From: Candidatus Krumholzibacteriota bacterium
GTDB taxonomy: Bacteria > Krumholzibacteriota > Krumholzibacteriia > Krumholzibacteriales > Krumholzibacteriaceae
Direction: 5' to 3'
Length of the DNA stretch: 64,000 bases
Assembly (NCBI GenBank): GCA_016933255.1
Contig: JAFGBF010000029.1
Span: 41,294 to 105,293, forward strand
A program made the position numbers and the translations under genes. Shown one piece after another: positions 1 to 64,000 of the stretch. Positions within the stretch are counted from its first letter, which is position 1, and each line of letters opens with the position of its first letter. The notes beneath the pieces were generated by a model. It saw only the letters and a program-made list of their open reading frames with translations. It did not search any database and was not told the DNA's origin.

Positions 1-131
1 AATTCGATCGTTTTCCCCGGCTTCGTTTCGAACTCTCTCTCTATCTTCCTGTCCTTTTCTGCCATTGCGCCTTCCGGCAGAACCGCTCCTGCCAGAAAGA
101 CGAGCACTGTCAGCAATGATGTTTTTTTCAA
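1..131 (-). CDS. Exported protein, truncated at window edge (possible DUF4097-like adhesin domain); TTG start
   Basis: Minus-strand translation from TTG at 131..129: LKKTSLLTVLVFLAGAVLPEGAMAEKDRKIEREFETKPGKTIE, a clear signal peptide; GAGGAGAAAG RBS just upstream. Not in the ORF track, probably because of the TTG start and truncation. Confidence 0.55.
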   Translation of the reverse strand, partial: MKKTSLLTVLVFLAGAVLPEGAMAEKDRKIEREFETKPGKTIE

Positions 132-242
132 GATCTTTCTCCTCTCGGAACCTTTTTTCCAGACTCTACATTGAATACGATTGTGCATACAGATTGTTTC
201 AGTTATCCTCTATGCGGGTTCGAAACAAAAAGGATCGCTGCG

Positions 243-2015
243 ATGGCAAAGAGAAGCAGGAAGGTCAGAATCGCGCTCGCGCAGGTCAATCCGACTGTCG
301 GCGACCTGGCCGGAAATGCCAGTCTGGCAAGAAAAGCAATACTCGAAGCGAAAAAAGCTGGGGCCCGTATAATTGCCTTCCCTGAGCTGTTCCTCTGCGG
401 CTATCCCGCGGAAGACCTTCTTCTCAAGCCAGGATTTCTCGATGAATGCGAAAAGGAACTTGAAAAGCTTGCCGCTCACGCGCGCGCTATTGCGGTGATC
501 ATAGGTGCTCCGGAAGCCTCTCACGCCCCCGGCCGGCCGCTTCACAATACAGCATCGATCCTCTACAGGGGTAAGATCGCGGGGCGCTACAGAAAGATCA
601 ATCTCCCCAATTACGGGGTCTTCGATGAAAAAAGATATTTTACAGCCGGCAAACTGCCTCTCGTCATCAATTTCGGGGATATACCGATCGGGATAAGTAT
701 ATGCGAAGATCTCTGGGTCGATGACGGCCCCACGGGGATCCAGAGCAGCGTCGGCGGGGCCGAGATCATAATCAACATATCAGCTTCGCCGTATCACAGG
801 CGAAAGGGCCGTGACAGGGAAAACCTGATGCGCAGGAGAGCACGGGAAAATAACACGTGGCTTTGCTATCTGAACCTTCTGGGAGGACAGGACGAACTTG
901 TCTTTGACGGCAGCAGCGTCGTGATAGATCCCTCCGGTAAGACTGCCGTGAGGGGCGCTCCGTTCAGAGAAGATCTGATAATAGCCGATATAATGCTCGG
1001 CAGCAGAATCCCCGGCAAAGGGATTAAGAGCCCGGTCCCTGAACCTTCAAAAAGACGCGCCCCCTCCGGCGGATTCATAGAAACGATCGATCTTCCCGAT
1101 CTTCCCGCTGGAAAAGATATCCGTCTTCCCGCAAGAAAAAGAATCGATCATCTCGGCCCGAATGAGGAGATATATGAGGCGCTCGTTATGGGAACCCGCG
1201 ATTACGTGGACAAAAACGGATTCGAACGCGTCATCATAGGATTGAGCGGCGGCATTGACTCTGCTCTGACAGCGGCCGTAGCCGTCGACGCCCTGGGACC
1301 GGACCGCGTCTCCGGAGTGACTATGCCTTCAGGGTACACATCATCTTCGACACTTAAAGACGCATATCGCCTCGCGGAAAACCTCGGTATCAGGATACTG
1401 GAGCTTCCTGTCGGCAGCCTTTACGATGCCTATCGAGATCTGCTGGCAGATATCATCCCGAAAGGTCCGGTCGGGATCACCGAGGAAAATCTCCAGGCGA
1501 GAGTCAGGGGAAATCTTCTGATGGCCCTGTCCAACAGATTCGGCCACCTCGTCCTGACGACAGGCAACAAAAGCGAGATCGCAGTCGGATACTGCACACT
1601 CTACGGCGATATGGCCGGAGGGTTCGGCGTATTGAAAGATGTGCCCAAGACCCTGGTCTTCTCTCTAAGCAGATATCTGAACCGCAGGGCAGGCAGAGCG
1701 GTGATCCCATCGTCGACGATCAGGAGAAAACCGTCGGCTGAACTGCGCCCCGGCCAGTTGGACGAGGATTCACTCCCGCCATATCCCGTCCTCGACAAAA
1801 TAATAGAGATGTATGTGGAAAAGGATATGTCCCTCTCAAGTATCGTCGCGAAGGGGCTTGATAAGGGATTAGTCGAAAAAATGATCCGGCTGATCGACAG
1901 GAACGAATACAAGCGGCGCCAGGCGCCGCCGGGGGTAAAGATCACTCCGAAAGCATTCGGAAGAGACCGCCGGCTTCCTATCACGAGCCGGTACAGGCAG
2001 TCAGGGAAGACCTGA
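243..2015 (+). CDS. nadE: Glutamine-dependent NAD+ synthetase (nitrilase + NAD synthase domains)
   Basis: N-terminal nitrilase domain (RIALAQVNPTVGDLAGN, FPELFLCGYPAEDLL, GISICEDLW) and synthase P-loop IIGLSGGIDSALTAAVAVDALG, TTGNKSEIAVGYCTLYGDMAGG. Start chosen at ATG 243 within ORF 171..2015. Confidence 0.95.
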   Translation: MAKRSRKVRIALAQVNPTVGDLAGNASLARKAILEAKKAGARIIAFPELFLCGYPAEDLLLKPGFLDECEKELEKLAAHARAIAVIIGAPEASHAPGRPLHNTASILYRGKIAGRYRKINLPNYGVFDEKRYFTAGKLPLVINFGDIPIGISICEDLWVDDGPTGIQSSVGGAEIIINISASPYHRRKGRDRENLMRRRARENNTWLCYLNLLGGQDELVFDGSSVVIDPSGKTAVRGAPFREDLIIADIMLGSRIPGKGIKSPVPEPSKRRAPSGGFIETIDLPDLPAGKDIRLPARKRIDHLGPNEEIYEALVMGTRDYVDKNGFERVIIGLSGGIDSALTAAVAVDALGPDRVSGVTMPSGYTSSSTLKDAYRLAENLGIRILELPVGSLYDAYRDLLADIIPKGPVGITEENLQARVRGNLLMALSNRFGHLVLTTGNKSEIAVGYCTLYGDMAGGFGVLKDVPKTLVFSLSRYLNRRAGRAVIPSSTIRRKPSAELRPGQLDEDSLPPYPVLDKIIEMYVEKDMSLSSIVAKGLDKGLVEKMIRLIDRNEYKRRQAPPGVKITPKAFGRDRRLPITSRYRQSGKT

Positions 2016-2077
2016 CCGGTTCGACAGAAAGGCTGGCAGCGGGAAGGCTCCGGATCTCTCGCACGGAAGGAAAGACG

Positions 2078-2320
2078 ATGCTGACCGAAGGACTCGGATT
2101 AATGGCCGCCGGAATGGGAATGGTCTTCTCGTTCCTGACTCTGCTCGTACTTGTGATGATGGCGTCGGCCAGGATCTTTAAACATTTCCCGGGCCCGGCC
2201 GACAGCCCTCCGCCAGGCGGCATCTCCGTTAAAAAAGAAGGCCGCGGATCAAAAAAGAATCTGGCCGAGGTCGCAATAGCCATAGCTGTTGCCAGAGCCA
2301 GGCGTGAAAGACGGGAGTAA
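2078..2320 (+). CDS. oadG: OadG-like sodium pump decarboxylase gamma subunit
   Basis: Short protein with one TM (GLGLMAAGMGMVFSFLTLLVLVM) typical of OadG; directly upstream of the carboxyltransferase and beta subunit. Confidence 0.7.
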   Translation: MLTEGLGLMAAGMGMVFSFLTLLVLVMMASARIFKHFPGPADSPPPGGISVKKEGRGSKKNLAEVAIAIAVARARRERRE

Positions 2321-2330
2321 ACATCCGGCG

Positions 2331-4136
2331 ATGTCAAAAAAAGTCATAAAATTCATGAACACGGCTTTTCGCGACGGATTTCAGTCGGTCTACGGAGCCA
2401 GAGTCTTCACAGATGATTTTATCCCCGCCGTAGAAGCTGCCGCTAATGCGGGGATCAGATATTTTGAAGCTGGCGGCGGCGCCCGTTTCCAGTCATTGTA
2501 TTTCTACAGCAACGAAGATGCCTTTGAGATGATGGACCGTTTTCGCGCTGCGGCAGGTCCTGATTCCAACCTTCAGACACTCGCGAGGGGGATCAATGTC
2601 GTCGGGCTGGAATCACAGCCGCGCGATATCATAAGGCTTCACGCCGGTCTCTTCGCGAAACACGGGATCACTACTATCCGGAACTTCGATGCGCTCAATG
2701 ATATCGACAATCTCACGTACAGCGGGAAATGCATAGTCGACGCAGGCCTGAAGCACCAGGTGACGGTCACGATGATGGGGCTGCCTCCAGGTTGCTCGGG
2801 GGCGCATAACGCGGATTTCTACGAAATGATCCTCAAGCGTATTCTCGGCGCCGAGATACCTTTTCATTCAGTCTGTTTCAAGGATGCCTCGGGAACATCG
2901 ACACCGTCGACGATATTTGAAACGATAAAAAGGGCAAGAAAGCTCATTCCGGCCGATATACCTGTTCAGTTCCATACACACGAGACTGCCGGCATCAGTA
3001 TAATCGGATACAAAGCGGCGATCGAAGCGGGCGCCGGGATCATAGACCTCTCGATGGCGCCATGCTCGGGAGGCACCTGCCAGCCTGATATCGCCACTAT
3101 GTGGCACGCCCTCCGCGGAACCGATTATACTCTGGACGTGGATATTGACAGGGTCCTGGTGGCGGAGGAGGTCTTCAAGGACTGTATGAAAGATTATTTC
3201 ATGCCTCCCGAAGCAAAAGCGGTAGAACCTCTTATCCCGTGGTCCCCTATGCCCGGGGGCGCGCTTACGGCAAATACGCAGATGATGCGGGACAATGATA
3301 TCATGGACAGATTCCCGGAAGTCGTCTCTGCCCTGGGAGAAGTAGTCCGGCTGGGCGGTTACGGGACCTCCGTCACTCCTGTGAGCCAATTCTATTTCCA
3401 GCAGGCTTACAACAACGTGATCTTCGGCAAGTGGAAGAAGATAGCCGAAGGATACGGAAAGATGGTCCTCGGATATTTCGGAAAGACTCCAATAGCTCCC
3501 GATCCTCAAATTATAGCGGTCTCATCAGAGCAGCTGGGACTCGAACCGACAACAAGAGACCCCCTTGACATACTCGAAGAGGACCCCGGAAAAGGGGTCG
3601 CCCCTTCGACCAGAAAGCTGGAAGAAAACGGATTGCCTGTCACGGAGGAGAATATATTCATCGCTGCCGCCTGCGGAGATAAAGGAATCAACTATCTGCT
3701 CGGCAATTCGACTATCGGGGTGCGGAAGAACATGGCCGCCAAAGGCGGACCTGAAAAGATCCAGCGGCCCGGCGGGTATACCGTCACAGTAGGCCATAAC
3801 AGATATGCCGTGAGACTGGACGGCAGCAAGGCTTTTGTGAACGGCAGGGAATACGAAATAAAGATCGCTGACGGGATGGAAGATATAAAAGAGATCGAGC
3901 CTGCCTCCGCGCAGGTGAAAACAGCCGTGAGCGCTCCGATGCCGGGTACGATAATCCGTGTCCTGGTCACAGAAGGCGCGGAAGTCACGTCGGGGACTCC
4001 TCTTCTTGTGCAGGAAGCGATGAAGATGGAAACGGTAGTAAGGGCTCCTGTGGATGGGACAGTTACGGGAATATCGGTTGCCGCAGGAGACCAGACTAAG
4101 ACAGACCAGGTGCTGTTATATATATCCCTTCCGTAA
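2331..4136 (+). CDS. oadA: Biotin-dependent carboxyltransferase (oxaloacetate/pyruvate carboxyltransferase alpha subunit) with C-terminal biotinyl domain
   Basis: TIM-barrel carboxyltransferase motifs ([34 protein letters not shown]) and biotin site [10 protein letters not shown]. Start at ATG 2331 inside ORF 2289..4136. Confidence 0.9.
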
Positions 4137-4176
4137 AGAGGAGTATGATCCAGTGCCCCGGGAAAGCCTGATAAAC

Positions 4177-5529
4177 ATGGAATCTGCTGGAAAAAGATCA
4201 TTGAGGCAGAGATGCCTGGTTCTTGTCATTCTGATTATGATCTCATCCGTTCTTCTTTCTTTTTCTTCCGTCTGTTCGCAGGAAGAGCCGGCCTCCGGGG
4301 AAAAGAAGGAAGAATCAGGGGAGACTTCGATCGGCGACAAGATAAAAGAGCTGTGGAAATCGACCGGCATCTATTCCTTCCTGACCGACAACGCTTCCAG
4401 CCCGACCGATGATGAGGGAAGAAGTCCGGTAGAACTTCCGCCCGGACTCGGACAGCTTCTTATGATCGCGCTGAGCACCGGCCTGATATATCTTGCCATC
4501 CACAACAAATATGAGCCGCTTCTGCTCCTTCCGATAGGTTTCGGCGGGATCCTGGCCAACATTCCCCTTGCCGCCATCGCGGGGCCGGAAGGGTTTCTCG
4601 GGATGCTCTATACTATCGGCCTGCAGACAGGACTCTTTCCTCTTCTTATCTTCATGGGCGTTGGAGCCATGACCGACTTCGGCCCGCTTATCGCCCATCC
4701 GAAGACGGCCCTTCTCGGCGCCGCCGCCCAATTCGGGATCTTTACGACGCTGATCGGAGCACTGTGGCTCTCCCGGGTAGCGGACGGAATAAACTTCTCT
4801 CTTCAGGACGCCGCGGCGATCGGGATCATAGGAGGGGCAGACGGGCCGACTGCGATCTTCCTTGCGGGAAAACTCTCCCCTGACCTTCTTGGCGCGATCG
4901 CGGTCGCTGCCTATTCCTATATGGCTCTTGTTCCGATCATTCAGCCCCCTATAATGAGACTGCTGACTACAAAGAAGGAACGGATGATCGAGATGAAGCA
5001 GCTCCGGAAGGTAACCGCTGTTGAAAAGATCATTTTTCCTCTCATGTCGCTGGGATTATGTATTTTGCTTATCCCCGCTGCGACACCTCTTATCGGAATG
5101 CTGATGTTCGGCAACCTTCTGAGGGAATCCGGCGTCGTGGAGAGATTGTCCAAGACCGCGGCAGGTGAACTGATCAACACGATAACAATACTGCTGGGAC
5201 TTTCCGTAGGCTCGAAACTTGCCGCCGATAAATTCCTGCACCCTGAGACTCTTGGCATACTCGGACTGGGCATGATAGCCTTTGCCATAGGTACAGCGGC
5301 GGGGATCATACTTGCCAAGTTGATGAACATCGTAAGCAGGGACAAAATAAATCCCCTCATCGGGGCGGCGGGCGTATCGGCCGTTCCGATGGCAGCCCGG
5401 GTAGTTACAGATATCGGGCTGAAAGCCAACCCCGGCAACTTTCTCCTTATGCACGCGATGGGGCCCAATGTCGCCGGCGTCATCGGCTCTGCCGTTGCGG
5501 CAGGCGTTCTTCTTTCACTCTGTCAATAG
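4177..5529 (+). CDS. oadB: Sodium ion-translocating decarboxylase beta subunit
   Basis: Polytopic protein with [30 protein letters not shown] and [14 protein letters not shown], hallmark OadB/GcdB motifs; adjacent to oadA. Confidence 0.9.
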
Positions 5530-5535
5530 GACAGC

Positions 5536-5955
5536 TCACTCGGTGATCCTGATCTCCGAACTGATCTCTATCGCCTTTTTGTACAGCGCGCTCACTCCGC
5601 AGTACCGTTCTTCTGAAAGGCTGACTGCCTTTTCGAGCTTGTCGAGCGGAAGATCTTTTCCTTTAAATTGATATATCACATGCATCGTATGATAATATTT
5701 CGGGAGTTCATCGGTAAGTTCTCCTTCGACGATTACATGGAAACCTTCGATTTCGACCCTCATCTTTTTCAATATGGACACTACATCCATCCCCGTGCAT
5801 CCGGCCAGCGCGACAAGCATGAACTGTTTCGGCCTCGGCCCCCTGTCCTCCCCGCCCGATTCGCCCGCAGCATCAAGGATGATCTTGTGCCCGTCAAGGG
5901 TCGTACTGAACGACATTCTGTCGTTCCACTCAAGGTCGACTGTCGATTTTGCCAT
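5536..5955 (-). CDS. OsmC family protein
   Basis: RPKQFMLVALAGCTGMDVVSILKKMR ... ERYCGVSALYKKA, OsmC/Ohr fold signature. Confidence 0.88.
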   Translation of the reverse strand: MAKSTVDLEWNDRMSFSTTLDGHKIILDAAGESGGEDRGPRPKQFMLVALAGCTGMDVVSILKKMRVEIEGFHVIVEGELTDELPKYYHTMHVIYQFKGKDLPLDKLEKAVSLSEERYCGVSALYKKAIEISSEIRITE

Positions 5956-6210
5956 TATTCATACTCCTTTTTATAATCTCTTATTCTCTGACGATCAGAT
6001 ATCGCCGCGGATCGAAGAACTGGACAGGTCCGTGACGGGCTATCACCCGGTCTGTACGATACTCCGCCTGAATACCGATGTCCAGAAGACAGTGATGCCG
6101 TCTTCCCCGGCTCCTTTTTGTGATTGTGCCAGATCACCGAATCATTTAGTTTCCAGAATGAAAAGGCGTATAAAGCCGAGTACCGGATCATTTCAGGGGT
6201 ATTAAGAGAT

Positions 6211-7245
6211 ATGAAGAATGTCAGGCCGAAAATCGTAATAAGCAAATGTCTCGGATTCGACCGCTGCCGTTATGACGGAACGGATGTGCCGGTTCCTTTC
6301 CTTGGGCGGATGAAAAAATATATCGATTTCATTCCGGTCTGTCCGGAGGTAGAGATCGGCCTTGGGATCCCGCGCGATCCTATTCTTGCGGTCGGAACGA
6401 GAGGATCAAAAAGGCTTATCCAGCCATCGACAGGAAGGGATCTGACAAAAGATATCACGGAGTTTTCCGACAGGTTCCTTTCTTCGCTTGATCAGGCAGA
6501 TGGTTTCATATTGAAGGACAGGTCGCCTTCATGCGGTCTGAGAGGGGTCAAGGTCTTTCGATCACCCGAAGCGATATCTCATTCCGGAAAAGGACCGGGG
6601 TTTTTCGGATCCGCTGTTTTGTCACGGTTTAAACACCTCGCAATAGAGGACGAGAACCGGCTGGATGACCTGAGATTCAGAGAGCATTTTCTGACAAAAC
6701 TTTTCACCCTGGCCCGTTTTCGCGAGGCGGCATCAGAGCGCGGGATATCCGGGATCGCCGGGTTTCATTCGGAAAACGTGCTGCTGTTGTCAGCATACAG
6801 CCAAAAAGGACTGCGTGCGCTTGGAAGGATACTCGCGAACCCTGGGGAAAAGCCGGAGGCTGAAGTAGCTTCCCTGTACGCGGAGCAGCTATATTCCGCG
6901 CTGAAAAGGCCCCCAAGATTTGCGTCAAACATAGATCTTCTGCTTCAGGCCATTGGAAATTTTTCCTATCTGCTTTCGCACGGGGAAAAGGGATATTTCC
7001 TGGAAACTATCGAAAGATACAGAGACAGGAAGATCCCGCTCAGCTCTCTGCTTCTTTTGGTTCGCGTCTGGATCGACAGGTTCAGGACCAAAGAGCTTAT
7101 GGAACAGAGCTATTTTTCACCCTACCCTGACGGGCTGCTCAATATAACCGACTCCGCCTCCGGCAGGGAGTGCATGGAGTCGAATACCAGAGGACCGTCT
7201 ATTCAAAAAGCGGCCATTCCGGATCCCGAGACCAGCGAATCATGA
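6211..7245 (+). CDS. DUF523 + DUF1722 domain protein
   Basis: VISKCLGFDRCRYDG, VCPEVEIGLGIPRDP, LKDRSPSCGLRGVKV (DUF523) followed by a DUF1722 YbgA-like half. Start at ATG 6211. Confidence 0.88.
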   Translation: MKNVRPKIVISKCLGFDRCRYDGTDVPVPFLGRMKKYIDFIPVCPEVEIGLGIPRDPILAVGTRGSKRLIQPSTGRDLTKDITEFSDRFLSSLDQADGFILKDRSPSCGLRGVKVFRSPEAISHSGKGPGFFGSAVLSRFKHLAIEDENRLDDLRFREHFLTKLFTLARFREAASERGISGIAGFHSENVLLLSAYSQKGLRALGRILANPGEKPEAEVASLYAEQLYSALKRPPRFASNIDLLLQAIGNFSYLLSHGEKGYFLETIERYRDRKIPLSSLLLLVRVWIDRFRTKELMEQSYFSPYPDGLLNITDSASGRECMESNTRGPSIQKAAIPDPETSES

Positions 7246-7301
7246 ATCCCGCGCGACATCACGCAATCAGCCGCGGGATCTGCAGGATCTGCTTTTTTTG
7301 A

Positions 7302-7348
7302 TTGACATAAAACAGACCGCGGCGTATTATATAGATGGTCGATATATA
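7302..7348 (+). promoter_or_regulatory. Sigma70-type promoter (TTGACA-N17-TATTAT) plus TATATA-N9-TATATA candidate operator upstream of padR-like gene
   Basis: TTGACA 7302..7307, TATTAT 7325..7330; TATATA at 7328..7333 and 7343..7348 overlaps and follows the -10. Confidence 0.6.
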
Positions 7349-7409
7349 GAGAACAAACATATAAGGCCTGTCGTCTGACAGGCTGCAACCCGGCCCTGGG
7401 GCGCTTGCG

Positions 7410-7754
7410 ATGAAAAAGACAGATATTGAAACACAGAACCTTACAAAACATTGCAACGAAGACCTGATACTTGCGGTACTTCAGGATGGCGACAAGCACG
7501 GGTACCAGCTGGCTCTGGAAATAGAAGAAAAAAGCGGCCATTACTTCAGGTTTAATCACGGGACCCTCTATCCGATCCTTCACAAGCTGGAAAAAGACGG
7601 AAAAATCAAAGGATCCTGGCTCAAGGATGACAGCAAGAGAAAAAGAAAACAGTACTCATTGACTGCTAAAGGCAGAAAATATCTGGAGCGGCAGGTGGCC
7701 GCCTGGAAAGAATTCTTCGATCGGTTCATCGGCATTATGGAGGAGATCGAATAA
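7410..7754 (+). CDS. PadR family transcriptional regulator
   Basis: DLILAVLQDGDKHGYQLALEIEEKSGHYFRFNHGTLYPILHKLEKDGKIKGSW, canonical PadR winged helix. Confidence 0.95.
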   Translation: MKKTDIETQNLTKHCNEDLILAVLQDGDKHGYQLALEIEEKSGHYFRFNHGTLYPILHKLEKDGKIKGSWLKDDSKRKRKQYSLTAKGRKYLERQVAAWKEFFDRFIGIMEEIE

Positions 7755-8494
7755 TGAAAAGATTCCGAAGAGTCCTTAAAGAGATCAATCGGAAACTGGA
7801 TCTTCCTCAGCAGGAAAAATCCAGGATCCTGCTCGAAATCGGATCGGATCTGGAAGATATGTACCAGCTGTACCTTGCGCAGGGGTACACCGATCAGGAA
7901 GCAATCGAGAGGGCCGAAGAAAAATTTGATATTTCAGACGACGCGCTCGAAGAACTGGTCCGGATCCATCAGACTATTTTCGCCCGACTGCTCAGCCGTC
8001 TGTCCGAGCAGGCCCAATCCCGATGGGAAAAGGCGCTGATGGTCACGATCCTTCTTTTAATCGCCCTGCTTTCCGGCCAGCATCTCTTTTCAACCGGGTT
8101 TTTCGGGCGGACAGGATCATTCATCTGGCCTCTGGCCGCGATCTCTATTATCGCCGGGATGTTGACGATAAGGCATACGTATATGATCTATCTGAAAAAA
8201 GATCACAGGACGGGAAGGCTGCGCGGGGGATTAATATGGTTTCCCGCTCTAGGCATCGGATCCCTGATGGCCGGGATTTTCGGGTCATCAGTCGAAACGA
8301 TGCGGATGGTAAGGGCAGTCGCCGCAGATCTGGATACTACGCATCTTAAAATCGTCCAGTGCGCGATAAAAGGCTCGTCGATGATGATTTTAAGCCTGCT
8401 TGTCGCCATCGCTTCCAGCCTGATCTGGTTCATCCTTGTAAACAAGGTCAAACAGATCGAGCTGGCCGAAACGGAATGGCTGAATGAGATCTAA
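7754..8494 (+). CDS. Membrane protein with permease-prefix-like N-terminal domain
   Basis: N-terminal helical domain DLPQQEKSRILLEIGSDLEDMYQLYLAQGYTDQEAIERAEEKF followed by TM helices; overlaps padR stop. Confidence 0.65.
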   Translation: MKRFRRVLKEINRKLDLPQQEKSRILLEIGSDLEDMYQLYLAQGYTDQEAIERAEEKFDISDDALEELVRIHQTIFARLLSRLSEQAQSRWEKALMVTILLLIALLSGQHLFSTGFFGRTGSFIWPLAAISIIAGMLTIRHTYMIYLKKDHRTGRLRGGLIWFPALGIGSLMAGIFGSSVETMRMVRAVAADLDTTHLKIVQCAIKGSSMMILSLLVAIASSLIWFILVNKVKQIELAETEWLNEI

Positions 8495-8518
8495 GCAGAA
8501 AATGAAAAAGGAGATATC

Positions 8519-8905
8519 ATGAAATACTTTATTACTTCGATGGGAACATGGGCTCTGCCCCTCTTTATTATCACTGCCGCCATTCTTGTATTGTCGGTTA
8601 AAAAGGTCATCGACCTGTACTTCCGTAAGGACCTTACGGCCGGAGAGATGGCCCGCGGGCTGCACGCAATACTATTCTGGGGATCGATTACTGCCGTCGT
8701 CGGACTTCTCGGGCAACTTTCCGGAATGTATAAATCGATGCAGGTCATTTCGAGGGCCGCGGCGATCTCGCCGGCGCTCATAGCCGCCGGATTCGGGGAA
8801 TCCCTGACGACGACGATCTTCGGCCTGCAGGTCCTGATCGGAGCCGGAATCATCTGGTTTATTCTGCTTAACAGGTACAACAGGCTTCAGCAGGGATTGA
8901 AATAG
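8519..8905 (+). CDS. MotA/TolQ/ExbB proton-channel-like membrane protein (short)
   Basis: GLLGQLSGMYKSMQVISRAAAISPALIAAGFGESLTTTIFGLQVLIGAGIIWFILLNRYNRLQ resembles MotA/ExbB core. Confidence 0.7.
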   Translation: MKYFITSMGTWALPLFIITAAILVLSVKKVIDLYFRKDLTAGEMARGLHAILFWGSITAVVGLLGQLSGMYKSMQVISRAAAISPALIAAGFGESLTTTIFGLQVLIGAGIIWFILLNRYNRLQQGLK

Positions 8906-8941
8906 GCCCGATTCGAGCAGCATCAAGCTCTTGCAGGAAAA

Positions 8942-8978
8942 TTTTCAGCCGCTGCCCGTTCAGGGCGGCGGCTGAAAA
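8942..8978. terminator. Bidirectional intrinsic terminator-like hairpin between convergent genes
   Basis: TTTTCAGCCGCTGCCC-GTTCA-GGGCGGCGGCTGAAAA, near-perfect stem with A/T flanks. Confidence 0.75.
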
Positions 8979-9014
8979 GCTAATCACGGAAAGACCGTAT
9001 CCAGGACGGAGGGT

Positions 9015-10655
9015 TTATTTTTCCGCCCCTCCAAGCTCGAAAGTATAGTCATATTCCATCGGGATATCTTCTCCGAACGGATCTATACCAGACCCTGAAT
9101 CAGTCCCTCCCGGGCCGAATGGAACTTCTATGTATATGCACTGCGCGAGGATCGACGACTCGAGAAGGCCGTAAATAGGGTACTCGAAATCATCCTCGAT
9201 CGTATCCCACGTACAATGAAGGACGAAATAGACCGGCATCGTCATGGCCACTACCTGAAGATCGAGATTATCTCCGGAGACCGTTCCTGCAGCAATCACT
9301 GAAAACCCGGGAGCGCTCATACTTTGCTCGCTGCAGTTGCCGGCAGACGACAAAGAGATGTTATGGGTGCCTGTCCCGCTTCCGGTCACTACACCCTCCT
9401 CTATCGTCAGATTGACCGAGATCGAGACGTTATCTGTAAAAGTGAAGAGCGGTTCATCCCCTATATCGTGCAGAAACGTAACGTTGAGCGTGCCTGCCCA
9501 GTCATCTTCGATCTCTATCTGAGCCGCACCGTCAGGCGTCTGCTCTCCGCCGCAGTGGGAGATAGAGGCGCGGACCGATTCGACTCCCTCATCGTCTCCG
9601 GCGGTGAATGTAGTCGCCGCTGTCCCCGCAGCCGATGTCGCGGCGCTCGCGGGGCTGACCGTCCCCAGACCGCCCAGGGATTCGAAAGCGACATCATATC
9701 CCGCCATCACCTCGTCGTCGCAGGTCACAGCCGCGGTGACCTGGCTCGTCCCCCCGGTACCAATGGAAGCCGGCTCAGCCGACACATCGACTTCCGCGCC
9801 GCAGCATTCGAGATAGACGTGTACTTCGAGAGCATAATTCTTGTCGATGACGCCCGTCAGGAAATACTCGTACGACTTGTAGAAAATGACATCTTTATCG
9901 GTAGTCGTACCATCCATATAATAGGGGATATCTTCATAGACCGGCCCTTCCGGCAGGTGATGGACGCTGTAGCTCAGACCGATCCTCAGGCCGACCACCT
10001 CGTGGCAGTCTTCCCTGTAAAGTCCCTTGCGGCCCATATCAGTCACATTCGCCCGGAACCATGAAACATAGGCGTCAAAAGCCGATTGAGCGGTCGATCC
10101 ATCGCCGAAATTCTCGTGGAAGCTGTCGAATACATTGGTCACCGCCGAAAAAAGCGAGAAATGGGTTACTTCCACCGATACGACGCTCCCGCCAGGCGCT
10201 ACATTTACAGTGCCTTCCACCTCGCTCCATCGAGACTCTGTCTCGTCCCAGAATAAGATCGACACTTCATCGGACGGCCCGAGAGGAGGATCGACCGGTA
10301 TAGTGATTATGGCAGGAATGGCGAAAGTCGTTCCGTCGGGACCGAACTCGGCCCCGCCCAACATTATCAGAAATGGCTGGCTCTCGTCCGAAAGATCCTT
10401 TTTTCCTCCCAGAGTCTTCACTGTTATCGCCGTTTCAGTACTCAGCGCTCCAGCCGGGATAGTGACCGATGCTCCCCCCGAATCGGTCACAGTCCCACCC
10501 TCCGGCCCGATAGTCGTGATGGCCGGGGCGGATGGGCCGCCGTCTCCGCCGCCGCAGCCATAAAAGGCCAGAGGCAGGATCAAAACGAGGAGGATCGCCG
10601 ATATTCGTTTATTTGTATCTTTTCCTGCCGGCATTTCGCTTCTGATCATACTCAT
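9015..10655 (-). CDS. Exported lipoprotein with ZU5-like and Big-1-like domains
   Basis: Lipobox region LILPLAFYGCGG; ITTIGPEGGTVTDSGGASVTIPAGALSTETAITVKTL (ZU5-like); VSAEPASIGTGGTSQVTAAVTCDDEVMAGYDVAFES (Ig-like Big). Confidence 0.65.
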   Translation of the reverse strand: MSMIRSEMPAGKDTNKRISAILLVLILPLAFYGCGGGDGGPSAPAITTIGPEGGTVTDSGGASVTIPAGALSTETAITVKTLGGKKDLSDESQPFLIMLGGAEFGPDGTTFAIPAIITIPVDPPLGPSDEVSILFWDETESRWSEVEGTVNVAPGGSVVSVEVTHFSLFSAVTNVFDSFHENFGDGSTAQSAFDAYVSWFRANVTDMGRKGLYREDCHEVVGLRIGLSYSVHHLPEGPVYEDIPYYMDGTTTDKDVIFYKSYEYFLTGVIDKNYALEVHVYLECCGAEVDVSAEPASIGTGGTSQVTAAVTCDDEVMAGYDVAFESLGGLGTVSPASAATSAAGTAATTFTAGDDEGVESVRASISHCGGEQTPDGAAQIEIEDDWAGTLNVTFLHDIGDEPLFTFTDNVSISVNLTIEEGVVTGSGTGTHNISLSSAGNCSEQSMSAPGFSVIAAGTVSGDNLDLQVVAMTMPVYFVLHCTWDTIEDDFEYPIYGLLESSILAQCIYIEVPFGPGGTDSGSGIDPFGEDIPMEYDYTFELGGAEK

Positions 10656-10771
10656 TCGTGACTCCTTACAGTAAAGGGTGCACCCGCCTGTCGTTCCTGC
10701 CGTGATATTAACCTTTCCCGGGGTCTGAATGACACAAAAAAATCTTCTCTTCCGAATTCATCCGTTCTCTG

Positions 10772-10799
10772 TTGACAAACGCTCTATAGAGCTTATCTT
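10772..10799 (+). promoter_or_regulatory. Sigma70-type promoter upstream of typA
   Basis: TTGACA (10772..10777), 16 nt spacer, TATCTT (10794..10799). Confidence 0.5.
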
Positions 10800-10905
10800 A
10801 TGGCACGCCAGGATCACACGCTCATTCCCTCCAGGCAAAACAGAGATGTCTTTTCGCGGGGGGGGCCAGAGCCGGACTTTAGTCGGCGATTTTCGGAGTT
10901 GTAAT

Positions 10906-12753
10906 ATGAGTGGAATAATGAAAAACGAGGGTATAAGAAATATTGCGATAATCGCTCACGTCGATCATGGCAAGACGACTCTTGTGGATTCGATGTTCAG
11001 GCAGAGCGGCCTTTTTCATGACAAGCAGGTCATGAACGAGCGGATAATGGACAACATGGACCTTGAGCGCGAACGCGGGATCACGATAACAGCGAAGAAC
11101 TGTTCTGTGCTTTGGAAAGGGGTAAAGATAAATATCATCGACACCCCTGGACATTCCGATTTCGGCGCCGAGGTCGAGAGGGCGCTTTCTATGGCAGACG
11201 GCGCGATCCTGCTCGTCGATGCATCTGAAGGGCCTCTTCCCCAGACACGCTTTGTCCTTAAAAAAACTCTGGAAGCCGGACTCAAGGTCATAGTCGTTAT
11301 AAACAAGATCGATCGCAAAGATGCCCAGCCTGCCAAGATACTTAACGATATATATGATCTTTTCATCGATCTCGGCGCGGGAGATGAACAGATCGATTTC
11401 TCCGTCCTTTATGCCATCGGCCGCGAAGGGATCGCCAAAAGGAGGCTGGAAGATGAGACAGACAATATCCACGAGCTGCTTGATACGATCATCGAAGAGA
11501 TCCCCGCACCGGTCTATGATCCAAAGGAGCCTTTCCAGATGCTCGTTTCCGATCTCGGTTATTCCGATTACCTCGGAAGGCTCGCCGTCGGCAAGATAAT
11601 CAACGGCTCGGTCAGCTCGAACAGGCTGCTCGTCTGCATAAATAAAAAAGGCGATCGCGTCCCGCTCAAGGTCACAAAGCTTCAGAAATACGAGGGAATG
11701 TCGTACAGGCCGGCTGAATCGGTCGAAGCAGGTGATATCGTGGTCCTCGCGGGGATCGATGACGTCAAGATCGGCGATACGATATGTACGAAGGAGTATC
11801 CGAAAGCGCTTAAAAGGATCACTGTCGATGAACCGACTATTTCAATGCGTTTCACGATCAACAATTCGCCCTTCAGCGGGCAGGAGGGCCGTTTCGTCCA
11901 GTCTCAAAAAATACGCGACCGCCTTTTCAGGGAAACTCTTATGAACGTGGCGATCCAGATGGAAGAAGACAGGGACGATTTTATCGTCAAAGGGCGGGGA
12001 GAGTTCCAGATGGCGATCCTGATCGAGACGATGAGAAGGGAAGGATTCGAGTTCTGCGTTGGACGCCCGCACGTGATATATAAATATGAAAATGGAAAAC
12101 GGCTCGAACCGATCGAACGCCTGCTGGTAGATTGCGAGGAAGAGTACCTCGGTACTGTCACCGAAAAGCTTGCTCTTCGAAAATCGAGGATGACAGATCT
12201 GGTCCACGATGGAAGCGGCCGGGTAAGAGTCGAATTTTCAGCCCCTTCAAGGGCTTTGATAGGATATCGGGACGAGTTTCTCACAGACACGAAAGGCACC
12301 GGCGTGATGAACTCCTATTTCGCGGGGTTCGGGGAGTACAGGGGCGACTTCAACACCCGTTTCACCGGATCGCTGGTAGCCGACAGGCAGGGCAAGGCGG
12401 TGGCCTACGCTCTTTTCAACCTCGAGGCGCGCGGACGGCTCTTCGTGAATCCGGGCGATCCAGGGTATGAGGGAATGGTCATCGGAGAGCACAATCGCGA
12501 CAGCGACCTTAACGTCAACCAGGCGAAAGAGAAAAAGCTGTCCAACATGAGGGCGGCCGGAAAAGACGACGCCGTGATCCTGACGCCTGTCAAACCGATA
12601 ACGATAGAAAAAGCGCTGAGTTTCATACGCGACGATGAGATGGTCGAGATAACGCCAAGATCGATCCGCCTGAGAAAAACTGTCCTTTCTGCTCAAAACA
12701 GAAAAAACTTCAAGCCCCCGGCATCAAACGGCAGCGGAAAGATCTCCCTCTAA
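10906..12753 (+). CDS. typA: GTP-binding protein TypA/BipA
   Basis: RNIAIIAHVDHGKTTLVDSM, ERERGITITAKNCS, DTPGHSDFGAEVERAL, NKIDR; C-terminal BipA region. Confidence 0.95.
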   Translation: MSGIMKNEGIRNIAIIAHVDHGKTTLVDSMFRQSGLFHDKQVMNERIMDNMDLERERGITITAKNCSVLWKGVKINIIDTPGHSDFGAEVERALSMADGAILLVDASEGPLPQTRFVLKKTLEAGLKVIVVINKIDRKDAQPAKILNDIYDLFIDLGAGDEQIDFSVLYAIGREGIAKRRLEDETDNIHELLDTIIEEIPAPVYDPKEPFQMLVSDLGYSDYLGRLAVGKIINGSVSSNRLLVCINKKGDRVPLKVTKLQKYEGMSYRPAESVEAGDIVVLAGIDDVKIGDTICTKEYPKALKRITVDEPTISMRFTINNSPFSGQEGRFVQSQKIRDRLFRETLMNVAIQMEEDRDDFIVKGRGEFQMAILIETMRREGFEFCVGRPHVIYKYENGKRLEPIERLLVDCEEEYLGTVTEKLALRKSRMTDLVHDGSGRVRVEFSAPSRALIGYRDEFLTDTKGTGVMNSYFAGFGEYRGDFNTRFTGSLVADRQGKAVAYALFNLEARGRLFVNPGDPGYEGMVIGEHNRDSDLNVNQAKEKKLSNMRAAGKDDAVILTPVKPITIEKALSFIRDDEMVEITPRSIRLRKTVLSAQNRKNFKPPASNGSGKISL

Positions 12754-12791
12754 CGACAGATCCATCCCTCTCTTCCCGGCAGGATAAATGG

Positions 12792-12820
12792 TTGTAAATA
12801 TCACTAACTTATGGTATAAT
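12792..12820 (+). promoter_or_regulatory. Sigma70-type promoter upstream of M14 peptidase gene
   Basis: TTGTAA (12792..12797)-N17-TATAAT (12815..12820). Confidence 0.55.
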
Positions 12821-12873
12821 AATCAGGTACAGCGATTCAACCCCTTCAGGGGAACAAATTCAGGGGAGAACAT

Positions 12874-15183
12874 ATGCGAAAGATCACGACTGCCTTTATT
12901 TGCCTGTTTATACTGCTTCTCTCTCTTCCGGCCGCTTCCCGGGCCGAACGCAAAAAACCTTCGATGCTGATAAGGACAAAGCTCTCCAAAGATCTTACCT
13001 ATAAGGATCTCGTCACTAACGGAATGGACGTGATCGCTTTCACCCGGGACGGAAGGGTCGATATCGCCGCTACCGAGGAAGATCTCGAGTGGCTGGGGTC
13101 GAAGCACGCACTGACCACCGTCCTTGAAAGGGCCGAGGATGCCCTTGCATCGCCTCTTGATGCGAACCTCGGCGACTACCATACATACGAAGAGATGATA
13201 GACGAGCTAGAGGATCTCTCGCTTCTCTATCCCGCCCTGACCTCTCTCGACACCCTGGGAACGAGCATAGAAGGGCGGTATCTGCTCTCGATCAAGATAT
13301 CCGACAATGCCGGTATCGACGAAGATGAGCCCGAGGTGTTCATCATGGGATGCAATCATGCCCGAGAGCTGATGACTGTCGAGATCTCCCTTCACACCGC
13401 CCGGCATCTTCTCGAAAACTACGGACTCGATCCCGAAGTAACAGATCTCGTAGACAGCAGGGAGATCTGGATCGCTCCGATGATCAATCCGGACGGCCAT
13501 GTATATGTAGAGGAGAACCACAAGGAGCCATGGTACAACTGGTGGCGGAAGAACAGAAGGGATAATGGAGACGGAACTTTCGGAGTCGATCTCAACAGGA
13601 ACTACGGGTACATGTGGGGAATCGACAATGTCGGGAGCTCGCCGGTGACTTCCAACGATCTCTACCGGGGCACCGCGCCGTTCAGCGAACCGGAGACCCA
13701 GGCGGTGAGTGATTTCTGCGCGGGCAGGAATTTCGTTCTTTCCGTTTCGTATCATTCCTATGGTGAGTTGATACTGTTCCCCTGGGGCTACACCTATGAT
13801 CTGTGCGATCATCACGAGCTCTTCTCCGCACTGGGTGACTCGATGAACTCGGGCCTCGGCTACCTCGTGACCGCCGGATCGGGGCTCTATATTACAAACG
13901 GAAGCAGTGACGACTGGTGCTACGGCGAAACAACGGCGAAAAACCGCATATTCGGTTTTACACCCGAGGTGAACAGATATGAAGAAGGGGGATTCTGCCC
14001 ACCAGAGGAATTGATCCTACCTACCTGCGAGAAGCTGCTCGATCTGAACCTGACACTCTTCCGTCTGGCGGGGGATCCATACCGCATCATGCCGCCTCAA
14101 CCTTCCTTGATGCACGAAGTGACAATGCTAGAACCACCCGACTATATGATCAGCTGGAGCGGGGGTGAAGCGGGGGATCCGAACTGTGCCGTCGCGTGGG
14201 ACCTCGTGGAATTCAAGAACATCACATCGGAGATCGATTCCTGCGAGGGGCCCGACTACCCCTGGAAGCTGGACGGGTTCGAGGTAAGCACCGACCGGGC
14301 CGCCGAAGGGCTCCAGAGCTATTATTCCGGGAGCGGAAACAACATGCTCAGCGTTATGGAGATGGATATCGTCTACCCGGTCTCTCTCGGAGACACTTTT
14401 CGCTGCTCGCTATGGTACGACATCGAAGAATATTTCGACTGGGCGTACCTCGACGCAAGTCTCGATCAGGGAAACAGCTGGATCACCGTGCCCGGCAACA
14501 GGACCACCGATGAGAATCTCTCGGGGAAAAACAGGGGTCATGGGATCACCGGATCCTCCGGTGATTGGGTCGAGGCCGAATTCTATCTCGACATGATCGG
14601 TCTCACCGATGAAGATATGATACTTCTCAGATTCTCCTACATGACTGATATGAGTGAAGTATACGAAGGGATCTATGTCGATCTCATCGACCCGGTCTCT
14701 TTCTGCGAGAGCCGGACGCTCCTTGCTTCTGCGCAGCCCGATACCTTCTTCGAGGTGACCTCTTCCGAACCGGGCGTATACTATTACACCGCGAGGAGTA
14801 TAGATATCGACGGGCAGAGGGGTCTATGGAGCAACATTGTCGATCACACGGTCTCGGTTACCACAGCTGCGGCGGTCCCCGGAGCGGTGACGATGCTCGG
14901 CCGCAACTATCCTAATCCTTTCAACCCGTCCACTCTGATCAGCTTCGCAGTAGGAGCTGAAGAGGCTCCAGGATCATCACGGGCCAGGGTACTGCTCGAA
15001 CTCTACGATGTAACGGGCAGCCGCGTTGCCGTCCTCGAAGACGGTTACTTCCCGAGCGGCAGGTATTCTGCGTCCTGGGACGGAAATAATGAAAATGGAG
15101 CGCCGGCCGCGAGCGGCGTCTACTTTGCCCGGCTCGTCGTAGGGACGAAGATACTATCGCGCAAGATGGTCCTGCTGAGATAA
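12874..15183 (+). CDS. Secreted M14 zinc carboxypeptidase with C-terminal FlgD/sorting-type domain
   Basis: Signal peptide; GCNHARELMTVEISLHTARHLLENYG, NPDGHVYVEENH..WRKNRRDNGDGTFGVDLNRNYGYMWG; C-terminal NYPNPFNPSTLISFAV...ASGVYFARLVVGTKILSRKMVLLR. Confidence 0.9.
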   Translation: MRKITTAFICLFILLLSLPAASRAERKKPSMLIRTKLSKDLTYKDLVTNGMDVIAFTRDGRVDIAATEEDLEWLGSKHALTTVLERAEDALASPLDANLGDYHTYEEMIDELEDLSLLYPALTSLDTLGTSIEGRYLLSIKISDNAGIDEDEPEVFIMGCNHARELMTVEISLHTARHLLENYGLDPEVTDLVDSREIWIAPMINPDGHVYVEENHKEPWYNWWRKNRRDNGDGTFGVDLNRNYGYMWGIDNVGSSPVTSNDLYRGTAPFSEPETQAVSDFCAGRNFVLSVSYHSYGELILFPWGYTYDLCDHHELFSALGDSMNSGLGYLVTAGSGLYITNGSSDDWCYGETTAKNRIFGFTPEVNRYEEGGFCPPEELILPTCEKLLDLNLTLFRLAGDPYRIMPPQPSLMHEVTMLEPPDYMISWSGGEAGDPNCAVAWDLVEFKNITSEIDSCEGPDYPWKLDGFEVSTDRAAEGLQSYYSGSGNNMLSVMEMDIVYPVSLGDTFRCSLWYDIEEYFDWAYLDASLDQGNSWITVPGNRTTDENLSGKNRGHGITGSSGDWVEAEFYLDMIGLTDEDMILLRFSYMTDMSEVYEGIYVDLIDPVSFCESRTLLASAQPDTFFEVTSSEPGVYYYTARSIDIDGQRGLWSNIVDHTVSVTTAAAVPGAVTMLGRNYPNPFNPSTLISFAVGAEEAPGSSRARVLLELYDVTGSRVAVLEDGYFPSGRYSASWDGNNENGAPAASGVYFARLVVGTKILSRKMVLLR

Positions 15184-15298
15184 AACCGCATGGATACGTC
15201 TACGTTGAACGAAGTTACGGGCCTGCGCCGTTTTTCCGCGTGAAGACGGCCGCGGGGGGAGATATCCTCTGATGGGGGAGGTCCCCTGGAAATATAAG

Positions 15299-15332
15299 AT
15301 ATGCCCCGGGAAGTCGGCTCCCCGGGGCATAT
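15299..15332. terminator. Bidirectional intrinsic terminator-like hairpin
   Basis: ATATGCCCCGGG-AAGTCGGCTC-CCCGGGGCATAT between convergent ORFs. Confidence 0.75.
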
Positions 15333-15375
15333 TTGTCTGTTTTCTCTATTTCGGTCCGTTTAAAGGACAGTATTG

Positions 15376-16137
15376 TCAGACCTTACATTTATCCGGTCTC
15401 AGCGCAAGCAGCGCCTCGTACTGCTCTTCGGTCAGAATCGCCTGAAGCGCCGCGTCGAACTCGTCTCTCAGGATCTGGGCGGCAAGCAAGGCCTCTTCCC
15501 TTGTTATTACTTCGTCTTTAACCTGGCTGACGAGATCCCTGATCCCCTCGTGCAGTGTTTCAAGCGCGATATAGATATCTGCCATCTGGGTCGAATCGGC
15601 ACCGATCTCGGTAAGCCATTCTTCCCACCTGACATACTTATCTGTTGCATGTACCCTGTCTCTTATACGCTCGTGGACCCTTCTCATCTCCTGAAGCAGG
15701 TCATACTGTTCCGGCGTTAGGATCAGCATAAGTTCAGCTTCAAAAGCGTCATAAAGGATTTCTGCCTGCTCCTGCGCCTCTTCAATAGTGATCTCCCCTG
15801 CCTTCACAAGGTCTCTAAGCTCTACGACAGCGGTCCTGAATTCAAGATAAGCAACGAGGACAGCTTCTTTCTGGACTTCGTCCAGGCCGAGTACTTCGGC
15901 AAGCCGGTCGATCATTGTCATCGTATTTTCAGGAGTGCATCCATCAGTGGAGGTCAGAACATCTTCAAAAGGATCCTCGGCGATCCTGGAAAGCAGCGAT
16001 GCTTCCGGCGCTACAACAGTCGAATCCTGGCTGCACCCGATCATCACTGTCGAAGAAAGCAGGATTATACCGATAATCAGGCTTCCTTTGTTCCACAGTC
16101 GGTGATTATCCATGTTCGGGCTCCTTTCATAGCTCAA
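15376..16137 (-). CDS. Lipoprotein with two internal Spy/CpxP-like repeats
   Basis: Lipobox VMIGCSQ; repeated LTPEQYDLLQEMR and LTEEQYEALLALR. Confidence 0.6.
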   Translation of the reverse strand: MSYERSPNMDNHRLWNKGSLIIGIILLSSTVMIGCSQDSTVVAPEASLLSRIAEDPFEDVLTSTDGCTPENTMTMIDRLAEVLGLDEVQKEAVLVAYLEFRTAVVELRDLVKAGEITIEEAQEQAEILYDAFEAELMLILTPEQYDLLQEMRRVHERIRDRVHATDKYVRWEEWLTEIGADSTQMADIYIALETLHEGIRDLVSQVKDEVITREEALLAAQILRDEFDAALQAILTEEQYEALLALRPDKCKV

Positions 16138-16506
16138 ACAAACCTGTACAAATCAATTTATGGTTTCGCCCTTTTCAATGCAACCGCCGTACCGTTCGGC
16201 ACATATCTTCTATTTCGTTTGTAACCGTCTCTCTTTTAACGAGTTGCCCTGGAGCATCTTCGTTCTGCCGGGGAGGGCCGGCTGATGAAGTTGTACGAAA
16301 CGGAACATATCCCGAACTGCTGTGAACGGTAGTGTTCACCGTGAAACGACTATCTTGAAACGCTCCGGCAGACCTGATATAATCGGAAGATGACCTTGGA
16401 AAAACTATGACTGCGGTTGCCCGGCCAGAAAGACCGGCCCAGGCTTTTCTGAATCTTCAGGGTTCAGGGGTATTATGCCTTTTCCTCCATTCCGGAAAGG
16501 ACAGTA

Positions 16507-17499
16507 ATGAAACTCGATCAGAGCTTTATGGATTTCATGCTTCACCACCAGGAACATCATAACAGAAGTTACAAGTTTCTTGTTCTTCTTGAGGCAGTCC
16601 AGACGGCGGCCAAATATATTCAGTATTTTTATCAGACCGGATCGCTTAAAAATGTCATGGGTGAGACCGGGATAACAAATGTCCAGGGGGAAAACGTCAT
16701 GGAGATGGACGATATCGCCAACGAGATCGTCCTTCACTATCTCAGGCGCTCCAATCAGGTGATTTACGCCGTCACCGAAGAAGAGGTCGACCCTGTGGTC
16801 CTAAACGAAGAGGGGGGACGCTATTTTTTCTACTACGACCCGCTTGACGGTTCGAGCAACGTAAAACATAATCTATCGGTCGGGTTTATGTTTGCCGTCG
16901 CCAAAAAAAACTCAGACGGCCCCGAGGACGGTCACTTGCGCAAAGGATCGGAGCTCCGCGCGGCCGGGATCTTCCTGATCCCGAATGGCGTATTTACACT
17001 GGCGCTGGCAGACACCGGGGTCTTCCGTTTTCATCTCGATGAAACGATGACTTATGTAATACCAGAGAACGCTGAACGGCTTATCATTCCCGATAACCCC
17101 AAAACCTGGGAACTTTCTTTCAACTCGGCCAACCGAAACACCTACTCTGAAAAAGTGCAGAAATGGATCGGCGGGAACGAAGAAAACTTCGCGTTTCGAT
17201 ATATGGGGGCGCTTGCCGGGGATTTTCACAGGCTTTTATCGAACGGCGGCATGTTCATGTATCCGGCGATAGTCAACCACCCAAAGCCGGAGAAGAACCG
17301 TCCCAAAGGAAAGCTGCGTCTTTTGTACGAAGCCAATGTTGCAGCTTTTATCGCGAGAGAAGCCGGCGGGTGCGCAATCGATGAAAATGGACAGGAGATA
17401 CTCGAGATCATCCCGGAGACGCCTCATCAGCGGACTGCGCTTTATGTAGGCTCAAAAACGCTTGTAGCAGATATTAAAAGATCTTTAACTGCGAAATGA
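16507..17499 (+). CDS. fbp: Fructose-1,6-bisphosphatase class I
   Basis: YFFYYDPLDGSSNVKHNLSVGFMFAV, LLYEANVAAFIAREAGG. Confidence 0.93.
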   Translation: MKLDQSFMDFMLHHQEHHNRSYKFLVLLEAVQTAAKYIQYFYQTGSLKNVMGETGITNVQGENVMEMDDIANEIVLHYLRRSNQVIYAVTEEEVDPVVLNEEGGRYFFYYDPLDGSSNVKHNLSVGFMFAVAKKNSDGPEDGHLRKGSELRAAGIFLIPNGVFTLALADTGVFRFHLDETMTYVIPENAERLIIPDNPKTWELSFNSANRNTYSEKVQKWIGGNEENFAFRYMGALAGDFHRLLSNGGMFMYPAIVNHPKPEKNRPKGKLRLLYEANVAAFIAREAGGCAIDENGQEILEIIPETPHQRTALYVGSKTLVADIKRSLTAK

Positions 17500-17681
17500 A
17501 CCGCTGACCGCAAAGGCCAAAAGACTACTGGCCGGGAAATGACCTGGTAGTGGACTCGCGCACGCCAGCAGGGCCGGCATCAACAGACGCAGAGCCTTCC
17601 AAAAAAAGACCATAAAATATCTTGTCTTGTAGATTGAAAAATGCCAGACTTTCTGCCGCAGTTCAAAAAGGAGGGAAAAGG

Positions 17682-18206
17682 ATGAGAAAAAGTATTACTG
17701 CGCTGTCGATAGCCTTATCAGTTCTTCTTCTTTCATGCGCCCTGGCTCCTGAGACCGCCCTCGCGGAAAAGCATGAAAAACTATATGGGGAACTGAAGGA
17801 TATCGAAGGCTGGAAGGGGAAAGACCCCGAAGGAATGGCTATGGATATGCCCGGAATGAAAATGATCCAGGCAATGCGTATCTATACCAAAGGGGAGAAT
17901 GAGATCACCGCTATGATAATGACAGGAAGCCCGGCAGCTACCGGCTCCTTCACCCCGCAGGGAGAAATGAATTTTGAATCTTCGGAAGGAAAAGCATCAG
18001 TAAAGGAAATAGACGGGTTCACAGTCCACTTTGCATATGACAAGGAAGAACACGCCGGCGCTATAACGGTCCTTCTTGATCCGGAAAAAAAGGGGGCTTC
18101 GGTCTTTGTCCTTTCCTATAAAGATCTCAGCGAAGAAGAAGCGATGAAGATCGCAAAAAGATTCGACTGGAAAAGCATTAAAAGCAAGGTCGGATCGCTC
18201 GAATAA
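17682..18206 (+). CDS. Exported hypothetical protein
   Basis: Signal peptide MRKSITALSIALSVLLLSCALAPETALA; GGAGG-type RBS upstream. Confidence 0.55.
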   Translation: MRKSITALSIALSVLLLSCALAPETALAEKHEKLYGELKDIEGWKGKDPEGMAMDMPGMKMIQAMRIYTKGENEITAMIMTGSPAATGSFTPQGEMNFESSEGKASVKEIDGFTVHFAYDKEEHAGAITVLLDPEKKGASVFVLSYKDLSEEEAMKIAKRFDWKSIKSKVGSLE

Positions 18207-18231
18207 ATGATCCTCTCAGAGACGGCACTAT

Positions 18232-19506
18232 CTAGAATTTCGTCCCGTCTTTGATCACCGCTCCTTTGGCGACTACGATGATCCCGTTGCGTACATAAAT
18301 ATTACCTTCGGGATCATCATAGTTCCGGAGTCTTCTCCTGTTTTCCAGGACTACGTTCTTTCCTATGTGTACGTTGGTGTCGATTATCGCTTTTTTGATC
18401 ACTGCTCCCGTTCCGATCCCGAGCGGGGGGATCCCCGGTCCGCAGTCTATCGCCGAACCATAGAAATCAGCTCCCAGAATGATCGACTTTTCGATGACCG
18501 CTCCCTTTCCGATCACCGACCTGATCCCTATTATCGACCGGCTGATTCGGGCCCCTTCGATCACGCACCCTGCATTCAGAATTGATTTTTCTACATCTCC
18601 CCTGTTGACCTTCGACCCGGGAAGGAATCTCGGGTGCGTATAGAGATGAAAATCCACATCGAAGATATTGAACCCCGGTTCCTTCGCCAGAAGGTCCATG
18701 TGGGCATCATAAAACGACCTTATCGTTCCGATATCCTCCCAGTACCCTCGATAGAGAAAGGCGCTTACCTTCAGTTCTTTGAGATCCCTCGGGATTACTT
18801 CTTTCGCAAAGTCGACTACCCCTGGATCCCGGTCAAGAGCGGCTTTAAGTTTTTCGATCCTGAACAGGTATATCCCCATCGAACCAAGATAGGGGTGTTT
18901 TCGGGCTTCCTCCGCGCTCAGCCCAAGCGCCCTGGTGTCAGTCCGGATCTCCTTCAGCGCCGGGCCTTTTGGTTTTTCTCTGAATTCGGTTATCCACCCA
19001 TCAGCATCCGCCTGCAGGATCCCGAACTCATGCGCCTTTGAAGAAGTAACCGGAGTCACCGCTATACTGATGTCCGCTTCCAGGTTTCGGTGGCGCTCGA
19101 TGAATCCCGTATAATCCATCCTGTAAAGATGATCCCCTGACAGTATCAGGACATCCCTGCATCCATGGTCTGTAAGGTGAGGCATCGCCTGCCGCACGGC
19201 GTCGGCAGTCCCCTGAAACCACGCCGACGATGCCGGCGTCTGTTCGGCGGCCAGTATCTCGACAAACCCCTTGCTGAATGTATCAAACCGATATGTCCTC
19301 GACACATGCTGATTCAGCGAGGCTGAATTGAACTGGGTCAGCACATATATTCTGTCGATTCCGGAATTAATGCAGTTGCTGACTGGAACATCTATAAGCC
19401 TGTAGTTGCCGGCCAGCGGAACCGCAGGTTTTGCCCTGTCCCTGGTCAGAGGGAATAGCCTTCTGCCCCTTCCTCCTCCCAGTACTACTGCGGTAAGATC
19501 TTCCAT
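18232..19506 (-). CDS. glgC: Glucose-1-phosphate adenylyltransferase
   Basis: [58 protein letters not shown]-terminal left-handed beta-helix. Confidence 0.95.
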
Positions 19507-19594
19507 GACACCCTCCTGAATACAAGTGCCGGACCCCGCAGGCCCGGCACGACCAGGATCCTTAGCTTTCTCTGAAAGGAATTACTTCCAAACC

Positions 19595-21010
19595 CTACTC
19601 CTTATCGAGGGATATCTCGTTGACTTCGCCGAAATCACCGAGCGGCCGGTCGAACTGATCCTTGTCCCCGACGACGAGGACCGTCATCTTGTCGAGATGC
19701 AGATATTTTTCGGCGACTCTCCTGATATCCTCTACAGTAAGAGAAGCGTATATTTCCATATCCTTTTCCGGCGTATCGAGCGGCCTCCCCTGATACTTCA
19801 GGTTGATGAGCCTGCGGACGATCCCCGCCTTCGAATCATAATCAAAGACTTTGCTGTTAAGAAACGAATCGATCGCTTTTTTCAGTTCTTCCTCTGTCGG
19901 CCCTTCTGTCTTCATCCTTTTTATCTGGTCGATGATGACCGTCATTGCTCTGCTGTATTCACCCGCGGATGTCTGGGCTGAAGCGACAAATGTGCCGAGG
20001 GCAAACGGGTCGGCCCCGAAACTGGATCTTGCGGAATAGGCAAGGCCTCTTTTTTCCCTGACCTCTTCCGTGATCCAGGAAGTGAAAGAACCTCCTCCGA
20101 GGATAAAATTCATGATCGTTATGGCGCAGCGGTCGGGGTTGTTCGAATTGATCCCCAGGTGCCCGATCCTCATATACGCCTGATTGATATCCTTGTAGAT
20201 ATAGTTGTAGTTTTCCTTTTCATCCACATGGATTTCGGGGACGACCGGGATCTCCACCTCTTTTGGTTCCCATCCTCCGAACACGGCGCCGAGTTCCATC
20301 TCGATCTCATCCTTTGTAACGTCACCGCTTATTCCGATAAGAACATTGCTCGGATGAAAATACCTGTCATGAAATTCGACAAGGTCGCCGCGGGTCACCG
20401 AGGAAATCCCCTCCTCAGTGGACTCCCACCCGTAAGGGTGGTCCCCGTATACCAGTTTAGTGAACTCGCGCCGGACGATATCTCCGGGCTGATCGTTCTT
20501 TCTGCGGATATCCTCAAGCATATCGGCTTTTTTCTTTGCGATCTTCTCCTCCGGAAAGAGGGGATTCAGGACAAGATCCGCCGTTATCCCGACGACTTCG
20601 GCAAGATCTTTCTTCAGACAGTTTACGAAGACCATCGTATTAAGGTCGTCGCCGAAGATCTCGACTCTTGCGGGAAGAAACTCGAGCTCATCGTTTAGTT
20701 TATCCGATGACCAGTTCTGGCTTCCTCCGTTTCTCATCACCCACTGAGCGATCTCGTTGAGGCCGTACTTCTCCTTTTCGGGAAAGTATGTCTTCAGAAG
20801 GATCACGATATTCACCATCGGGATCTCATGATCCTCGATCATAAAGCCCTCGATCCCGTTATCGAGAGATATATCGAGCACCTTGGGCGTGGTCACCTCA
20901 AGCGGAGGGTATTTAAGCTTGCTCGGGTGTTTCCTTTCGGCAGAAAGATGAGACGCGGCGGAAACCGTAAAGATCACCGCGAGGAGGGATATGACTATTT
21001 TCCTTTTCAT
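19595..21010 (-). CDS. M16 family peptidase-like protein, predicted non-catalytic
   Basis: M16 architecture and signal peptide, but the HxxEH position reads GLNEIAQWVMRNGG. Confidence 0.85.
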   Translation of the reverse strand: MKRKIVISLLAVIFTVSAASHLSAERKHPSKLKYPPLEVTTPKVLDISLDNGIEGFMIEDHEIPMVNIVILLKTYFPEKEKYGLNEIAQWVMRNGGSQNWSSDKLNDELEFLPARVEIFGDDLNTMVFVNCLKKDLAEVVGITADLVLNPLFPEEKIAKKKADMLEDIRRKNDQPGDIVRREFTKLVYGDHPYGWESTEEGISSVTRGDLVEFHDRYFHPSNVLIGISGDVTKDEIEMELGAVFGGWEPKEVEIPVVPEIHVDEKENYNYIYKDINQAYMRIGHLGINSNNPDRCAITIMNFILGGGSFTSWITEEVREKRGLAYSARSSFGADPFALGTFVASAQTSAGEYSRAMTVIIDQIKRMKTEGPTEEELKKAIDSFLNSKVFDYDSKAGIVRRLINLKYQGRPLDTPEKDMEIYASLTVEDIRRVAEKYLHLDKMTVLVVGDKDQFDRPLGDFGEVNEISLDKE

Positions 21011-21027
21011 TTCAGATCTCCTTTTCC

Positions 21028-22926
21028 CTATTCTTCCTTATCTTTGAAGAAACCCGAGGCTTCAGCCTGTTTCAGCAGTTCCTTCCCGTATTCGATCATC
21101 TCCGCTTCGGATCTCATGCTCTGCAGTTTCTGGACGATCGCCATCATCTCGTCCTGGGGAAGCGACATGATATACGCTCTTAATTTTTCTTCGTCGAGCC
21201 CCTGCTCTGCGTCAGCCTCGCCTGTATCCTCTTTTTCCACCTGGACGCGCCAGGCGACTGTCCGGTTTTTCTCGGTAAGGTATTTTTCGGCGGCTTTCAT
21301 CACATCTTCAGCGGTCACTTCTTTTATCATCTCGCTCATCTTGAACATCGCCTTGTAATCGCCCCTGTAGATCTCGCCTATAAGGACGGTAAACGCTATC
21401 CCGAGATTCGATCCGAGCTGCTGGATCTTGGTATAATCCATCTGGTTCTTGATACGCTGAAGCTCTCGTTCGGAAACAGGTTCTGACTTCAGCTTTTCTA
21501 TCTCTTCATATATCGCGGCCTCGACCTCCTCAAGGGTGTGCGGATGTCTCGGTTCGGCAGAAAAGATGAGAAGATTGTCGTATCGTTCCCCTGGGCCCGT
21601 ATAGACCTGCGGAGGCTCCGCAGTGAGCTGCTTTTCCTCGAATATCGATTTGTACAGACGCGAGGTGCGCCCGTCCGAGAGGACGCTGTTCATCACCTCG
21701 AAGACTACTGCCTCCGGATCCGGATAAAGAGGCTTGTGATATCCGATCATCAGCTTCGGATTCGCTTCGTGCTCTATGACAAGCCGTCTTTCCCCCTGCT
21801 GCTCGGGTTCGCGGGTCTCAAGGTGAGCGGGGCGCGGCTGTGCCGGAATAGAGCCGAAATATTTCTTCGCCATCTTTTTTACCATCGCCAGATCGATATC
21901 TCCGACGACTACAGCGGTTGCGTTGTTAGGAGCATAGTGGATCCTGTGGTATTCCATCAGCTCCTTGCGGTCCGTCGTCCTGAGGTCGCTCATCCACCCG
22001 AGGACAGGCCACTTGTACGGGCAGGCGGTGAAGGCGACCGAGTTGAACGCCTCGTCGAGCACATCATCGGGGTCGTTCTCGGAGAGGCGCCTTTCCTCCA
22101 TAACAACATCCCGTTCAGTCCAGAACTCTCTGAAAACCGGTTCGTCCATACGGTCAGATTCAAGGGTCATCCACAGTTCCAGCCTGTTGGAGGGAAGGTA
22201 GACGAAATATACCGTAAAGTCGTTTGATGTCCCCGCGTTGAGCATCCGCGAACCATTGTTCATATATGATTCCCAGAGTTCATTGTTGATTATATATTTT
22301 GATCTCTCTTCGTCTGTCAGCCTGACGATCTCTCCCCAGGCCTCCTCATATTCGAGATAAAGTTCCAGATAGTCGGTCCCGTCCTGCTCAAGAAGATATT
22401 TCCTCGAGCTGAGTTCCTCCGGCATCTCTTCAAGAGCGCGGATCTTTTCTATCAGGAGCCTTGTCTGTTTGTCTTTGTCTGTACCTACTTCAGCCTGTTC
22501 TTCTTCGCTGAATCCGGCAATGACCGTCTTGCTGAAATCCTTGAAGGCTTCGAAACGCCATTCTCCCATCCGGTCGCGAAGTTCGATCGTTTTTTCACCG
22601 AGCTGGTCGGTCTTTTCTATATAAGGGATCTCTTTTTTGTAATTTGTCGTACCGATCTTTTTTGAACCTTTGAACATCATATGTTCAAGAAGATGAGAGA
22701 TCCCCGTTACATTCGGCCATTCGTTTGCCGACCCCACATTGAAGACGATAGCGCAAAAGGCGACCGGAGCCTCGTGCCGCTCTACAACGAGAAATTTCAT
22801 CCCGTTTTCAAGCTCGAATTCGTTCACCTTCTCTTCCAGCGTCTCCGCCCTCAAGACCGGCTGGATCAGAATAGATATAAACAGCATAACTGCCGTCAGG
22901 ACAAGCGTGTTTCCTTTTCTGGACAT
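21028..22926 (-). CDS. M16 family zinc peptidase with long insertion
   Basis: GISHLLEHMMFKGSKKIGT (HxxEH); signal peptide after Met 22926; second motif region EFWTERDVVMEERRLSENDPDD. Confidence 0.88.
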   Translation of the reverse strand: MSRKGNTLVLTAVMLFISILIQPVLRAETLEEKVNEFELENGMKFLVVERHEAPVAFCAIVFNVGSANEWPNVTGISHLLEHMMFKGSKKIGTTNYKKEIPYIEKTDQLGEKTIELRDRMGEWRFEAFKDFSKTVIAGFSEEEQAEVGTDKDKQTRLLIEKIRALEEMPEELSSRKYLLEQDGTDYLELYLEYEEAWGEIVRLTDEERSKYIINNELWESYMNNGSRMLNAGTSNDFTVYFVYLPSNRLELWMTLESDRMDEPVFREFWTERDVVMEERRLSENDPDDVLDEAFNSVAFTACPYKWPVLGWMSDLRTTDRKELMEYHRIHYAPNNATAVVVGDIDLAMVKKMAKKYFGSIPAQPRPAHLETREPEQQGERRLVIEHEANPKLMIGYHKPLYPDPEAVVFEVMNSVLSDGRTSRLYKSIFEEKQLTAEPPQVYTGPGERYDNLLIFSAEPRHPHTLEEVEAAIYEEIEKLKSEPVSERELQRIKNQMDYTKIQQLGSNLGIAFTVLIGEIYRGDYKAMFKMSEMIKEVTAEDVMKAAEKYLTEKNRTVAWRVQVEKEDTGEADAEQGLDEEKLRAYIMSLPQDEMMAIVQKLQSMRSEAEMIEYGKELLKQAEASGFFKDKEE

Positions 22927-23197
22927 CCTTCCTCCTTCCCTTGAAATCATCCTTCGCTCCATGCGTTTTATCAGATTCCGCTTCTGCGGCATCAGCCCCC
23001 CTGCTCCTCGGAATGTAGGATTTTATCAGCTGATAGCGTATTCTTACAAGTAAAATGAAATCGTGGAACCGCTGATCGTAATTCGTGTACAATCTTTATC
23101 TATCTTGCTTAGATGCCGTTACTGTGATAATTTACACGAACGAAAGAGTTCCCGCATGCTTTATCCGAGTGATTTATATGGAGGGATGACCCGCAAA

Positions 23198-26125
23198 ATG
23201 AAAAGATCAGTTATTGTCGCGTGCTGTATGATCGTTCCCATATTATTTTCTGCTCCCCCGTCGAGTGCCCAGACCGGCATGATTCCGGGAATCGATCAGC
23301 CGTACTGGCAGCAGGAGGCCGATTATCTGATAAAATGCCTTCTGGACCACGATGCGCACAGATTGACAGGAACCGAAGAGATAAGGTATACGAATAATTC
23401 CCCCGACACATTGACCGAGTTCTATATGCATCTTTACCCGAACGCTTATAAGGATAAAGACTCCGCGCTGTTGAAGAATTATTTCGCGGGGGTATGGTTT
23501 CAGGTCGTCGGCCTTCCGAAAAAGAACAGAGGCTGGATAGAAATAGACTCTTTTATCATAAATGGACGCCCCGATTCATTCACCGTCGAAGGCACCATCC
23601 TCAAAACAGCGCTCTCAAAGCCCCTGCCTCCCGGAGGCAGGTTGACGATAGAGCTGTCATTTACCGAAAAGATACGCGAACGCCTCGGGAGAGCCGGATT
23701 TAAAGGGGACCATTATGACATGGGGCAGTGGTATCCCAAGATGGTGGTATACGACAAAAAGGGTTGGCACCCCGACCAGTTCCTGATGGGAGAATTCTAT
23801 GGGGAGTTCGGGACGTATGATGTCCATATCACCCTTCCTGAAGAGTATGTCGTGGCCGCGACCGGCATCCCTGTCTCCGGAGATCCCGGCTGGGAGAAGA
23901 ACTCTCCGGACGGAAAAGGCAGCGGCGGCGGACTGAAAAACCCCGGAAAGTTGAAGACGGTGCATTTTCGCGCCGAGGATGTCCATGATTTCGCGTGGTG
24001 CGCCGATCCCTCCTTCATCGTTGAAAAAAAGAAGGCAGACGGAGTCGATGTCATGAGTTTCTACCGTCCCTGGAATACCGACTGGGCCGATTCGGCGCTT
24101 GCCAGGGGGGTCAGGGCGATAAAATGGATGGAAAGGTTCGCCGGCCCGTATGGTTATCCGCAGATGAGCATCGTCGATACTAATTCGCGCGGGGGGATGG
24201 AATACCCGATGCTTGTCATGAACGGTTCTGCCGACGAGGGTCTTATTTTTCACGAGATCGGGCATAACTGGTTCTACGGAATGCTCGCCAACAACGAGCG
24301 TGACGAAGGGTGGATCGACGAGGGAATGACCGAATACCAGCGGTTTCTATATCAGGAATCGACATACGGCCCGTACGGGATGGCGTATGAAAAGAATTTC
24401 TCCAACTTTCTGAACCCACGGAGAAAACTCTGGGAAGAGGCCGCCGGGCCTGTCATCTACTATCATCGAACAGGCTTCGCAGAGCGGGTCTCCACCCCAT
24501 ATCACGAATTTAGAAGCTGCGGCAGGGCGATGGTCTATACCAAGGGGGGCCTTTTTATCAGAGCGCTCAGATATTATGTAGGCGATGAGGCCTTCTGGAA
24601 TATCATGCGCACATACTTTGAGCGGTGGAAATTCAAACATGTCGATGAGGAGACTTTTCTGTCGGTCTGCAACGAGATATCGCAGATGGAACTCGATGAG
24701 TTTTTCAAACAGTGGCTCCACACTACAAAAAGCTGCGATTACAGCGTCGATCGCTTCGACGTAAAAAAATCCGCAGACACCTATACTGCCGATGTCAAGA
24801 TAAGCCGCAAAGGAGAGATGATGATGCCCCTGAACCTCGCGTTCAGGATGAAAAACGGCAATACAGTCTCTGAACGGGTCGATGGCCTCCCGAGATCGCT
24901 TGAAAAACAATTCATTTTCCCGGACGAACCGGTCTCCGTCTCGATCAATCCGGATAATGAGATCCTCGACATATATCACATCGACAATTTCTCTCCGCGC
25001 AGGCGGGACCTGGCCCTGGAAAACCCCTTGAACCAGTATTATCCTCCGGATGCCTATCAGTACAGGGTGGCTCCGCTCGGTTACTATAACGATATCGACG
25101 GAGGCAAGGCCGGGCTGAGGATACGGGGAAGCTATGATGACAGATATAACAAGTACACCCTCCAGGGTATGTATGGGTTCGAATCCGAGACGATCGATTT
25201 CTACGGGTCTTATGAATCACCTCTCGGATATTTCGGGCGGGAAGCTGTCCTGGGCGCCGACGCCTTCCTGCGCGAGGGGAGGCAGGGAGGATCTCTCGCG
25301 ATCTACAAGACCAGAAGAGACCACCTCACTGCTCCGCTGGCAAAGCACTACACACTTAAACTTACCTATCAGGAGATGACCGATCCCGAATACATCATTC
25401 CTGGCAGTTATGAAGAAGGAAAGAATCTCAAGGCCTCGCTTTTTATTGCAAGTTATCCGAAGACCGATATCTTTGCGGCTTCATTTCTTCTCGGGCTGGA
25501 ACGCTCCACCTGGGGAAGCGATCATAACTATGAAAAACTGACCTTCGACATGAGGGTCTGGCCCTCCAGATTCTGGCCGGTCCCGATAAGGCCGAAACTG
25601 CGGCTTTTTTACGGAAGAGCTACGATAGACCCGCCTGTCCAGGAGCTGTTTAACCTTGCCGGCGCGGGGAGTATCGATAAGGATGATTATTTCTGGCTGA
25701 GAAGCCGTGGCGCTTTCTGGAAAGACCAGTACAACAATTTTCACATCCCCGGCGACGGTAACCTTCGCGGATATTTCAACGGCGATTTCGGATTTAAATC
25801 GCTTTTTTCGTCGAATATCGAGGTCGATATGCCATTATTCCTTCCTGTCGGAAAAGAACTTCGAAAGCAGGCGGGAGCAAAGCTGTCCCTCTTCTATGAT
25901 ATCGGCAAAGTCCTCGGTTCCGACCGGTTCAGGTCGATCCCGGATCCTTTCGCCGAGAGCCTTGGGAGCGGTATCTTCGACGGTCTTCTTCAGGATTTTG
26001 GAGTCGGGGTGAAAATATGGAAACTGAGGGCAGATTTCCCGCTCTACCTGAGCCATCCCGAGCTTGCAGGCGACGAGGAGAAATGGGATTTCCGCTGGAC
26101 TATAGGTTTCAACGGCCTGTTCTAG
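23198..26125 (+). CDS. Secreted M1 family metallopeptidase with C-terminal beta-barrel-like domain
   Basis: HEIGHNWFYGMLANNERDEGWIDEGMTEY (HExxH-x18-E); C-terminal DGNLRGYFNGDFGFKSLFSSNIEVDMPLFLPV...GFNGLF ending in Phe. Confidence 0.85.
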   Translation: MKRSVIVACCMIVPILFSAPPSSAQTGMIPGIDQPYWQQEADYLIKCLLDHDAHRLTGTEEIRYTNNSPDTLTEFYMHLYPNAYKDKDSALLKNYFAGVWFQVVGLPKKNRGWIEIDSFIINGRPDSFTVEGTILKTALSKPLPPGGRLTIELSFTEKIRERLGRAGFKGDHYDMGQWYPKMVVYDKKGWHPDQFLMGEFYGEFGTYDVHITLPEEYVVAATGIPVSGDPGWEKNSPDGKGSGGGLKNPGKLKTVHFRAEDVHDFAWCADPSFIVEKKKADGVDVMSFYRPWNTDWADSALARGVRAIKWMERFAGPYGYPQMSIVDTNSRGGMEYPMLVMNGSADEGLIFHEIGHNWFYGMLANNERDEGWIDEGMTEYQRFLYQESTYGPYGMAYEKNFSNFLNPRRKLWEEAAGPVIYYHRTGFAERVSTPYHEFRSCGRAMVYTKGGLFIRALRYYVGDEAFWNIMRTYFERWKFKHVDEETFLSVCNEISQMELDEFFKQWLHTTKSCDYSVDRFDVKKSADTYTADVKISRKGEMMMPLNLAFRMKNGNTVSERVDGLPRSLEKQFIFPDEPVSVSINPDNEILDIYHIDNFSPRRRDLALENPLNQYYPPDAYQYRVAPLGYYNDIDGGKAGLRIRGSYDDRYNKYTLQGMYGFESETIDFYGSYESPLGYFGREAVLGADAFLREGRQGGSLAIYKTRRDHLTAPLAKHYTLKLTYQEMTDPEYIIPGSYEEGKNLKASLFIASYPKTDIFAASFLLGLERSTWGSDHNYEKLTFDMRVWPSRFWPVPIRPKLRLFYGRATIDPPVQELFNLAGAGSIDKDDYFWLRSRGAFWKDQYNNFHIPGDGNLRGYFNGDFGFKSLFSSNIEVDMPLFLPVGKELRKQAGAKLSLFYDIGKVLGSDRFRSIPDPFAESLGSGIFDGLLQDFGVGVKIWKLRADFPLYLSHPELAGDEEKWDFRWTIGFNGLF

Positions 26126-26223
26126 GATCAAGCAAGGTAAGCCTTTTGGCGATTAGCCTTGGCATCAAAGTTCTGTTCCAGGATCAAACAGGGTATGCCT
26201 TCTGTCGATAAGCCTTGATATCA
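26119..26223. repeat. Two 49-nt imperfect direct repeats (period 56)
   Basis: Copies at 26119..26167 and 26175..26223 share 40 of 49 positions by eye. Confidence 0.75.
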
Positions 26224-26270
26224 GGGGCTACGCCAGAAATGTTACAGAGAAGTTCTAATACGGGACTTTA

Positions 26271-27731
26271 TTACTTTAAAACGATGATTTTTTTGGTCGT
26301 ATCTTTTGTTCCCGTCTCGATCCTGCAGAAGTAGACTCCCGAAGATACGACAGATCCGTCTTCAGCGGTCCCGTCCCATTCGGCTTTCCAGGTCCCGGCT
26401 TCCCTGGTGATATCTTCTACGATCTTGACAAGAGCTCCGCCGCTGTTATAGACGGCGATCCGCACCTTCCCCGGTTCGGTAAGAGAATATGAGATAGTCG
26501 TCGTCTCGGAGAAAGGGTTCGGATAGTTCTGCCTTGCGACATCGCCGAGAGAGATATCGAAACCGCCGCTAACATCGCTTCCCCTTATGCTTCCACCGAG
26601 AAATGCGGTAATCTCTATAATCGCTCCCTCTACATAAAGCTCCGGCACCTCCCAGACATAGAGGTTCGTTCCGGTCAATCCTGAGGCGATGACCATTTCG
26701 ACCGCCGCTTCGGTACCGATAGTGCCGTATTCAAGGGCGATCCTGACCGAATCAGGCTCCACATTATCTGTCGTCCATTCGATATTCACAAGGTCGCCTA
26801 TATGGATCTCTTCGCCCCCGTTCGGATATACCAGGTCGACGAACCGGGGGTAGGTGACCTGCACGGCATACAATCCGATCGAGCTTACGCCGTACTGGGC
26901 GTAGAAAAACCCGTCATCCCCCCATCCGGTTCCCCAGCTGTTCTTGCATATCCAGGCCCCGGCCCCTCCGCACGCCGTATCGTCCCACCCTACTATAAGT
27001 ACCGCGTGATCCGGAGCATTCAGGTCATTGTAGTCATAACAGCCCCCGTCGTAAGCATCGAAGACAGGAGAATGTGTCTTGAAAGCCGAAAAGACCGGCC
27101 CCTTTAGCAGGGCCTCCTTTATGACATCGATATTATTAGCCACGGCATAGATCGAACTCATCCTGGCGACCGGATCACATGACTCCTGGCCGCAAAGATT
27201 GCCGTCTGTCGCCGTGTATCCAATGCACGACTCGAGCACACCTCCGTATGTCATGAGGATCTGGTAGGCGGCTGAAGCAGTCCCTCCGTCACAGTCGCTC
27301 CCATAGACATTGCAGTCGATCATCTGCTGTTCCGAAAGATCCAGCAAGACGCCGTCATATATCGACGCATGGGATTCAAGCTGCGCGACGCAGGCGAAGG
27401 CCCAGCACGAACCGCAGATGGACTGGTTCTTTACGGAGGTCACGCCCCCTTCGTCCCGCCAGTCAAAGACAGGATCAAAGGTTGCCATCCCCGTCGATCT
27501 GAAGACCGGCAGGGACTTCCAGAGCTCGGGAGACGGGGGGATAAATCCGCGAAGCATCGCCCTTTCCTCCGGAGAAAGCTGCATCACAGAGGTATTACCG
27601 ACAGTAAAGCTGTATCCGCCCTCTTCTACAAGGCGCCTGAGTTCTTCTATCTCTCCGCCTGGATCATCCGAATATAAAGCGGGAGGGAAAGAGAATACGA
27701 TAACAGCTGCGATCAGTATGGTCCTGTACAT
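26271..27731 (-). CDS. Secreted C1 papain-family cysteine peptidase with C-terminal FlgD/sorting-type domain
   Basis: FDWRDEGGVTSVKNQSICGSCWAFACVAQLESH, DHAVLIVGWDD, CKNSWGTGWGDDGF; C-terminal NYPNPFSETTTISYSL...SSGVYFCRIETGTKDTTKKIIVLK. Confidence 0.9.
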   Translation of the reverse strand: MYRTILIAAVIVFSFPPALYSDDPGGEIEELRRLVEEGGYSFTVGNTSVMQLSPEERAMLRGFIPPSPELWKSLPVFRSTGMATFDPVFDWRDEGGVTSVKNQSICGSCWAFACVAQLESHASIYDGVLLDLSEQQMIDCNVYGSDCDGGTASAAYQILMTYGGVLESCIGYTATDGNLCGQESCDPVARMSSIYAVANNIDVIKEALLKGPVFSAFKTHSPVFDAYDGGCYDYNDLNAPDHAVLIVGWDDTACGGAGAWICKNSWGTGWGDDGFFYAQYGVSSIGLYAVQVTYPRFVDLVYPNGGEEIHIGDLVNIEWTTDNVEPDSVRIALEYGTIGTEAAVEMVIASGLTGTNLYVWEVPELYVEGAIIEITAFLGGSIRGSDVSGGFDISLGDVARQNYPNPFSETTTISYSLTEPGKVRIAVYNSGGALVKIVEDITREAGTWKAEWDGTAEDGSVVSSGVYFCRIETGTKDTTKKIIVLK

Positions 27732-27877
27732 CTTTACCTCGCAAACAGGGGCTGGTTAAAAATACTGCGGATCACCTATCCAGCATATCAGGGTCAGTAT
27801 AACAAAAATACCGGCCCGAATAAAGAGGCTCGAAGCAATTTATCTCTGGGCCCGGCCTCAGTCCGGTCCGCTTCGGG

Positions 27878-28348
27878 TTAAAAGCTTCCCCCTATCGCAA
27901 CACCTGGAAGAAACAAAGAGAGTCCTTCTGCATCGCTATCAATGATGAAATTCATCGTCGGCCGTATGAAGAGGCCTCCTTCTGACTGAAACTGGTACCC
28001 TATCGAGCCGAAGTAGATAGCAGCCGACTCGGTTTCGTCCCAGTTTGACGCAGCTAATATCGATGCGCCACCTGCAAGATACAGGCTGTGGATATCACCG
28101 ACCGGATTAAGCGAAAGATATATGGGGAAGATCCCGACGAAACCGTCGCCGGTGCCGAGCCCCATCATCCCTACGCCCATTCCGACTACATTGGTGAAAT
28201 ACCTTTCGATCCCCATGCTGCCAAAAATCGCCTTGCCGCCGAGTTCTCCATATACGAGTGTAGGCCTCTGTTCGCGGATCCCTTCACCGTTTGCGGCCGA
28301 AGCCGCCAGGAAAATCACCAACAGACACATAAGCGTAGCGCGCTGCAT
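27878..28348 (-). CDS. Exported hypothetical protein, outer-membrane-like
   Basis: Signal peptide MQRATLMCLLVIFLAASAANG at Met 28348; Gly/aromatic-rich alternating strands. Confidence 0.5.
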   Translation of the reverse strand: MQRATLMCLLVIFLAASAANGEGIREQRPTLVYGELGGKAIFGSMGIERYFTNVVGMGVGMMGLGTGDGFVGIFPIYLSLNPVGDIHSLYLAGGASILAASNWDETESAAIYFGSIGYQFQSEGGLFIRPTMNFIIDSDAEGLSLFLPGVAIGGSF

Positions 28349-28571
28349 ACAATCCCTCCTACAAGATTCAAGACATGTCACCGAACCTTCCGCCATTCTC
28401 CCGATCAGGATAACGTATTGCAACAGGATAATTAAAGAACTATTTTGAATAAAGCTTTGAACAAAGCATGACACCGGCAGCGAATCAGGCGTTCGTCTTA
28501 ATATGCTGTAAAACTGATTCTCCTGAAAAGAATTGCAGTGAAAATAATCTTTCTGAACACCACTACTGTCC

Positions 28572-30509
28572 TCAGTCGAAAACATCCCTTATTTCAGGAT
28601 CAAGATCATCGAAAGAGCTCAGCCACGCGACCCTTTCTCCGCGTATCCTGTCTTTGAGCCCGATTATTTCCTCGTCGGTATAAAATCTTTTTTCATCAAA
28701 CCTGGCGATATCGACACCCGGGACTGAGACAGGTACCTCATACCCCCAGTAATCTTCCTTCTTCCATTCGATCGTCCCTCTTGCTATTTCCCTAATAAAT
28801 GCCGCCGAATCCTGTATACTGATCTTAAGACCGGCAAGGTGATCGACTCTGACGAGCGTAAAGTCGGAAGCGGAAAGTTCCCCGCTGCCAATCTTTTCGT
28901 AAATTTCCACCAGATCGCTTCGAGACCTGGATCTCCTGCCGTTTTCGGAGAGTTCGTACCTGACTTGACTGATCTTAAATTCCGGCTGAGATCCGTCGAG
29001 AAGTTTCCGCGTGATCTTTTTCCCTTTATCGCCGTGGGGCTTTCCGGAAAGATACTCTGAAAGCCGCTCCATCGCTCCTGGAGCATCGAGCCTTTCGGAA
29101 GAGACGTCGATCGCTTTCCCTCCGAACCCTCCCGTATTGAAAAGGAAACACTGTATGCCGGGATTCTTTTTGAGTATCTCGAAAAATATATTACCTTCTT
29201 CCCCTTTCGACCCGACAATAAAAGGGTTCGTTCCGACTTCGAGGACCGAATCACCGGCCTTCGTAGGATCGGCGGCAGAGGTGAGTATCGATTCTCCGAG
29301 CATAAAGGTCGCTGCCGCCTGTTTCGTGTCGAGTCTCATCACAGGAGGGATTACTGTCTCCCTCCTTGTAATAAAAAAGATCATGTCGACCTGATCCAGA
29401 TCTATCCTGTCATCGGTAAAATCAAGTTCGTTTCTGACGACGATCCCTCTGCCGTTAAAGCATCTTCCCCCGGGGACATAAGGGTGGTCGTATCTGAAAA
29501 AATCAGGCGCCAGCGTCCCTGGATCGATATAGACATTTTCCAGAACAGCATTACGGCTCGTCGCGCCGGCATAAAGAAGGGGCTGATCCTCTGCCTGAAG
29601 TCCTTCAGTCTTGATATACGCGTTATCTTCGGTACCGAAAGCCCTGGCATCTTCTGCGAGGACAAAAAAATCGTCCTGGCGTATTATGACCTTTTCTCCT
29701 TTTGCACCATCGAGCCAGAAATGGTGGACAGAGAGAGTCGTTTTTCCTGTGCCGCTGAGGCCGAAAAAGAGGGCTCCCTTCTCTTCAAGTTTCCCGGCAT
29801 CCCGGCCGGCCACCTTGATCACCTTTCCGCCGGCATGTACGCCGAGCCCTCCGCCTTTTCCCGCTTTAAGATCAAGTTTTTCCTGATACATCGACATCCG
29901 GAGATGACCCTTCTTGACCTCGCCGAAATAATCGCTTCCAAGGGCAAAGGTTATCCTGTTTGCCGCATCGACGAGAATCGCGACTTCGGGCAATCCCCTT
30001 TTCCTCGCATATTCTGCCCATTCAGGTATCATAATCTGGATCTGCTCAGGGTCTTTACCCTCTCTTTCGGAAGGAAGGTCGAAGATCAGCCTGTCCCACA
30101 TGACGAGCAGTCTTGCGTAATCAGGAGTCACGATAGTCCTGCAGTGGTGGGAATGATCCTTATGGAGACCCATCAGCTTGTCCATGACGAGAAGCTTTCC
30201 CCCCCTGGCAAGATGGTCCTCCAGATATTCCCCCGCAGCCCGCAGGATAGAGCTCTGCCTTTTGTCGGGATCAGCGAAAAAGATCTCAGTCATCGCCGCC
30301 GAACGGCAGGTTTTTTTTGAGATGTAGGAGAGGCTCCCGTGTATATTCAGGACATCTTTTGTTTTTCTGGTCTCGAGCGTGACCTTGTCATGGAGAGAAA
30401 GTTCATAGATCGTTTCGCGGTCTCTGATGAACGATCCGGCCTTTTCCGCAATCCCGCTGAGGCTGCGCGCCAGGTCTTTCGCGAGTGTACTGCCGCTGGA
30501 GGTTCCCAT
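28572..30509 (-). CDS. pckA: Phosphoenolpyruvate carboxykinase (ATP), long form
   Basis: FFGLSGTGKTTLSVHH kinase P-loop, IIRQDDFFVL, ENVYIDPGTLAPDFF; 645 aa. Confidence 0.88.
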   Translation of the reverse strand: MGTSSGSTLAKDLARSLSGIAEKAGSFIRDRETIYELSLHDKVTLETRKTKDVLNIHGSLSYISKKTCRSAAMTEIFFADPDKRQSSILRAAGEYLEDHLARGGKLLVMDKLMGLHKDHSHHCRTIVTPDYARLLVMWDRLIFDLPSEREGKDPEQIQIMIPEWAEYARKRGLPEVAILVDAANRITFALGSDYFGEVKKGHLRMSMYQEKLDLKAGKGGGLGVHAGGKVIKVAGRDAGKLEEKGALFFGLSGTGKTTLSVHHFWLDGAKGEKVIIRQDDFFVLAEDARAFGTEDNAYIKTEGLQAEDQPLLYAGATSRNAVLENVYIDPGTLAPDFFRYDHPYVPGGRCFNGRGIVVRNELDFTDDRIDLDQVDMIFFITRRETVIPPVMRLDTKQAAATFMLGESILTSAADPTKAGDSVLEVGTNPFIVGSKGEEGNIFFEILKKNPGIQCFLFNTGGFGGKAIDVSSERLDAPGAMERLSEYLSGKPHGDKGKKITRKLLDGSQPEFKISQVRYELSENGRRSRSRSDLVEIYEKIGSGELSASDFTLVRVDHLAGLKISIQDSAAFIREIARGTIEWKKEDYWGYEVPVSVPGVDIARFDEKRFYTDEEIIGLKDRIRGERVAWLSSFDDLDPEIRDVFD

Positions 30510-30618
30510 TGTCTCTCCTTTGAAAAGGTCGCTGTGCGCCTTCGCAGGAATGGAAACGACCGCCCCCTCTTACCCTGGCGGAAACGAATACAGCATTCTG
30601 TATCCTGCAACGGCAGTT

Positions 30619-32178
30619 TTATACTTTCAATTGCCTGACAGTATCGATGACTGTGCCATCGCGGTACTCGATCAACGCTACGATCCTGTCCTCAAACTCG
30701 GGTTTTTCAGGTTCTCCAGCTATATCGACAGCCATCTTTCTTAATTCCGCGATCGATTTCAAAGGAAGTCCGGTTCCCTTAAGCTTTTCCAGAAGATCTG
30801 TCCTCGCCGGATTTACGGCCACTCCTCTTTCTGTGACAAGTATATCCACGGTCTCTCCCGGAGCGGTGACCGTAGTGACACTCTCTACGATCGTAGAAAG
30901 CCTTCCCCTGAGCAGAGGCGCTGTGATTATCGTGCAGTAGGCGTCACAGACATCGGTAAACCCTCCGATACCGTGAAGCAGCCAGCCGTCAGAGTGAGTA
31001 TTGACATTTACATTGAAATCGAGGTCTATCTCCGTCGCTCCGAGGACAGCCGCCTTGACCCTTGTGGCAAAGTTCCCCTTCTCATGATAACAGTATGAAG
31101 TGAACGGGTCTGTCTCGATATGGTTTTTGTTTTCCCTCAGCGACCTTATGCCCACACCGTCAAAGCACTGTCCATCAAGGATGTATTCAGTCAGGCCTTC
31201 CTCGAGCATTTCGACAAGGAACTTGTTGGATCCTCCCCTTGCAAAAGCAGCTTTCACGCCGCGCTCCCTGAGCATATCTCCAAGATATTTAGTAAAGGCG
31301 AGGGAGATCCCCCCCGCTCCGGCCTGGAAAGAAAATTCCGGTTCTTCGATAAGTCCCATATCGCTTACAAGCTGCGCCGCATATTTGGCGATAAGAAGCC
31401 TGGTAGGGCTTTTGGTTATCCTCGTGGTCCCCGAGACTATCTGCTCCGGGTCTCCGAGTTTATCGACGACCGCGATATGATCTACATTGCCCCCTCTGAT
31501 TACCCAGGGGTAGTTGGGAAAAGGCACAAGGTTGTCTGTCAGGACGACCACCTTGTCAGCATACTGGGAATCGGCCAGTGCGTAGCTCATGACGCCGCAT
31601 GCTGAAGGGCCGGTCATACCGTTACAGTTGCCGAAAGAATCGGCGGCCGGAGCGGCGATAAATGCCACATCGATATGAAGGTCGCCATCCTGAATAGCGC
31701 GGTACCTGCCCCCGTGCGAGCGCAAGATGCAGGTCTTGCTCATCTTTCCCAGAGAACACGCCTTTCCCACCGGTCCGTTCATCGACCCTTCGATATGCGT
31801 TATCACTCCGCTCTCGATATGGGAGACCAGAGGCTCATGCACCGGAAAAAGTGCGGAGGGCGCTACCGTCAGGCCTTTCAATCCCCGCTCTGCCAGTTTA
31901 TCCATCACCATATTTATGACATGGTCGCCGTTGCGCAGATGATGATGAAAAGATATCGTCATCCCGTCCTTGATCTCGCACGCCTCGATCGCTTCATCGA
32001 GAGACGCTTTAAGTTTATTTTCATAATCTACGACGGCGCGGATCGGAGGGGCCGCTTTCCTTCCGCCCCCGTGATCGGCATGGGCGCCGTTAAACGGTTT
32101 TAACTTTCTACCATCTATCTCTTCAGGAATCATTCTTCCGAGAGCATTCCGGACCATCTTCATGATCCTTCCCCCCAT
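30619..32178 (-). CDS. citF: Citrate lyase alpha subunit (citrate CoA-transferase)
   Basis: DGMTISFHHHLRNGDHVINMVMD, IAAPAADSFGNCNG, LLHGIGGFTDVCD; VTERGVAVNPAR. Confidence 0.92.
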   Translation of the reverse strand: MGGRIMKMVRNALGRMIPEEIDGRKLKPFNGAHADHGGGRKAAPPIRAVVDYENKLKASLDEAIEACEIKDGMTISFHHHLRNGDHVINMVMDKLAERGLKGLTVAPSALFPVHEPLVSHIESGVITHIEGSMNGPVGKACSLGKMSKTCILRSHGGRYRAIQDGDLHIDVAFIAAPAADSFGNCNGMTGPSACGVMSYALADSQYADKVVVLTDNLVPFPNYPWVIRGGNVDHIAVVDKLGDPEQIVSGTTRITKSPTRLLIAKYAAQLVSDMGLIEEPEFSFQAGAGGISLAFTKYLGDMLRERGVKAAFARGGSNKFLVEMLEEGLTEYILDGQCFDGVGIRSLRENKNHIETDPFTSYCYHEKGNFATRVKAAVLGATEIDLDFNVNVNTHSDGWLLHGIGGFTDVCDAYCTIITAPLLRGRLSTIVESVTTVTAPGETVDILVTERGVAVNPARTDLLEKLKGTGLPLKSIAELRKMAVDIAGEPEKPEFEDRIVALIEYRDGTVIDTVRQLKV

Positions 32179-32218
32179 TCTTTTTTCAAAATAATGTCAG
32201 ACCATCTTTCATCAGGCA

Positions 32219-33439
32219 TTACGTGTCATCTCCGGCAAGCAGTCCAAGAGCTTCTGCCAGCCTCAAGATCTTTCTGGCTCTTTTTTCTATAGGAGCATCG
32301 ACCATCTTGCTGCCGATCGAAGCTACTCCGCTTCCCTTTTTCCTTGCGTCCTCGATCGCCGCGACAACCTTTTTAGCATATTTTATACGCTCGGCGGTCG
32401 GAGTAAAGACCCTGTGAACAGGCTCTATCTGTGACGGATGTATCACTCCCTTTCCTTCAAACCCCATCGCCATCGCTTCCTCGGTGCTTTTCATCAGCCC
32501 CTCTTCATCGCTAAAATCAGAAAACACCGTATCGATCGCCTGTACTCCCGCCGCTTTCGCGCCCAGGACCAGCAACGACCTCGCAACGAACGATTCAGCC
32601 CCCTCTCTTGTACGTTCGACTCCGATATCGGCAGTGAAGTCCTCCGCTCCAAAACAGATAGCGATGACCCGGTCACTTGCCGAACTGATCTCAAACGCAT
32701 TCAGTATTCCTTTTGCTGTTTCTATAAGAGGCATAAGCAGGATCTTTTCCTTTATCCCGAAATCCTTTTCGATCCCCTCGATAATGTCGGCGACATCGCT
32801 GACATCCGAGGCGGCTTCGCATTTCGGGATCAGGATCGTATCCGGCCCTGCAGGAACGATCACCTCGAGGTCTTCCCTGCTGAACTCTGTCGAAAGCGGG
32901 TTGATCCGTACAATTCTTTCAGCGCCGCCGAAATCTATATTTAAAAGAGTGTTGCGGACCAGCAGCCTTGCCGCGTCCTTTTCAAGGGGAGAAACAGAAT
33001 CTTCAAGGTCCAGGATGACGCAGTCTGCTCCGTAGAGGCCGCCGTTACGCATAAGGTCCGGATTATTCCCCGGCATATACAGTCTCGTTCTCCTGAGCCT
33101 CTCTCTTACAGGGGGACCGTACGAGACCCTCTTTTCCGGGGAGGAAGTTATTTTCGCTTCCGAGAGCCTTCTCACGGCCGTCTCGACCCGGGCCTGTATG
33201 ACATAGTCCAGCGCCCCCATATCATTTACGCTGGCCTCGGCATCTTTGACCCCGAGATCGGATAGAGTCTCTTTGACTTTCTTTCTTATCTTTTCACCGA
33301 ACATATGCTCGACCGAGCTCTTTACCTCGACCGACAATCCGCCGCTTTCTTTCATCTTCAGAAAGACCTCGAGGTCTCCCTTTTTATCTTCACTGCCAAC
33401 GCGAGCCTCTTTTTTTGAAACCATGACCCACTTCCACAA
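32219..33439 (-). CDS. Citrate lyase acyl-carrier (CitD-like) fused to citrate lyase beta subunit (CitE-like)
   Basis: N-terminus KMKESGGLSVEVKSSVEHMFGEKIRKKVKETLSDLGVKDAEASVNDMGALDYVIQARVETAVRR matches CitD pattern; then RRTRLYMPGNNPDLMRNGGLYGADCVILDLEDSVSPLEKDAAR (CitE). Confidence 0.85.
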   Translation of the reverse strand: MWKWVMVSKKEARVGSEDKKGDLEVFLKMKESGGLSVEVKSSVEHMFGEKIRKKVKETLSDLGVKDAEASVNDMGALDYVIQARVETAVRRLSEAKITSSPEKRVSYGPPVRERLRRTRLYMPGNNPDLMRNGGLYGADCVILDLEDSVSPLEKDAARLLVRNTLLNIDFGGAERIVRINPLSTEFSREDLEVIVPAGPDTILIPKCEAASDVSDVADIIEGIEKDFGIKEKILLMPLIETAKGILNAFEISSASDRVIAICFGAEDFTADIGVERTREGAESFVARSLLVLGAKAAGVQAIDTVFSDFSDEEGLMKSTEEAMAMGFEGKGVIHPSQIEPVHRVFTPTAERIKYAKKVVAAIEDARKKGSGVASIGSKMVDAPIEKRARKILRLAEALGLLAGDDT

Positions 33440-33640
33440 GATTATATTTTCAGAGAATCGGCACTGTCAGAACCACTCTCTCTCTGACAGGCTGTCACCC
33501 CTGCACAAAACAACGCGGGCAACCTCTAAGGGATAAAGATCGCGGGCGTTTCGCATCAATCTAAACTATACGATCTGATTTGTCAAAAGAGTTCGATGAA
33601 AAGAAGCACAGCCGGCATACGCGCTGCTATTTAAGGCGAT

Positions 33641-33950
33641 ATATGATAAACCGAGGATAAAGTGGGCGAAACTCGCGAAGAGTTCCGCCCACTTAGGTCC
33701 CCGAAGGTCTTCCTCTACAATCCCGCTGCTCAAGCCCCCTTCGGCATCCGGCGCCTGTCAGAACCTTCTCTTAACGTTGGGGGGGAGGCCCCGTTTATAT
33801 AAGAGTATCCGCGGGCTCCGTTCAGGCTCTATCCCCTTGCACTATCAAGTTTTATGCCATAAGTAAGGCCGGGCTCCCTTATTGGCGGCGGCCGCCGCCG
33901 AAAACGGAGGCAGGCCTTCAGCAGCACCTGCATCTTTTATAATGACAACA
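33641..33950 (-). ncRNA. Candidate structured RNA region of unknown identity
   Basis: Long intergenic gap (33440..34079) with no convincing ORF, containing a strong imperfect hairpin (AAGTGGGCG..CGCCCACTT) and GC-rich inverted repeats (GGCGGCGGCCGCCGCC). Strand uncertain. Confidence 0.25.
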
Positions 33951-34079
33951 AGTTACTTTATGTGAATTATTGATAAGGCGGCTGATAAATCTATGATTTC
34001 ACCCGGTTCTGTCAGATTAACGCATTTCTCTGCCGTAAGAATTTTTAACTCTGGGCTTTTATCAGTAAGATTTCTTTAC

Positions 34080-35516
34080 TTATATTTCAATTACATGTAT
34101 CGTATTGCTCGGCCTTCGTTCTTTTGTCGGGATCCCTGCCGTCATGACGATTTTTCCCTCAAATCCGGCTTTCCCGACTTTTTCCTTTACTGAGGCGAAT
34201 ATCGTTTCCGTCTCTTCTATACTTTCAACGGTGATAGCCTCGACACCCCACACAAGTGACATCTGCCGTGCTACAGACTTAGAATCTGTCAGGGCGATTA
34301 TCGGTATTCCGGGCCTTCTCCGCGCTATCAGCCTTGCGGTCTGTCCGCTATGAGTCAGGACGGCTATTGCAGACGCCCCGATATCTTTCGAGACAGCGGC
34401 CACCCCTGAAGCCAGGGCGTCTGTCAACGCATCCGCTTTATCGAAAAAGGAAGCGTCTGCTTCTTTTCTGCCGACAAACGAATTGCTTTTGTATTTTTCA
34501 GCTGCTTCGGCGATCAGGCTCATGACCGTCACAGCTTCAACGGGGAAATTCCCTACAGCCGTTTCCGCCGAAAGCATTACAGCATCGGTCCCGTCTATGA
34601 CAGCGTTGGCGACATCACTCGCCTCGGCCCTTGTCGGCCTCTTGGAATTGACCATCGATTCGAGCATCTGCGTCGCCGTAATAACCGGCTTGCCTTTAGC
34701 CAGGCATGCTTCGATAAGGGTTTTCTGTACTACCGGGACTTCTTCGGCAGGTATTTCAACGCCGAGATCGCCCCTTGCAATCATTACGGCGCATGTCTCG
34801 TCGAGGATATCATCGATCGCCTCGAGCGCTTCGCGCTTTTCAATCTTCGCTATCACCCTGGCGCCTGAACCGGCAAGTTCTATAAGATGTTTAAGCTCGC
34901 GTACTTCATCGCCAGTCCTGACGAATGAAAGCGCGACATAATCGACTCCCATTCCGAGCCCGAACTCCAGATCCTCTCTGTCCTTATCGGTAAGCGCGGG
35001 GGAGCTGACCCTGACGCCGGGAAGATTTACTCCCTTCTTTGACGTCATGAGGCCTCCGTGGATCACCCTGCAGATAACATCGCTTCCGGCGACTTCCAGC
35101 ACCTCAAGCTGGATCTGCCCGTCATTGAGGAAAATAACGTTTCCCGGCTGGACATCATCTGGAAGCCTTGAATAGGTGACGGGGATGACCTTTCCTGAAG
35201 CCCCGGTCTTTCCGGCAGCAAGGGTGATCTTTTCGCCGGAATCGAGCATCATCCCGCCATCTTTTATTATCCCTGTTCTGATCTTCGGACCCTGAAGGTC
35301 CTGCATGATCGCCACCCGGTCATCTATTGATCTTATCCTCTGGTAAACCTCCATATGCCCGGAATGTTCACCATGGGAAAAATTCATCCTTGCTACATTC
35401 ATCCCGGCATCTATCAGTTTTTTCAGCGTCTTTTCATCTCTTGACGCAGGTCCTATCGTGCATACTATCTTTGCTCTCTTCAAAAAGCACCTCCAGCCGA
35501 CACAAGTACCAGCCAA
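34080..35516 (-). CDS. pyk: Pyruvate kinase
   Basis: AKIVCTIGPASRDEKTLKKLIDAGMNVARMNFSHG; VMIARGDLGVEIPAEEVPVVQK; TATQMLESM. Confidence 0.96.
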   Translation of the reverse strand: MAGTCVGWRCFLKRAKIVCTIGPASRDEKTLKKLIDAGMNVARMNFSHGEHSGHMEVYQRIRSIDDRVAIMQDLQGPKIRTGIIKDGGMMLDSGEKITLAAGKTGASGKVIPVTYSRLPDDVQPGNVIFLNDGQIQLEVLEVAGSDVICRVIHGGLMTSKKGVNLPGVRVSSPALTDKDREDLEFGLGMGVDYVALSFVRTGDEVRELKHLIELAGSGARVIAKIEKREALEAIDDILDETCAVMIARGDLGVEIPAEEVPVVQKTLIEACLAKGKPVITATQMLESMVNSKRPTRAEASDVANAVIDGTDAVMLSAETAVGNFPVEAVTVMSLIAEAAEKYKSNSFVGRKEADASFFDKADALTDALASGVAAVSKDIGASAIAVLTHSGQTARLIARRRPGIPIIALTDSKSVARQMSLVWGVEAITVESIEETETIFASVKEKVGKAGFEGKIVMTAGIPTKERRPSNTIHVIEI

Positions 35517-35628
35517 AATCTCCAGCGCTGGTATAGTAGCAGTATATCCGGATTCTTTTTAGTTTTTAATCATAAAAAGTCGAATAATCTGGAAACTTCC
35601 AGCACTTCCCATGTAATATCAGGGTGTA

Positions 35629-36753
35629 ATGAGTCATAAGGTGACGCATATAGTATATTCCCTGTACCACGGCGGGGCAGAGCATATTATCAGCACTCTG
35701 CTCCGCTGCGGAGACAGCGCCTCTTTCACTCACAGCGTCCTGGTGCTCTCTTCCGGCGGAAGCCTCATCGAAGAGATCGAAAAATCAGGCGGCCATGTCC
35801 TCCTGCTCGGTAAGAAAAAAGGGTTCGACCCTGCTCTGCCGTTCAGGCTAGCATCGCTTATCAGGAAAACCGCCCCTGACATCATTCATCTCCATAATTC
35901 CTCTCCTGGAGTATGGGGAACGCTCGCTTCGATGATTTCCAGAACGGGGATCCCTTTGGTAAAAATGGAACACCGCCCCTGGATCCCGAAAGATCTCCCG
36001 CTTTTTCACAGGACCTTATACAGGTATCTGGCAAAGAAATCAGAAAAGATCATTACAGTCTCGGAAGATGCCCGAAGCACCTTTTCCAGCAGTTTTCCCT
36101 CTCTTGAAAGCCGTTTGGTCACAGTCCTCAATGGAATCGACCTGACCCCTTACAAGGAGCTTCAGCCGGTCGAAGAGTGCAGGAAATGGTTCGGCCTTCC
36201 CCTGAACTGCCCCCTTATCGGCAGTATCGGGCGTCTTGTCCCGGTCAAGAACCACAGGATTCTTATAGAAGCGTTTCTTGCCGTAAAAAAAAGATATCCG
36301 GATGCTCATCTGGCGATCCTCGGCCAGGGGCCTCTCGAACCATCTCTCCGCTCATACGCCGCATCCCGCGGAATCTCCGAATCTCTGTCGATCCTGCCGG
36401 CGACTCTTGATGTCTACAAATTCCTGGGCGCTCTTGACGTTTTTGTCCTTCCTTCCAGATCAGAGGGGCTGCCCCTTACGCTGCTCGAAGCGATGGCCTC
36501 GGCTCTCCCGGTCATCGCCTCTTCAGTCGGCGGTATCCCTGAAGTGATTGAAGACGAAGAAGACGGATTTCTCACCGCTTCCGGATCCTCTTCGGAAATC
36601 ACGGAAAAGATCTTCAGGATCCTCGAAGATCCCGAATCAGCCGCTTCAATGGGGGTCAGGGGACGGGATAAGATCTTCAGGAACTTCAGCGAAAAACGAT
36701 TCATAGAACAGATAGAATCGATATACCTGGAAATACTGAAAAAAAGAAAGTGA
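35629..36753 (+). CDS. Glycosyltransferase family 4-like
   Basis: VYSLYHGGAEHIISTLL; GSIGRLVPVKNHRILIEAFL; VFVLPSRSEGLPLTLLEAMASALPVIASSVGGIPEVI. Confidence 0.92.
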   Translation: MSHKVTHIVYSLYHGGAEHIISTLLRCGDSASFTHSVLVLSSGGSLIEEIEKSGGHVLLLGKKKGFDPALPFRLASLIRKTAPDIIHLHNSSPGVWGTLASMISRTGIPLVKMEHRPWIPKDLPLFHRTLYRYLAKKSEKIITVSEDARSTFSSSFPSLESRLVTVLNGIDLTPYKELQPVEECRKWFGLPLNCPLIGSIGRLVPVKNHRILIEAFLAVKKRYPDAHLAILGQGPLEPSLRSYAASRGISESLSILPATLDVYKFLGALDVFVLPSRSEGLPLTLLEAMASALPVIASSVGGIPEVIEDEEDGFLTASGSSSEITEKIFRILEDPESAASMGVRGRDKIFRNFSEKRFIEQIESIYLEILKKRK

Positions 36754-36799
36754 TATGAACTCTGGAAAAAGAGGCTCGAATAATATATCTTTCGAACCT

Positions 36800-37807
36800 A
36801 TGGAAAAAAGAATACTCGGCAGGACAGATATGAATCTCTCGGTGGTCGGTTTCGGAGGAATCCCCCTGCAGGGCCTTCCTTTCAGCGAAGCTGAAAAGAT
36901 CCTCAAGCACGCCGTCGACAATGGGATCAATTTTTTCGATTCTGCCAGAGGCTATACTGACAGCGAGGAAAAGATCGGCAGGGCGCTTGAGAACCGCAGA
37001 AACGATATCTATCTTGCCTCCAAGGCGATGGCCCGTGATGCCGCAGGAATGAAACGTGAACTCGAGGCCAGCCTGCGAAACCTCAGGACAGAGATGATCG
37101 ATCTTTACCAGTTCCACGCGGTCGGGAATGAAAAACAGCTTGAACGGGTCCTCGGTCCCGGCGGAGCGTATGAAGCGCTGCAAAAAGCCAGGGAAGAGGG
37201 AAAAGTCCGCTGGATAGGCATAACCGGTCATTCCCGCGATATAATGCTGAAAGCGGTCGAGACAGGCCGCTTCGACACGGCACAGTTTCCCTTTAACCCG
37301 ATCGAGACTGAATGGGCTGACAAAGTCATACCTGCCGCACAGAAAGGGAATATCGGTACGATCGGGATGAAGCCTGTCGCGGGCGGAGCGATAAGAAACG
37401 CTGCTCTTTCGATCCGTTTCACGCTGACTGAAGGGATCGACGTATCTATCCCCGGTATGGACGCGATAAAACAGGTAGATGAAAACTGCACGGCGGGGAA
37501 GACGCTTGAACGGCTCACCGGGGAGGAGCTTGAACTGCTCAGAGCGGAGAAGGAACTCTGGGGAGAACAGTTCTGCAGACGCTGCGGGTATTGCATGCCG
37601 TGCCCAAACGGCCTTAACATTCCTTTTCTTCTTCTGATAGAAGCTTATTACACGAGGTATGGCTTGAAAGACTGGGCTCTTTCGCGGCTTTCGGGCCTGC
37701 CGCAGTCGTATAGCGACTGCGCTGCCTGCGGGGATTGCATGCCGAAATGCCCCTACAGCCTGCCTATCCCCGAACTTATGGAAAAAGCCGTCGGAATCGT
37801 GGTCTGA
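36800..37807 (+). CDS. Aldo/keto reductase with C-terminal 4Fe-4S domain
   Basis: MEKRILGRTDMNLSVVGFGGIPLQGL; FDSARGYTDSEEKIGRAL; CRRCGYCMPCPNGLNI, CAACGDCMPKCPY. Confidence 0.92.
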   Translation: MEKRILGRTDMNLSVVGFGGIPLQGLPFSEAEKILKHAVDNGINFFDSARGYTDSEEKIGRALENRRNDIYLASKAMARDAAGMKRELEASLRNLRTEMIDLYQFHAVGNEKQLERVLGPGGAYEALQKAREEGKVRWIGITGHSRDIMLKAVETGRFDTAQFPFNPIETEWADKVIPAAQKGNIGTIGMKPVAGGAIRNAALSIRFTLTEGIDVSIPGMDAIKQVDENCTAGKTLERLTGEELELLRAEKELWGEQFCRRCGYCMPCPNGLNIPFLLLIEAYYTRYGLKDWALSRLSGLPQSYSDCAACGDCMPKCPYSLPIPELMEKAVGIVV

Positions 37808-37836
37808 GCCGTCCACCCCGCCTGAACAGGGACCTG

Positions 37837-38784
37837 TCAGGAATCTTTACCTTCCGCAAAAGTTATGACCTTGTCCAGCATCCTGATGCCAAGATCATCT
37901 GCGGCCTCGGGATTATTCTTAAAGCCGGTGATGATCCCGGTCATTCTTCCGTACGAAAAGAATATGACCCTCCCCCTGTAAGGGAGCTCTCCTTCCGCTC
38001 TGACAGCACCCGGCCTATCGCCTTCCGTCATCTGGAATTTCGAGCCTGTCTCCCTGAACCAGTCGAGGATCCGGGAACTTCCCTCTGCATCTTTCAGGCT
38101 GAACAGAAATATCCTGCCTGGATCTCCTTCAATATCATATTCGGCTACAAAGGCCGGCGGGAGCGCGCCGCTTCCCAGTACTCCCTTTGAAACGTAACTT
38201 ATGCTTTTACTTCCGGCAGGGCCGCCGAGATCGAATAGCCCGACCTCTCGCGGAACCGATCCGGATTCATCGATCTTTTCCGCTATGAGCCGGGCAAAAA
38301 CCGTAATCAACCCGTAATTTTCTTCATATGCGGAGACTCTGACGTAAAATCTTCCCTTCCAGAAATGAATGGTATATCCATCCCCGAAAGCTTCGTTGCC
38401 TATATCATAGGCCTCGCTGTCGGGACTCCTGAACCGTGAATAGATGCCGAACGCTTCAAGAGGAGACCGATGCGCGTATATTTCGACCTTTATCTCTTCG
38501 CCGGCAGGATCGAGATAATGCTGGGCCAGCACTCTTTCAAAATCGTATTCAAGAAATCTCTCTGCCGAGCCATTGATATATTCCCATAGATCATCAGCCT
38601 CATAGGAGAGGGTCTCTCCATCTTTCACCCATCCCTCAATATCATCGTCCGCAGGCAGAAGCCGTCCATCGAGATCGTCAGGGCCTGCCAGAAGGTGTGA
38701 TGAAAAAAGAGGGAACAATAGAGAGGCCGCCAGAATCATAACAGGGTTGACCTTGTCGAGCATCCTGTTCGCCTTGCTGAACAT
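37837..38784 (-). CDS. Exported protein, DUF6599-like
   Basis: Signal-like N-terminus; DDLWEYINGSAERFLEYDFERVLAQHYLDPAGEEIKVEIYAHRSPLEAFGIYSRFRSPDSE pattern. Confidence 0.6.
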   Translation of the reverse strand: MFSKANRMLDKVNPVMILAASLLFPLFSSHLLAGPDDLDGRLLPADDDIEGWVKDGETLSYEADDLWEYINGSAERFLEYDFERVLAQHYLDPAGEEIKVEIYAHRSPLEAFGIYSRFRSPDSEAYDIGNEAFGDGYTIHFWKGRFYVRVSAYEENYGLITVFARLIAEKIDESGSVPREVGLFDLGGPAGSKSISYVSKGVLGSGALPPAFVAEYDIEGDPGRIFLFSLKDAEGSSRILDWFRETGSKFQMTEGDRPGAVRAEGELPYRGRVIFFSYGRMTGIITGFKNNPEAADDLGIRMLDKVITFAEGKDS

Positions 38785-38964
38785 CTTATTCGCCTTTCAG
38801 TTTCGACCAAAAAAGACTTTATTACCATCTCCTAATATATTTGGCAAAATGATTAATTGCTCCATCTTTTTTCTTTTTTTCCCCGCCTGCCCGTAAATAC
38901 TTAAACAGTGGTCATCTTTCTTTTCGAGTGCTATACTTGCACGGTCAGAGAAGGGAGTCTGTTT

Positions 38965-39327
38965 ATGGGGTTTTTTAAAAGACTTTTCGGAATCGAGGTC
39001 AACCCGGGAGAACCGGTCTCGCTTCCCGATATCGCCAGTTTCAACGAGGCAGTCAACGGCGAAAAGCCCTGTCTTGTATATTTTTTCCACCTCTGGTGCT
39101 CTTCCTGCCAGGTGATGGGCGGATTGCTTAACGAGATCGGCCCTGAGTATCTGGGCAGGATCGATTTCTATAAAGTCGATATTCATAAAGTTCCGGCCGC
39201 CGCTTCAGAACACAAGATCTCGGGCGTGCCGACACAGATCATATTTTCCGGCGGTCTGCCGGCAGCGAGGCAGACCGGATTGATGCCGATAGATCAGCTT
39301 AAGGAATGGATAGAGGGTCATCTGTGA
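38965..39327 (+). CDS. Thioredoxin-family protein
   Basis: PCLVYFFHLWCSSCQVMGGLLNEIG; KISGVPTQIIFSGG (cis-Pro). Confidence 0.85.
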   Translation: MGFFKRLFGIEVNPGEPVSLPDIASFNEAVNGEKPCLVYFFHLWCSSCQVMGGLLNEIGPEYLGRIDFYKVDIHKVPAAASEHKISGVPTQIIFSGGLPAARQTGLMPIDQLKEWIEGHL

Positions 39328-39408
39328 TCCTGTAGCAGCAGGACTCGACCTGATGGGCAGGCCGGGAAGGTCCTGAGGTGACGGCTCTATCCTCGATGGG
39401 AGCAGAAA

Positions 39409-40083
39409 GTGGTCAAAAATACAGCTGTTGTGGTTCTGACGGTCCTTATTTCCCTGTTTTCATGCTCCGCTGAAGCGGGAGACAGCCGTTATTTTTTTCA
39501 GATCACGGGTGGGGTCGGCCAGTCGATCCTGAAAAATCTTTCTGATGAACTTTCAACCCAGGATCAGGATGGAATACCTCTCGGTTTCTCCGCCGCTGTA
39601 TCCCTCGGACGTTCGCTGATGGACGGAAAGTGGTCGATAGAAGCACAGATGAACCTTACGCGTTATCCTGCGTTCAGTTATGCAAATGAATTTCAGGAGT
39701 TCAATGGACCCCTTCTGCATTTTGGCTATTCCATCGTGTTCAAAAGGTGCCTCAGGCCGGGAAAAGAGACCTTTGTGCCGCGGATAGGCGTCGGCCTGGG
39801 CTTCAGCAAAACGGAGCTCTCGGCCGGCAAAGGGATGCTGGACGGCCCTGAAGCGATCATCCTCCTGCAGGTGGATCACAGGATAAAAACGCATATCGAC
39901 CTTGTAGCAGAGGCCGTATGGATTCCCCTCATCAGGGAAGAAATATACAGATCTCCTTTCTCCGTTCAGAGTGATTATGACGGCATTCTCGATAGTAACG
40001 AAAAACGCCTGAGCGATGGCTATTCTTCGGTGGAATTCCGGCTTGGGATCAAGGTTCGGCTCAAGCCTCCAAAGCAATACTAA
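39409..40083 (+). CDS. Exported outer-membrane beta-barrel-like protein
   Basis: Signal peptide VVVLTVLISLFSCSAEAG; repeated amphipathic strands ending in FRLGIKVRL. Confidence 0.5.
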   Translation: MVKNTAVVVLTVLISLFSCSAEAGDSRYFFQITGGVGQSILKNLSDELSTQDQDGIPLGFSAAVSLGRSLMDGKWSIEAQMNLTRYPAFSYANEFQEFNGPLLHFGYSIVFKRCLRPGKETFVPRIGVGLGFSKTELSAGKGMLDGPEAIILLQVDHRIKTHIDLVAEAVWIPLIREEIYRSPFSVQSDYDGILDSNEKRLSDGYSSVEFRLGIKVRLKPPKQY

Positions 40084-40125
40084 GACTGCCCGGGCAGACA
40101 GGCTGAAAATATCGGAGGTCATATC

Positions 40126-40632
40126 ATGTCAAGGATCAGCGCGATCATAGTATTTTTATTCGTCATTATTGCCGGCTGCGCAACTCAATCATCAGATAAG
40201 GAGAAGGAAAAGGTCGGCGGTTGCCAGATCGACACCATAAGGACAGGGTTTGCGGTCGTGAATCATTCTGTCCTGCCCACCTGCACATACCGGATAAGCA
40301 TCAGATCAGTCAAAGACGTGGGAAAGGGCTCTTTTGTCACCTGTGCCAAGACGCTGACAGAGATACTCCTTTCAACCACTATAAAGATCGGTGAACGTTC
40401 GGATATTCTCCATATAGTAAAAGGACCGTGCTGGCCCGCTTACTCGATTATATTCCGGATCGACGTACCCGGCGAACACGCACTGGACCTTCTTCATGAA
40501 ACACTTCTCGGCACAGAATTCAACAGCTACTCCCCCTCTGAAGAGAGGCCGGAAGGATACGGCACTTTTTTCATAACCCTGTCGAAGGGATCGAGTGATA
40601 TCTGGACTGTATGGTATACCGGCGGAATTTGA
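40126..40632 (+). CDS. Hypothetical lipoprotein
   Basis: IIVFLFVIIAGCATQ lipobox. Confidence 0.55.
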   Translation: MSRISAIIVFLFVIIAGCATQSSDKEKEKVGGCQIDTIRTGFAVVNHSVLPTCTYRISIRSVKDVGKGSFVTCAKTLTEILLSTTIKIGERSDILHIVKGPCWPAYSIIFRIDVPGEHALDLLHETLLGTEFNSYSPSEERPEGYGTFFITLSKGSSDIWTVWYTGGI

Positions 40633-41883
40633 TCAATCTTCGGAGTCATCAAGCCAGCGGGGGAGGGGCCTGGGACGAAATCTCGCCCCGTAGACCAGAT
40701 CGTCGCCAAAAACAAGGGCCCTTCTCATCCATGGCATTTTCACCGCTATGGTAGCTACCGTTCTGTGAAAAAACGTCCGCGGCTTTGTCCAGGGACATAC
40801 TGACTGGCATATCGAGCAGGTATACCCGGCCTTACCCCAGTACAGGAGGCACGCCTCCGGGTCGATCTGCCATTTCCAGATACCTCTGACCAGAGTCTTT
40901 TTGCCTTTTTCAATCGCTCCTGACGGACAGTTTACAGCGCATTTTTTGCACTTCTCGCAAAAATCCTGTATTCCGATATCGACCGGTTCATCATATTCAA
41001 GCGGCATATCGGTAGTTACGGTGGCAAGCCGAAAATTCGCTCCGAACCTCCTGCTGACAAGATACCCTGATCTCGCAAGCTCCCCTATTCCTGAATCAAC
41101 TGCCACCGGGACCGCCAGCAGACAGTAATTCCTGAGATGATGAGCGCGCGCCGGATATCCAAGCGCCCTTATGAACCTGGCCAGCTGTACCGAAGCCAGA
41201 ACGCTTCGGGAATATACGTTTCCCGTCTCAAGATCGACAGCCCTGCTTGTCCCGGTAGCGATCATCTCATTCGACTGCGGGAATGCCATAGAGACCGCGC
41301 TTTTATGATCCAGTTCGATCTTCTCTCCGTATTTGGCACCCTGATACCGATCAGGGACTCCTTTGAAATACGGGGGATTGGTATATCCAGTGTCAAAAAA
41401 TGGCCTCGAACCCCTGTGCGAGTATACCCATTCTTTTCTCAAGGGCCCGATCCGCACATCCCCGGCCCCGAGAAAAAGCGCAAACTCCTTTATTTTTCTC
41501 TTCGCCTCCCGCGGGCTCCACTCAGTCCTTCTCTCCGACGGGACCCCATCTACCATATCGGGCAGAGCCAGGGAAGCAGAAGGGATAAACTGCGATTCAT
41601 AAATACCCTGCGCTACATCATCGGTTCCGGGAGCCCCTTCCATCTTGGAAACGATAAAGCGGGCGAGGCGGCGGTCGACTTCGATCTTTTCAGGATATCT
41701 GCCATGATATTCTATCTCTTCGGGACTCCCCTCGACCAGGGCCTCACGGGAAAAAACGGTATCCCTCTCGTCAAATCTCGTGATCTCGCCGCCGATTACA
41801 TATGTTGGTATCTCAGCCATCCGTACTTTCCTGTTAATCGAGTAACCCCTTGGATAATAGAGGATTTCCGTATTTATTGCCAA
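40633..41883 (-). CDS. Reductive-dehalogenase-like (RdhA family) iron-sulfur protein, no Tat signal
   Basis: RKIKEFALFLGAGDVRIGPLRKEWVYSHRG; ALGYPARAHHLRNYCLLAVPVAVDSGIGELARSGYLVSRRFGANFRLATVTTDMPLEYDEPVDIGIQDFCEKCKKCAVNCPSGAI; WKWQIDPEACLLYWGKAGYTCSICQSVCPW. Confidence 0.8.
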   Translation of the reverse strand: MAINTEILYYPRGYSINRKVRMAEIPTYVIGGEITRFDERDTVFSREALVEGSPEEIEYHGRYPEKIEVDRRLARFIVSKMEGAPGTDDVAQGIYESQFIPSASLALPDMVDGVPSERRTEWSPREAKRKIKEFALFLGAGDVRIGPLRKEWVYSHRGSRPFFDTGYTNPPYFKGVPDRYQGAKYGEKIELDHKSAVSMAFPQSNEMIATGTSRAVDLETGNVYSRSVLASVQLARFIRALGYPARAHHLRNYCLLAVPVAVDSGIGELARSGYLVSRRFGANFRLATVTTDMPLEYDEPVDIGIQDFCEKCKKCAVNCPSGAIEKGKKTLVRGIWKWQIDPEACLLYWGKAGYTCSICQSVCPWTKPRTFFHRTVATIAVKMPWMRRALVFGDDLVYGARFRPRPLPRWLDDSED

Positions 41884-42017
41884 CTCTTTCTGCAGCGTAA
41901 GGCGCTGTAGTAAAGCGTTGATATTTAGAGGGCTTTGCTGTACATTATAAGGGATGTGTCATACGCACTGTATTTGACTGCTATTGATAAATTATACACG
42001 CCAGGAGGAACTCTGTT

Positions 42018-43790
42018 ATGGAAATGCTGCTTTCCGGAAACCAGGCCCTTGCCCGAGGAATTTATGAGTACGGAGGCGAGTTCGCGTCGGCATACCCCGG
42101 AACACCGAGCACCGAGATCCTTGAGACAATAGCCAGGTTTTTCAAGGACGACGTCTATGCCGAATGGGCGATCAACGAGAAGGTAGCCCTGGAAGTCGCG
42201 GTCGGAGCCAGTTACGGCGGAGCAAGATCCCTTGCCGCTATGAAGCACGTCGGGCTTAATGTTGCAGCTGATCCGTTTATGACTCTTTCGTATACGGGAG
42301 TCAATGCCGGCCTGATCATTGTCTCCGCGGACGACCCCAGCCTTCATTCCTCGCAGAACGAACAGGACAACCGTTTCTATGGCAAATTCGCCTCTATCCC
42401 GGTACTCGAACCATCTACAAGCCAGGAAGCGAAAGATTTTGTAAAACACGCCTTTGAGATAAGTGAAGAATTCGATACCCCGGTACTGATAAGGGTCACC
42501 ACCCGAATATGCCACTCGAAGGGGCTCGTGACGATCGGGGAGCGCAAAACGGTAGACAGGGGAGGGTTTGAACCGAATATCGAAAAGTATGTCATGGTAC
42601 CTGCCTACGCCACCAAGAGACACAAACTCGTAATCGAGCGCCTTGAGAAACTTAAAGATTATGCCGAAAAAAGCAAACTGAACCAGATAGAATGGAACGA
42701 TAAAAAGGTAGGGATAGTAACAGGCAGTGTCGCCTATCAGTACGCGAAAGAAGCGATGCCAGACGCAAGCATCCTGAAGCTGGGTATCGGATTCCCTCTT
42801 CCGATGAAAAAGATCAAGAGCTTCGCATCCGAAGTCGATCAGCTCTTCGTGGTCGAGGAACTCGAGGGATTTTATGAAGAGATGATCGCTGCAGAAGGGA
42901 TCGAGGTGGAAGGGAAGAAGTACTTTTCCAACTTTCTTGAACTCAATATAGACTGCGTCAGAGAGGGATTCGTTAATGCCGGGGTCCTTGACAGCTCCGT
43001 TCTGAAGACCCTCCCGAAAACTGAATCTGTCTTGCCCAGGCCGCCCGTACTCTGTTCCGGATGCCCGCACAGGGGCCTGATGGTATCTCTTAAAAAACTC
43101 GGCGTATATACGACAGGTGATATCGGCTGTTACACCCTCGGCGGCCTTCCTCCGCTGAGCCAGATACATACCTGTCTCTGCATGGGAGCATCGATAGGCC
43201 ACGCCTTCGGTATCGAAAAGGCTGGGAAGACCGCAAAAAAAGCTGTCGCGCTTTTAGGAGACAGCACATTCCTTCACTCAGGGATCACCGGTCTTGCAAG
43301 TGCCGTGTTCAACAAAAGCAGGATAACGGTCGTTATAGCTGATAACAAGATCACGGCGATGACTGGAGGCCAGGACAACCCGGCGACGTTGAAGACGCTT
43401 ATGGGGGAGAAGACAAAGCCGGTCGATCTGGTCAAGCTCTGCGAGTCTCTCGGAGTCGAACATGTAAGAACAATTGATCCTTACGATCTTGACGCGACCT
43501 ACTCTGTCCTCAAGGAAGAAGTGGAAAGAGAGGACGTCTCTGTGGTAATAACTACAAGGCCATGCATGCTCTTCCCCTCGAAGATCAGGGATATCCCATA
43601 TAGGGTAGTGACGGAAACGTGTATCGCCTGCGGCGCCTGCTTCAGGGTCGGATGCCCCTCTATCTCCGCCGCTCCGGAAACGAACGAGAAGGGAAAACAC
43701 AAATCGCTGATAGACACTAACACCTGCACCGGATGTACTATCTGCGCCCAGGTCTGTCCCACTGGCGCCATAGTCAAGGTCGAATCCTGA
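42018..43790 (+). CDS. iorA: Indolepyruvate ferredoxin oxidoreductase alpha subunit
   Basis: GNQALARGIYEYGGEFASAYPGTPSTEILETIA; LCSGCPHRGLM; GDIGCYTLGGLPPL; C-terminal CIACGACFRVGCP and CTGCTICAQVCPTGAI. Confidence 0.95.
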   Translation: MEMLLSGNQALARGIYEYGGEFASAYPGTPSTEILETIARFFKDDVYAEWAINEKVALEVAVGASYGGARSLAAMKHVGLNVAADPFMTLSYTGVNAGLIIVSADDPSLHSSQNEQDNRFYGKFASIPVLEPSTSQEAKDFVKHAFEISEEFDTPVLIRVTTRICHSKGLVTIGERKTVDRGGFEPNIEKYVMVPAYATKRHKLVIERLEKLKDYAEKSKLNQIEWNDKKVGIVTGSVAYQYAKEAMPDASILKLGIGFPLPMKKIKSFASEVDQLFVVEELEGFYEEMIAAEGIEVEGKKYFSNFLELNIDCVREGFVNAGVLDSSVLKTLPKTESVLPRPPVLCSGCPHRGLMVSLKKLGVYTTGDIGCYTLGGLPPLSQIHTCLCMGASIGHAFGIEKAGKTAKKAVALLGDSTFLHSGITGLASAVFNKSRITVVIADNKITAMTGGQDNPATLKTLMGEKTKPVDLVKLCESLGVEHVRTIDPYDLDATYSVLKEEVEREDVSVVITTRPCMLFPSKIRDIPYRVVTETCIACGACFRVGCPSISAAPETNEKGKHKSLIDTNTCTGCTICAQVCPTGAIVKVES

Positions 43791-43795
43791 TTGGA

Positions 43796-44398
43796 ATGGA
43801 AAGGAGCATGTCAGATATGAATAACGGTACTACTAACGTTCTGATCGTAGGTGTGGGTGGTCAGGGTGTCCTGCTCGCAAGCGAGATCCTGACGGAGGTC
43901 GCCAAAAATATGGGGCTGGATGCAAAAAAAAGCGAAGTGCATGGAATGTCTCAGCGCGGAGGGATCGTGACAAGCCATGTCAGGTTCGGGAAAAAGGTAT
44001 CTTCTCCGCTTATCCCCGCGGGTGAGGCCGATGCCATACTGGCGTTCGAGCTTGCCGAAGGACTCAGGTGGGTCGGGCAGCTTGGCAAAGATGGAGTCAT
44101 GATCGTAAACACTCAGGAGATCATCCCGGTGATCACTACGACTGGAAAATTTTCATACCCTGAAAATATCCAGGAAAAGATCAGTCAGCTGGCCGGCAGC
44201 CCCATCTTTATAGACGCTTTCGAAATAGCTACGAAACTCGGCAACTTCCGGCTCGTCAACACGATCCTCCTCGGAGTCCTTTCGAAGTCGCTCGCCCTCG
44301 ATGAAAAAAAATGGCTGGAGGTAATAGAGAGGATGGCTCCGAAAGGAACAGGGGAATTGAACAGGAAAGCATTTCTGGAAGGAAGAAAATACGAGTAG
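43796..44398 (+). CDS. iorB: Indolepyruvate ferredoxin oxidoreductase beta subunit
   Basis: NVLIVGVGGQGVLLASEILTEVAKNMGLDAKKSEVHGMSQRGGIVTSHVRFG. Confidence 0.94.
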   Translation: MERSMSDMNNGTTNVLIVGVGGQGVLLASEILTEVAKNMGLDAKKSEVHGMSQRGGIVTSHVRFGKKVSSPLIPAGEADAILAFELAEGLRWVGQLGKDGVMIVNTQEIIPVITTTGKFSYPENIQEKISQLAGSPIFIDAFEIATKLGNFRLVNTILLGVLSKSLALDEKKWLEVIERMAPKGTGELNRKAFLEGRKYE

Positions 44399-44444
44399 GA
44401 ATCTGCCGCCGTTTATCGGTCTGTAATGATTATTCGCAAATTCA

Positions 44445-44472
44445 GAGGCCTCCCCTCAAGGGGCGGGCCTCT
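44445..44472. terminator. Terminator-like hairpin between convergent iorB and hydrogenase maturation protease genes
   Basis: GAGGCC-TCCCCTCAAGGGGC-GGGCCTCTCTTTT. Confidence 0.65.
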
Positions 44473-44476
44473 CTTT

Positions 44477-44953
44477 TCATTCTGCAGCTTCGAGAATAAT
44501 ATCTATCAGCCTCTCGACTCCGCCCCGCACCTCTTCGGAAAGTCCCTCATCGAGTTCCATGCTTTTCGGCTGGATCCCTACCATTATCGGATCTCCTTTC
44601 CATTCATTCTTGAGGAAAAGGATCATGTAATGGAGTGAAAGGCTGTGAGTACTGCTTGCCGACATCATCATCTTTTCAAGAGGAACGATCCTGACTTCTC
44701 CGGCTTCTCCGCCGAAATCTATGGCATCTATATAGACCACGCTTTCAAGGTTTCGCTTCTCCACCCATCCCCCGTAATTTTCGGGAACCTCCGCGCAATC
44801 GACCACCGGCATCTCTATCTTTCCCCGCAATCCTTCTACGACTTCGCATCCAGCGCCGTCATCCCCTTTTATTACGTTGCCTATACCAACTATTCCAAAA
44901 CGTTTTCCTTTTAATCTGGCATGCAGCTCGGTCCTTAGATCTTTTTCCGCCAT
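44477..44953 (-). CDS. Hydrogenase maturation endopeptidase (HycI/HyaD-type)
   Basis: GIVGIGNVIKGDDGAGCEVVEGL; VVYIDAIDFGGEAGEVRIV; SLSLHYMILFL. Start at Met 44953. Confidence 0.88.
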   Translation of the reverse strand: MAEKDLRTELHARLKGKRFGIVGIGNVIKGDDGAGCEVVEGLRGKIEMPVVDCAEVPENYGGWVEKRNLESVVYIDAIDFGGEAGEVRIVPLEKMMMSASSTHSLSLHYMILFLKNEWKGDPIMVGIQPKSMELDEGLSEEVRGGVERLIDIILEAAE

Positions 44954-45033
44954 GGTAGTGCCTCTCTCTGTTTCAGCTCCAGCAAACGCTGCGACGACAG
45001 CCATTGTAAGAGATATCCCGCCTGACTATCCAT

Positions 45034-45060
45034 AAAAAAAGGGAGCCTGGAAGCTCCCCC
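45034..45060 (-). terminator. Intrinsic terminator downstream of hydrogenase operon
   Basis: Minus strand GGGAGC-TTCCAG-GCTCCC followed by TTTTTTT. Confidence 0.85.
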
Positions 45061-45085
45061 TGTTTCTTCTTCGTTCCTGGAAGGA

Positions 45086-45712
45086 TCAGCTCGTCCCGTA
45101 TTCATCCGACAGTATATATGCCGATCGGCAATTGGGGCAGAGGATCTTCATAAAGTTATCTCTTTCCAGATTCTTCCGTGGATTATTACCTGTATCGGCG
45201 CCGACCAGATTCATCTCAGCGTACTTGGCGACAACGAGAGAGGGGTTGGCAAAAGCAAGTTCCCCCAATTGATCATTGATCCATCTGAAATGATCGACAG
45301 CCGTGATAGCTCCGCCGCAGCCCTCGCAGAATACAAGTTCCTTGTCGTGCGTGTCTATCGCATCGGCTTTGTCAATGCACGATTTCTCAAAATCAGGATC
45401 GAGCTTGATCCCCTTGCCGGTGATACAGTATTCATAGCACTGGCTGCAGAAGATGCATTGCGCCCAGTTTCTCTCTATCCTGCGCACCAGCGTCCCTTTT
45501 TCTTCCCTGTACTCGTCAATGATCGTGATCGCGCCCGCAGGGCAGACCTGTCCGCACGCTCCGCACCCTACACAATCGTCCGGCACATAGGTGGGAGTCC
45601 CTCTGAAATGTTCGGGAACCGTCGCAGGCTCTTTAGGAAACTTTGAAGTGTACGGGCCCTTTACCAGAGCTGTAACAGCTTCCTTCAATTCTCTCAGTTT
45701 AGGCTTACGCAT
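45086..45712 (-). CDS. Hydrogenase ferredoxin subunit (HycF/NuoI/MbhN-like)
   Basis: CVGCGACGQVCPAGAI, CIFCSQCYEYC; additional C-terminal CEGCG and CPNC pairs. Confidence 0.85.
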   Translation of the reverse strand: MRKPKLRELKEAVTALVKGPYTSKFPKEPATVPEHFRGTPTYVPDDCVGCGACGQVCPAGAITIIDEYREEKGTLVRRIERNWAQCIFCSQCYEYCITGKGIKLDPDFEKSCIDKADAIDTHDKELVFCEGCGGAITAVDHFRWINDQLGELAFANPSLVVAKYAEMNLVGADTGNNPRKNLERDNFMKILCPNCRSAYILSDEYGTS

Positions 45713-45750
45713 TCTGAATTAAAACCCCCGCTGAATATCTTTTCACTCTT

Positions 45751-46092
45751 TCAGTTATCCTCAGAACCCTCTGAATCATCCTTGTATTTATCCATAACCG
45801 AGTCATCCCATAGCCTGATCCCCGAACGGTGCGCGGCTCTGGCGATAGCATGGGCTCCCGTGGGAGCTGTCATAAGAACAAACCAGATGCAAAGCAGGGC
45901 CTTGACGCCTATCGCATTGAACCCGGTATAAAAAACAACGCTCAACAGGATCAGGGCTGTTCCAAGAGTCACGCATTTTGTCGCGGCCTGAAGCCTGTTA
46001 TAGATATCCGGAAGACGGACAAGCCCGATACAACCGACAATATCGAATGTTATCCCGACCACGAGAAGGGTCATTCCGATAGTCTCATTCAT
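45751..46092 (-). CDS. mrpG: Monovalent cation/H+ antiporter subunit G (MrpG/MbhC-like)
   Basis: GIVGCIGLVRLPDIYNRLQAATKCVTLGTALILLSVVF-type pattern (FDIVGCIGLVRLPDIYNRLQAATK). Confidence 0.88.
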   Translation of the reverse strand: MNETIGMTLLVVGITFDIVGCIGLVRLPDIYNRLQAATKCVTLGTALILLSVVFYTGFNAIGVKALLCIWFVLMTAPTGAHAIARAAHRSGIRLWDDSVMDKYKDDSEGSEDN

Positions 46093-46339
46093 CAAAACCC
46101 CTCCCCTCGAGATATTTTGCAAGGGCCAGCGTCCCTATAAAGCTAAGAAGAGCCCATGACAATCCTATATTCATATATAGATCTTTTTTCGTGATTATCG
46201 AATAGATCGCGCAAAACCCGACAACCAGGGTCCCTACGATATCGATAGCCACGGTCCTGTCAGGAGCTGTAGGGCCTTTACCTACCCTGTACAGGCACAG
46301 GAAAAGGCAAAGAATCAAAAGCCCGATAAAGATACTCAC
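46085..46339 (-). CDS. mrpF: Monovalent cation/H+ antiporter subunit F (MrpF/MbhB-like)
   Basis: YRVGKGPTAPDRTVAIDIVGTLVVGFCAIYSI. Confidence 0.88.
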   Translation of the reverse strand: MSIFIGLLILCLFLCLYRVGKGPTAPDRTVAIDIVGTLVVGFCAIYSIITKKDLYMNIGLSWALLSFIGTLALAKYLEGRGFDE

Positions 46340-46821
46340 TCGAATACCCTTTCTAATAGATTTTCAAAATGGCCGACGATCAACTCTGTCTCTTTTTCCG
46401 GATCCTCAGATGAGATGTTGATCCAGTGTATATATAGATGATCACCGGTCATATCCACCGTCAGAGTCCCCGGTGTCAGGGTGATCGAATTAGCCAGAAA
46501 AGTCCTGGCCATGTCGGTTTTCAGCCTGGTCCTGACCTTGACGATCCCCGGACGGATAGGCATGTTGATATTAAGAACCCTGTAGGCGACATCGAAATTC
46601 GCCTTGATGACATACCAGATAAAAACGACCGTATACACGCACATCCAGAAAAAACGGATCGGATAAAATACCTTTACCGAACCGATCGGGAATATATCCC
46701 CAAGCAGAAGATCAGCCAGCAAAGCCACTATCACGCCTGCAAGGACTTCCTGCCATTGGAGCGACCAGGTCAAAGCCAGCCAGATGCCAAGCAGGATTAA
46801 AAAATGTAAAAATCGTTTCAT
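46336..46821 (-). CDS. mrpE: Monovalent cation/H+ antiporter subunit E (MrpE/MbhA-like)
   Basis: ARTFLANSITLTPGTLTVDMTGDHLYIHWINISSEDPE. Confidence 0.9.
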   Translation of the reverse strand: MKRFLHFLILLGIWLALTWSLQWQEVLAGVIVALLADLLLGDIFPIGSVKVFYPIRFFWMCVYTVVFIWYVIKANFDVAYRVLNINMPIRPGIVKVRTRLKTDMARTFLANSITLTPGTLTVDMTGDHLYIHWINISSEDPEKETELIVGHFENLLERVFE

Positions 46822-46834
46822 CTGATTCCCTTTT

Positions 46835-48337
46835 CTATACTCCGGCAATAAAACTCAAAAACGCCGCCTGATCAAGAAGCGTATCTTTTGCGGCCTCAAG
46901 CATCACACTGTCTATAAACGGATAGGCGATCCCGATAGCCAGGCAGAGGATCGCAAGGACAACAAGCGGAAGAGTCATCAGGAAAGGAGCTTCCTTGATC
47001 TTTTCGAATCTTTTGGGAAGTTCCCCGAAGAGCACGTTCATCTGAAGCCTGATGAAGGAGATCATCGTCATAAACGCCACAAAGATCGCCAGCACGCCGT
47101 AAATCGTATATCCGGCCTTGAGAAAAGCAAATATTATGATCAATTTGCTCCAGAATCCGTTGAACGGCGGCACACCGGAGATCGAGAGAGAGGCTATCGA
47201 ACATGTCGCGCTCGTAACAGGCATTTTCCTGACCAATCCGCCCATCTTCAGCTTGTCCCTTGTTCCGGTGCGGTATTCGAACGCTCCTGAACAGAGAAAG
47301 AGGCACGACTTGAAGACGGCATGGTTCACCATATGGAAAAGCCCGCCGAAGAGCGCCAGGGCAGCGAGAGCGGGGGAGACGTTCGGATTCAGGCCAAGCC
47401 CTATCCCGAGCGTCACATATCCCATCTGGCTGATCGAGTGATACGCAAGCATCCTCTTGAAATCGTGCTGTCCTACTGCGAGAAATACTCCGACCACCAT
47501 CGACAGAGCGCCGAGGAACATTATAATCGATGAGACCAGCGCGGAAGGTCCGAATATATGGAACATCAGCCTCGCGATCGAATAGACTCCGAGGGCCTTG
47601 ATCAAGACACCTGAAAGCATGGCGGAGATCGGGGCGGGCGCGCTCGGATGCGCATCGGGCAGCCAGGCATGGAACGGTACAGAAGAGGCCTTGAGCCCGA
47701 AGCCCGCGATAAAGAGAGCCATCACAAAGCCGACACCCTTGTTCATGCCTATCTTTCCCAGCTCTATCGCTACATCCGGCATATTCAGCGTACCTGTGAG
47801 CGAATAAAGAAAGGCGATTCCAAAAAGGATCAGGGTGCTTGCGACACCGCCGAGAATAAGATATTTAAACGATGCCTCGAGTTCGTTCTTCTCGCAGCCG
47901 AAGCCGACGAGCGCGTATGAGGCGATCGATGCGATCTCGAGGAATACATAAAGGTTGAAAAGGTCGCCAGTGATGACAACGCCGTTCATTCCGGCGATCA
48001 TAAGGAGAAAAAGAGTATAGTATTTCTCCTTGGCGGTATATGAGTCCATATACTTTGTCGAGTAGATCATAGCCAGGAGCCCGATCACATTGATGATCAC
48101 GAGAAGCATCGAGCTCAGGCCGTCCGAAATAAGCAGAATTCCGAAAGGAGGCGCCCAGCCCCCCACATGATAGGCGAATGGAGCTTCAAAAAGCATCTTG
48201 ACGGCCATTACCGAAAGGCTTGCCATCGCCAGGAAGGCAAGAAAGTCCGATATCTTCTGATTGATCTTTGCCGCCAGCAGATTAAAAAATGCCATGCCTA
48301 ATGGAATCGCCGTAAATAATGGGTAATATCCCTGCAT
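46835..48337 (-). CDS. mrpD: Proton-conducting antiporter subunit D (MrpD/MbhH/NuoN-like)
   Basis: GDLFNLYVFLEIASIASYALVGFG; PFHAWLPDAHPSAPAPISAMLSGVLIKALGVY; AYHSISQMGYVTLGIG. Confidence 0.93.
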   Translation of the reverse strand: MQGYYPLFTAIPLGMAFFNLLAAKINQKISDFLAFLAMASLSVMAVKMLFEAPFAYHVGGWAPPFGILLISDGLSSMLLVIINVIGLLAMIYSTKYMDSYTAKEKYYTLFLLMIAGMNGVVITGDLFNLYVFLEIASIASYALVGFGCEKNELEASFKYLILGGVASTLILFGIAFLYSLTGTLNMPDVAIELGKIGMNKGVGFVMALFIAGFGLKASSVPFHAWLPDAHPSAPAPISAMLSGVLIKALGVYSIARLMFHIFGPSALVSSIIMFLGALSMVVGVFLAVGQHDFKRMLAYHSISQMGYVTLGIGLGLNPNVSPALAALALFGGLFHMVNHAVFKSCLFLCSGAFEYRTGTRDKLKMGGLVRKMPVTSATCSIASLSISGVPPFNGFWSKLIIIFAFLKAGYTIYGVLAIFVAFMTMISFIRLQMNVLFGELPKRFEKIKEAPFLMTLPLVVLAILCLAIGIAYPFIDSVMLEAAKDTLLDQAAFLSFIAGV

Positions 48338-48358
48338 TTGAACTCCTGATTACTCCTT

Positions 48359-48709
48359 CTATCCCTTTAACCTGTTAATCTTCGACATATCGAAGGTCTT
48401 GTATTTCTCATATAGCCTGAGACAGATCGAAACCATCAGCGCAAGCACCCCAAGACCTATTACGATCGAAGTCAGAACCAGAGCCTGGGGCAGCGGATCG
48501 ACACTGTGTTCTACCAGTTCTTTCTGGTCCATCCCTTTCATAAGGATCGGAGCTATGCCTCCCTTGCGCCATCCGACCAGTATCAGGAAAAGATTGATCG
48601 AGTATTCAATTATCACGATCCCGATAATCTTTTTAATGATATTCTTCTTCGCGACCAGACAGTAGAGGCCCATAACGAAGAGAACCATCGTGAGAAAGTA
48701 TAGTGTCAT
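48359..48709 (-). CDS. mrpC: Monovalent cation/H+ antiporter subunit C (MrpC/MbhG/NuoK-like)
   Basis: IIGIVIIEYSINLFLILVGW; DPLPQALVLTSIVIGLGVLALMVSI. Confidence 0.92.
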   Translation of the reverse strand: MTLYFLTMVLFVMGLYCLVAKKNIIKKIIGIVIIEYSINLFLILVGWRKGGIAPILMKGMDQKELVEHSVDPLPQALVLTSIVIGLGVLALMVSICLRLYEKYKTFDMSKINRLKG

Positions 48710-49221
48710 TCTTCGTTACTCCCTTTCCTGTTTTCTTCGCTGCTTTCCCCGAGCGCCGAGACGAATTTTCCAAAGATCGAAAGCGCGATAAAGACCGCAA
48801 AGATCGAAGCCGTCACCTTGACCCCGATAGCTATATTCATAAGAGGGATCGTTCCGGCGCTGGCCAGATGAAAGATCTCTCCTTTTGCCATAAAATTAAG
48901 GAAAAAATATCCGCCGGTAAATCCTGCCAGCCCTATTATCAGAAAGACCAGGACGCCTGCAGTATCAAGTACTGACGCCACCTTGTCGCTCAGCTTCTTA
49001 AGCCCCAGGATCTTTCCGAACCCCAGTGTCAGGATGATATATCCGCATGCCAGGATCACTCCCCCGGCAAATCCTCCGCCGGGCGTCAAGTGCCCGTACA
49101 GAATGATATATACGCCAAAAACAAATATGATCCCTATGACGAACCTTACAATCGTTTTAACGATAGAGGTCATCCCGTGTTCACTGTCATGGATCATTTT
49201 TTTGATCTTATCATCCGCCAT
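48706..49221 (-). CDS. mrpB: Monovalent cation/H+ antiporter subunit B (MrpB/MbhF-like)
   Basis: FVFGVYIILYGHLTPGGGFAGGVILACGYIILTLGFG. Confidence 0.92.
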   Translation of the reverse strand: MADDKIKKMIHDSEHGMTSIVKTIVRFVIGIIFVFGVYIILYGHLTPGGGFAGGVILACGYIILTLGFGKILGLKKLSDKVASVLDTAGVLVFLIIGLAGFTGGYFFLNFMAKGEIFHLASAGTIPLMNIAIGVKVTASIFAVFIALSIFGKFVSALGESSEENRKGSNEE

Positions 49222-49231
49222 TGCTCACCTC

Positions 49232-49825
49232 TTAAAAACCCTCGAAATTTTTCTTTATATCTTCATCCTCGAGAATACCGACCTTTTCGACATCTTTTTC
49301 GCCGCGGCCCTTGCGCCCCTGCCGCCTGAGAATGACGAACGCTCCGACGATAGAGACAAAAAGAACAGTCGCTTCCCCGATAGTATCATACGCCCTGAAA
49401 TCGAGAAGCACTGCGGTTACAATATTTGTCGCCCCGGTCTCTCTTACTCCCGTCTCAAGATATCTGCTCGCGACTTTCATCACCGGTTCGCCGAAGACCG
49501 GCAGATCATGCACGGCGAAATACGAAAACAACAGGAAAAGGCCGAAAAATATAAGACTCGCGACGATCGGCAGATTGTCCCTGTGTTTTTCTATCGCTGT
49601 ATTATCAGTCGATATAGTCGCACGTATAAGGATCACCAGGATCAGGATCTCGACTACCACCTGCGTTATTGCGATATCCGGAGCTCCCAGCATAAGAAAT
49701 ATGATCCCGAGGCTGAAGCCCACGACTCCGACCGATATAACCGACGAAAGCAGGTTCTTCGTCTCGATCGCGATCACGGAACCGATGATCATAAAAACCG
49801 TCAATACAAGGAGATATGTCTCCAT
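49232..49825 (-). CDS. MbhD-MbhE-like subunit (MrpA C-terminal/MrpB N-terminal region)
   Basis: LGAPDIAITQVVVEILILVILIRA; RETGATNIVTAVLLDFRAYDTIGEATVLFVSIVGAFVILRR. Confidence 0.85.
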   Translation of the reverse strand: METYLLVLTVFMIIGSVIAIETKNLLSSVISVGVVGFSLGIIFLMLGAPDIAITQVVVEILILVILIRATISTDNTAIEKHRDNLPIVASLIFFGLFLLFSYFAVHDLPVFGEPVMKVASRYLETGVRETGATNIVTAVLLDFRAYDTIGEATVLFVSIVGAFVILRRQGRKGRGEKDVEKVGILEDEDIKKNFEGF

Positions 49826-49848
49826 CCTTCTGCCTCTCCCTTACCTCG

Positions 49849-51732
49849 TTACCATTTGAACATCAAAATAAACGCAAGCACTCCGAGCCCTATCACCGCC
49901 CATGACAGATATGTCGAAAGAATACCGTCATGCATCATCCTGAGGAACTGAACTACCTGGTCTCCGAGCCTTCCGAAAATATTAAAAATATCATAATCGC
50001 CTCTATCGCCGTCTCTTAGCCCTCCTGATAGAAGCGGGTTCAGATCATCAGTGACTGTCTTGTAAAAATGCGTCCCGGGAATCGCGATCTCTTCATCGTC
50101 CATGATGTTTCCGCCGACCCATGGATTCTCATCGAAACGCAGCTTCTTTTTGATCCCCGAGAAAGCATAGATCAGGAGCCCGAGGAGTATGCCGAGGATC
50201 ATCAGGCCGGTCGCCAGCGTCGGATTCCAGAATCCGCCGTTTTTAGCGATCACGACGCTGTACCCGTCTATCCCGACATTCGACCGTGAAAGGATCCCTA
50301 TGATCTTTTCAAGCGGATATCTCGCAAAAACACCGAAAACGACGCAGAGTATCGAAAGGAATATCATCGGAAGCTGCATCGCGAAACCGGCTTCTTTGAC
50401 CTTGTCAAGTTTCGCCGGCCTCCTTCCAAGAAATATCGAGTGAAGCACCTTTATAAAGGAAGCCAGCGTAAGGGCGCTGCCGAATATCGCGACGACGAGG
50501 AATATCATATAATATCCACCGTTCCCGTCGATCATACCCTGATAGACAAGCCACTTGGATACGAATCCGTTGAATGGCGGTACTCCAGAGATCGACAGGG
50601 CGGTTATGAGCATAGTGACGAATGTGACAGGCATCACCCTGGCAAGCCCCCCAAGTTCTCCGAGGTCCGTAGATCCCGCCTGCTTTTCAACGGCGCCTGC
50701 TCCAAGGAACAGTCCGCTTTTGTATATCGCGTGGTTTACCATATGGAAAAGGCCGCCTACTATCGCTATCGGAATACCGCTTCCCACGCCGAGCACCATA
50801 TAACCGACCTGGCTCACCGCATGGAAAGAGAGCAATTTTTTAAGGTCATGCTGTATCAGAGCCATAAGCACGGCAAAGAGCAAAGTCCCGGCGCCGACGA
50901 TCATCATCATTATCGAAAGGGGCGACCCCGCGGAGATATCGAATATTCTGAAGGTCAGGATCCCGAGGAGGTATATCCCAAGGAGTTTGTCGAGCGAGGC
51001 GGGAAGGAAAGCTATAGTCGATGCGGGAGTCGGCTTGGCCATCTCAGGTATCCACGAATGGAAAGGCATTCCGCCGGCCTTGGCGATAGCCCCCGCAAAG
51101 AGGCATATAAACGCTATGACCGTTACAGGAGCGGTAGTCTCGATCGGCATCACGGAAAGCCTCGAGATAGAGACCGTCCCGAACCTTACCCAGATGAGGA
51201 TGATACCAAGAAGCATCGAGGCGTCAGTAAAACCGAGAAGGGTAAAGGTCTTTGCGGCCGCCTTTTCATGCCCCTTTCCTCCCATGTTGACCAGGTAGAA
51301 AAGGATCGCCGTCAGCATCTCCCAGAAGATCAGCATAACCAGAAGATTATCCGCCAGTACGGCCCCGAAAGCCGCACCGATCGTCCAGAGAATAAACGAA
51401 TAGTAGATGCTGCCTCGGTCGCTGCCGCGAAGGTAGCCGAGCGAATACAGAGTTATAAGGACACCGAACAGGCTGACAAAGATGATTATAAATGAATTGA
51501 AAGGCGTGAGCTTCAGGGCGAAATCTATCGGAATCTGCCCCCCGAGATCGAAGAGCGCGATCCTGTAAGCGACCTCTCCCGTGCCGAAGAATAGACGGAT
51601 CGCCTTGAAAAAGATCCATATCGAGGCCGCGAGAGCGATAACACCTGCTGCCGCACTCCCCTTCCTGGGAATGAAGAGAGGTATTATTCCGACGACTCCT
51701 GCGAAAACGATAATCTGTAAAAGTTCATGCAT
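49849..51732 (-). CDS. Second proton-conducting subunit (NuoL/MrpA/HyfB-like)
   Basis: DNLLVMLIFWEMLTAILFYLVN; MPFHSWIPEMAKPTPASTIAFLPASLDKLLGIYLL; SFHAVSQVGYMVLGVGSG. Confidence 0.9.
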   Translation of the reverse strand: MHELLQIIVFAGVVGIIPLFIPRKGSAAAGVIALAASIWIFFKAIRLFFGTGEVAYRIALFDLGGQIPIDFALKLTPFNSFIIIFVSLFGVLITLYSLGYLRGSDRGSIYYSFILWTIGAAFGAVLADNLLVMLIFWEMLTAILFYLVNMGGKGHEKAAAKTFTLLGFTDASMLLGIILIWVRFGTVSISRLSVMPIETTAPVTVIAFICLFAGAIAKAGGMPFHSWIPEMAKPTPASTIAFLPASLDKLLGIYLLGILTFRIFDISAGSPLSIMMMIVGAGTLLFAVLMALIQHDLKKLLSFHAVSQVGYMVLGVGSGIPIAIVGGLFHMVNHAIYKSGLFLGAGAVEKQAGSTDLGELGGLARVMPVTFVTMLITALSISGVPPFNGFVSKWLVYQGMIDGNGGYYMIFLVVAIFGSALTLASFIKVLHSIFLGRRPAKLDKVKEAGFAMQLPMIFLSILCVVFGVFARYPLEKIIGILSRSNVGIDGYSVVIAKNGGFWNPTLATGLMILGILLGLLIYAFSGIKKKLRFDENPWVGGNIMDDEEIAIPGTHFYKTVTDDLNPLLSGGLRDGDRGDYDIFNIFGRLGDQVVQFLRMMHDGILSTYLSWAVIGLGVLAFILMFKW

Positions 51733-51766
51733 TTTGTTTTTCTCCGGTATCAGCCGGCCAGTAAAT

Positions 51767-52963
51767 CTACTTGCCTGTCATCATCTTTCTTATTTCTTCT
51801 GTCTTTTCCTGCGACATCCTTATAAGGTCGCCCTCGGACATTATCCATCTTTCCCCGGAATTCCTGTCGATCCTTCCCACACGCTCGGTGCAGGAATAAC
51901 ACGGGTCGACAGCCGCCGTGATCAGCCCCGCGTCGGCCACAGTATCTCCGACAACGCTGTATTCGTTGGTCAGGATATTATTGAAACTCGGAGCCCTTAT
52001 CTTATGCCTCATCGGCATATTTCCGCCGTTCGACCGGATATAGTGCAGGACCTCGCCGCGGGGAGCTTCATAAACCCCTATTCCTTCACCGGGTGGGACC
52101 TCTCCTATCTCGGTGCAGATATCGCCGGGGCCGAGCGCCTCGAGTTTGTCGAGGGCCTGCCTGATTATCTTTATAGACTCGAAGTTCTCGAGCTGCCTGA
52201 CGACCGCCTTGTCGTATACGTCGCCGTTTTCACATACTATGACATCGAAATCGATTTTCCCGTAAGCATCGATCGGATGATCCCTTCTCGCATCGATATT
52301 ATACCCGCCGGCCCTCGCCGTAGGCCCAAGCGCCCCGTAGAGCCTGCACATCTTCTTGTCGAGGATACCGACGCCTTCCGTGCGCGCATGGATCACCGGG
52401 TCGTCGACGATCGCCCCTGTGAGCATCTTGTTTTTTTCTACAAGATCATCCAGCATCTTCCTTATATTCGGTATCTCTTCTACGGGGATCTCCCTTCTGA
52501 CTCCGCCGATCCGCATCATCGCGTAGTGGTTCCTGTTTCCGGTGACCGCTTCGAGAATATCGAGCACCGGTTCCCTGTATTTCCAGGTCCACATAAAGAC
52601 CGTGTTATAACCGATGAAATGGCCAGCAAGCCCTGTCCAGAGCAGATGGCTGTGAAGCCTTTCCAGCTCTGCGACGATCGCCCGTATATACTGCGCCCTT
52701 TCAGGGACCTCTATCTGGAGAAGGTCCTCGACAGCTTTTACATACGCGTACGGATGGGAGCATGAACAGATTCCGCAGACCCTTTCTACGAGAAAGGGAA
52801 CCTGATCCCATGTCTTGTGTTCCGAAAGGAGCTCGATCCCGCGATGACTCCAGCCAATCGTCATATCTATATCGACCACCCGCTCGCCATCTACATGAAG
52901 CTCGAAGAATTCGGGCTCCTCAAGGATAGGATGGAAGGGGCCGATAGGGATCTTTTTTACCAT
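51767..52963 (-). CDS. [NiFe] hydrogenase large subunit, group 4 type
   Basis: Both metal-binding CxxC motifs present: RVCGICSCSHPYAY and DPCYSCTERVGR, with a C-terminal extension. Confidence 0.92.
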   Translation of the reverse strand: MVKKIPIGPFHPILEEPEFFELHVDGERVVDIDMTIGWSHRGIELLSEHKTWDQVPFLVERVCGICSCSHPYAYVKAVEDLLQIEVPERAQYIRAIVAELERLHSHLLWTGLAGHFIGYNTVFMWTWKYREPVLDILEAVTGNRNHYAMMRIGGVRREIPVEEIPNIRKMLDDLVEKNKMLTGAIVDDPVIHARTEGVGILDKKMCRLYGALGPTARAGGYNIDARRDHPIDAYGKIDFDVIVCENGDVYDKAVVRQLENFESIKIIRQALDKLEALGPGDICTEIGEVPPGEGIGVYEAPRGEVLHYIRSNGGNMPMRHKIRAPSFNNILTNEYSVVGDTVADAGLITAAVDPCYSCTERVGRIDRNSGERWIMSEGDLIRMSQEKTEEIRKMMTGK

Positions 52964-53009
52964 CTAATCTCACCTCGTTGTCCAAACGGCATACTCTGCC
53001 GGGAAATCC

Positions 53010-53531
53010 TTACGGGTTCTGGCCCTCTGGCGGCTTGCCGGTAACCTCGTTATATCTATCTATACCATCATTCTTAATACGCGACATCTCGTGGTCATCC
53101 TTGTTCTCTCTCTTTTGCGGATAAAAATCCTCCGGCCTGGTATCGGAACGAAGCACAGGCCTGAGATCCGGATGACCTTTGAATCTTACCTCGAACATCT
53201 CGAAGATCTCCCTCTCGATCCACTTGGCGCCGGGGATGACATTGGAGATCGAATCAAGCTCCGGGTAAGGTTTCTCGGCGTATGTCTTGATCGTGACAAA
53301 ATAATGTTCCTTGTCGTAGGGAAAGAACATCAGGACTTCGACCCCGCCTCGGTCGTCAATACCGACTCCCGTATCGAACCTGGCGTCAAGATCGTTGAAA
53401 AGAAAGGTCGCGAGATCAAGCCAGGACTCTTTTTCAGCATAGATATATACCCGCTTTTCAGAGGGCTGGTCTATCTTGACCCTGTCTCCGAACTTTTCCG
53501 CTATCCGCTTCTTTACTTCTTCTCTCTCCAT
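53010..53531 (-). CDS. NuoC/30-kDa-like hydrogenase subunit
   Basis: FPYDKEHYFVTIKTYAEKPYPELDSISNVIPGAKWIEREIFEMFEVRFKGHPDLRPVL. Confidence 0.9.
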   Translation of the reverse strand: MEREEVKKRIAEKFGDRVKIDQPSEKRVYIYAEKESWLDLATFLFNDLDARFDTGVGIDDRGGVEVLMFFPYDKEHYFVTIKTYAEKPYPELDSISNVIPGAKWIEREIFEMFEVRFKGHPDLRPVLRSDTRPEDFYPQKRENKDDHEMSRIKNDGIDRYNEVTGKPPEGQNP

Positions 53532-53571
53532 CTTCCTGTTTCCCTGATTCTTTCCCAGGCACACGGCCCGT

Positions 53572-53985
53572 CTATAATGTGTTCAGGACTTTTACGACCC
53601 CGGCGATGATCGTCTCCGGTTTAGGGGGACACCCCGGAACATAAGCATCGACCGGTATATATTTGTCGACAGGACCGATAATATTATATCCATCCCTGAA
53701 GATACCGCAATTACACCCGCACGCTCCGATGACTATCACCTTGACCGGCTTGGGAGCCTGTTCATAAAGCCTTTTCAGCCTCGGCAGGACATTTCGCGTA
53801 ACGGGACCGCTTATCAAGAGCACGTCCGCGTGTCTTATGCTGCCGACAAGCACTATTCCGAAACGTTCAACATCGAACCTTGGCGTTAGAGCGTCCAATA
53901 TCTCTATGTCGCAGTTATTGCAGGCACCGGTATTTACATGAAACACCCATGGTGATTTTTTTAGAGCTTTCAAAGCCAGTGACAT
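53572..53985 (-). CDS. [NiFe] hydrogenase small subunit, NuoB-like
   Basis: HVNTGACNNCDIEILDALTPRFDVERFGIVLVGSIRHADVLLISGPVTRN; GACGCNCGIF; YVPGCPPKPETI. Confidence 0.92.
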   Translation of the reverse strand: MSLALKALKKSPWVFHVNTGACNNCDIEILDALTPRFDVERFGIVLVGSIRHADVLLISGPVTRNVLPRLKRLYEQAPKPVKVIVIGACGCNCGIFRDGYNIIGPVDKYIPVDAYVPGCPPKPETIIAGVVKVLNTL

Positions 53986-54000
53986 ACTTTCCTCCGCGAC

Positions 54001-54927
54001 CTAGTAACCGAGCACTGCCAGGACCAAAGCGACTACAGAGAGAACAAGCATCGGTCCCCAGAAAAAACGCAGGGCCTGATCGATCCTGACCCTGGGATTA
54101 GTATTCTTTATAAGCACTATAATTACCACTATAGCTACATACTTGAGTATCGATGTAAGGATGCTCCACCCGGCGAACGAGACCCCTCCCCAGAAAAGGG
54201 TTATCATAAAGACCGGAAGCACAAAGAACATGATCGCCGTATTCAGCTTTATCACGGCGAGCGGGGCCCCCGAATATTCTATATGCGTGCCGCCCGCAAG
54301 CTCGGTCTCCGCCTCAGGTATATCAAATGGAATAAAGGTAAGCTTTGCCTGAACACACATTATCATAACGATAAACGCAATTATTCCCGACGCGCTTCCC
54401 AGCATGATCCCCGATGAAGCCTGCTCGGCCAGTATCCGCTCGAAAGAGAAGCTTCCCGCTTTATATACTGTAGTCAGCATAGAGATCACCAGAGGCAGTT
54501 CATAGGCAAAAAGAAGTTTCATCTCCCTGCTTGCGCCGAGGACAGCCAGAGGATTCCCGGAAGCGCTCGCTCCAAGGATCATCGCTATCGCCGGAATAGT
54601 CATTATATACAGCACGACGATCGAATCTCCGACGAACGAGACAGAGAAAAGATTCGCCAGCCAGATTATGGTGGAGGCGAGAGTGGCGGCCGCAAGACCT
54701 ATGACCGGCATCAGGAGAAACCCGGTCTTCTTCGAACCGGCCGGAACGATCACTTCCTTGCCGAGAAGTTTCATTGTATCGGCAAAAGGCTGGTACCAGG
54801 GAGGTCCGACCCTCCAATGGACCCTCGCGGTCACCTTTCTATCCACCCAGGTAGTCAAAAGCCCGACCACCCCGGTAAAAAGAAACCCCGGAAATATCAG
54901 ATAAAAGAACAGGTACTTTAAGTCCAT
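54001..54927 (-). CDS. NuoH/HycD/MbhM-like membrane subunit
   Basis: DRKVTARVHWRVGPPWYQPFADTMKLLGKE; FIPFDIPEAETELAGGTHIEYSGAPLAVIKL. Confidence 0.93.
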   Translation of the reverse strand: MDLKYLFFYLIFPGFLFTGVVGLLTTWVDRKVTARVHWRVGPPWYQPFADTMKLLGKEVIVPAGSKKTGFLLMPVIGLAAATLASTIIWLANLFSVSFVGDSIVVLYIMTIPAIAMILGASASGNPLAVLGASREMKLLFAYELPLVISMLTTVYKAGSFSFERILAEQASSGIMLGSASGIIAFIVMIMCVQAKLTFIPFDIPEAETELAGGTHIEYSGAPLAVIKLNTAIMFFVLPVFMITLFWGGVSFAGWSILTSILKYVAIVVIIVLIKNTNPRVRIDQALRFFWGPMLVLSVVALVLAVLGY

Positions 54928-54939
54928 AGGTCCTCTCCG

Positions 54940-55419
54940 CTAACGCGTCAACATCCATCTGGTGAAATAGCGTCCACCCTCGGTGACATTTCGATGTTTT
55001 TTCTCAAGTTCCGTAAGTTCTTCAAAAACAAGCGCTCCGGAAGTACAGGTAGATACACATCTCGGCTGTTTGTCTTCCTTGAGGCGGTCCTGACAGAGAT
55101 CGCATTTCGGAGAAATATGCCAGGTACTGTAAACAAACATCACGCCGAACGGACACGCCATTATACATGATTTGCACCCGATGCACAGCTGATTCATCCT
55201 TACGATCGTTCCGTCTTCTTCCTTTTTGATCGCGTCCTGGGGACACACTTCAAGACACAAAGGCGTGTCGCAGTGGCGGCAATGCAGGGGCATCAATGCA
55301 GCTTCTTCAACAGGACCATGCTTTAAAAGGCCCTGTTTTTCATGTCCCCCCGAACAGGCAGCCGCACAGGCTCTGCATCCGGTACACAAGTTCATGTTTA
55401 TATAGATTCTTTTTTCCAT
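54940..55419 (-). CDS. Four-cluster ferredoxin, HycB/CooF-like
   Basis: NLCTGCRACAAACSGGH; HCRHCDTPLCLEVCPQDAI; CIGCKSCIMACPFG; CDLCQDR..PRCVSTCTSGAL. Confidence 0.9.
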   Translation of the reverse strand: MEKRIYINMNLCTGCRACAAACSGGHEKQGLLKHGPVEEAALMPLHCRHCDTPLCLEVCPQDAIKKEEDGTIVRMNQLCIGCKSCIMACPFGVMFVYSTWHISPKCDLCQDRLKEDKQPRCVSTCTSGALVFEELTELEKKHRNVTEGGRYFTRWMLTR

Positions 55420-55421
55420 AA

Positions 55422-57209
55422 TCAGCTCTTCTCGCTCTGACGCTCAAGGTTGACAGGGACCGGCGCAAGCATCACACATTCTGTCTTCTCATCAAGACTC
55501 CACGGGAACAGTTTGCGGACCGAAGGGAAGTGAATCGATGCGGCGGCGGTATTGCCTGAGAGTTTTTTTGAAACCGTTGCCTTGAATATCTCTTCTCCGC
55601 CGCCAGATGAGACCTTGACCCTGTCACCGCCGGTCAATTCAAGGCTGGAAGCGATCTCCCGGGAGATAAAAAGCTGCGGCTCCGGACAGGTGACTCGAGA
55701 CCAGTGCAGATTTCTCGTCACCGATCCGTCAGCTGCGTGAACAGCTTCGCTCCACGGCATCAGCACGCACGGAGCCGAACCAAATCCTCTGACCGAGTTG
55801 CAATACTTAGTCCATTTTTCGGTAAGCCCTTCGCCTGATCCCGATCTGGCCGTTTTCCTCTCGACGCTGGCTTCACCAAGCTCTGCGCCCATCTCTTTTG
55901 CGAGCGCCCTGAGGAATTCCCCTTCCGAATATGCTCCGGCCGGAGGATCTATCACATCTTCACGCACGACATCTTCTTTGAACGAAGGGGATACGGTCCC
56001 TTTCTTTTCCATCAGGCAGGCAGCAGGAATCACAACGTTGGAACGGGCCGATGTCTGACCCCAGAAAAGCTGCGTCGCCACCGTGAATTTCTTTTCTCTG
56101 AGAGCTTTTTCAACAGGGCCTGCGGGGTATACCGAGAAGATGTCCAGCCCGAGGATCACAAGGGCATCGATCTCTTTAGTTTCGAGTTTTCCAATTACAG
56201 ATCCGCATCCCGCGCCGGCAAGGACCGAATAGATCCCCCAGGAATTCTGCTGCACGAACTGCGGTTCGAAGAGTTTATCGCCCGGACATATCATGGTGAG
56301 CGCTTCGGCAAAAAGCGAAAGGAGGCCTGAAAACGACAGCCTGCCGAAAATATTTGAAAGATACGTCTCTATCTTCGCCGCTCCGAGCATCGCTCCAGCG
56401 CAGTTTTCTATCAGTTTTTTCTCTATTCCGCCGAGCTTTTCGATATCTTCCCAGCTGATAGCGTCTATCAGTTTTTTCAGGGCCGGCGTAAGGGGGTTTC
56501 CGCTTTTTGAAGATGCTGATTTCAGAAGACCCGCCACTACGGCAGTCTCTCCTCCGGGAAGGCACGCAAGATGTCTCCCGGCAAACCAGGCCGTGTGATT
56601 AAGCTCTGGACTTATAACGATTATCTCATTTCCCCTGCCGGCATTTTTCCCGGCGAGCACGGTCTTTGCCGTACAGGGATGATCGGAAAATGAATCGCCT
56701 ATCATAAGATAGACGCTCTTTGTCCCCTCAGGTTTTTTAGCGGTCGGCGAAAGCGACGAAAGATCACAATCGAGATACGCGGAAAAGAGGGGAGTGTCAT
56801 CAGGCGCAAACAATTCTACATTGGAAGTCCCTATGACATCTTTGGCAAACTTGAGCGCAAGTGCAGCTTCCTCGTTTGTAAGATTCTCGCCGATAAGGAC
56901 CCCGATACTATCGGCGCCTGATTCCGACTTGATCGAAGCGAGATTCTTTGCGGTTTCCTTTACGGCTTCGTCAAAGCTGGTCCTTTTCCCGAGGACAAAC
57001 GAATAGTTCAGCCTTTTCGGGTGCGATAAAAGCTCGACCGCAGAATTGCCGCGGGCGCAGAGGCTGCCGCCGAACTTGGATCCTTCTCTTTCGTCCCAGT
57101 CTATCGACAGGATCGAATCCTTCGTGAAGGAAGGCGACCTTTTCCCTCCCTTGAAAACAAGGGGGCAGGCCAGCGAACAAAGCGAACAGTAGTTGTTTAT
57201 CTCACTCAT
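55422..57209 (-). CDS. Molybdopterin oxidoreductase-fold subunit (NuoG/FdhF-like), predicted to lack Mo-ligand Cys/Sec
   Basis: YCSLCSLACPLVF...GSLCARGNSAVELLSHPKRLNYSFV; TNEEAALALKFAKDVIGTSNVELFAPDDTPLFSAYL has no C/U at the usual site; C-terminal MopB binding domain (TCPEPQLFISREIASSLELTGGDRVKVSS). Confidence 0.8.
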   Translation of the reverse strand: MSEINNYCSLCSLACPLVFKGGKRSPSFTKDSILSIDWDEREGSKFGGSLCARGNSAVELLSHPKRLNYSFVLGKRTSFDEAVKETAKNLASIKSESGADSIGVLIGENLTNEEAALALKFAKDVIGTSNVELFAPDDTPLFSAYLDCDLSSLSPTAKKPEGTKSVYLMIGDSFSDHPCTAKTVLAGKNAGRGNEIIVISPELNHTAWFAGRHLACLPGGETAVVAGLLKSASSKSGNPLTPALKKLIDAISWEDIEKLGGIEKKLIENCAGAMLGAAKIETYLSNIFGRLSFSGLLSLFAEALTMICPGDKLFEPQFVQQNSWGIYSVLAGAGCGSVIGKLETKEIDALVILGLDIFSVYPAGPVEKALREKKFTVATQLFWGQTSARSNVVIPAACLMEKKGTVSPSFKEDVVREDVIDPPAGAYSEGEFLRALAKEMGAELGEASVERKTARSGSGEGLTEKWTKYCNSVRGFGSAPCVLMPWSEAVHAADGSVTRNLHWSRVTCPEPQLFISREIASSLELTGGDRVKVSSGGGEEIFKATVSKKLSGNTAAASIHFPSVRKLFPWSLDEKTECVMLAPVPVNLERQSEKS

Positions 57210-57265
57210 AGACTGTTTTCTTCCCGCGCTCCTCCCTTTCGGAGAGCGCCCAAACGACGATCATA

Positions 57266-58084
57266 CTAACCAAACACGTTCGGAACGTCCTTGATCTTGT
57301 CGTAACACATATCGGGGCCGTCGACGCACAGGTAATAATGCCCGACATTACAGCGGCCGCATTTCCCCATGCCGCAGGACATCTTCCTGTTCATTGAAAG
57401 ATAGATCTGCGGTGGAGTAAATCCCACTTCCAGCAGCTTCAAAGTGACAAACTTAAGCATGATCTCGGGTCCGCACGACAGAGCGTAAGATTCAGGGACG
57501 CTGACATCAAGATCATCCAGCAAAGTGGTCACCAGACCGACATGCCCGTCCCAGTCAGGGTGCGCAACATCGATCGTGGTCTTCAGCGAAATATTTGAAG
57601 CGAGACCTTCCCATTCCTTGTACTGTCTTCGGAAACTAAGCTCGGCCGGTTCCCTTGCGCCGAACTTGATCTCGATCTTTTTGTATTTTGAGGGATCGTT
57701 GAAGAGGGCATAGAGGAGAGAACGCATAGGCGCAAGTCCAACTCCGCCTCCTACTACAAGGACATCCTTTCCGGCAAGCTTTTCGAGAGGATACCCTTTC
57801 CCGAACGGTCCTCTCAGCCCGACAACAGCCCCCGGTTTCAGTTCATGCAGGGCATCGGTGACCTTGCCGGTCTTCAGGATGGAGATCTCCATCTTTTCTT
57901 CTATATTAGGATCGGAACTCGGAGTGAACGGAGCCTCTCCGACACCCGGAACGGTAAGCTGCATGAACTGGCCGGCCTTGAACTTGATCGGCTTTGCCGG
58001 TTTCAGGCAGAAGGTCTTGATCGTCGGGGTCTCCGAGATCACATCTTCCAAGATGGTATCTATGGGATAATACGGGTTTTTCAT
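57266..58084 (-). CDS. FAD/NAD(P)-binding oxidoreductase, sulfhydrogenase gamma subunit (HydG-like)
   Basis: FKAGQFMQLTVPGVGEAPFTPSS; LRGPFGKGYPLEKLAGKDVLVVGGGVGLAPMRSLLY; YALSCGPEIM; MSCGMGKCGRCNVGHYYLCVDGP. Confidence 0.92.
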   Translation of the reverse strand: MKNPYYPIDTILEDVISETPTIKTFCLKPAKPIKFKAGQFMQLTVPGVGEAPFTPSSDPNIEEKMEISILKTGKVTDALHELKPGAVVGLRGPFGKGYPLEKLAGKDVLVVGGGVGLAPMRSLLYALFNDPSKYKKIEIKFGAREPAELSFRRQYKEWEGLASNISLKTTIDVAHPDWDGHVGLVTTLLDDLDVSVPESYALSCGPEIMLKFVTLKLLEVGFTPPQIYLSMNRKMSCGMGKCGRCNVGHYYLCVDGPDMCYDKIKDVPNVFG

Positions 58085-58098
58085 ACCCTTTCGCTCCC

Positions 58099-59148
58099 TT
58101 ATCTGGTTGCTTTCGTTACTACCTTACTGAATACTTCCCGCATATCGATGCTCGCCGAACATGCGTCAATACATCTTCCGCAGCCGGTACAGAAGACCGC
58201 ATTATGGCTGAGGGGAAGATAATCATACTTGTGATAAAACCTGTGCTTTACCCTGTCAGAAAGCCGGGGGCGCGGAGTACCCATCCCTGCCATCCTCGAA
58301 TATCCGCTTACCTGGCAGGAATCCCAGGACATTATCCTTTTGTACTGTTCCCCATCTTTCTGGTCGAAAAGCAGGAAACAGTAACAGGTCGGGCAGATGT
58401 TCGTGCAGGCGCCGCACTCTACGCATCTCGAGGCTTCTTCGGTCCAGATCTCATCATTGAGCATTTTCCGAAGCGGTTCTGTCACCTCGGCGCTCTCAGG
58501 ATAACTTTTGTTGTTCGCCTTGAGCTGTGAAAGGACTTTCTTCCGGTTTTCATCTCTCGTCTTTTCAAGGCCTTCGCGGACTTCCGAAAAGAGACCTCCG
58601 TTCTCTTCGATAATCCCGGCGCCTCTTTCCGATCCTTCTTCTACCAGAAAACCGCTGGCAACCTTGGCGATCGCCAGATCATACCCTTTTTCCGGCCAGG
58701 GGTTCGAGCCGGTAAGGTTGCAAAAACAACTCTCCGAACACTCTGAACAGTCGGAAGCGATAACGAGCATCCTGTCCCGTCTGATCTTGTAGAACGGATC
58801 GATATAGTCGCCCTCCGCCTGTACGCTGTCGACAAGCTCCATCGCCTTCAGGTCGCATCCCTTTGCCCCGACTATGACATAACCGGGGAAGGAATCTTCC
58901 GGCTTCAACTCATCTTTTTCCTCAGAGGGATACTGCGCGACCTCGAAGCGAAGATGCTGGGCAAACCCTTTAAGGGTCTCGACCGCCCTGAAACCGTCAA
59001 AAACGGTTCCGTCGGGCAGCGGGAATGATTCCACCCTTCTCATATGGAGTTTTCCGGTATCTTCTTCTTTGACAGGCACAAAAAGCTCCCCCTCCGCGGA
59101 GAGCTTCTTCAAAAGCTTCTCAAAATCAGTCGAATCAATGAATCTCAT
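58099..59148 (-). CDS. 4Fe-4S dicluster protein, sulfhydrogenase beta subunit (HydB/AsrA-like)
   Basis: CVECGACTNICPTCYCFLLFDQ; RVKHRFYHKYDYLPLSHNAVFCTGCGRCIDACSASIDMREV. Confidence 0.9.
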   Translation of the reverse strand: MRFIDSTDFEKLLKKLSAEGELFVPVKEEDTGKLHMRRVESFPLPDGTVFDGFRAVETLKGFAQHLRFEVAQYPSEEKDELKPEDSFPGYVIVGAKGCDLKAMELVDSVQAEGDYIDPFYKIRRDRMLVIASDCSECSESCFCNLTGSNPWPEKGYDLAIAKVASGFLVEEGSERGAGIIEENGGLFSEVREGLEKTRDENRKKVLSQLKANNKSYPESAEVTEPLRKMLNDEIWTEEASRCVECGACTNICPTCYCFLLFDQKDGEQYKRIMSWDSCQVSGYSRMAGMGTPRPRLSDRVKHRFYHKYDYLPLSHNAVFCTGCGRCIDACSASIDMREVFSKVVTKATR

Positions 59149-59217
59149 CTAATTCTTCTCTATTTTTAAAAAGTTACCGCCGCGAAACGGCGTGGCTCCA
59201 AATTGAGAACAGCGCAG

Positions 59218-59247
59218 ATAGTTTCATAAACATTACACAGATGTCAA
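59218..59247 (-). promoter_or_regulatory. Candidate sigma70-type promoter of the hydrogenase operon
   Basis: Minus strand TTGACA (59247..59242), 18 nt spacer, AACTAT (59223..59218). Confidence 0.4.
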
Positions 59248-59347
59248 CCTTTTTTTAAAAATAAAATCTCCATCGTTAAATGTTTCCCGCATCTCCCTGT
59301 ATCGCCGCATCGTGTCGCTTCCCGGCATCTTTTGCCAATCAAGGAAA

Positions 59348-59381
59348 AGCCGGGGAAGAATAGAATCTTTCTTCCCCGGCT
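59348..59381 (-). terminator. Intrinsic terminator downstream of TlpA-like gene
   Basis: AGCCGGGGAAGAA..TTCTTCCCCGGCT hairpin with T-rich 3' side on minus strand. Confidence 0.8.
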
Positions 59382-59410
59382 CGAAGATCTAAATATCATT
59401 TGGCTGAAGC

Positions 59411-60328
59411 TTATTCGTCCAAAAGAATTTTCACAGCCTCTCCAAGTTCGTTTCCTCTGAGATTCTTATATCTTATTATCCCTTTTCGGTCCAGGATGAG
59501 TGTCGAAGGGATTGAGCTTACCGCGTAAAGCCTGCCCAGCTCCGCCTTCCAGCCCTTACCGTCAAACACCTGCCGCCATTCTATTTTCTGTTCTTTTATA
59601 TAGTTATCGAATTTTTCCCTGCTTTCGTCCATCGATATCCCTATAATGTCGAACCCTTTTCCATGGTTTTCGGCGTAGACCCTCTTGACATTCGGCATCT
59701 CCGCTCTGCAGGGGCTGCACCATGTCGCCCAGAAATCGATCAGAACGACTTTTCCCCTGTACTGCTTGAGATCTATCTTTTTGCCATCGACTGCAGTAGC
59801 TGAAAAATCTATCGCCGGATTCCCGATCTTCAGCTTCTTCAGCGTGTTTATCTGCGACAGGGTCATTGCGGCACTCTGCTTCGTCTTTGGGTCGGCTCCG
59901 CTCTCTGCCGATGCTATCTCTCTGAACTGTATCTCTGCTTCATCGAACATATTCATCGAGAGGTATGTCGATCCGAGTATCATCCTTGCGACGCCAAGCT
60001 CCATAGGCTGTTTAGTGCAGGTGCACGCCAGGTATTTGTTGAGCTCCTGTACAGCCTCGTTGCCCCTCCCCGTATTGCTGTAGATCTGGGCCAGGACCAC
60101 CCGGGCGCTTCCGGATGAAGAGGTCCCGGGAAATCTTTGAACAAAGCTGCTGAGCTTCTCTTCGGCCATCCTGATGAGCTCAGCCTGTCCCATCGAACTT
60201 CTTTTCTGCTCAAACTCCGCTATCAGGGCGGCATATTGACTTCTCGCTTCCTCCTCGGCATCCTGACCCGCAGCCATGATCGGCATGACGGCCAGAAGCA
60301 GAAAAAGGATCGAAATTATCCTGTTCAT
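59411..60328 (-). CDS. Exported TPR + TlpA/ResA-type thiol-disulfide oxidoreductase
   Basis: Signal peptide MNRIISILFLLLAVMPIMAAG; VVLIDFWATWCSPCRAEMPNVKRVY; VSSIPSTLILDRKGII. Confidence 0.9.
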   Translation of the reverse strand: MNRIISILFLLLAVMPIMAAGQDAEEEARSQYAALIAEFEQKRSSMGQAELIRMAEEKLSSFVQRFPGTSSSGSARVVLAQIYSNTGRGNEAVQELNKYLACTCTKQPMELGVARMILGSTYLSMNMFDEAEIQFREIASAESGADPKTKQSAAMTLSQINTLKKLKIGNPAIDFSATAVDGKKIDLKQYRGKVVLIDFWATWCSPCRAEMPNVKRVYAENHGKGFDIIGISMDESREKFDNYIKEQKIEWRQVFDGKGWKAELGRLYAVSSIPSTLILDRKGIIRYKNLRGNELGEAVKILLDE

Positions 60329-60348
60329 CTTCTCTCCTCTTTTAAAAA

Positions 60349-60376
60349 AGGGCGTGCCGATATTCCAGCACGCCCT
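60349..60376 (-). terminator. Intrinsic terminator after DUF1573-like gene
   Basis: Minus strand AGGGCGTGC-TGGAATATCG-GCACGCCCT followed by TTTTT. Confidence 0.85.
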
Positions 60377-60407
60377 CGTCATCGAAAATCTGGACTGGAA
60401 CAGTATA

Positions 60408-61460
60408 TTACTCGTTATCCATTACCCTGACCATACCCTTGATCGGAAGTTCAAGCCTTTCATATCCTGGATAATTCGTAATAAATGTCACTGTTCCTTC
60501 ATATTTGCCCGATTTGGCAGGGGGCCTGATGCTGATGACACAGCTGAAGGCCTTACCTGGACGAGTCTCTCTTACGTTGACCGTAATATCGTCCCTGTCG
60601 GGTATTACTTCGAGTATCTGCAGAGAATCTCCTCTAGCGGCGATCAACGACACTCTCTTTTCAAAGTTCTTTGTCTTGCCCCCGTCCAACCTCATCTCTC
60701 TCATGATAACAGTCCTGGGAGCCAGCTGGACATCAGGAGTTATCGTAAGGCTGAACAGGATCTTCTTCTCGGAGATATCCTTGAAATCCGTTTCCAGGAC
60801 GACGTCGCCGATGTATCTGCCCGGTTCCGCATCCTCTTTTGTCCACATCTTGAGGTTATATTTTTTGCCCGGTTCGATAGTAACCAGTTCTACCCCGATA
60901 TTTTCACAAAGAAAATCGAAGTCTTTGCTCTTTTCAGCCCAGTGCCACCCGGTGATATTTATCGGGTCGGGCAGCTTGATCGAGATGATCGATTCAAGCT
61001 TGAGCTCTTCTTTTGCAAATCCCGAGAGATTCAGGCTTTTTGACAGTTCGAATACCTGTTTGACAATACCTGTCACGCTCAGGATGATCTTTTTGTTTTC
61101 AGGATCGTTGGTCTGCACGGTAAATGACTTCTTGAAACGACCCGGATGAACCTTGAACCCCGTTATCTTTACTGAAATTTTTCCTTCCGACCCGGGAAGG
61201 ATGACCTTGTCATGGTCTGCTACTGAGCAGCCTCACCCAGGTTTAACACTTAAGATGTGAAGTTCACCTGCCCCGTTGTTTTGTACCTTGAAATCATACA
61301 GGATGTCGACCCCTTCGTAATAATTGCCGAGATCGACAGTCTTTTCTTTGACAAAAAATGCCGGGTCGCTCCCGGCCGCATATACCGCCGCCGGCAAGAC
61401 CATGCTGGCGAGGATCGAAATCACTACCAGCGCTGCTGCCAGCTTTCGAATATCCATCAT
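60408..61460 (-). CDS. DUF1573-family exported protein, candidate selenoprotein (in-frame UGA at 61235..61233)
   Basis: ORF 61233..61460 and ORF 60408..61118 are in the same frame with only TGA between: ..DLGNYYEGVDILYDFKVQNNGAGELHILSVKPG[UGA]GCSVADHDKVILPGSEGKISVKITGFKVHPGRFKKSFTVQTNDPENKKI... The UGA aligns with the first Cys of the DUF1573 CGC motif. Confidence 0.75.
61201..61232 (-). promoter_or_regulatory. Candidate bacterial SECIS region immediately 3' of the in-frame UGA
   Basis: mRNA after UGA: GG-CUGCU(CAGU)AGCAG-A-CC, then AUGAC(AAG)GUCAU; two consecutive perfect 5-bp stems within 32 nt. Confidence 0.45.
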
Positions 61461-61796
61461 CTGCTGCCCTCCATCCGAGGTTTATCCCGAATCTTTCCAA
61501 AATAACAAACGGCACCGGCCTTAAGGGGCCAAAGATCCGCTTTCTTCAATATAATTCCCGATCTAAATACAAAACTGCTCCAGCTCCCTTACCCGGCCCC
61601 GGTCCTCAGGGCCTCCTCAACGAAGGTGTGCCGGAGAAATTAACTGACCTGATATAACATTATAGGATATCGTATATCTAAAGTTCCACTAAATTTTTTA
61701 TCGGCCTTTTTTTCCGGACAGATTTTATTTGCGTTACCACATCTATTGATAGATTATTCCGGAGACAGGACTATTCCTATTTAAGAGGATAATATT

Positions 61797-62984
61797 ATGG
61801 ATGACAGGAAAGAGATCTTTCTGGACCACAATTCGGCAAGAGCTACCAGGAGCGAAGCTGTCGAGGAAATGTCCCGGCTTTTTGCCGACGGATTTGGAAA
61901 TCCTCAAAGCGTCCATGATCGCGGACAGAGAGCCGCGGAAAAACTCGAAAACGCGCGGGCAGAGGTAGCCTCTCTCGTGGGGGCCGATCCTGAGGATATC
62001 ATCTTCACCGCGACAGGTTCAGAAGCTAACAATATGGCAGTGAAGGGGATAGCCCGCGCCCGGAAAAACAGGTCCAACCGGGTAATAATATCCCCGATAG
62101 AACACCATTCGGTCGCCATACCTGCCGATTCTCTCCGCAAGGAAGGGTTTGAACTCGTTACCCTCCCCGTCGACAGTACGGGGCTTATCGACCCTGATTC
62201 GCTGGCAAAAGCGGTATCGGATGGGGCAGCTCTGGTCTCGGTAATACACGCGAGCACAGAGATCGGCACTATAGAGCCGATACGCGAGCTCGCCGCAATC
62301 TGCGCTGAAAAAGGCGTGCCGTTCCACACCGATTCCTGGGGAACCGCAGGCTCAATAAAGATAGACTGTAAAGATATCCCTCTGAACGCGATGACGATCG
62401 CCGGACAGAACTTCGGCGGGCCTCCGGGCGCAGCCGCTCTTGTAATCAGAAAAGGCGTCCCTATGAAAAAACTGATCGAGGGAGGCGTACAGGAACGAAA
62501 CAGAAGAGCGGGCCAGGAAAATATCCCCGCGATTGCCGGGATGGGGATCGCCGCGCGTCTTGCTCTCAGGGAGATCGGCCAGACGACAGCCGCCCTCGTC
62601 CCCCTGAGGGATATGATGATAAAAAACCTTATTGAAAGTATTGAAGATGTTATACTTACCGGGCACCCTGAAAAAAGATTGCCCGGTCACGCTTCTTTCT
62701 GCGTTAAATATATAGAGGGAGAGGGGCTGCTTCTCTTCCTCAATCAGAAAGGCATTATGGCGGCGAGCGGCTCGGCATGCACGTCACGATCCCTTAAAGG
62801 GAGCCATGTCCTCGAGGCTATCGGCCTTGATGCCGCGACCGCGCAGGGTTCGGTCGTATTTACGTTGGGCCCGGAAAACGGCAAAGACGAGATAGGCAAA
62901 GTCATAGACGAAATGAAACCGGTCGTCTCGCGCCTTCGCGAGATGTCGCCGATATACAGGGAGAAGAAAAATGGCGCTTTATAG
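61797..62984 (+). CDS. NifS/IscS-like class V aminotransferase-fold protein lacking the PLP lysine (degenerate cysteine desulfurase)
   Basis: TATGSEANNMAVKG, PIEHHSVAIPA, GVPFHTDS, RNRRAGQENIPAIAG, ASGSACTSRSLKGSHVL support family; Schiff-base site reads MTIAGQNFGGPPGAAALV. Confidence 0.85.
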   Translation: MDDRKEIFLDHNSARATRSEAVEEMSRLFADGFGNPQSVHDRGQRAAEKLENARAEVASLVGADPEDIIFTATGSEANNMAVKGIARARKNRSNRVIISPIEHHSVAIPADSLRKEGFELVTLPVDSTGLIDPDSLAKAVSDGAALVSVIHASTEIGTIEPIRELAAICAEKGVPFHTDSWGTAGSIKIDCKDIPLNAMTIAGQNFGGPPGAAALVIRKGVPMKKLIEGGVQERNRRAGQENIPAIAGMGIAARLALREIGQTTAALVPLRDMMIKNLIESIEDVILTGHPEKRLPGHASFCVKYIEGEGLLLFLNQKGIMAASGSACTSRSLKGSHVLEAIGLDAATAQGSVVFTLGPENGKDEIGKVIDEMKPVVSRLREMSPIYREKKNGAL

Positions 62985-63558
62985 TGATAAGGTGATGGAT
63001 CATTTCATGAATCCGAGGAACGTCGGCGATCTTGAAGCCCCTGACGGGGTAGGAGAGGTGGGAAACCCCACCTGCGGGGATATGATGACATTCATGATCT
63101 CGGTCAAAGATGACAGAATAGCCGATATCCGTTTCAAGACCTTCGGCTGCGGAGCTGCCATAGCAGTATCCAGCATGGTAAGCGAAATGGCGCTCGGAAA
63201 GACCCTTGACGAGGCAATGGAGATCACAAACGCGATGGTCGCCGAAGAACTCGGAGGCCTGCCGACAAACAAGCTTCACTGTTCAAATCTCGGCGCCGAT
63301 GCCCTCCACGCTGCGATCGAGGACTACAGAAAAAGGCTCGAATCGGGCGAACCGGCAAAGGTCCCCGAGCAGCACGAAGTCAACAGAAGCGGTAAAGAAC
63401 TTCAATGTCCCTACTGCGATGCTGAGATAGAAGATAACGCCGTGCTGTGTAACGCGTGCAAGACCACTTTCGATACATGTCCGCATTGCGGCAAGATAGC
63501 GGACGCTTCCCGCGAGAACTGCCCCCACTGCGGCAAACCGATGAAGGAAACCAGCTAG
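62971..63558 (+). CDS. IscU/NifU-like Fe-S scaffold with C-terminal double zinc ribbon
   Basis: YSDKVMDHFMNPRNVG, NPTCGDMMTF, FKTFGCGAAIAVSSMVSEMALGKTLDEA, LHCSNLGADAL; then CPYCDAEIEDNAVLCNAC and CPHCGKIADASRENCPHCGKP. Confidence 0.9.
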   Translation: MALYSDKVMDHFMNPRNVGDLEAPDGVGEVGNPTCGDMMTFMISVKDDRIADIRFKTFGCGAAIAVSSMVSEMALGKTLDEAMEITNAMVAEELGGLPTNKLHCSNLGADALHAAIEDYRKRLESGEPAKVPEQHEVNRSGKELQCPYCDAEIEDNAVLCNACKTTFDTCPHCGKIADASRENCPHCGKPMKETS

Positions 63559-63584
63559 CAGGACAAAAAGGACGGTACTGAGGA

Positions 63585-64000
63585 ATGTCGAAACGGGAGC
63601 TTGCCTCAACGATATTGAGCCTTAAAAAAGAAAAAGGCGCGGTGATCCTTGCGCATAACTACCAGCCGCCCGAGATCCAGGATATCGCCGATCATCTTGG
63701 CGACTCGCTTGATCTTAGCAGGCTTGCCGCTTCTCTTCCTGAAGAGGTGATAATCTTCTGCGGCGTCCATTTTATGGCAGAGACCGCTTCGATCCTTTCT
63801 CCCGGCAAAAAGATCATTCTTCCGGACCCCTCTGCCGGATGCCCGATGGCTGACATGATAACGGCAAAGCAGCTCAGGGCTTTTCAGGCCAAACACCCCG
63901 GGGCGGTGACAGTCATGTACGTCAATTCCCCTGCCGAAGTAAAGGCTTTGACGGATATATGCTGCACTTCGGCGAATGCTCTGCAGGTCGTTGGATCCAT
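63585..64000 (+). CDS. nadA: Quinolinate synthase, truncated at window edge
   Basis: From ATG 63585: [91 protein letters not shown]. Confidence 0.93.

Follow-up and report, generated by a model that had tools for sequence, protein, structure and literature searches.

An Mrp-linked group 4 [NiFe]-hydrogenase cluster with sulfhydrogenase-type subunits and an optional relative of formate dehydrogenase

A run of 17 consecutive open reading frames on the minus strand of a Krumholzibacteriota metagenome-assembled genome (MAG) unites parts that resemble sulfhydrogenase, formate dehydrogenase, group 4 [NiFe]-hydrogenase, and Mrp antiporter subunits. This raises the question of what kind of machine these genes might encode, and whether their products work together. 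The window analyzed herein is a stretch of 64,000 nucleotides from this MAG (2.58 Mb, 91% complete), in which the gene cluster extends from position 59148 down to 45086. A preliminary description, made from the sequence alone, had listed 17 minus-strand genes, placed each in a module and family, and proposed that they encode a machine coupling the oxidation of NAD(P)H and/or ferredoxin to H2 formation and Na+/H+ translocation. The genes, their order, and their coordinates were borne out by open reading frame analysis (intergenic gaps of -38 to +56 bp), and Pfam and NCBIfam profiles agree with all 17 family assignments. In the 5′ to 3′ direction, the order is HydB, HydG, FdhF-like, HycB, NuoH, NuoB, NuoC, NuoD (the hydrogenase large subunit), NuoL-like, MbhDE, MrpB, MrpC, MrpD, MrpE, MrpF, MrpG, and HycF.

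Architecture of the Gene Cluster

The group 4 [NiFe]-hydrogenase large subunit (51767 to 52963) matches the Complex1_49kDa and NiFeSe_Hases profiles and PDB chain 6cfw_L of the membrane-bound hydrogenase (MBH; 1e-89), and its closest solved structures are those of P. furiosus MBH and E. coli formate hydrogenlyase (FHL). Both CxxC motifs are intact, as had been claimed, and the Ni-Fe ligands they supply (C63, C66, C355, and C358) are invariant in the 78 to 79 relatives that cover these sites. The protein also carries a C-terminal extension beyond DPCYSCTER. Encoded next to it are a NuoC-like subunit (53010 to 53564; Complex1_30kDa, 5e-20), the NuoB or small hydrogenase subunit with its proximal [4Fe-4S] cluster (53572 to 53985; Oxidored_q6, 4e-29; C22, C25, C89, and C119 invariant), and a NuoH/MbhM-like membrane subunit (54001 to 54927; NADHdh, 1.7e-67), whose conserved Glu, Arg, and Lys residues form an acidic/basic network kept across relatives.

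Further subunits carry Fe-S motifs, and nearly all the Fe-S cysteines of HydB, HydG, HycB, NuoB, and HycF are kept across relatives. The HycB-like four-cluster ferredoxin subunit (54940 to 55419; 159 aa; Fer4_11, 2.6e-20) has 16 cysteines, and its N-terminal cluster is absent from about a fifth of relatives. At the other end of the unit, the HycF/NuoI-like subunit (45086 to 45712; PRK12387, a formate-hydrogenlyase Fe-S subunit model, 1.7e-28) has conserved cysteines for two [4Fe-4S] clusters and a C-terminal CxxC...CxxC motif. HydB (58099 to 59148; 349 aa) is an AsrA-like Fe-S subunit matching NCBIfam ShyB (1.3e-43), with two C-terminal [4Fe-4S] motifs and other conserved cysteines, 15 of its 16 cysteines being near-invariant. 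HydG (57266 to 58084; 272 aa) is an AsrB-like FAD/NAD(P) flavoprotein matching PRK08345 (cytochrome-c3 hydrogenase gamma, 2.6e-57); its C-terminal Fe-S cysteines C237, C242, C245, and C253 are invariant, and GGGxG is conserved among the aligned sequences listed. The closest solved structures for this pair are the sulfhydrogenase beta and gamma subunits (PDB 9nez_B, 1e-36, and 9nez_C, 6e-48).

The antiporter arm includes two proteins that match Proton_antipo_M. The NuoL/MrpA-N-like subunit (49849 to 51732; 1.5e-48; PDB 6cfw_H, 6z16_A, and 6u8y_X) retains TM5 Glu138 and TM7 Lys218, and MrpD (46835 to 48337; 8e-64) retains TM5 Glu134 and Lys216. These are joined by an MbhD-MbhE-like fusion corresponding to the C-terminal part of MrpA (49232 to 49825; MbhD, 3e-16; MbhE, 1.6e-11), MrpB (48706 to 49221; MnhB, 2e-22), NuoK-like MrpC (48359 to 48709; Oxidored_q2, 1.7e-26), MrpE (46336 to 46848; MNHE, 1.2e-41), MrpF (46085 to 46339; MrpF_PhaF, 1.3e-17), and MrpG (45751 to 46122; PhaG_MnhG_YufB, 8.8e-26). 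The TTG or GTG starts given for MrpE, MrpG, and NuoC are mechanical calls that probably lie too far upstream; for MrpE and MrpG, the true start is probably downstream of the TTG.

The unit is closed after HycF by a terminator-like hairpin of 10 pairs plus a T tract (45061 to 45038, minus strand), which was identified by consensus match and is the top-scoring such site of the region. It separates HycF from a minus-strand gene for a HycI-family [NiFe]-hydrogenase maturation endopeptidase (44477 to 45004; PF01750, 1.9e-12), which also follows HycF at many of the related loci.

Distribution and Known Relatives

The preliminary description had suggested surveying related genomes for this gene order. 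In one scan of genome contigs with the large subunit, the order recurs at 80 loci on MAG contigs from about 20 phyla, as judged by record title. All 16 core genes are present at 36 of these loci; the majority of the remainder are truncated where the contig stops, and a few are without individual matches. The best large-subunit matches, at 83 to 87% identity, come from Krumholzibacteriota MAGs. A sample of 80 genomes of the phylum yields a close large subunit from 17 of the 20 that belong to the window's own family and from one of another family in its order; a single additional genome of the class shows a 45% match, and the other 61 give no match. Recurrence across phyla rules out a chance arrangement, and the conserved order together with the conserved ligands indicates that both are under selection. 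Deep placement was not taken from a NuoD tree with MBH, FHL, and complex I outgroups, whose reference branches are very long.

Clusters of this kind are already known, and the combination of modules in one bacterial operon is thus no novelty. Saganbacteria RX5A carries a group 4 [NiFe]-hydrogenase, termed ‘enigmatic’, together with Mrp-like subunits, cooF, asrA, asrB, and a molybdopterin oxidoreductase not callable as a formate dehydrogenase; its named relatives are Zixibacteria and Omnitrophica, and an MBH-like function was suggested as a hypothesis (Matheus Carnevali 2019, PMC6349859). Compared by published description rather than by sequence, the RX5A cluster has the same parts as ours, and the two share Zixibacteria and Omnitrophica as relatives. 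Mrp-linked enzymes of Omnitrophota and Cloacimonadota have been classed as group 4g (PMC8542988), including that of a MAG recovered in our scan (Ca. Saelkia tenebricola 3300035698_749), whose large subunit is about 61% identical to that of the window. These 4g clusters have the same order (HydB-HydG-HycB-NuoHBCD-NuoL-MbhDE-MrpBCDEFG-HycF), but lack the FdhF-like gene between HydG and HycB, and their NuoL-like subunit is without the TM5 Glu. The earlier proposal had been held open to refutation by a well-characterized bacterial subgroup of the same composition; a bacterial subgroup of that composition is indeed on record, but as a functionally uncharacterized one, and HydDB lists the role of group 4g as undetermined. 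A possibly related complex in Atribacteria has a membrane-bound hydrogenase beside an oxidoreductase, with Mrp genes on its flanks, and is reported to be transcribed (PMC6469976). Our literature search found no biochemistry for this cluster type. A ‘Hun’ hydrogenase-antiporter supercomplex of Atribacteria and Thermotogae was reportedly described by Glass in 2021.

Comparison with established enzymes narrows the assignment. P. furiosus MBH (group 4d) shares the group 4 catalytic core, MbhD/E, and Mrp-type subunits, but has one antiporter-like subunit and neither a diaphorase nor an FdhF-like module, whereas two antiporter-like subunits and HydB/HydG are encoded here. HycB, HycF, and an FdhF-type partner surround the group 4 core in E. 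coli FHL (groups 4a/4b) as well, yet that enzyme is without the Mrp part and HydB/HydG, and its FdhF has a catalytic Sec, in place of which Asp138 followed by Thr139 is found here. HydB and HydG are homologous to the beta and gamma subunits of P. furiosus sulfhydrogenase (group 3b), but here the hydrogenase subunits proper, large and small, belong to group 4 and are membrane linked, the large subunit matching Complex1_49kDa/NuoD and MBH. Complex I does not fit either, given that NuoE/F are not found in the cluster and Ni ligands are present. With four Ni-Fe cysteines, and with Mrp subunits encoded alongside NuoB/NuoH in one operon, the cluster is best described as a predicted Mrp-linked group 4 [NiFe]-hydrogenase, 4g-like and of an ‘MBH plus oxidoreductase module’ type, where the 4g label comes by way of the Ca. 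Saelkia enzyme. What is new is the optional FdhF-like subunit with Asp in place of the Cys/Sec metal ligand and the pattern of the NuoL TM5 Glu.

Proposed Electron Flow and Ion Pumping

We consider it reasonably probable that the cluster encodes one membrane-bound enzyme that evolves H2 from ferredoxin and NAD(P)H and pumps Na+/H+, where we infer the donors, the direction, the ion, and the single complex. Reduced ferredoxin would deliver electrons at HycF/HycB, and NAD(P)H would pass a hydride to the FAD of HydG, from which electrons would reach HycB through the HydB clusters. NuoB would then carry both streams on to the NiFe site for the reduction of protons to H2, and the redox energy would drive NuoH, the two antiporter-like subunits, and MrpB, C, E, F, and G to move Na+/H+ outward. 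Where electron transfer from NAD(P)H to H2 is uphill, it may be driven by ferredoxin oxidation or by ion back-flow. Only one flavin site is recognizable in HydB/HydG, and therefore it is likely that the two streams join within the Fe-S chain; these two sequences give no evident sign of classical flavin-based confurcation.

This reading is favored by the gene families, the invariant Ni ligands, the retained Fe-S cysteines, the intact Lys and Glu residues of the pump subunits, and the conserved order. The closest solved structures also favor it, as do the genome's Rnf complex, its Hdr-linked group 3c-type hydrogenase with hyp genes, and its two V/A-type ATPases, one with a K subunit bearing the Na+-type motif PGTQ...VETY. 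Outside the cluster, the genome yielded no further subunit of the antiporter type, which likewise counts in its favor. A convergent pair of adjoining genes (42018 to 44398) encodes an Ior (indolepyruvate)-type ketoacid:ferredoxin oxidoreductase, a plausible source of reduced ferredoxin for the cluster. Rnf and the Na+-type ATPase are consistent with Na+ bioenergetics, and the whole setting is consistent with a fermentative metabolism in which reduced ferredoxin and NADH are produced and electrons leave as H2. Counting against this reading, NAD(P)H is a thermodynamically poor donor for H2 formation except at low H2. A single complex is suggested by gene order, and Na+ as the pumped ion by the Mrp part and the motif in an ATPase encoded elsewhere. 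Thus, the general idea of the preliminary description, a redox-driven complex with a diaphorase that forms H2 and translocates ions, is supported by the conserved cofactor ligands and by a gene order shared among about 20 phyla, with the donor or donors and the ion remaining putative.

It is possible, if on balance unlikely, that the complex runs mainly in reverse or balances ferredoxin against NAD(P)+, such that electrons from H2 or ferredoxin reach NAD(P)+ through HydB/HydG, the ion gradient sets the direction, and H2 evolution is secondary. The sulfhydrogenase beta and gamma subunits that HydB/HydG resemble are reversible, and Rnf and the Hdr-linked hydrogenase make redox balancing plausible in this organism. 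However, Rnf already supplies ferredoxin:NAD+ exchange, and the group 4 relatives with solved structures physiologically evolve H2. Distinctly doubtful is the proposal that one operon encodes two separate complexes, a ferredoxin-dependent Mrp-linked hydrogenase and a free-standing soluble oxidoreductase made of HydB/HydG, with or without the FdhF-like protein, such as one resembling sulfur or sulfite reductase. The similarity to AsrA/AsrB and to sulfhydrogenase is in line with this arrangement, and modules related to HydB/HydG are known with other partners, but in about 20 phyla, on every contig that reaches them, HydB-HydG directly adjoin HycB and the core of the hydrogenase, and the cluster's matches do not include the sirohaem catalytic subunit AsrC.

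An Altered, Optional Relative of Formate Dehydrogenase

The FdhF-like gene (55422 to 57209; 595 aa) might instead mark a true formate hydrogenlyase, in which its product oxidizes formate and feeds the hydrogenase. It has a formate dehydrogenase fold, matching the Molybdopterin (2e-11) and Fdh-alpha (6e-37) profiles, and the AlphaFold model (pLDDT 89, pTM 0.90) finds formate dehydrogenases as its best structural matches, above complex I NuoG. The [4Fe-4S] motif CxxCxxxC...C (C8, C11, C15, and C51) is kept by members, with Zixibacteria deviating at C15, and Moco biosynthesis genes are present in the genome. Yet at position 138, where three formate dehydrogenases of known structure have their catalytic Cys/Sec, each of the 16 members aligned has Asp. 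The catalytic His next to the metal-ligand position is not kept (Thr139 here), and no FdhD could be found in the 91% complete MAG. Moreover, the gene lies between HydG and HycB at 19 loci and is absent from 45, where only 2 to 270 bp separate HydG from HycB. The invariant Asp and the missing FdhD make formate dehydrogenase activity very unlikely, and on this evidence we rejected the formate hydrogenlyase reading, which we regard as highly improbable. What had been described as a formate dehydrogenase-type module is better viewed as an altered, dispensable relative. The Moco genes are themselves uninformative as a test, since an AOR-type tungsten enzyme of the same genome needs this biosynthetic pathway too; the MobA model scored above its cut-off in only 1 of 14 control genomes.

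Within the favored scheme of an H2-evolving pump, the simplest reading is that the FdhF-like subunit is a structural and electron-relay adaptor, its [4Fe-4S] cluster lying in the path from HydB to HycB. We give little credence to a more elaborate version, in which an Asp-ligated Mo/W-bis-pterin, comparable to that of respiratory nitrate reductase, makes the subunit an unrecognized oxidoreductase feeding the pump or a metal-center relay, and in which the subunit occurs together with a second pump subunit that keeps its full equipment (the TM5 Glu included) and so changes the ion stoichiometry.

The loci with FdhF belong to Krumholzibacteriota-type organisms, Zixibacteria, Saganbacteria, Planctomycetota, Latescibacterota, Calditrichota, and one unclassified lineage. 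The TM5 Glu is required in complex I and Mrp antiporters. It is present in the NuoL-like subunit of 16 of 17 scorable FdhF-positive clusters, including that of the window, whereas the position is Gly in all 41 FdhF-negative clusters scored. The exception, a second Saganbacteria locus, has Gly at this position and a shorter FdhF-like open reading frame (474 aa). The TM5 Glu of MrpD is kept throughout clusters of both kinds, and the lysines of the antiporter subunits are kept across relatives. FdhF presence and absence require two changes of state on the large-subunit tree. The correlation between FdhF and the NuoL Glu rests on only about two such changes, and we therefore set it aside as functional evidence and treat it as a lead.

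Both variants, one having the FdhF-like subunit and the pump Glu and the other lacking them, occur naturally and offer a ready comparison for studying the stoichiometry of coupling within the complex I/Mrp superfamily. Clusters of this type occur in about 20 mostly uncultured anaerobic phyla, in which they may be the main route by which fermentation electrons are converted to H2 and an ion gradient.

Subunit features and variants of the cluster

The TM5 Glu of the antiporter-type NuoL-like subunit (window 49849-51732, minus strand) accompanies the FdhF-like subunit, with Gly found where the latter is absent from related clusters in other genomes (loci L017-L083); the Saganbacteria locus L049 is the exception to this pairing. 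The C terminus of the HycF-like subunit (window 45086-45712, minus strand) carries an additional conserved CxxC...CxxC motif (residues 129-195).

Clusters from Aerophobota and a few Omnitrophota include a third antiporter-type subunit, placed between the hydrogenase large subunit NuoD and the NuoL-like subunit (loci L027, L031, L061, L066, L074, L075, and L083). A second, divergent NuoC/NuoD/HycF-type gene set lies immediately upstream of the Zixibacteria cluster (L016), and a similar arrangement is seen on a Cloacimonadota contig (L067).

Adjacent oxidoreductase and genomic ATPases

An IorA/IorB-like ketoacid:ferredoxin oxidoreductase pair (window 42018-44398, plus strand) is convergent with the hydrogenase cluster. 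The window's own genome (G000) carries two V/A-type ATPase operons (L095 on contig C14 and L096 on C10) with differing K subunits, one of which has a Na+-type motif.

FDH-like and tungsten-enzyme proteins elsewhere in the genome

NuoE and NuoF are encoded with a 1228-aa protein at L098:4137-10181 (contig C19 of G000). This protein has 2Fe-2S, GltD-like pyridine nucleotide, 4Fe-4S, and molybdopterin domains, and the matching stretch of its sequence also seems to lack the formate dehydrogenase (FDH) Cys/Sec. It appears to be a second altered FDH-like protein, besides the FdhF-like subunit of the cluster.

In a two-gene set at L093:13253-18001 (contig C13 of G000), with Moco genes nearby, domains of aldehyde:ferredoxin oxidoreductase are combined with others of the NuoE/NuoF and NuoG-N-like types; the set is a tungsten enzyme fusion of an unusual kind.

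Follow-up and report, generated by a model that had tools for sequence, protein, structure and literature searches.

A probable DUF1573-family selenoprotein encoded next to a TlpA/ResA-like thiol oxidoreductase in a Krumholzibacteriota genome

The window analyzed here, a 64,000-nucleotide stretch of a Candidatus Krumholzibacteriota bacterium genome, carries on its minus strand a gene of 350 codons (60408..61460) whose reading-frame translation runs from ATG to a TAA stop with a single interruption, a TGA at 61235..61233. Readthrough gives a product of 350 residues, in which the UGA (61233..61235, minus strand) would encode selenocysteine (Sec) at residue 76, the first position of a U76-G77-C78 motif (...ELHILSVKPG-U-GCSVADHDKVILPG...). 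An Ig-like DUF1573 domain (PF07610), assigned by Pfam and AlphaFold2, covers residues 37–133 (61062..61352, minus strand; E = 2e-17, 63.4 bits versus a gathering score of 26.1), which places the UGA inside a single domain. The N terminus is signal-peptide-like by sequence (61371..61460, minus strand, boundary approximate), with a predicted helix at residues 4–26, and a GGAGGG is visible in the sequence upstream of the start codon.

The next gene (59411..60328, minus strand) encodes a TlpA/ResA-like thiol oxidoreductase with a TPR-like N-terminal part, a WCSPC active site, and an AhpC-TSA match (E = 1.5e-24). Between the two genes, a terminator-like hairpin can be read directly (GGGCGTGC...GCACGCCC-TTTTTT; 60344..60375, minus strand), so that co-transcription of the Sec-DUF1573 gene with TlpA is not assured. 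The preliminary description of this DNA had reported the two same-frame minus-strand ORFs parted by one TGA, the signal peptide and ribosome-binding site, the DUF1573 assignment, and the TlpA-type oxidoreductase as next gene and plausible partner; its coordinates and translation are correct, and the other features were likewise recovered. Downstream of TlpA, an operon-like run (51767-59148, minus strand) begins with genes for a 4Fe-4S protein and an FAD/NAD reductase subunit and also includes a molybdopterin oxidoreductase, a ferredoxin, and NADH dehydrogenase-like/NiFe-hydrogenase-like subunits; at a related locus, L055, TlpA is followed by genes with N termini very similar to those of the 4Fe-4S and FAD/NAD reductase proteins. 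Divergent from the Sec-DUF1573 gene, 61797-63998 (plus strand) encodes a NifS-like cysteine desulfurase, a NifU-like scaffold, and, judged by its translation, a NadA quinolinate synthase, and similar genes adjoin Sec-DUF1573 in L055 too. This set may supply selenium or Fe-S clusters, NAD synthesis being the more likely role.

The genome itself (2.58 Mb in 31 contigs, 91% complete; a draft, probably a MAG) encodes the full machinery for Sec insertion. Both selB (371 bits, cut-off 242) and selA (477 bits, cut-off 268) are present, and two selD matches exceed their cut-off, one of them with an in-frame UGA of its own (...FSSCLGUASKLDP...), which brings the predicted selenoproteins of this genome to at least two. 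The UGA-containing selD lies at L046:1393-2451 (minus strand; genome G000, contig C25), with the second selD match, which lacks a TGA, on the same contig. A tRNA-Sec match above the gathering score, with a TCA anticodon, sits at a contig end with its last bases missing; over 89 bases it is 99% identical to the complete tRNA-SeC gene of a relative, and five complete tRNA-SeC genes with anticodon TCA were called among the relatives. ARAGORN did not call the tRNA-Sec of the genome under study because the contig ends within the acceptor stem. SelA, SelB, SelD, and tRNA-Sec(UCA) are thus all found together, the tRNA with its 3′ end cut by the contig end, as the preliminary description had proposed to check.

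The machinery also bears on whether UGA might be reassigned in this organism (genetic code 4 or 25), with Trp or Gly at residue 76. Nothing beyond the single in-frame TGA speaks for such a code, which was likewise raised in the preliminary description. Against it stand the complete Sec machinery, the presence of Cys at the residue-76 column in homologs that lack the TGA, and the use of TGA as the stop of 21 of the 54 ORFs (greedily chosen) in the window, which shows that TGA is not reassigned. We regard this reading as already refuted, with a negligible probability of being correct.

A single-sequence scan of the genome contigs with the window protein gave no match, and homologs were recovered by an alignment-based scan of the contigs. 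A match is present in 52 of the 59 genomes searched (the genome itself plus relatives), those of the same family and order mostly carrying exactly one TGA, and orthologs at 43–70% identity have one TGA. At the 25 loci where the UGA site was read, the gene in the window included, the motif is U-G-C in every case. Across 82 Krumholzibacteriota genomes, a TGA-interrupted match was found in 28, or 27 after removal of genome G025, whose protein (family f3) was set aside as a UGA ortholog for its CYC motif and a TGA located elsewhere. From a further family in the phylum, f4, five members were taken, and the one that was readable (L128) has the motif CGC. Loci labelled Deltaproteobacteria, Desulfobacterales, and KSB1 likewise have UGA at this codon, and the other recovered homologs, from Acidobacteriota, Planctomycetota, Fibrobacteres, and Bacteroidota, have Cys at the UGA column.

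At five loci (L029, L030, L041, L060, and L066) a Sec copy has one or two Cys copies, encoded with TGC or TGT, beside it in tandem, and at L040 there are two Cys copies only. Among comparative lines of evidence for predicted Sec at the UGA column, such tandem copies are of the strongest kind. UGA orthologs, Cys homologs, and tandem paralogs together place the in-frame UGA at the position of a Cys, the one that opens the CGC motif. This is the Sec/Cys homologue pair that the preliminary description had anticipated; the check for random stops in relatives that it suggested found Sec or Cys at this column instead.

These comparisons also weigh on the possibility that the UGA is a true stop, created by sequencing error or recent decay, and that the locus is a pseudogene or two genes. 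The TGA does interrupt the ORF and the assembly is a draft of 31 contigs, but the identical TGA in dozens of genomes at 43–70% identity rules out sequencing error and refutes the pseudogene reading. In addition, identity to the closest relative is even on either side of the UGA (0.73 before, 0.71 after), and differences past the UGA are dominated by third positions (57/30/137). Decay, which had been judged less likely at the outset, can be dismissed with near certainty.

The RNA directly 3′ of the UGA is also under constraint. A comparison of 17 UGA orthologs gives a synonymous codon identity of 0.50 for the whole gene, versus 0.42 expected. In codons 80–91 it rises to 0.88, versus 0.41 expected, which is the top 12-codon segment of the gene and some 5.5 SD higher than the mean segment. 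Since these sequences share ancestry, neither these figures nor the folding energies given below are independent probabilities. Past the UGA come two hairpins. The first (61201..61223, minus strand) is at a SECIS-like position; its stem in most relatives, GUGGCC/GGUCAU, keeps four of six pairs in the window, with two broken, and the window sequence folds alternatively into a GACC/GGUC stem with an AUGACAA loop. This stem hardly varies among the relatives and hence yields no covariation. The second hairpin (CCTTCC-CGGGTC-GGAAGG; 61183..61200, minus strand) shows compensatory changes among the UGA orthologs: pairing in its CCUUCC/GGAAGG stem reaches 98% over 25 sequences, and two of the pairs show double changes (U-A/C-G and U-A/G-C exchanges), one of which couples codon 88 (Leu/Pro) to codon 92 (GAA/GAG). 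When the pairings were slid as a control, the paired share fell to at most 58%.

Folding energies point the same way. The mean for 34 UGA sites is −20.0 kcal/mol versus −15.6 ± 0.5 kcal/mol with synonymous codons randomized, and the corresponding regions of eight Cys paralogs lie 1.2 SD from random. We built the hairpin argument on these in-genome Cys paralogs and on synonymous randomization; a comparison of Sec and Cys hairpins across all phyla was rejected as confounded by relatedness and by post-motif insertions in some Cys proteins. By constraint, folding energy, and compensatory pairs, a putative SECIS lies directly 3′ of the UGA, its first hairpin imperfect in the window, and the predicted covarying hairpin is not shared by the Cys paralogs. 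The arrangement is similar to that of the SECIS of Escherichia coli fdhF, a stem-loop directly after the UGA and within the coding sequence, with its apical loop about 15–19 nt on. It differs in its second, covarying hairpin, with a loop about 38 nt past the UGA, and binding of SelB here is putative. We propose that SelB and tRNA-Sec would decode the UGA, aided by the RNA structure directly downstream. Given the conserved column, the machinery, and the RNA, the UGA at 61235..61233 is almost certainly a genuine Sec codon at which Sec is inserted.

The AlphaFold2 model of the protein (mean pLDDT 91) has strands that can be read as three Ig-like β domains, with the U-G-C motif in the turn between strands 67–74 and 79–83. 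A sequence profile gave no match in the PDB, and a fold search returned just Ig-like/ASH-type repeats (ciliary central-pair proteins, titin, cadherins; best TM-score about 0.4 by query length), which is uninformative on function. The position of the UGA in this fold is relevant to a further explanation, in which the main purpose of the codon is to let selenium supply choose between a 75-residue product and the full-length one. Sec decoding is always in competition with termination, and the Cys paralogs beside Sec copies could substitute when selenium is short; however, Sec aligns exactly with the conserved catalytic-type Cys, and the 75-residue product, which ends inside the DUF1573 domain, therefore shows no sign of being a folded domain. 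A switch as the main purpose of the UGA is accordingly improbable in our estimation.

The relationship with TlpA extends beyond this genome. Of the 25 UGA loci in the first set, 21 have a TlpA homolog downstream, and three of the other four end shortly past the Sec-DUF1573 gene. The 24 distinct TlpA proteins all keep WCxxC. The pairing is not universal, since no TlpA homolog turned up near the UGA copies of Deltaproteobacteria and KSB1. In Planctomycetota, CGC-type DUF1573 and AhpC/TSA-thioredoxin domains share one protein. The CGC column and the thioredoxin-fold partner are as here; the differences are Cys rather than Sec and one polypeptide rather than two genes. Together with the neighborhood, these proteins argue for a functional link between DUF1573 and TlpA. 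The eight fusions (L065, L072, L073, L074, L080, L084, L087, and L094) are 650–900 aa long and carry, besides a Cys-type DUF1573, between one and three thioredoxin-fold domains; Pfam was used to check five of them. The adjacent protein in the window belongs to the TlpA/ResA/DsbE family (AhpC-TSA/Redoxin, WCxxC), from which it is set apart by its TPR-like N-terminal half and its genomic link to Sec-DUF1573; it is distinct from the UGC-containing TlpA selenoprotein of published lists.

These observations suggest a mechanism in which the first of the three Ig-like domains would present a loop with Sec and Cys one residue apart. U76 and C78 could then form a reversible selenenylsulfide on a periplasmic Ig-like scaffold, which the adjacent periplasmic TlpA/ResA-like thioredoxin may reduce or oxidize, and within this periplasmic thiol/selenol pair Sec-DUF1573 would be the partner that faces the substrate or relays electrons, the chemistry, direction, and substrate being our inference. 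The main rival to a redox role is metal binding: Sec would be inserted, but U-G-C would coordinate a soft metal such as copper, or would sense selenium or a metal, with TlpA just keeping the motif reduced. Closely spaced Cys-x-Cys pairs are often metal-binding, DUF1573 has no known function, and the UGA copies outside Krumholzibacteriota lack an adjoining TlpA. On the other side, Sec that replaces a Cys usually serves as a catalytic redox residue, and DUF1573 is both linked and fused to thioredoxin-fold disulfide reductases. We consider a metal role unlikely, if far less so than a switch or a pseudogene, and a TlpA-coupled redox role of Sec-DUF1573 reasonably likely.

The preliminary description knew of no DUF1573 selenoprotein family, which proved incorrect, as such proteins already appear in PMC2398784, PMC9312934, PMC13188914, and the NCBIfam model NF041425. 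OS_HP2 (pfam07610, UxC) is among the predicted selenoproteins of PMC2398784, a "DUF1573 domain-containing protein, UGC" is listed as a selenoprotein in PMC9312934, and DUF1573 with a UGC motif is given as a predicted selenoprotein in PMC13188914. A passage of PMC9312934 credits the DUF1573 selenoprotein to Zhang and Gladyshev 2007, from a deltaproteobacterial symbiont of the gutless worm Olavius algarvensis. With C written for U, the window protein matches NF041425 (OS_HP2_seleno) over nearly the full length of the model at 89.6 bits, below the cut-off of 100, and it is therefore called a DUF1573 selenoprotein closest to OS_HP2 rather than a certified member of that NCBI subfamily; the model also recognizes each of the 28 aligned homologs (E ≤ 0.001). 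The window protein and OS_HP2 both have the DUF1573 domain and a UGA in place of the first CGC Cys, and both are predicted bacterial selenoproteins. They differ in that the window protein comes from another phylum, is paired with TlpA, and has 350 aa with three predicted Ig-like domains, whereas the deltaproteobacterial UGA loci encode 236–274 aa. The papers searched included none identified as treating selenocysteine in Krumholzibacteriota; one of them uses both Krumholzibacteri- and selenoprotein, once each. What is possibly new here is the Krumholzibacteriota clade, the tandem Sec/Cys pairs, the RNA element, and the strong TlpA/ResA tie.

Sequence evidence (the Sec machinery, the Sec/Cys column, the constrained RNA, the motif location, and the TlpA linkage) thus points to an exported, DUF1573/OS_HP2-type selenoprotein that is probably redox-active, and the explanation as a whole, an exported Sec-DUF1573 with RNA-aided UGA decoding and a TlpA-coupled selenenylsulfide, is one that we hold to be very probable. 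More tentatively, Sec-DUF1573 and TlpA might form a dedicated periplasmic selenol/thiol system of one Krumholzibacteriota clade, with adjacent Cys duplicates as a selenium-independent backup and a bipartite, two-hairpin SECIS.

The gene in the window adds an unusually well-supported member to the known DUF1573 selenoproteins. The set of loci also provides, from an uncultured phylum, a well-supported case on which SECIS prediction can be trained. Gene callers without knowledge of Sec will truncate such genes at the UGA. The natural Sec/Cys pairs within single genomes are useful for asking what selenium adds. For DUF1573, a widespread domain without an assigned function, there is now a functional lead: the exchange of Sec and Cys at the CGC motif, the TlpA neighbor, and the Planctomycetota fusions suggest a redox function that can be tested.
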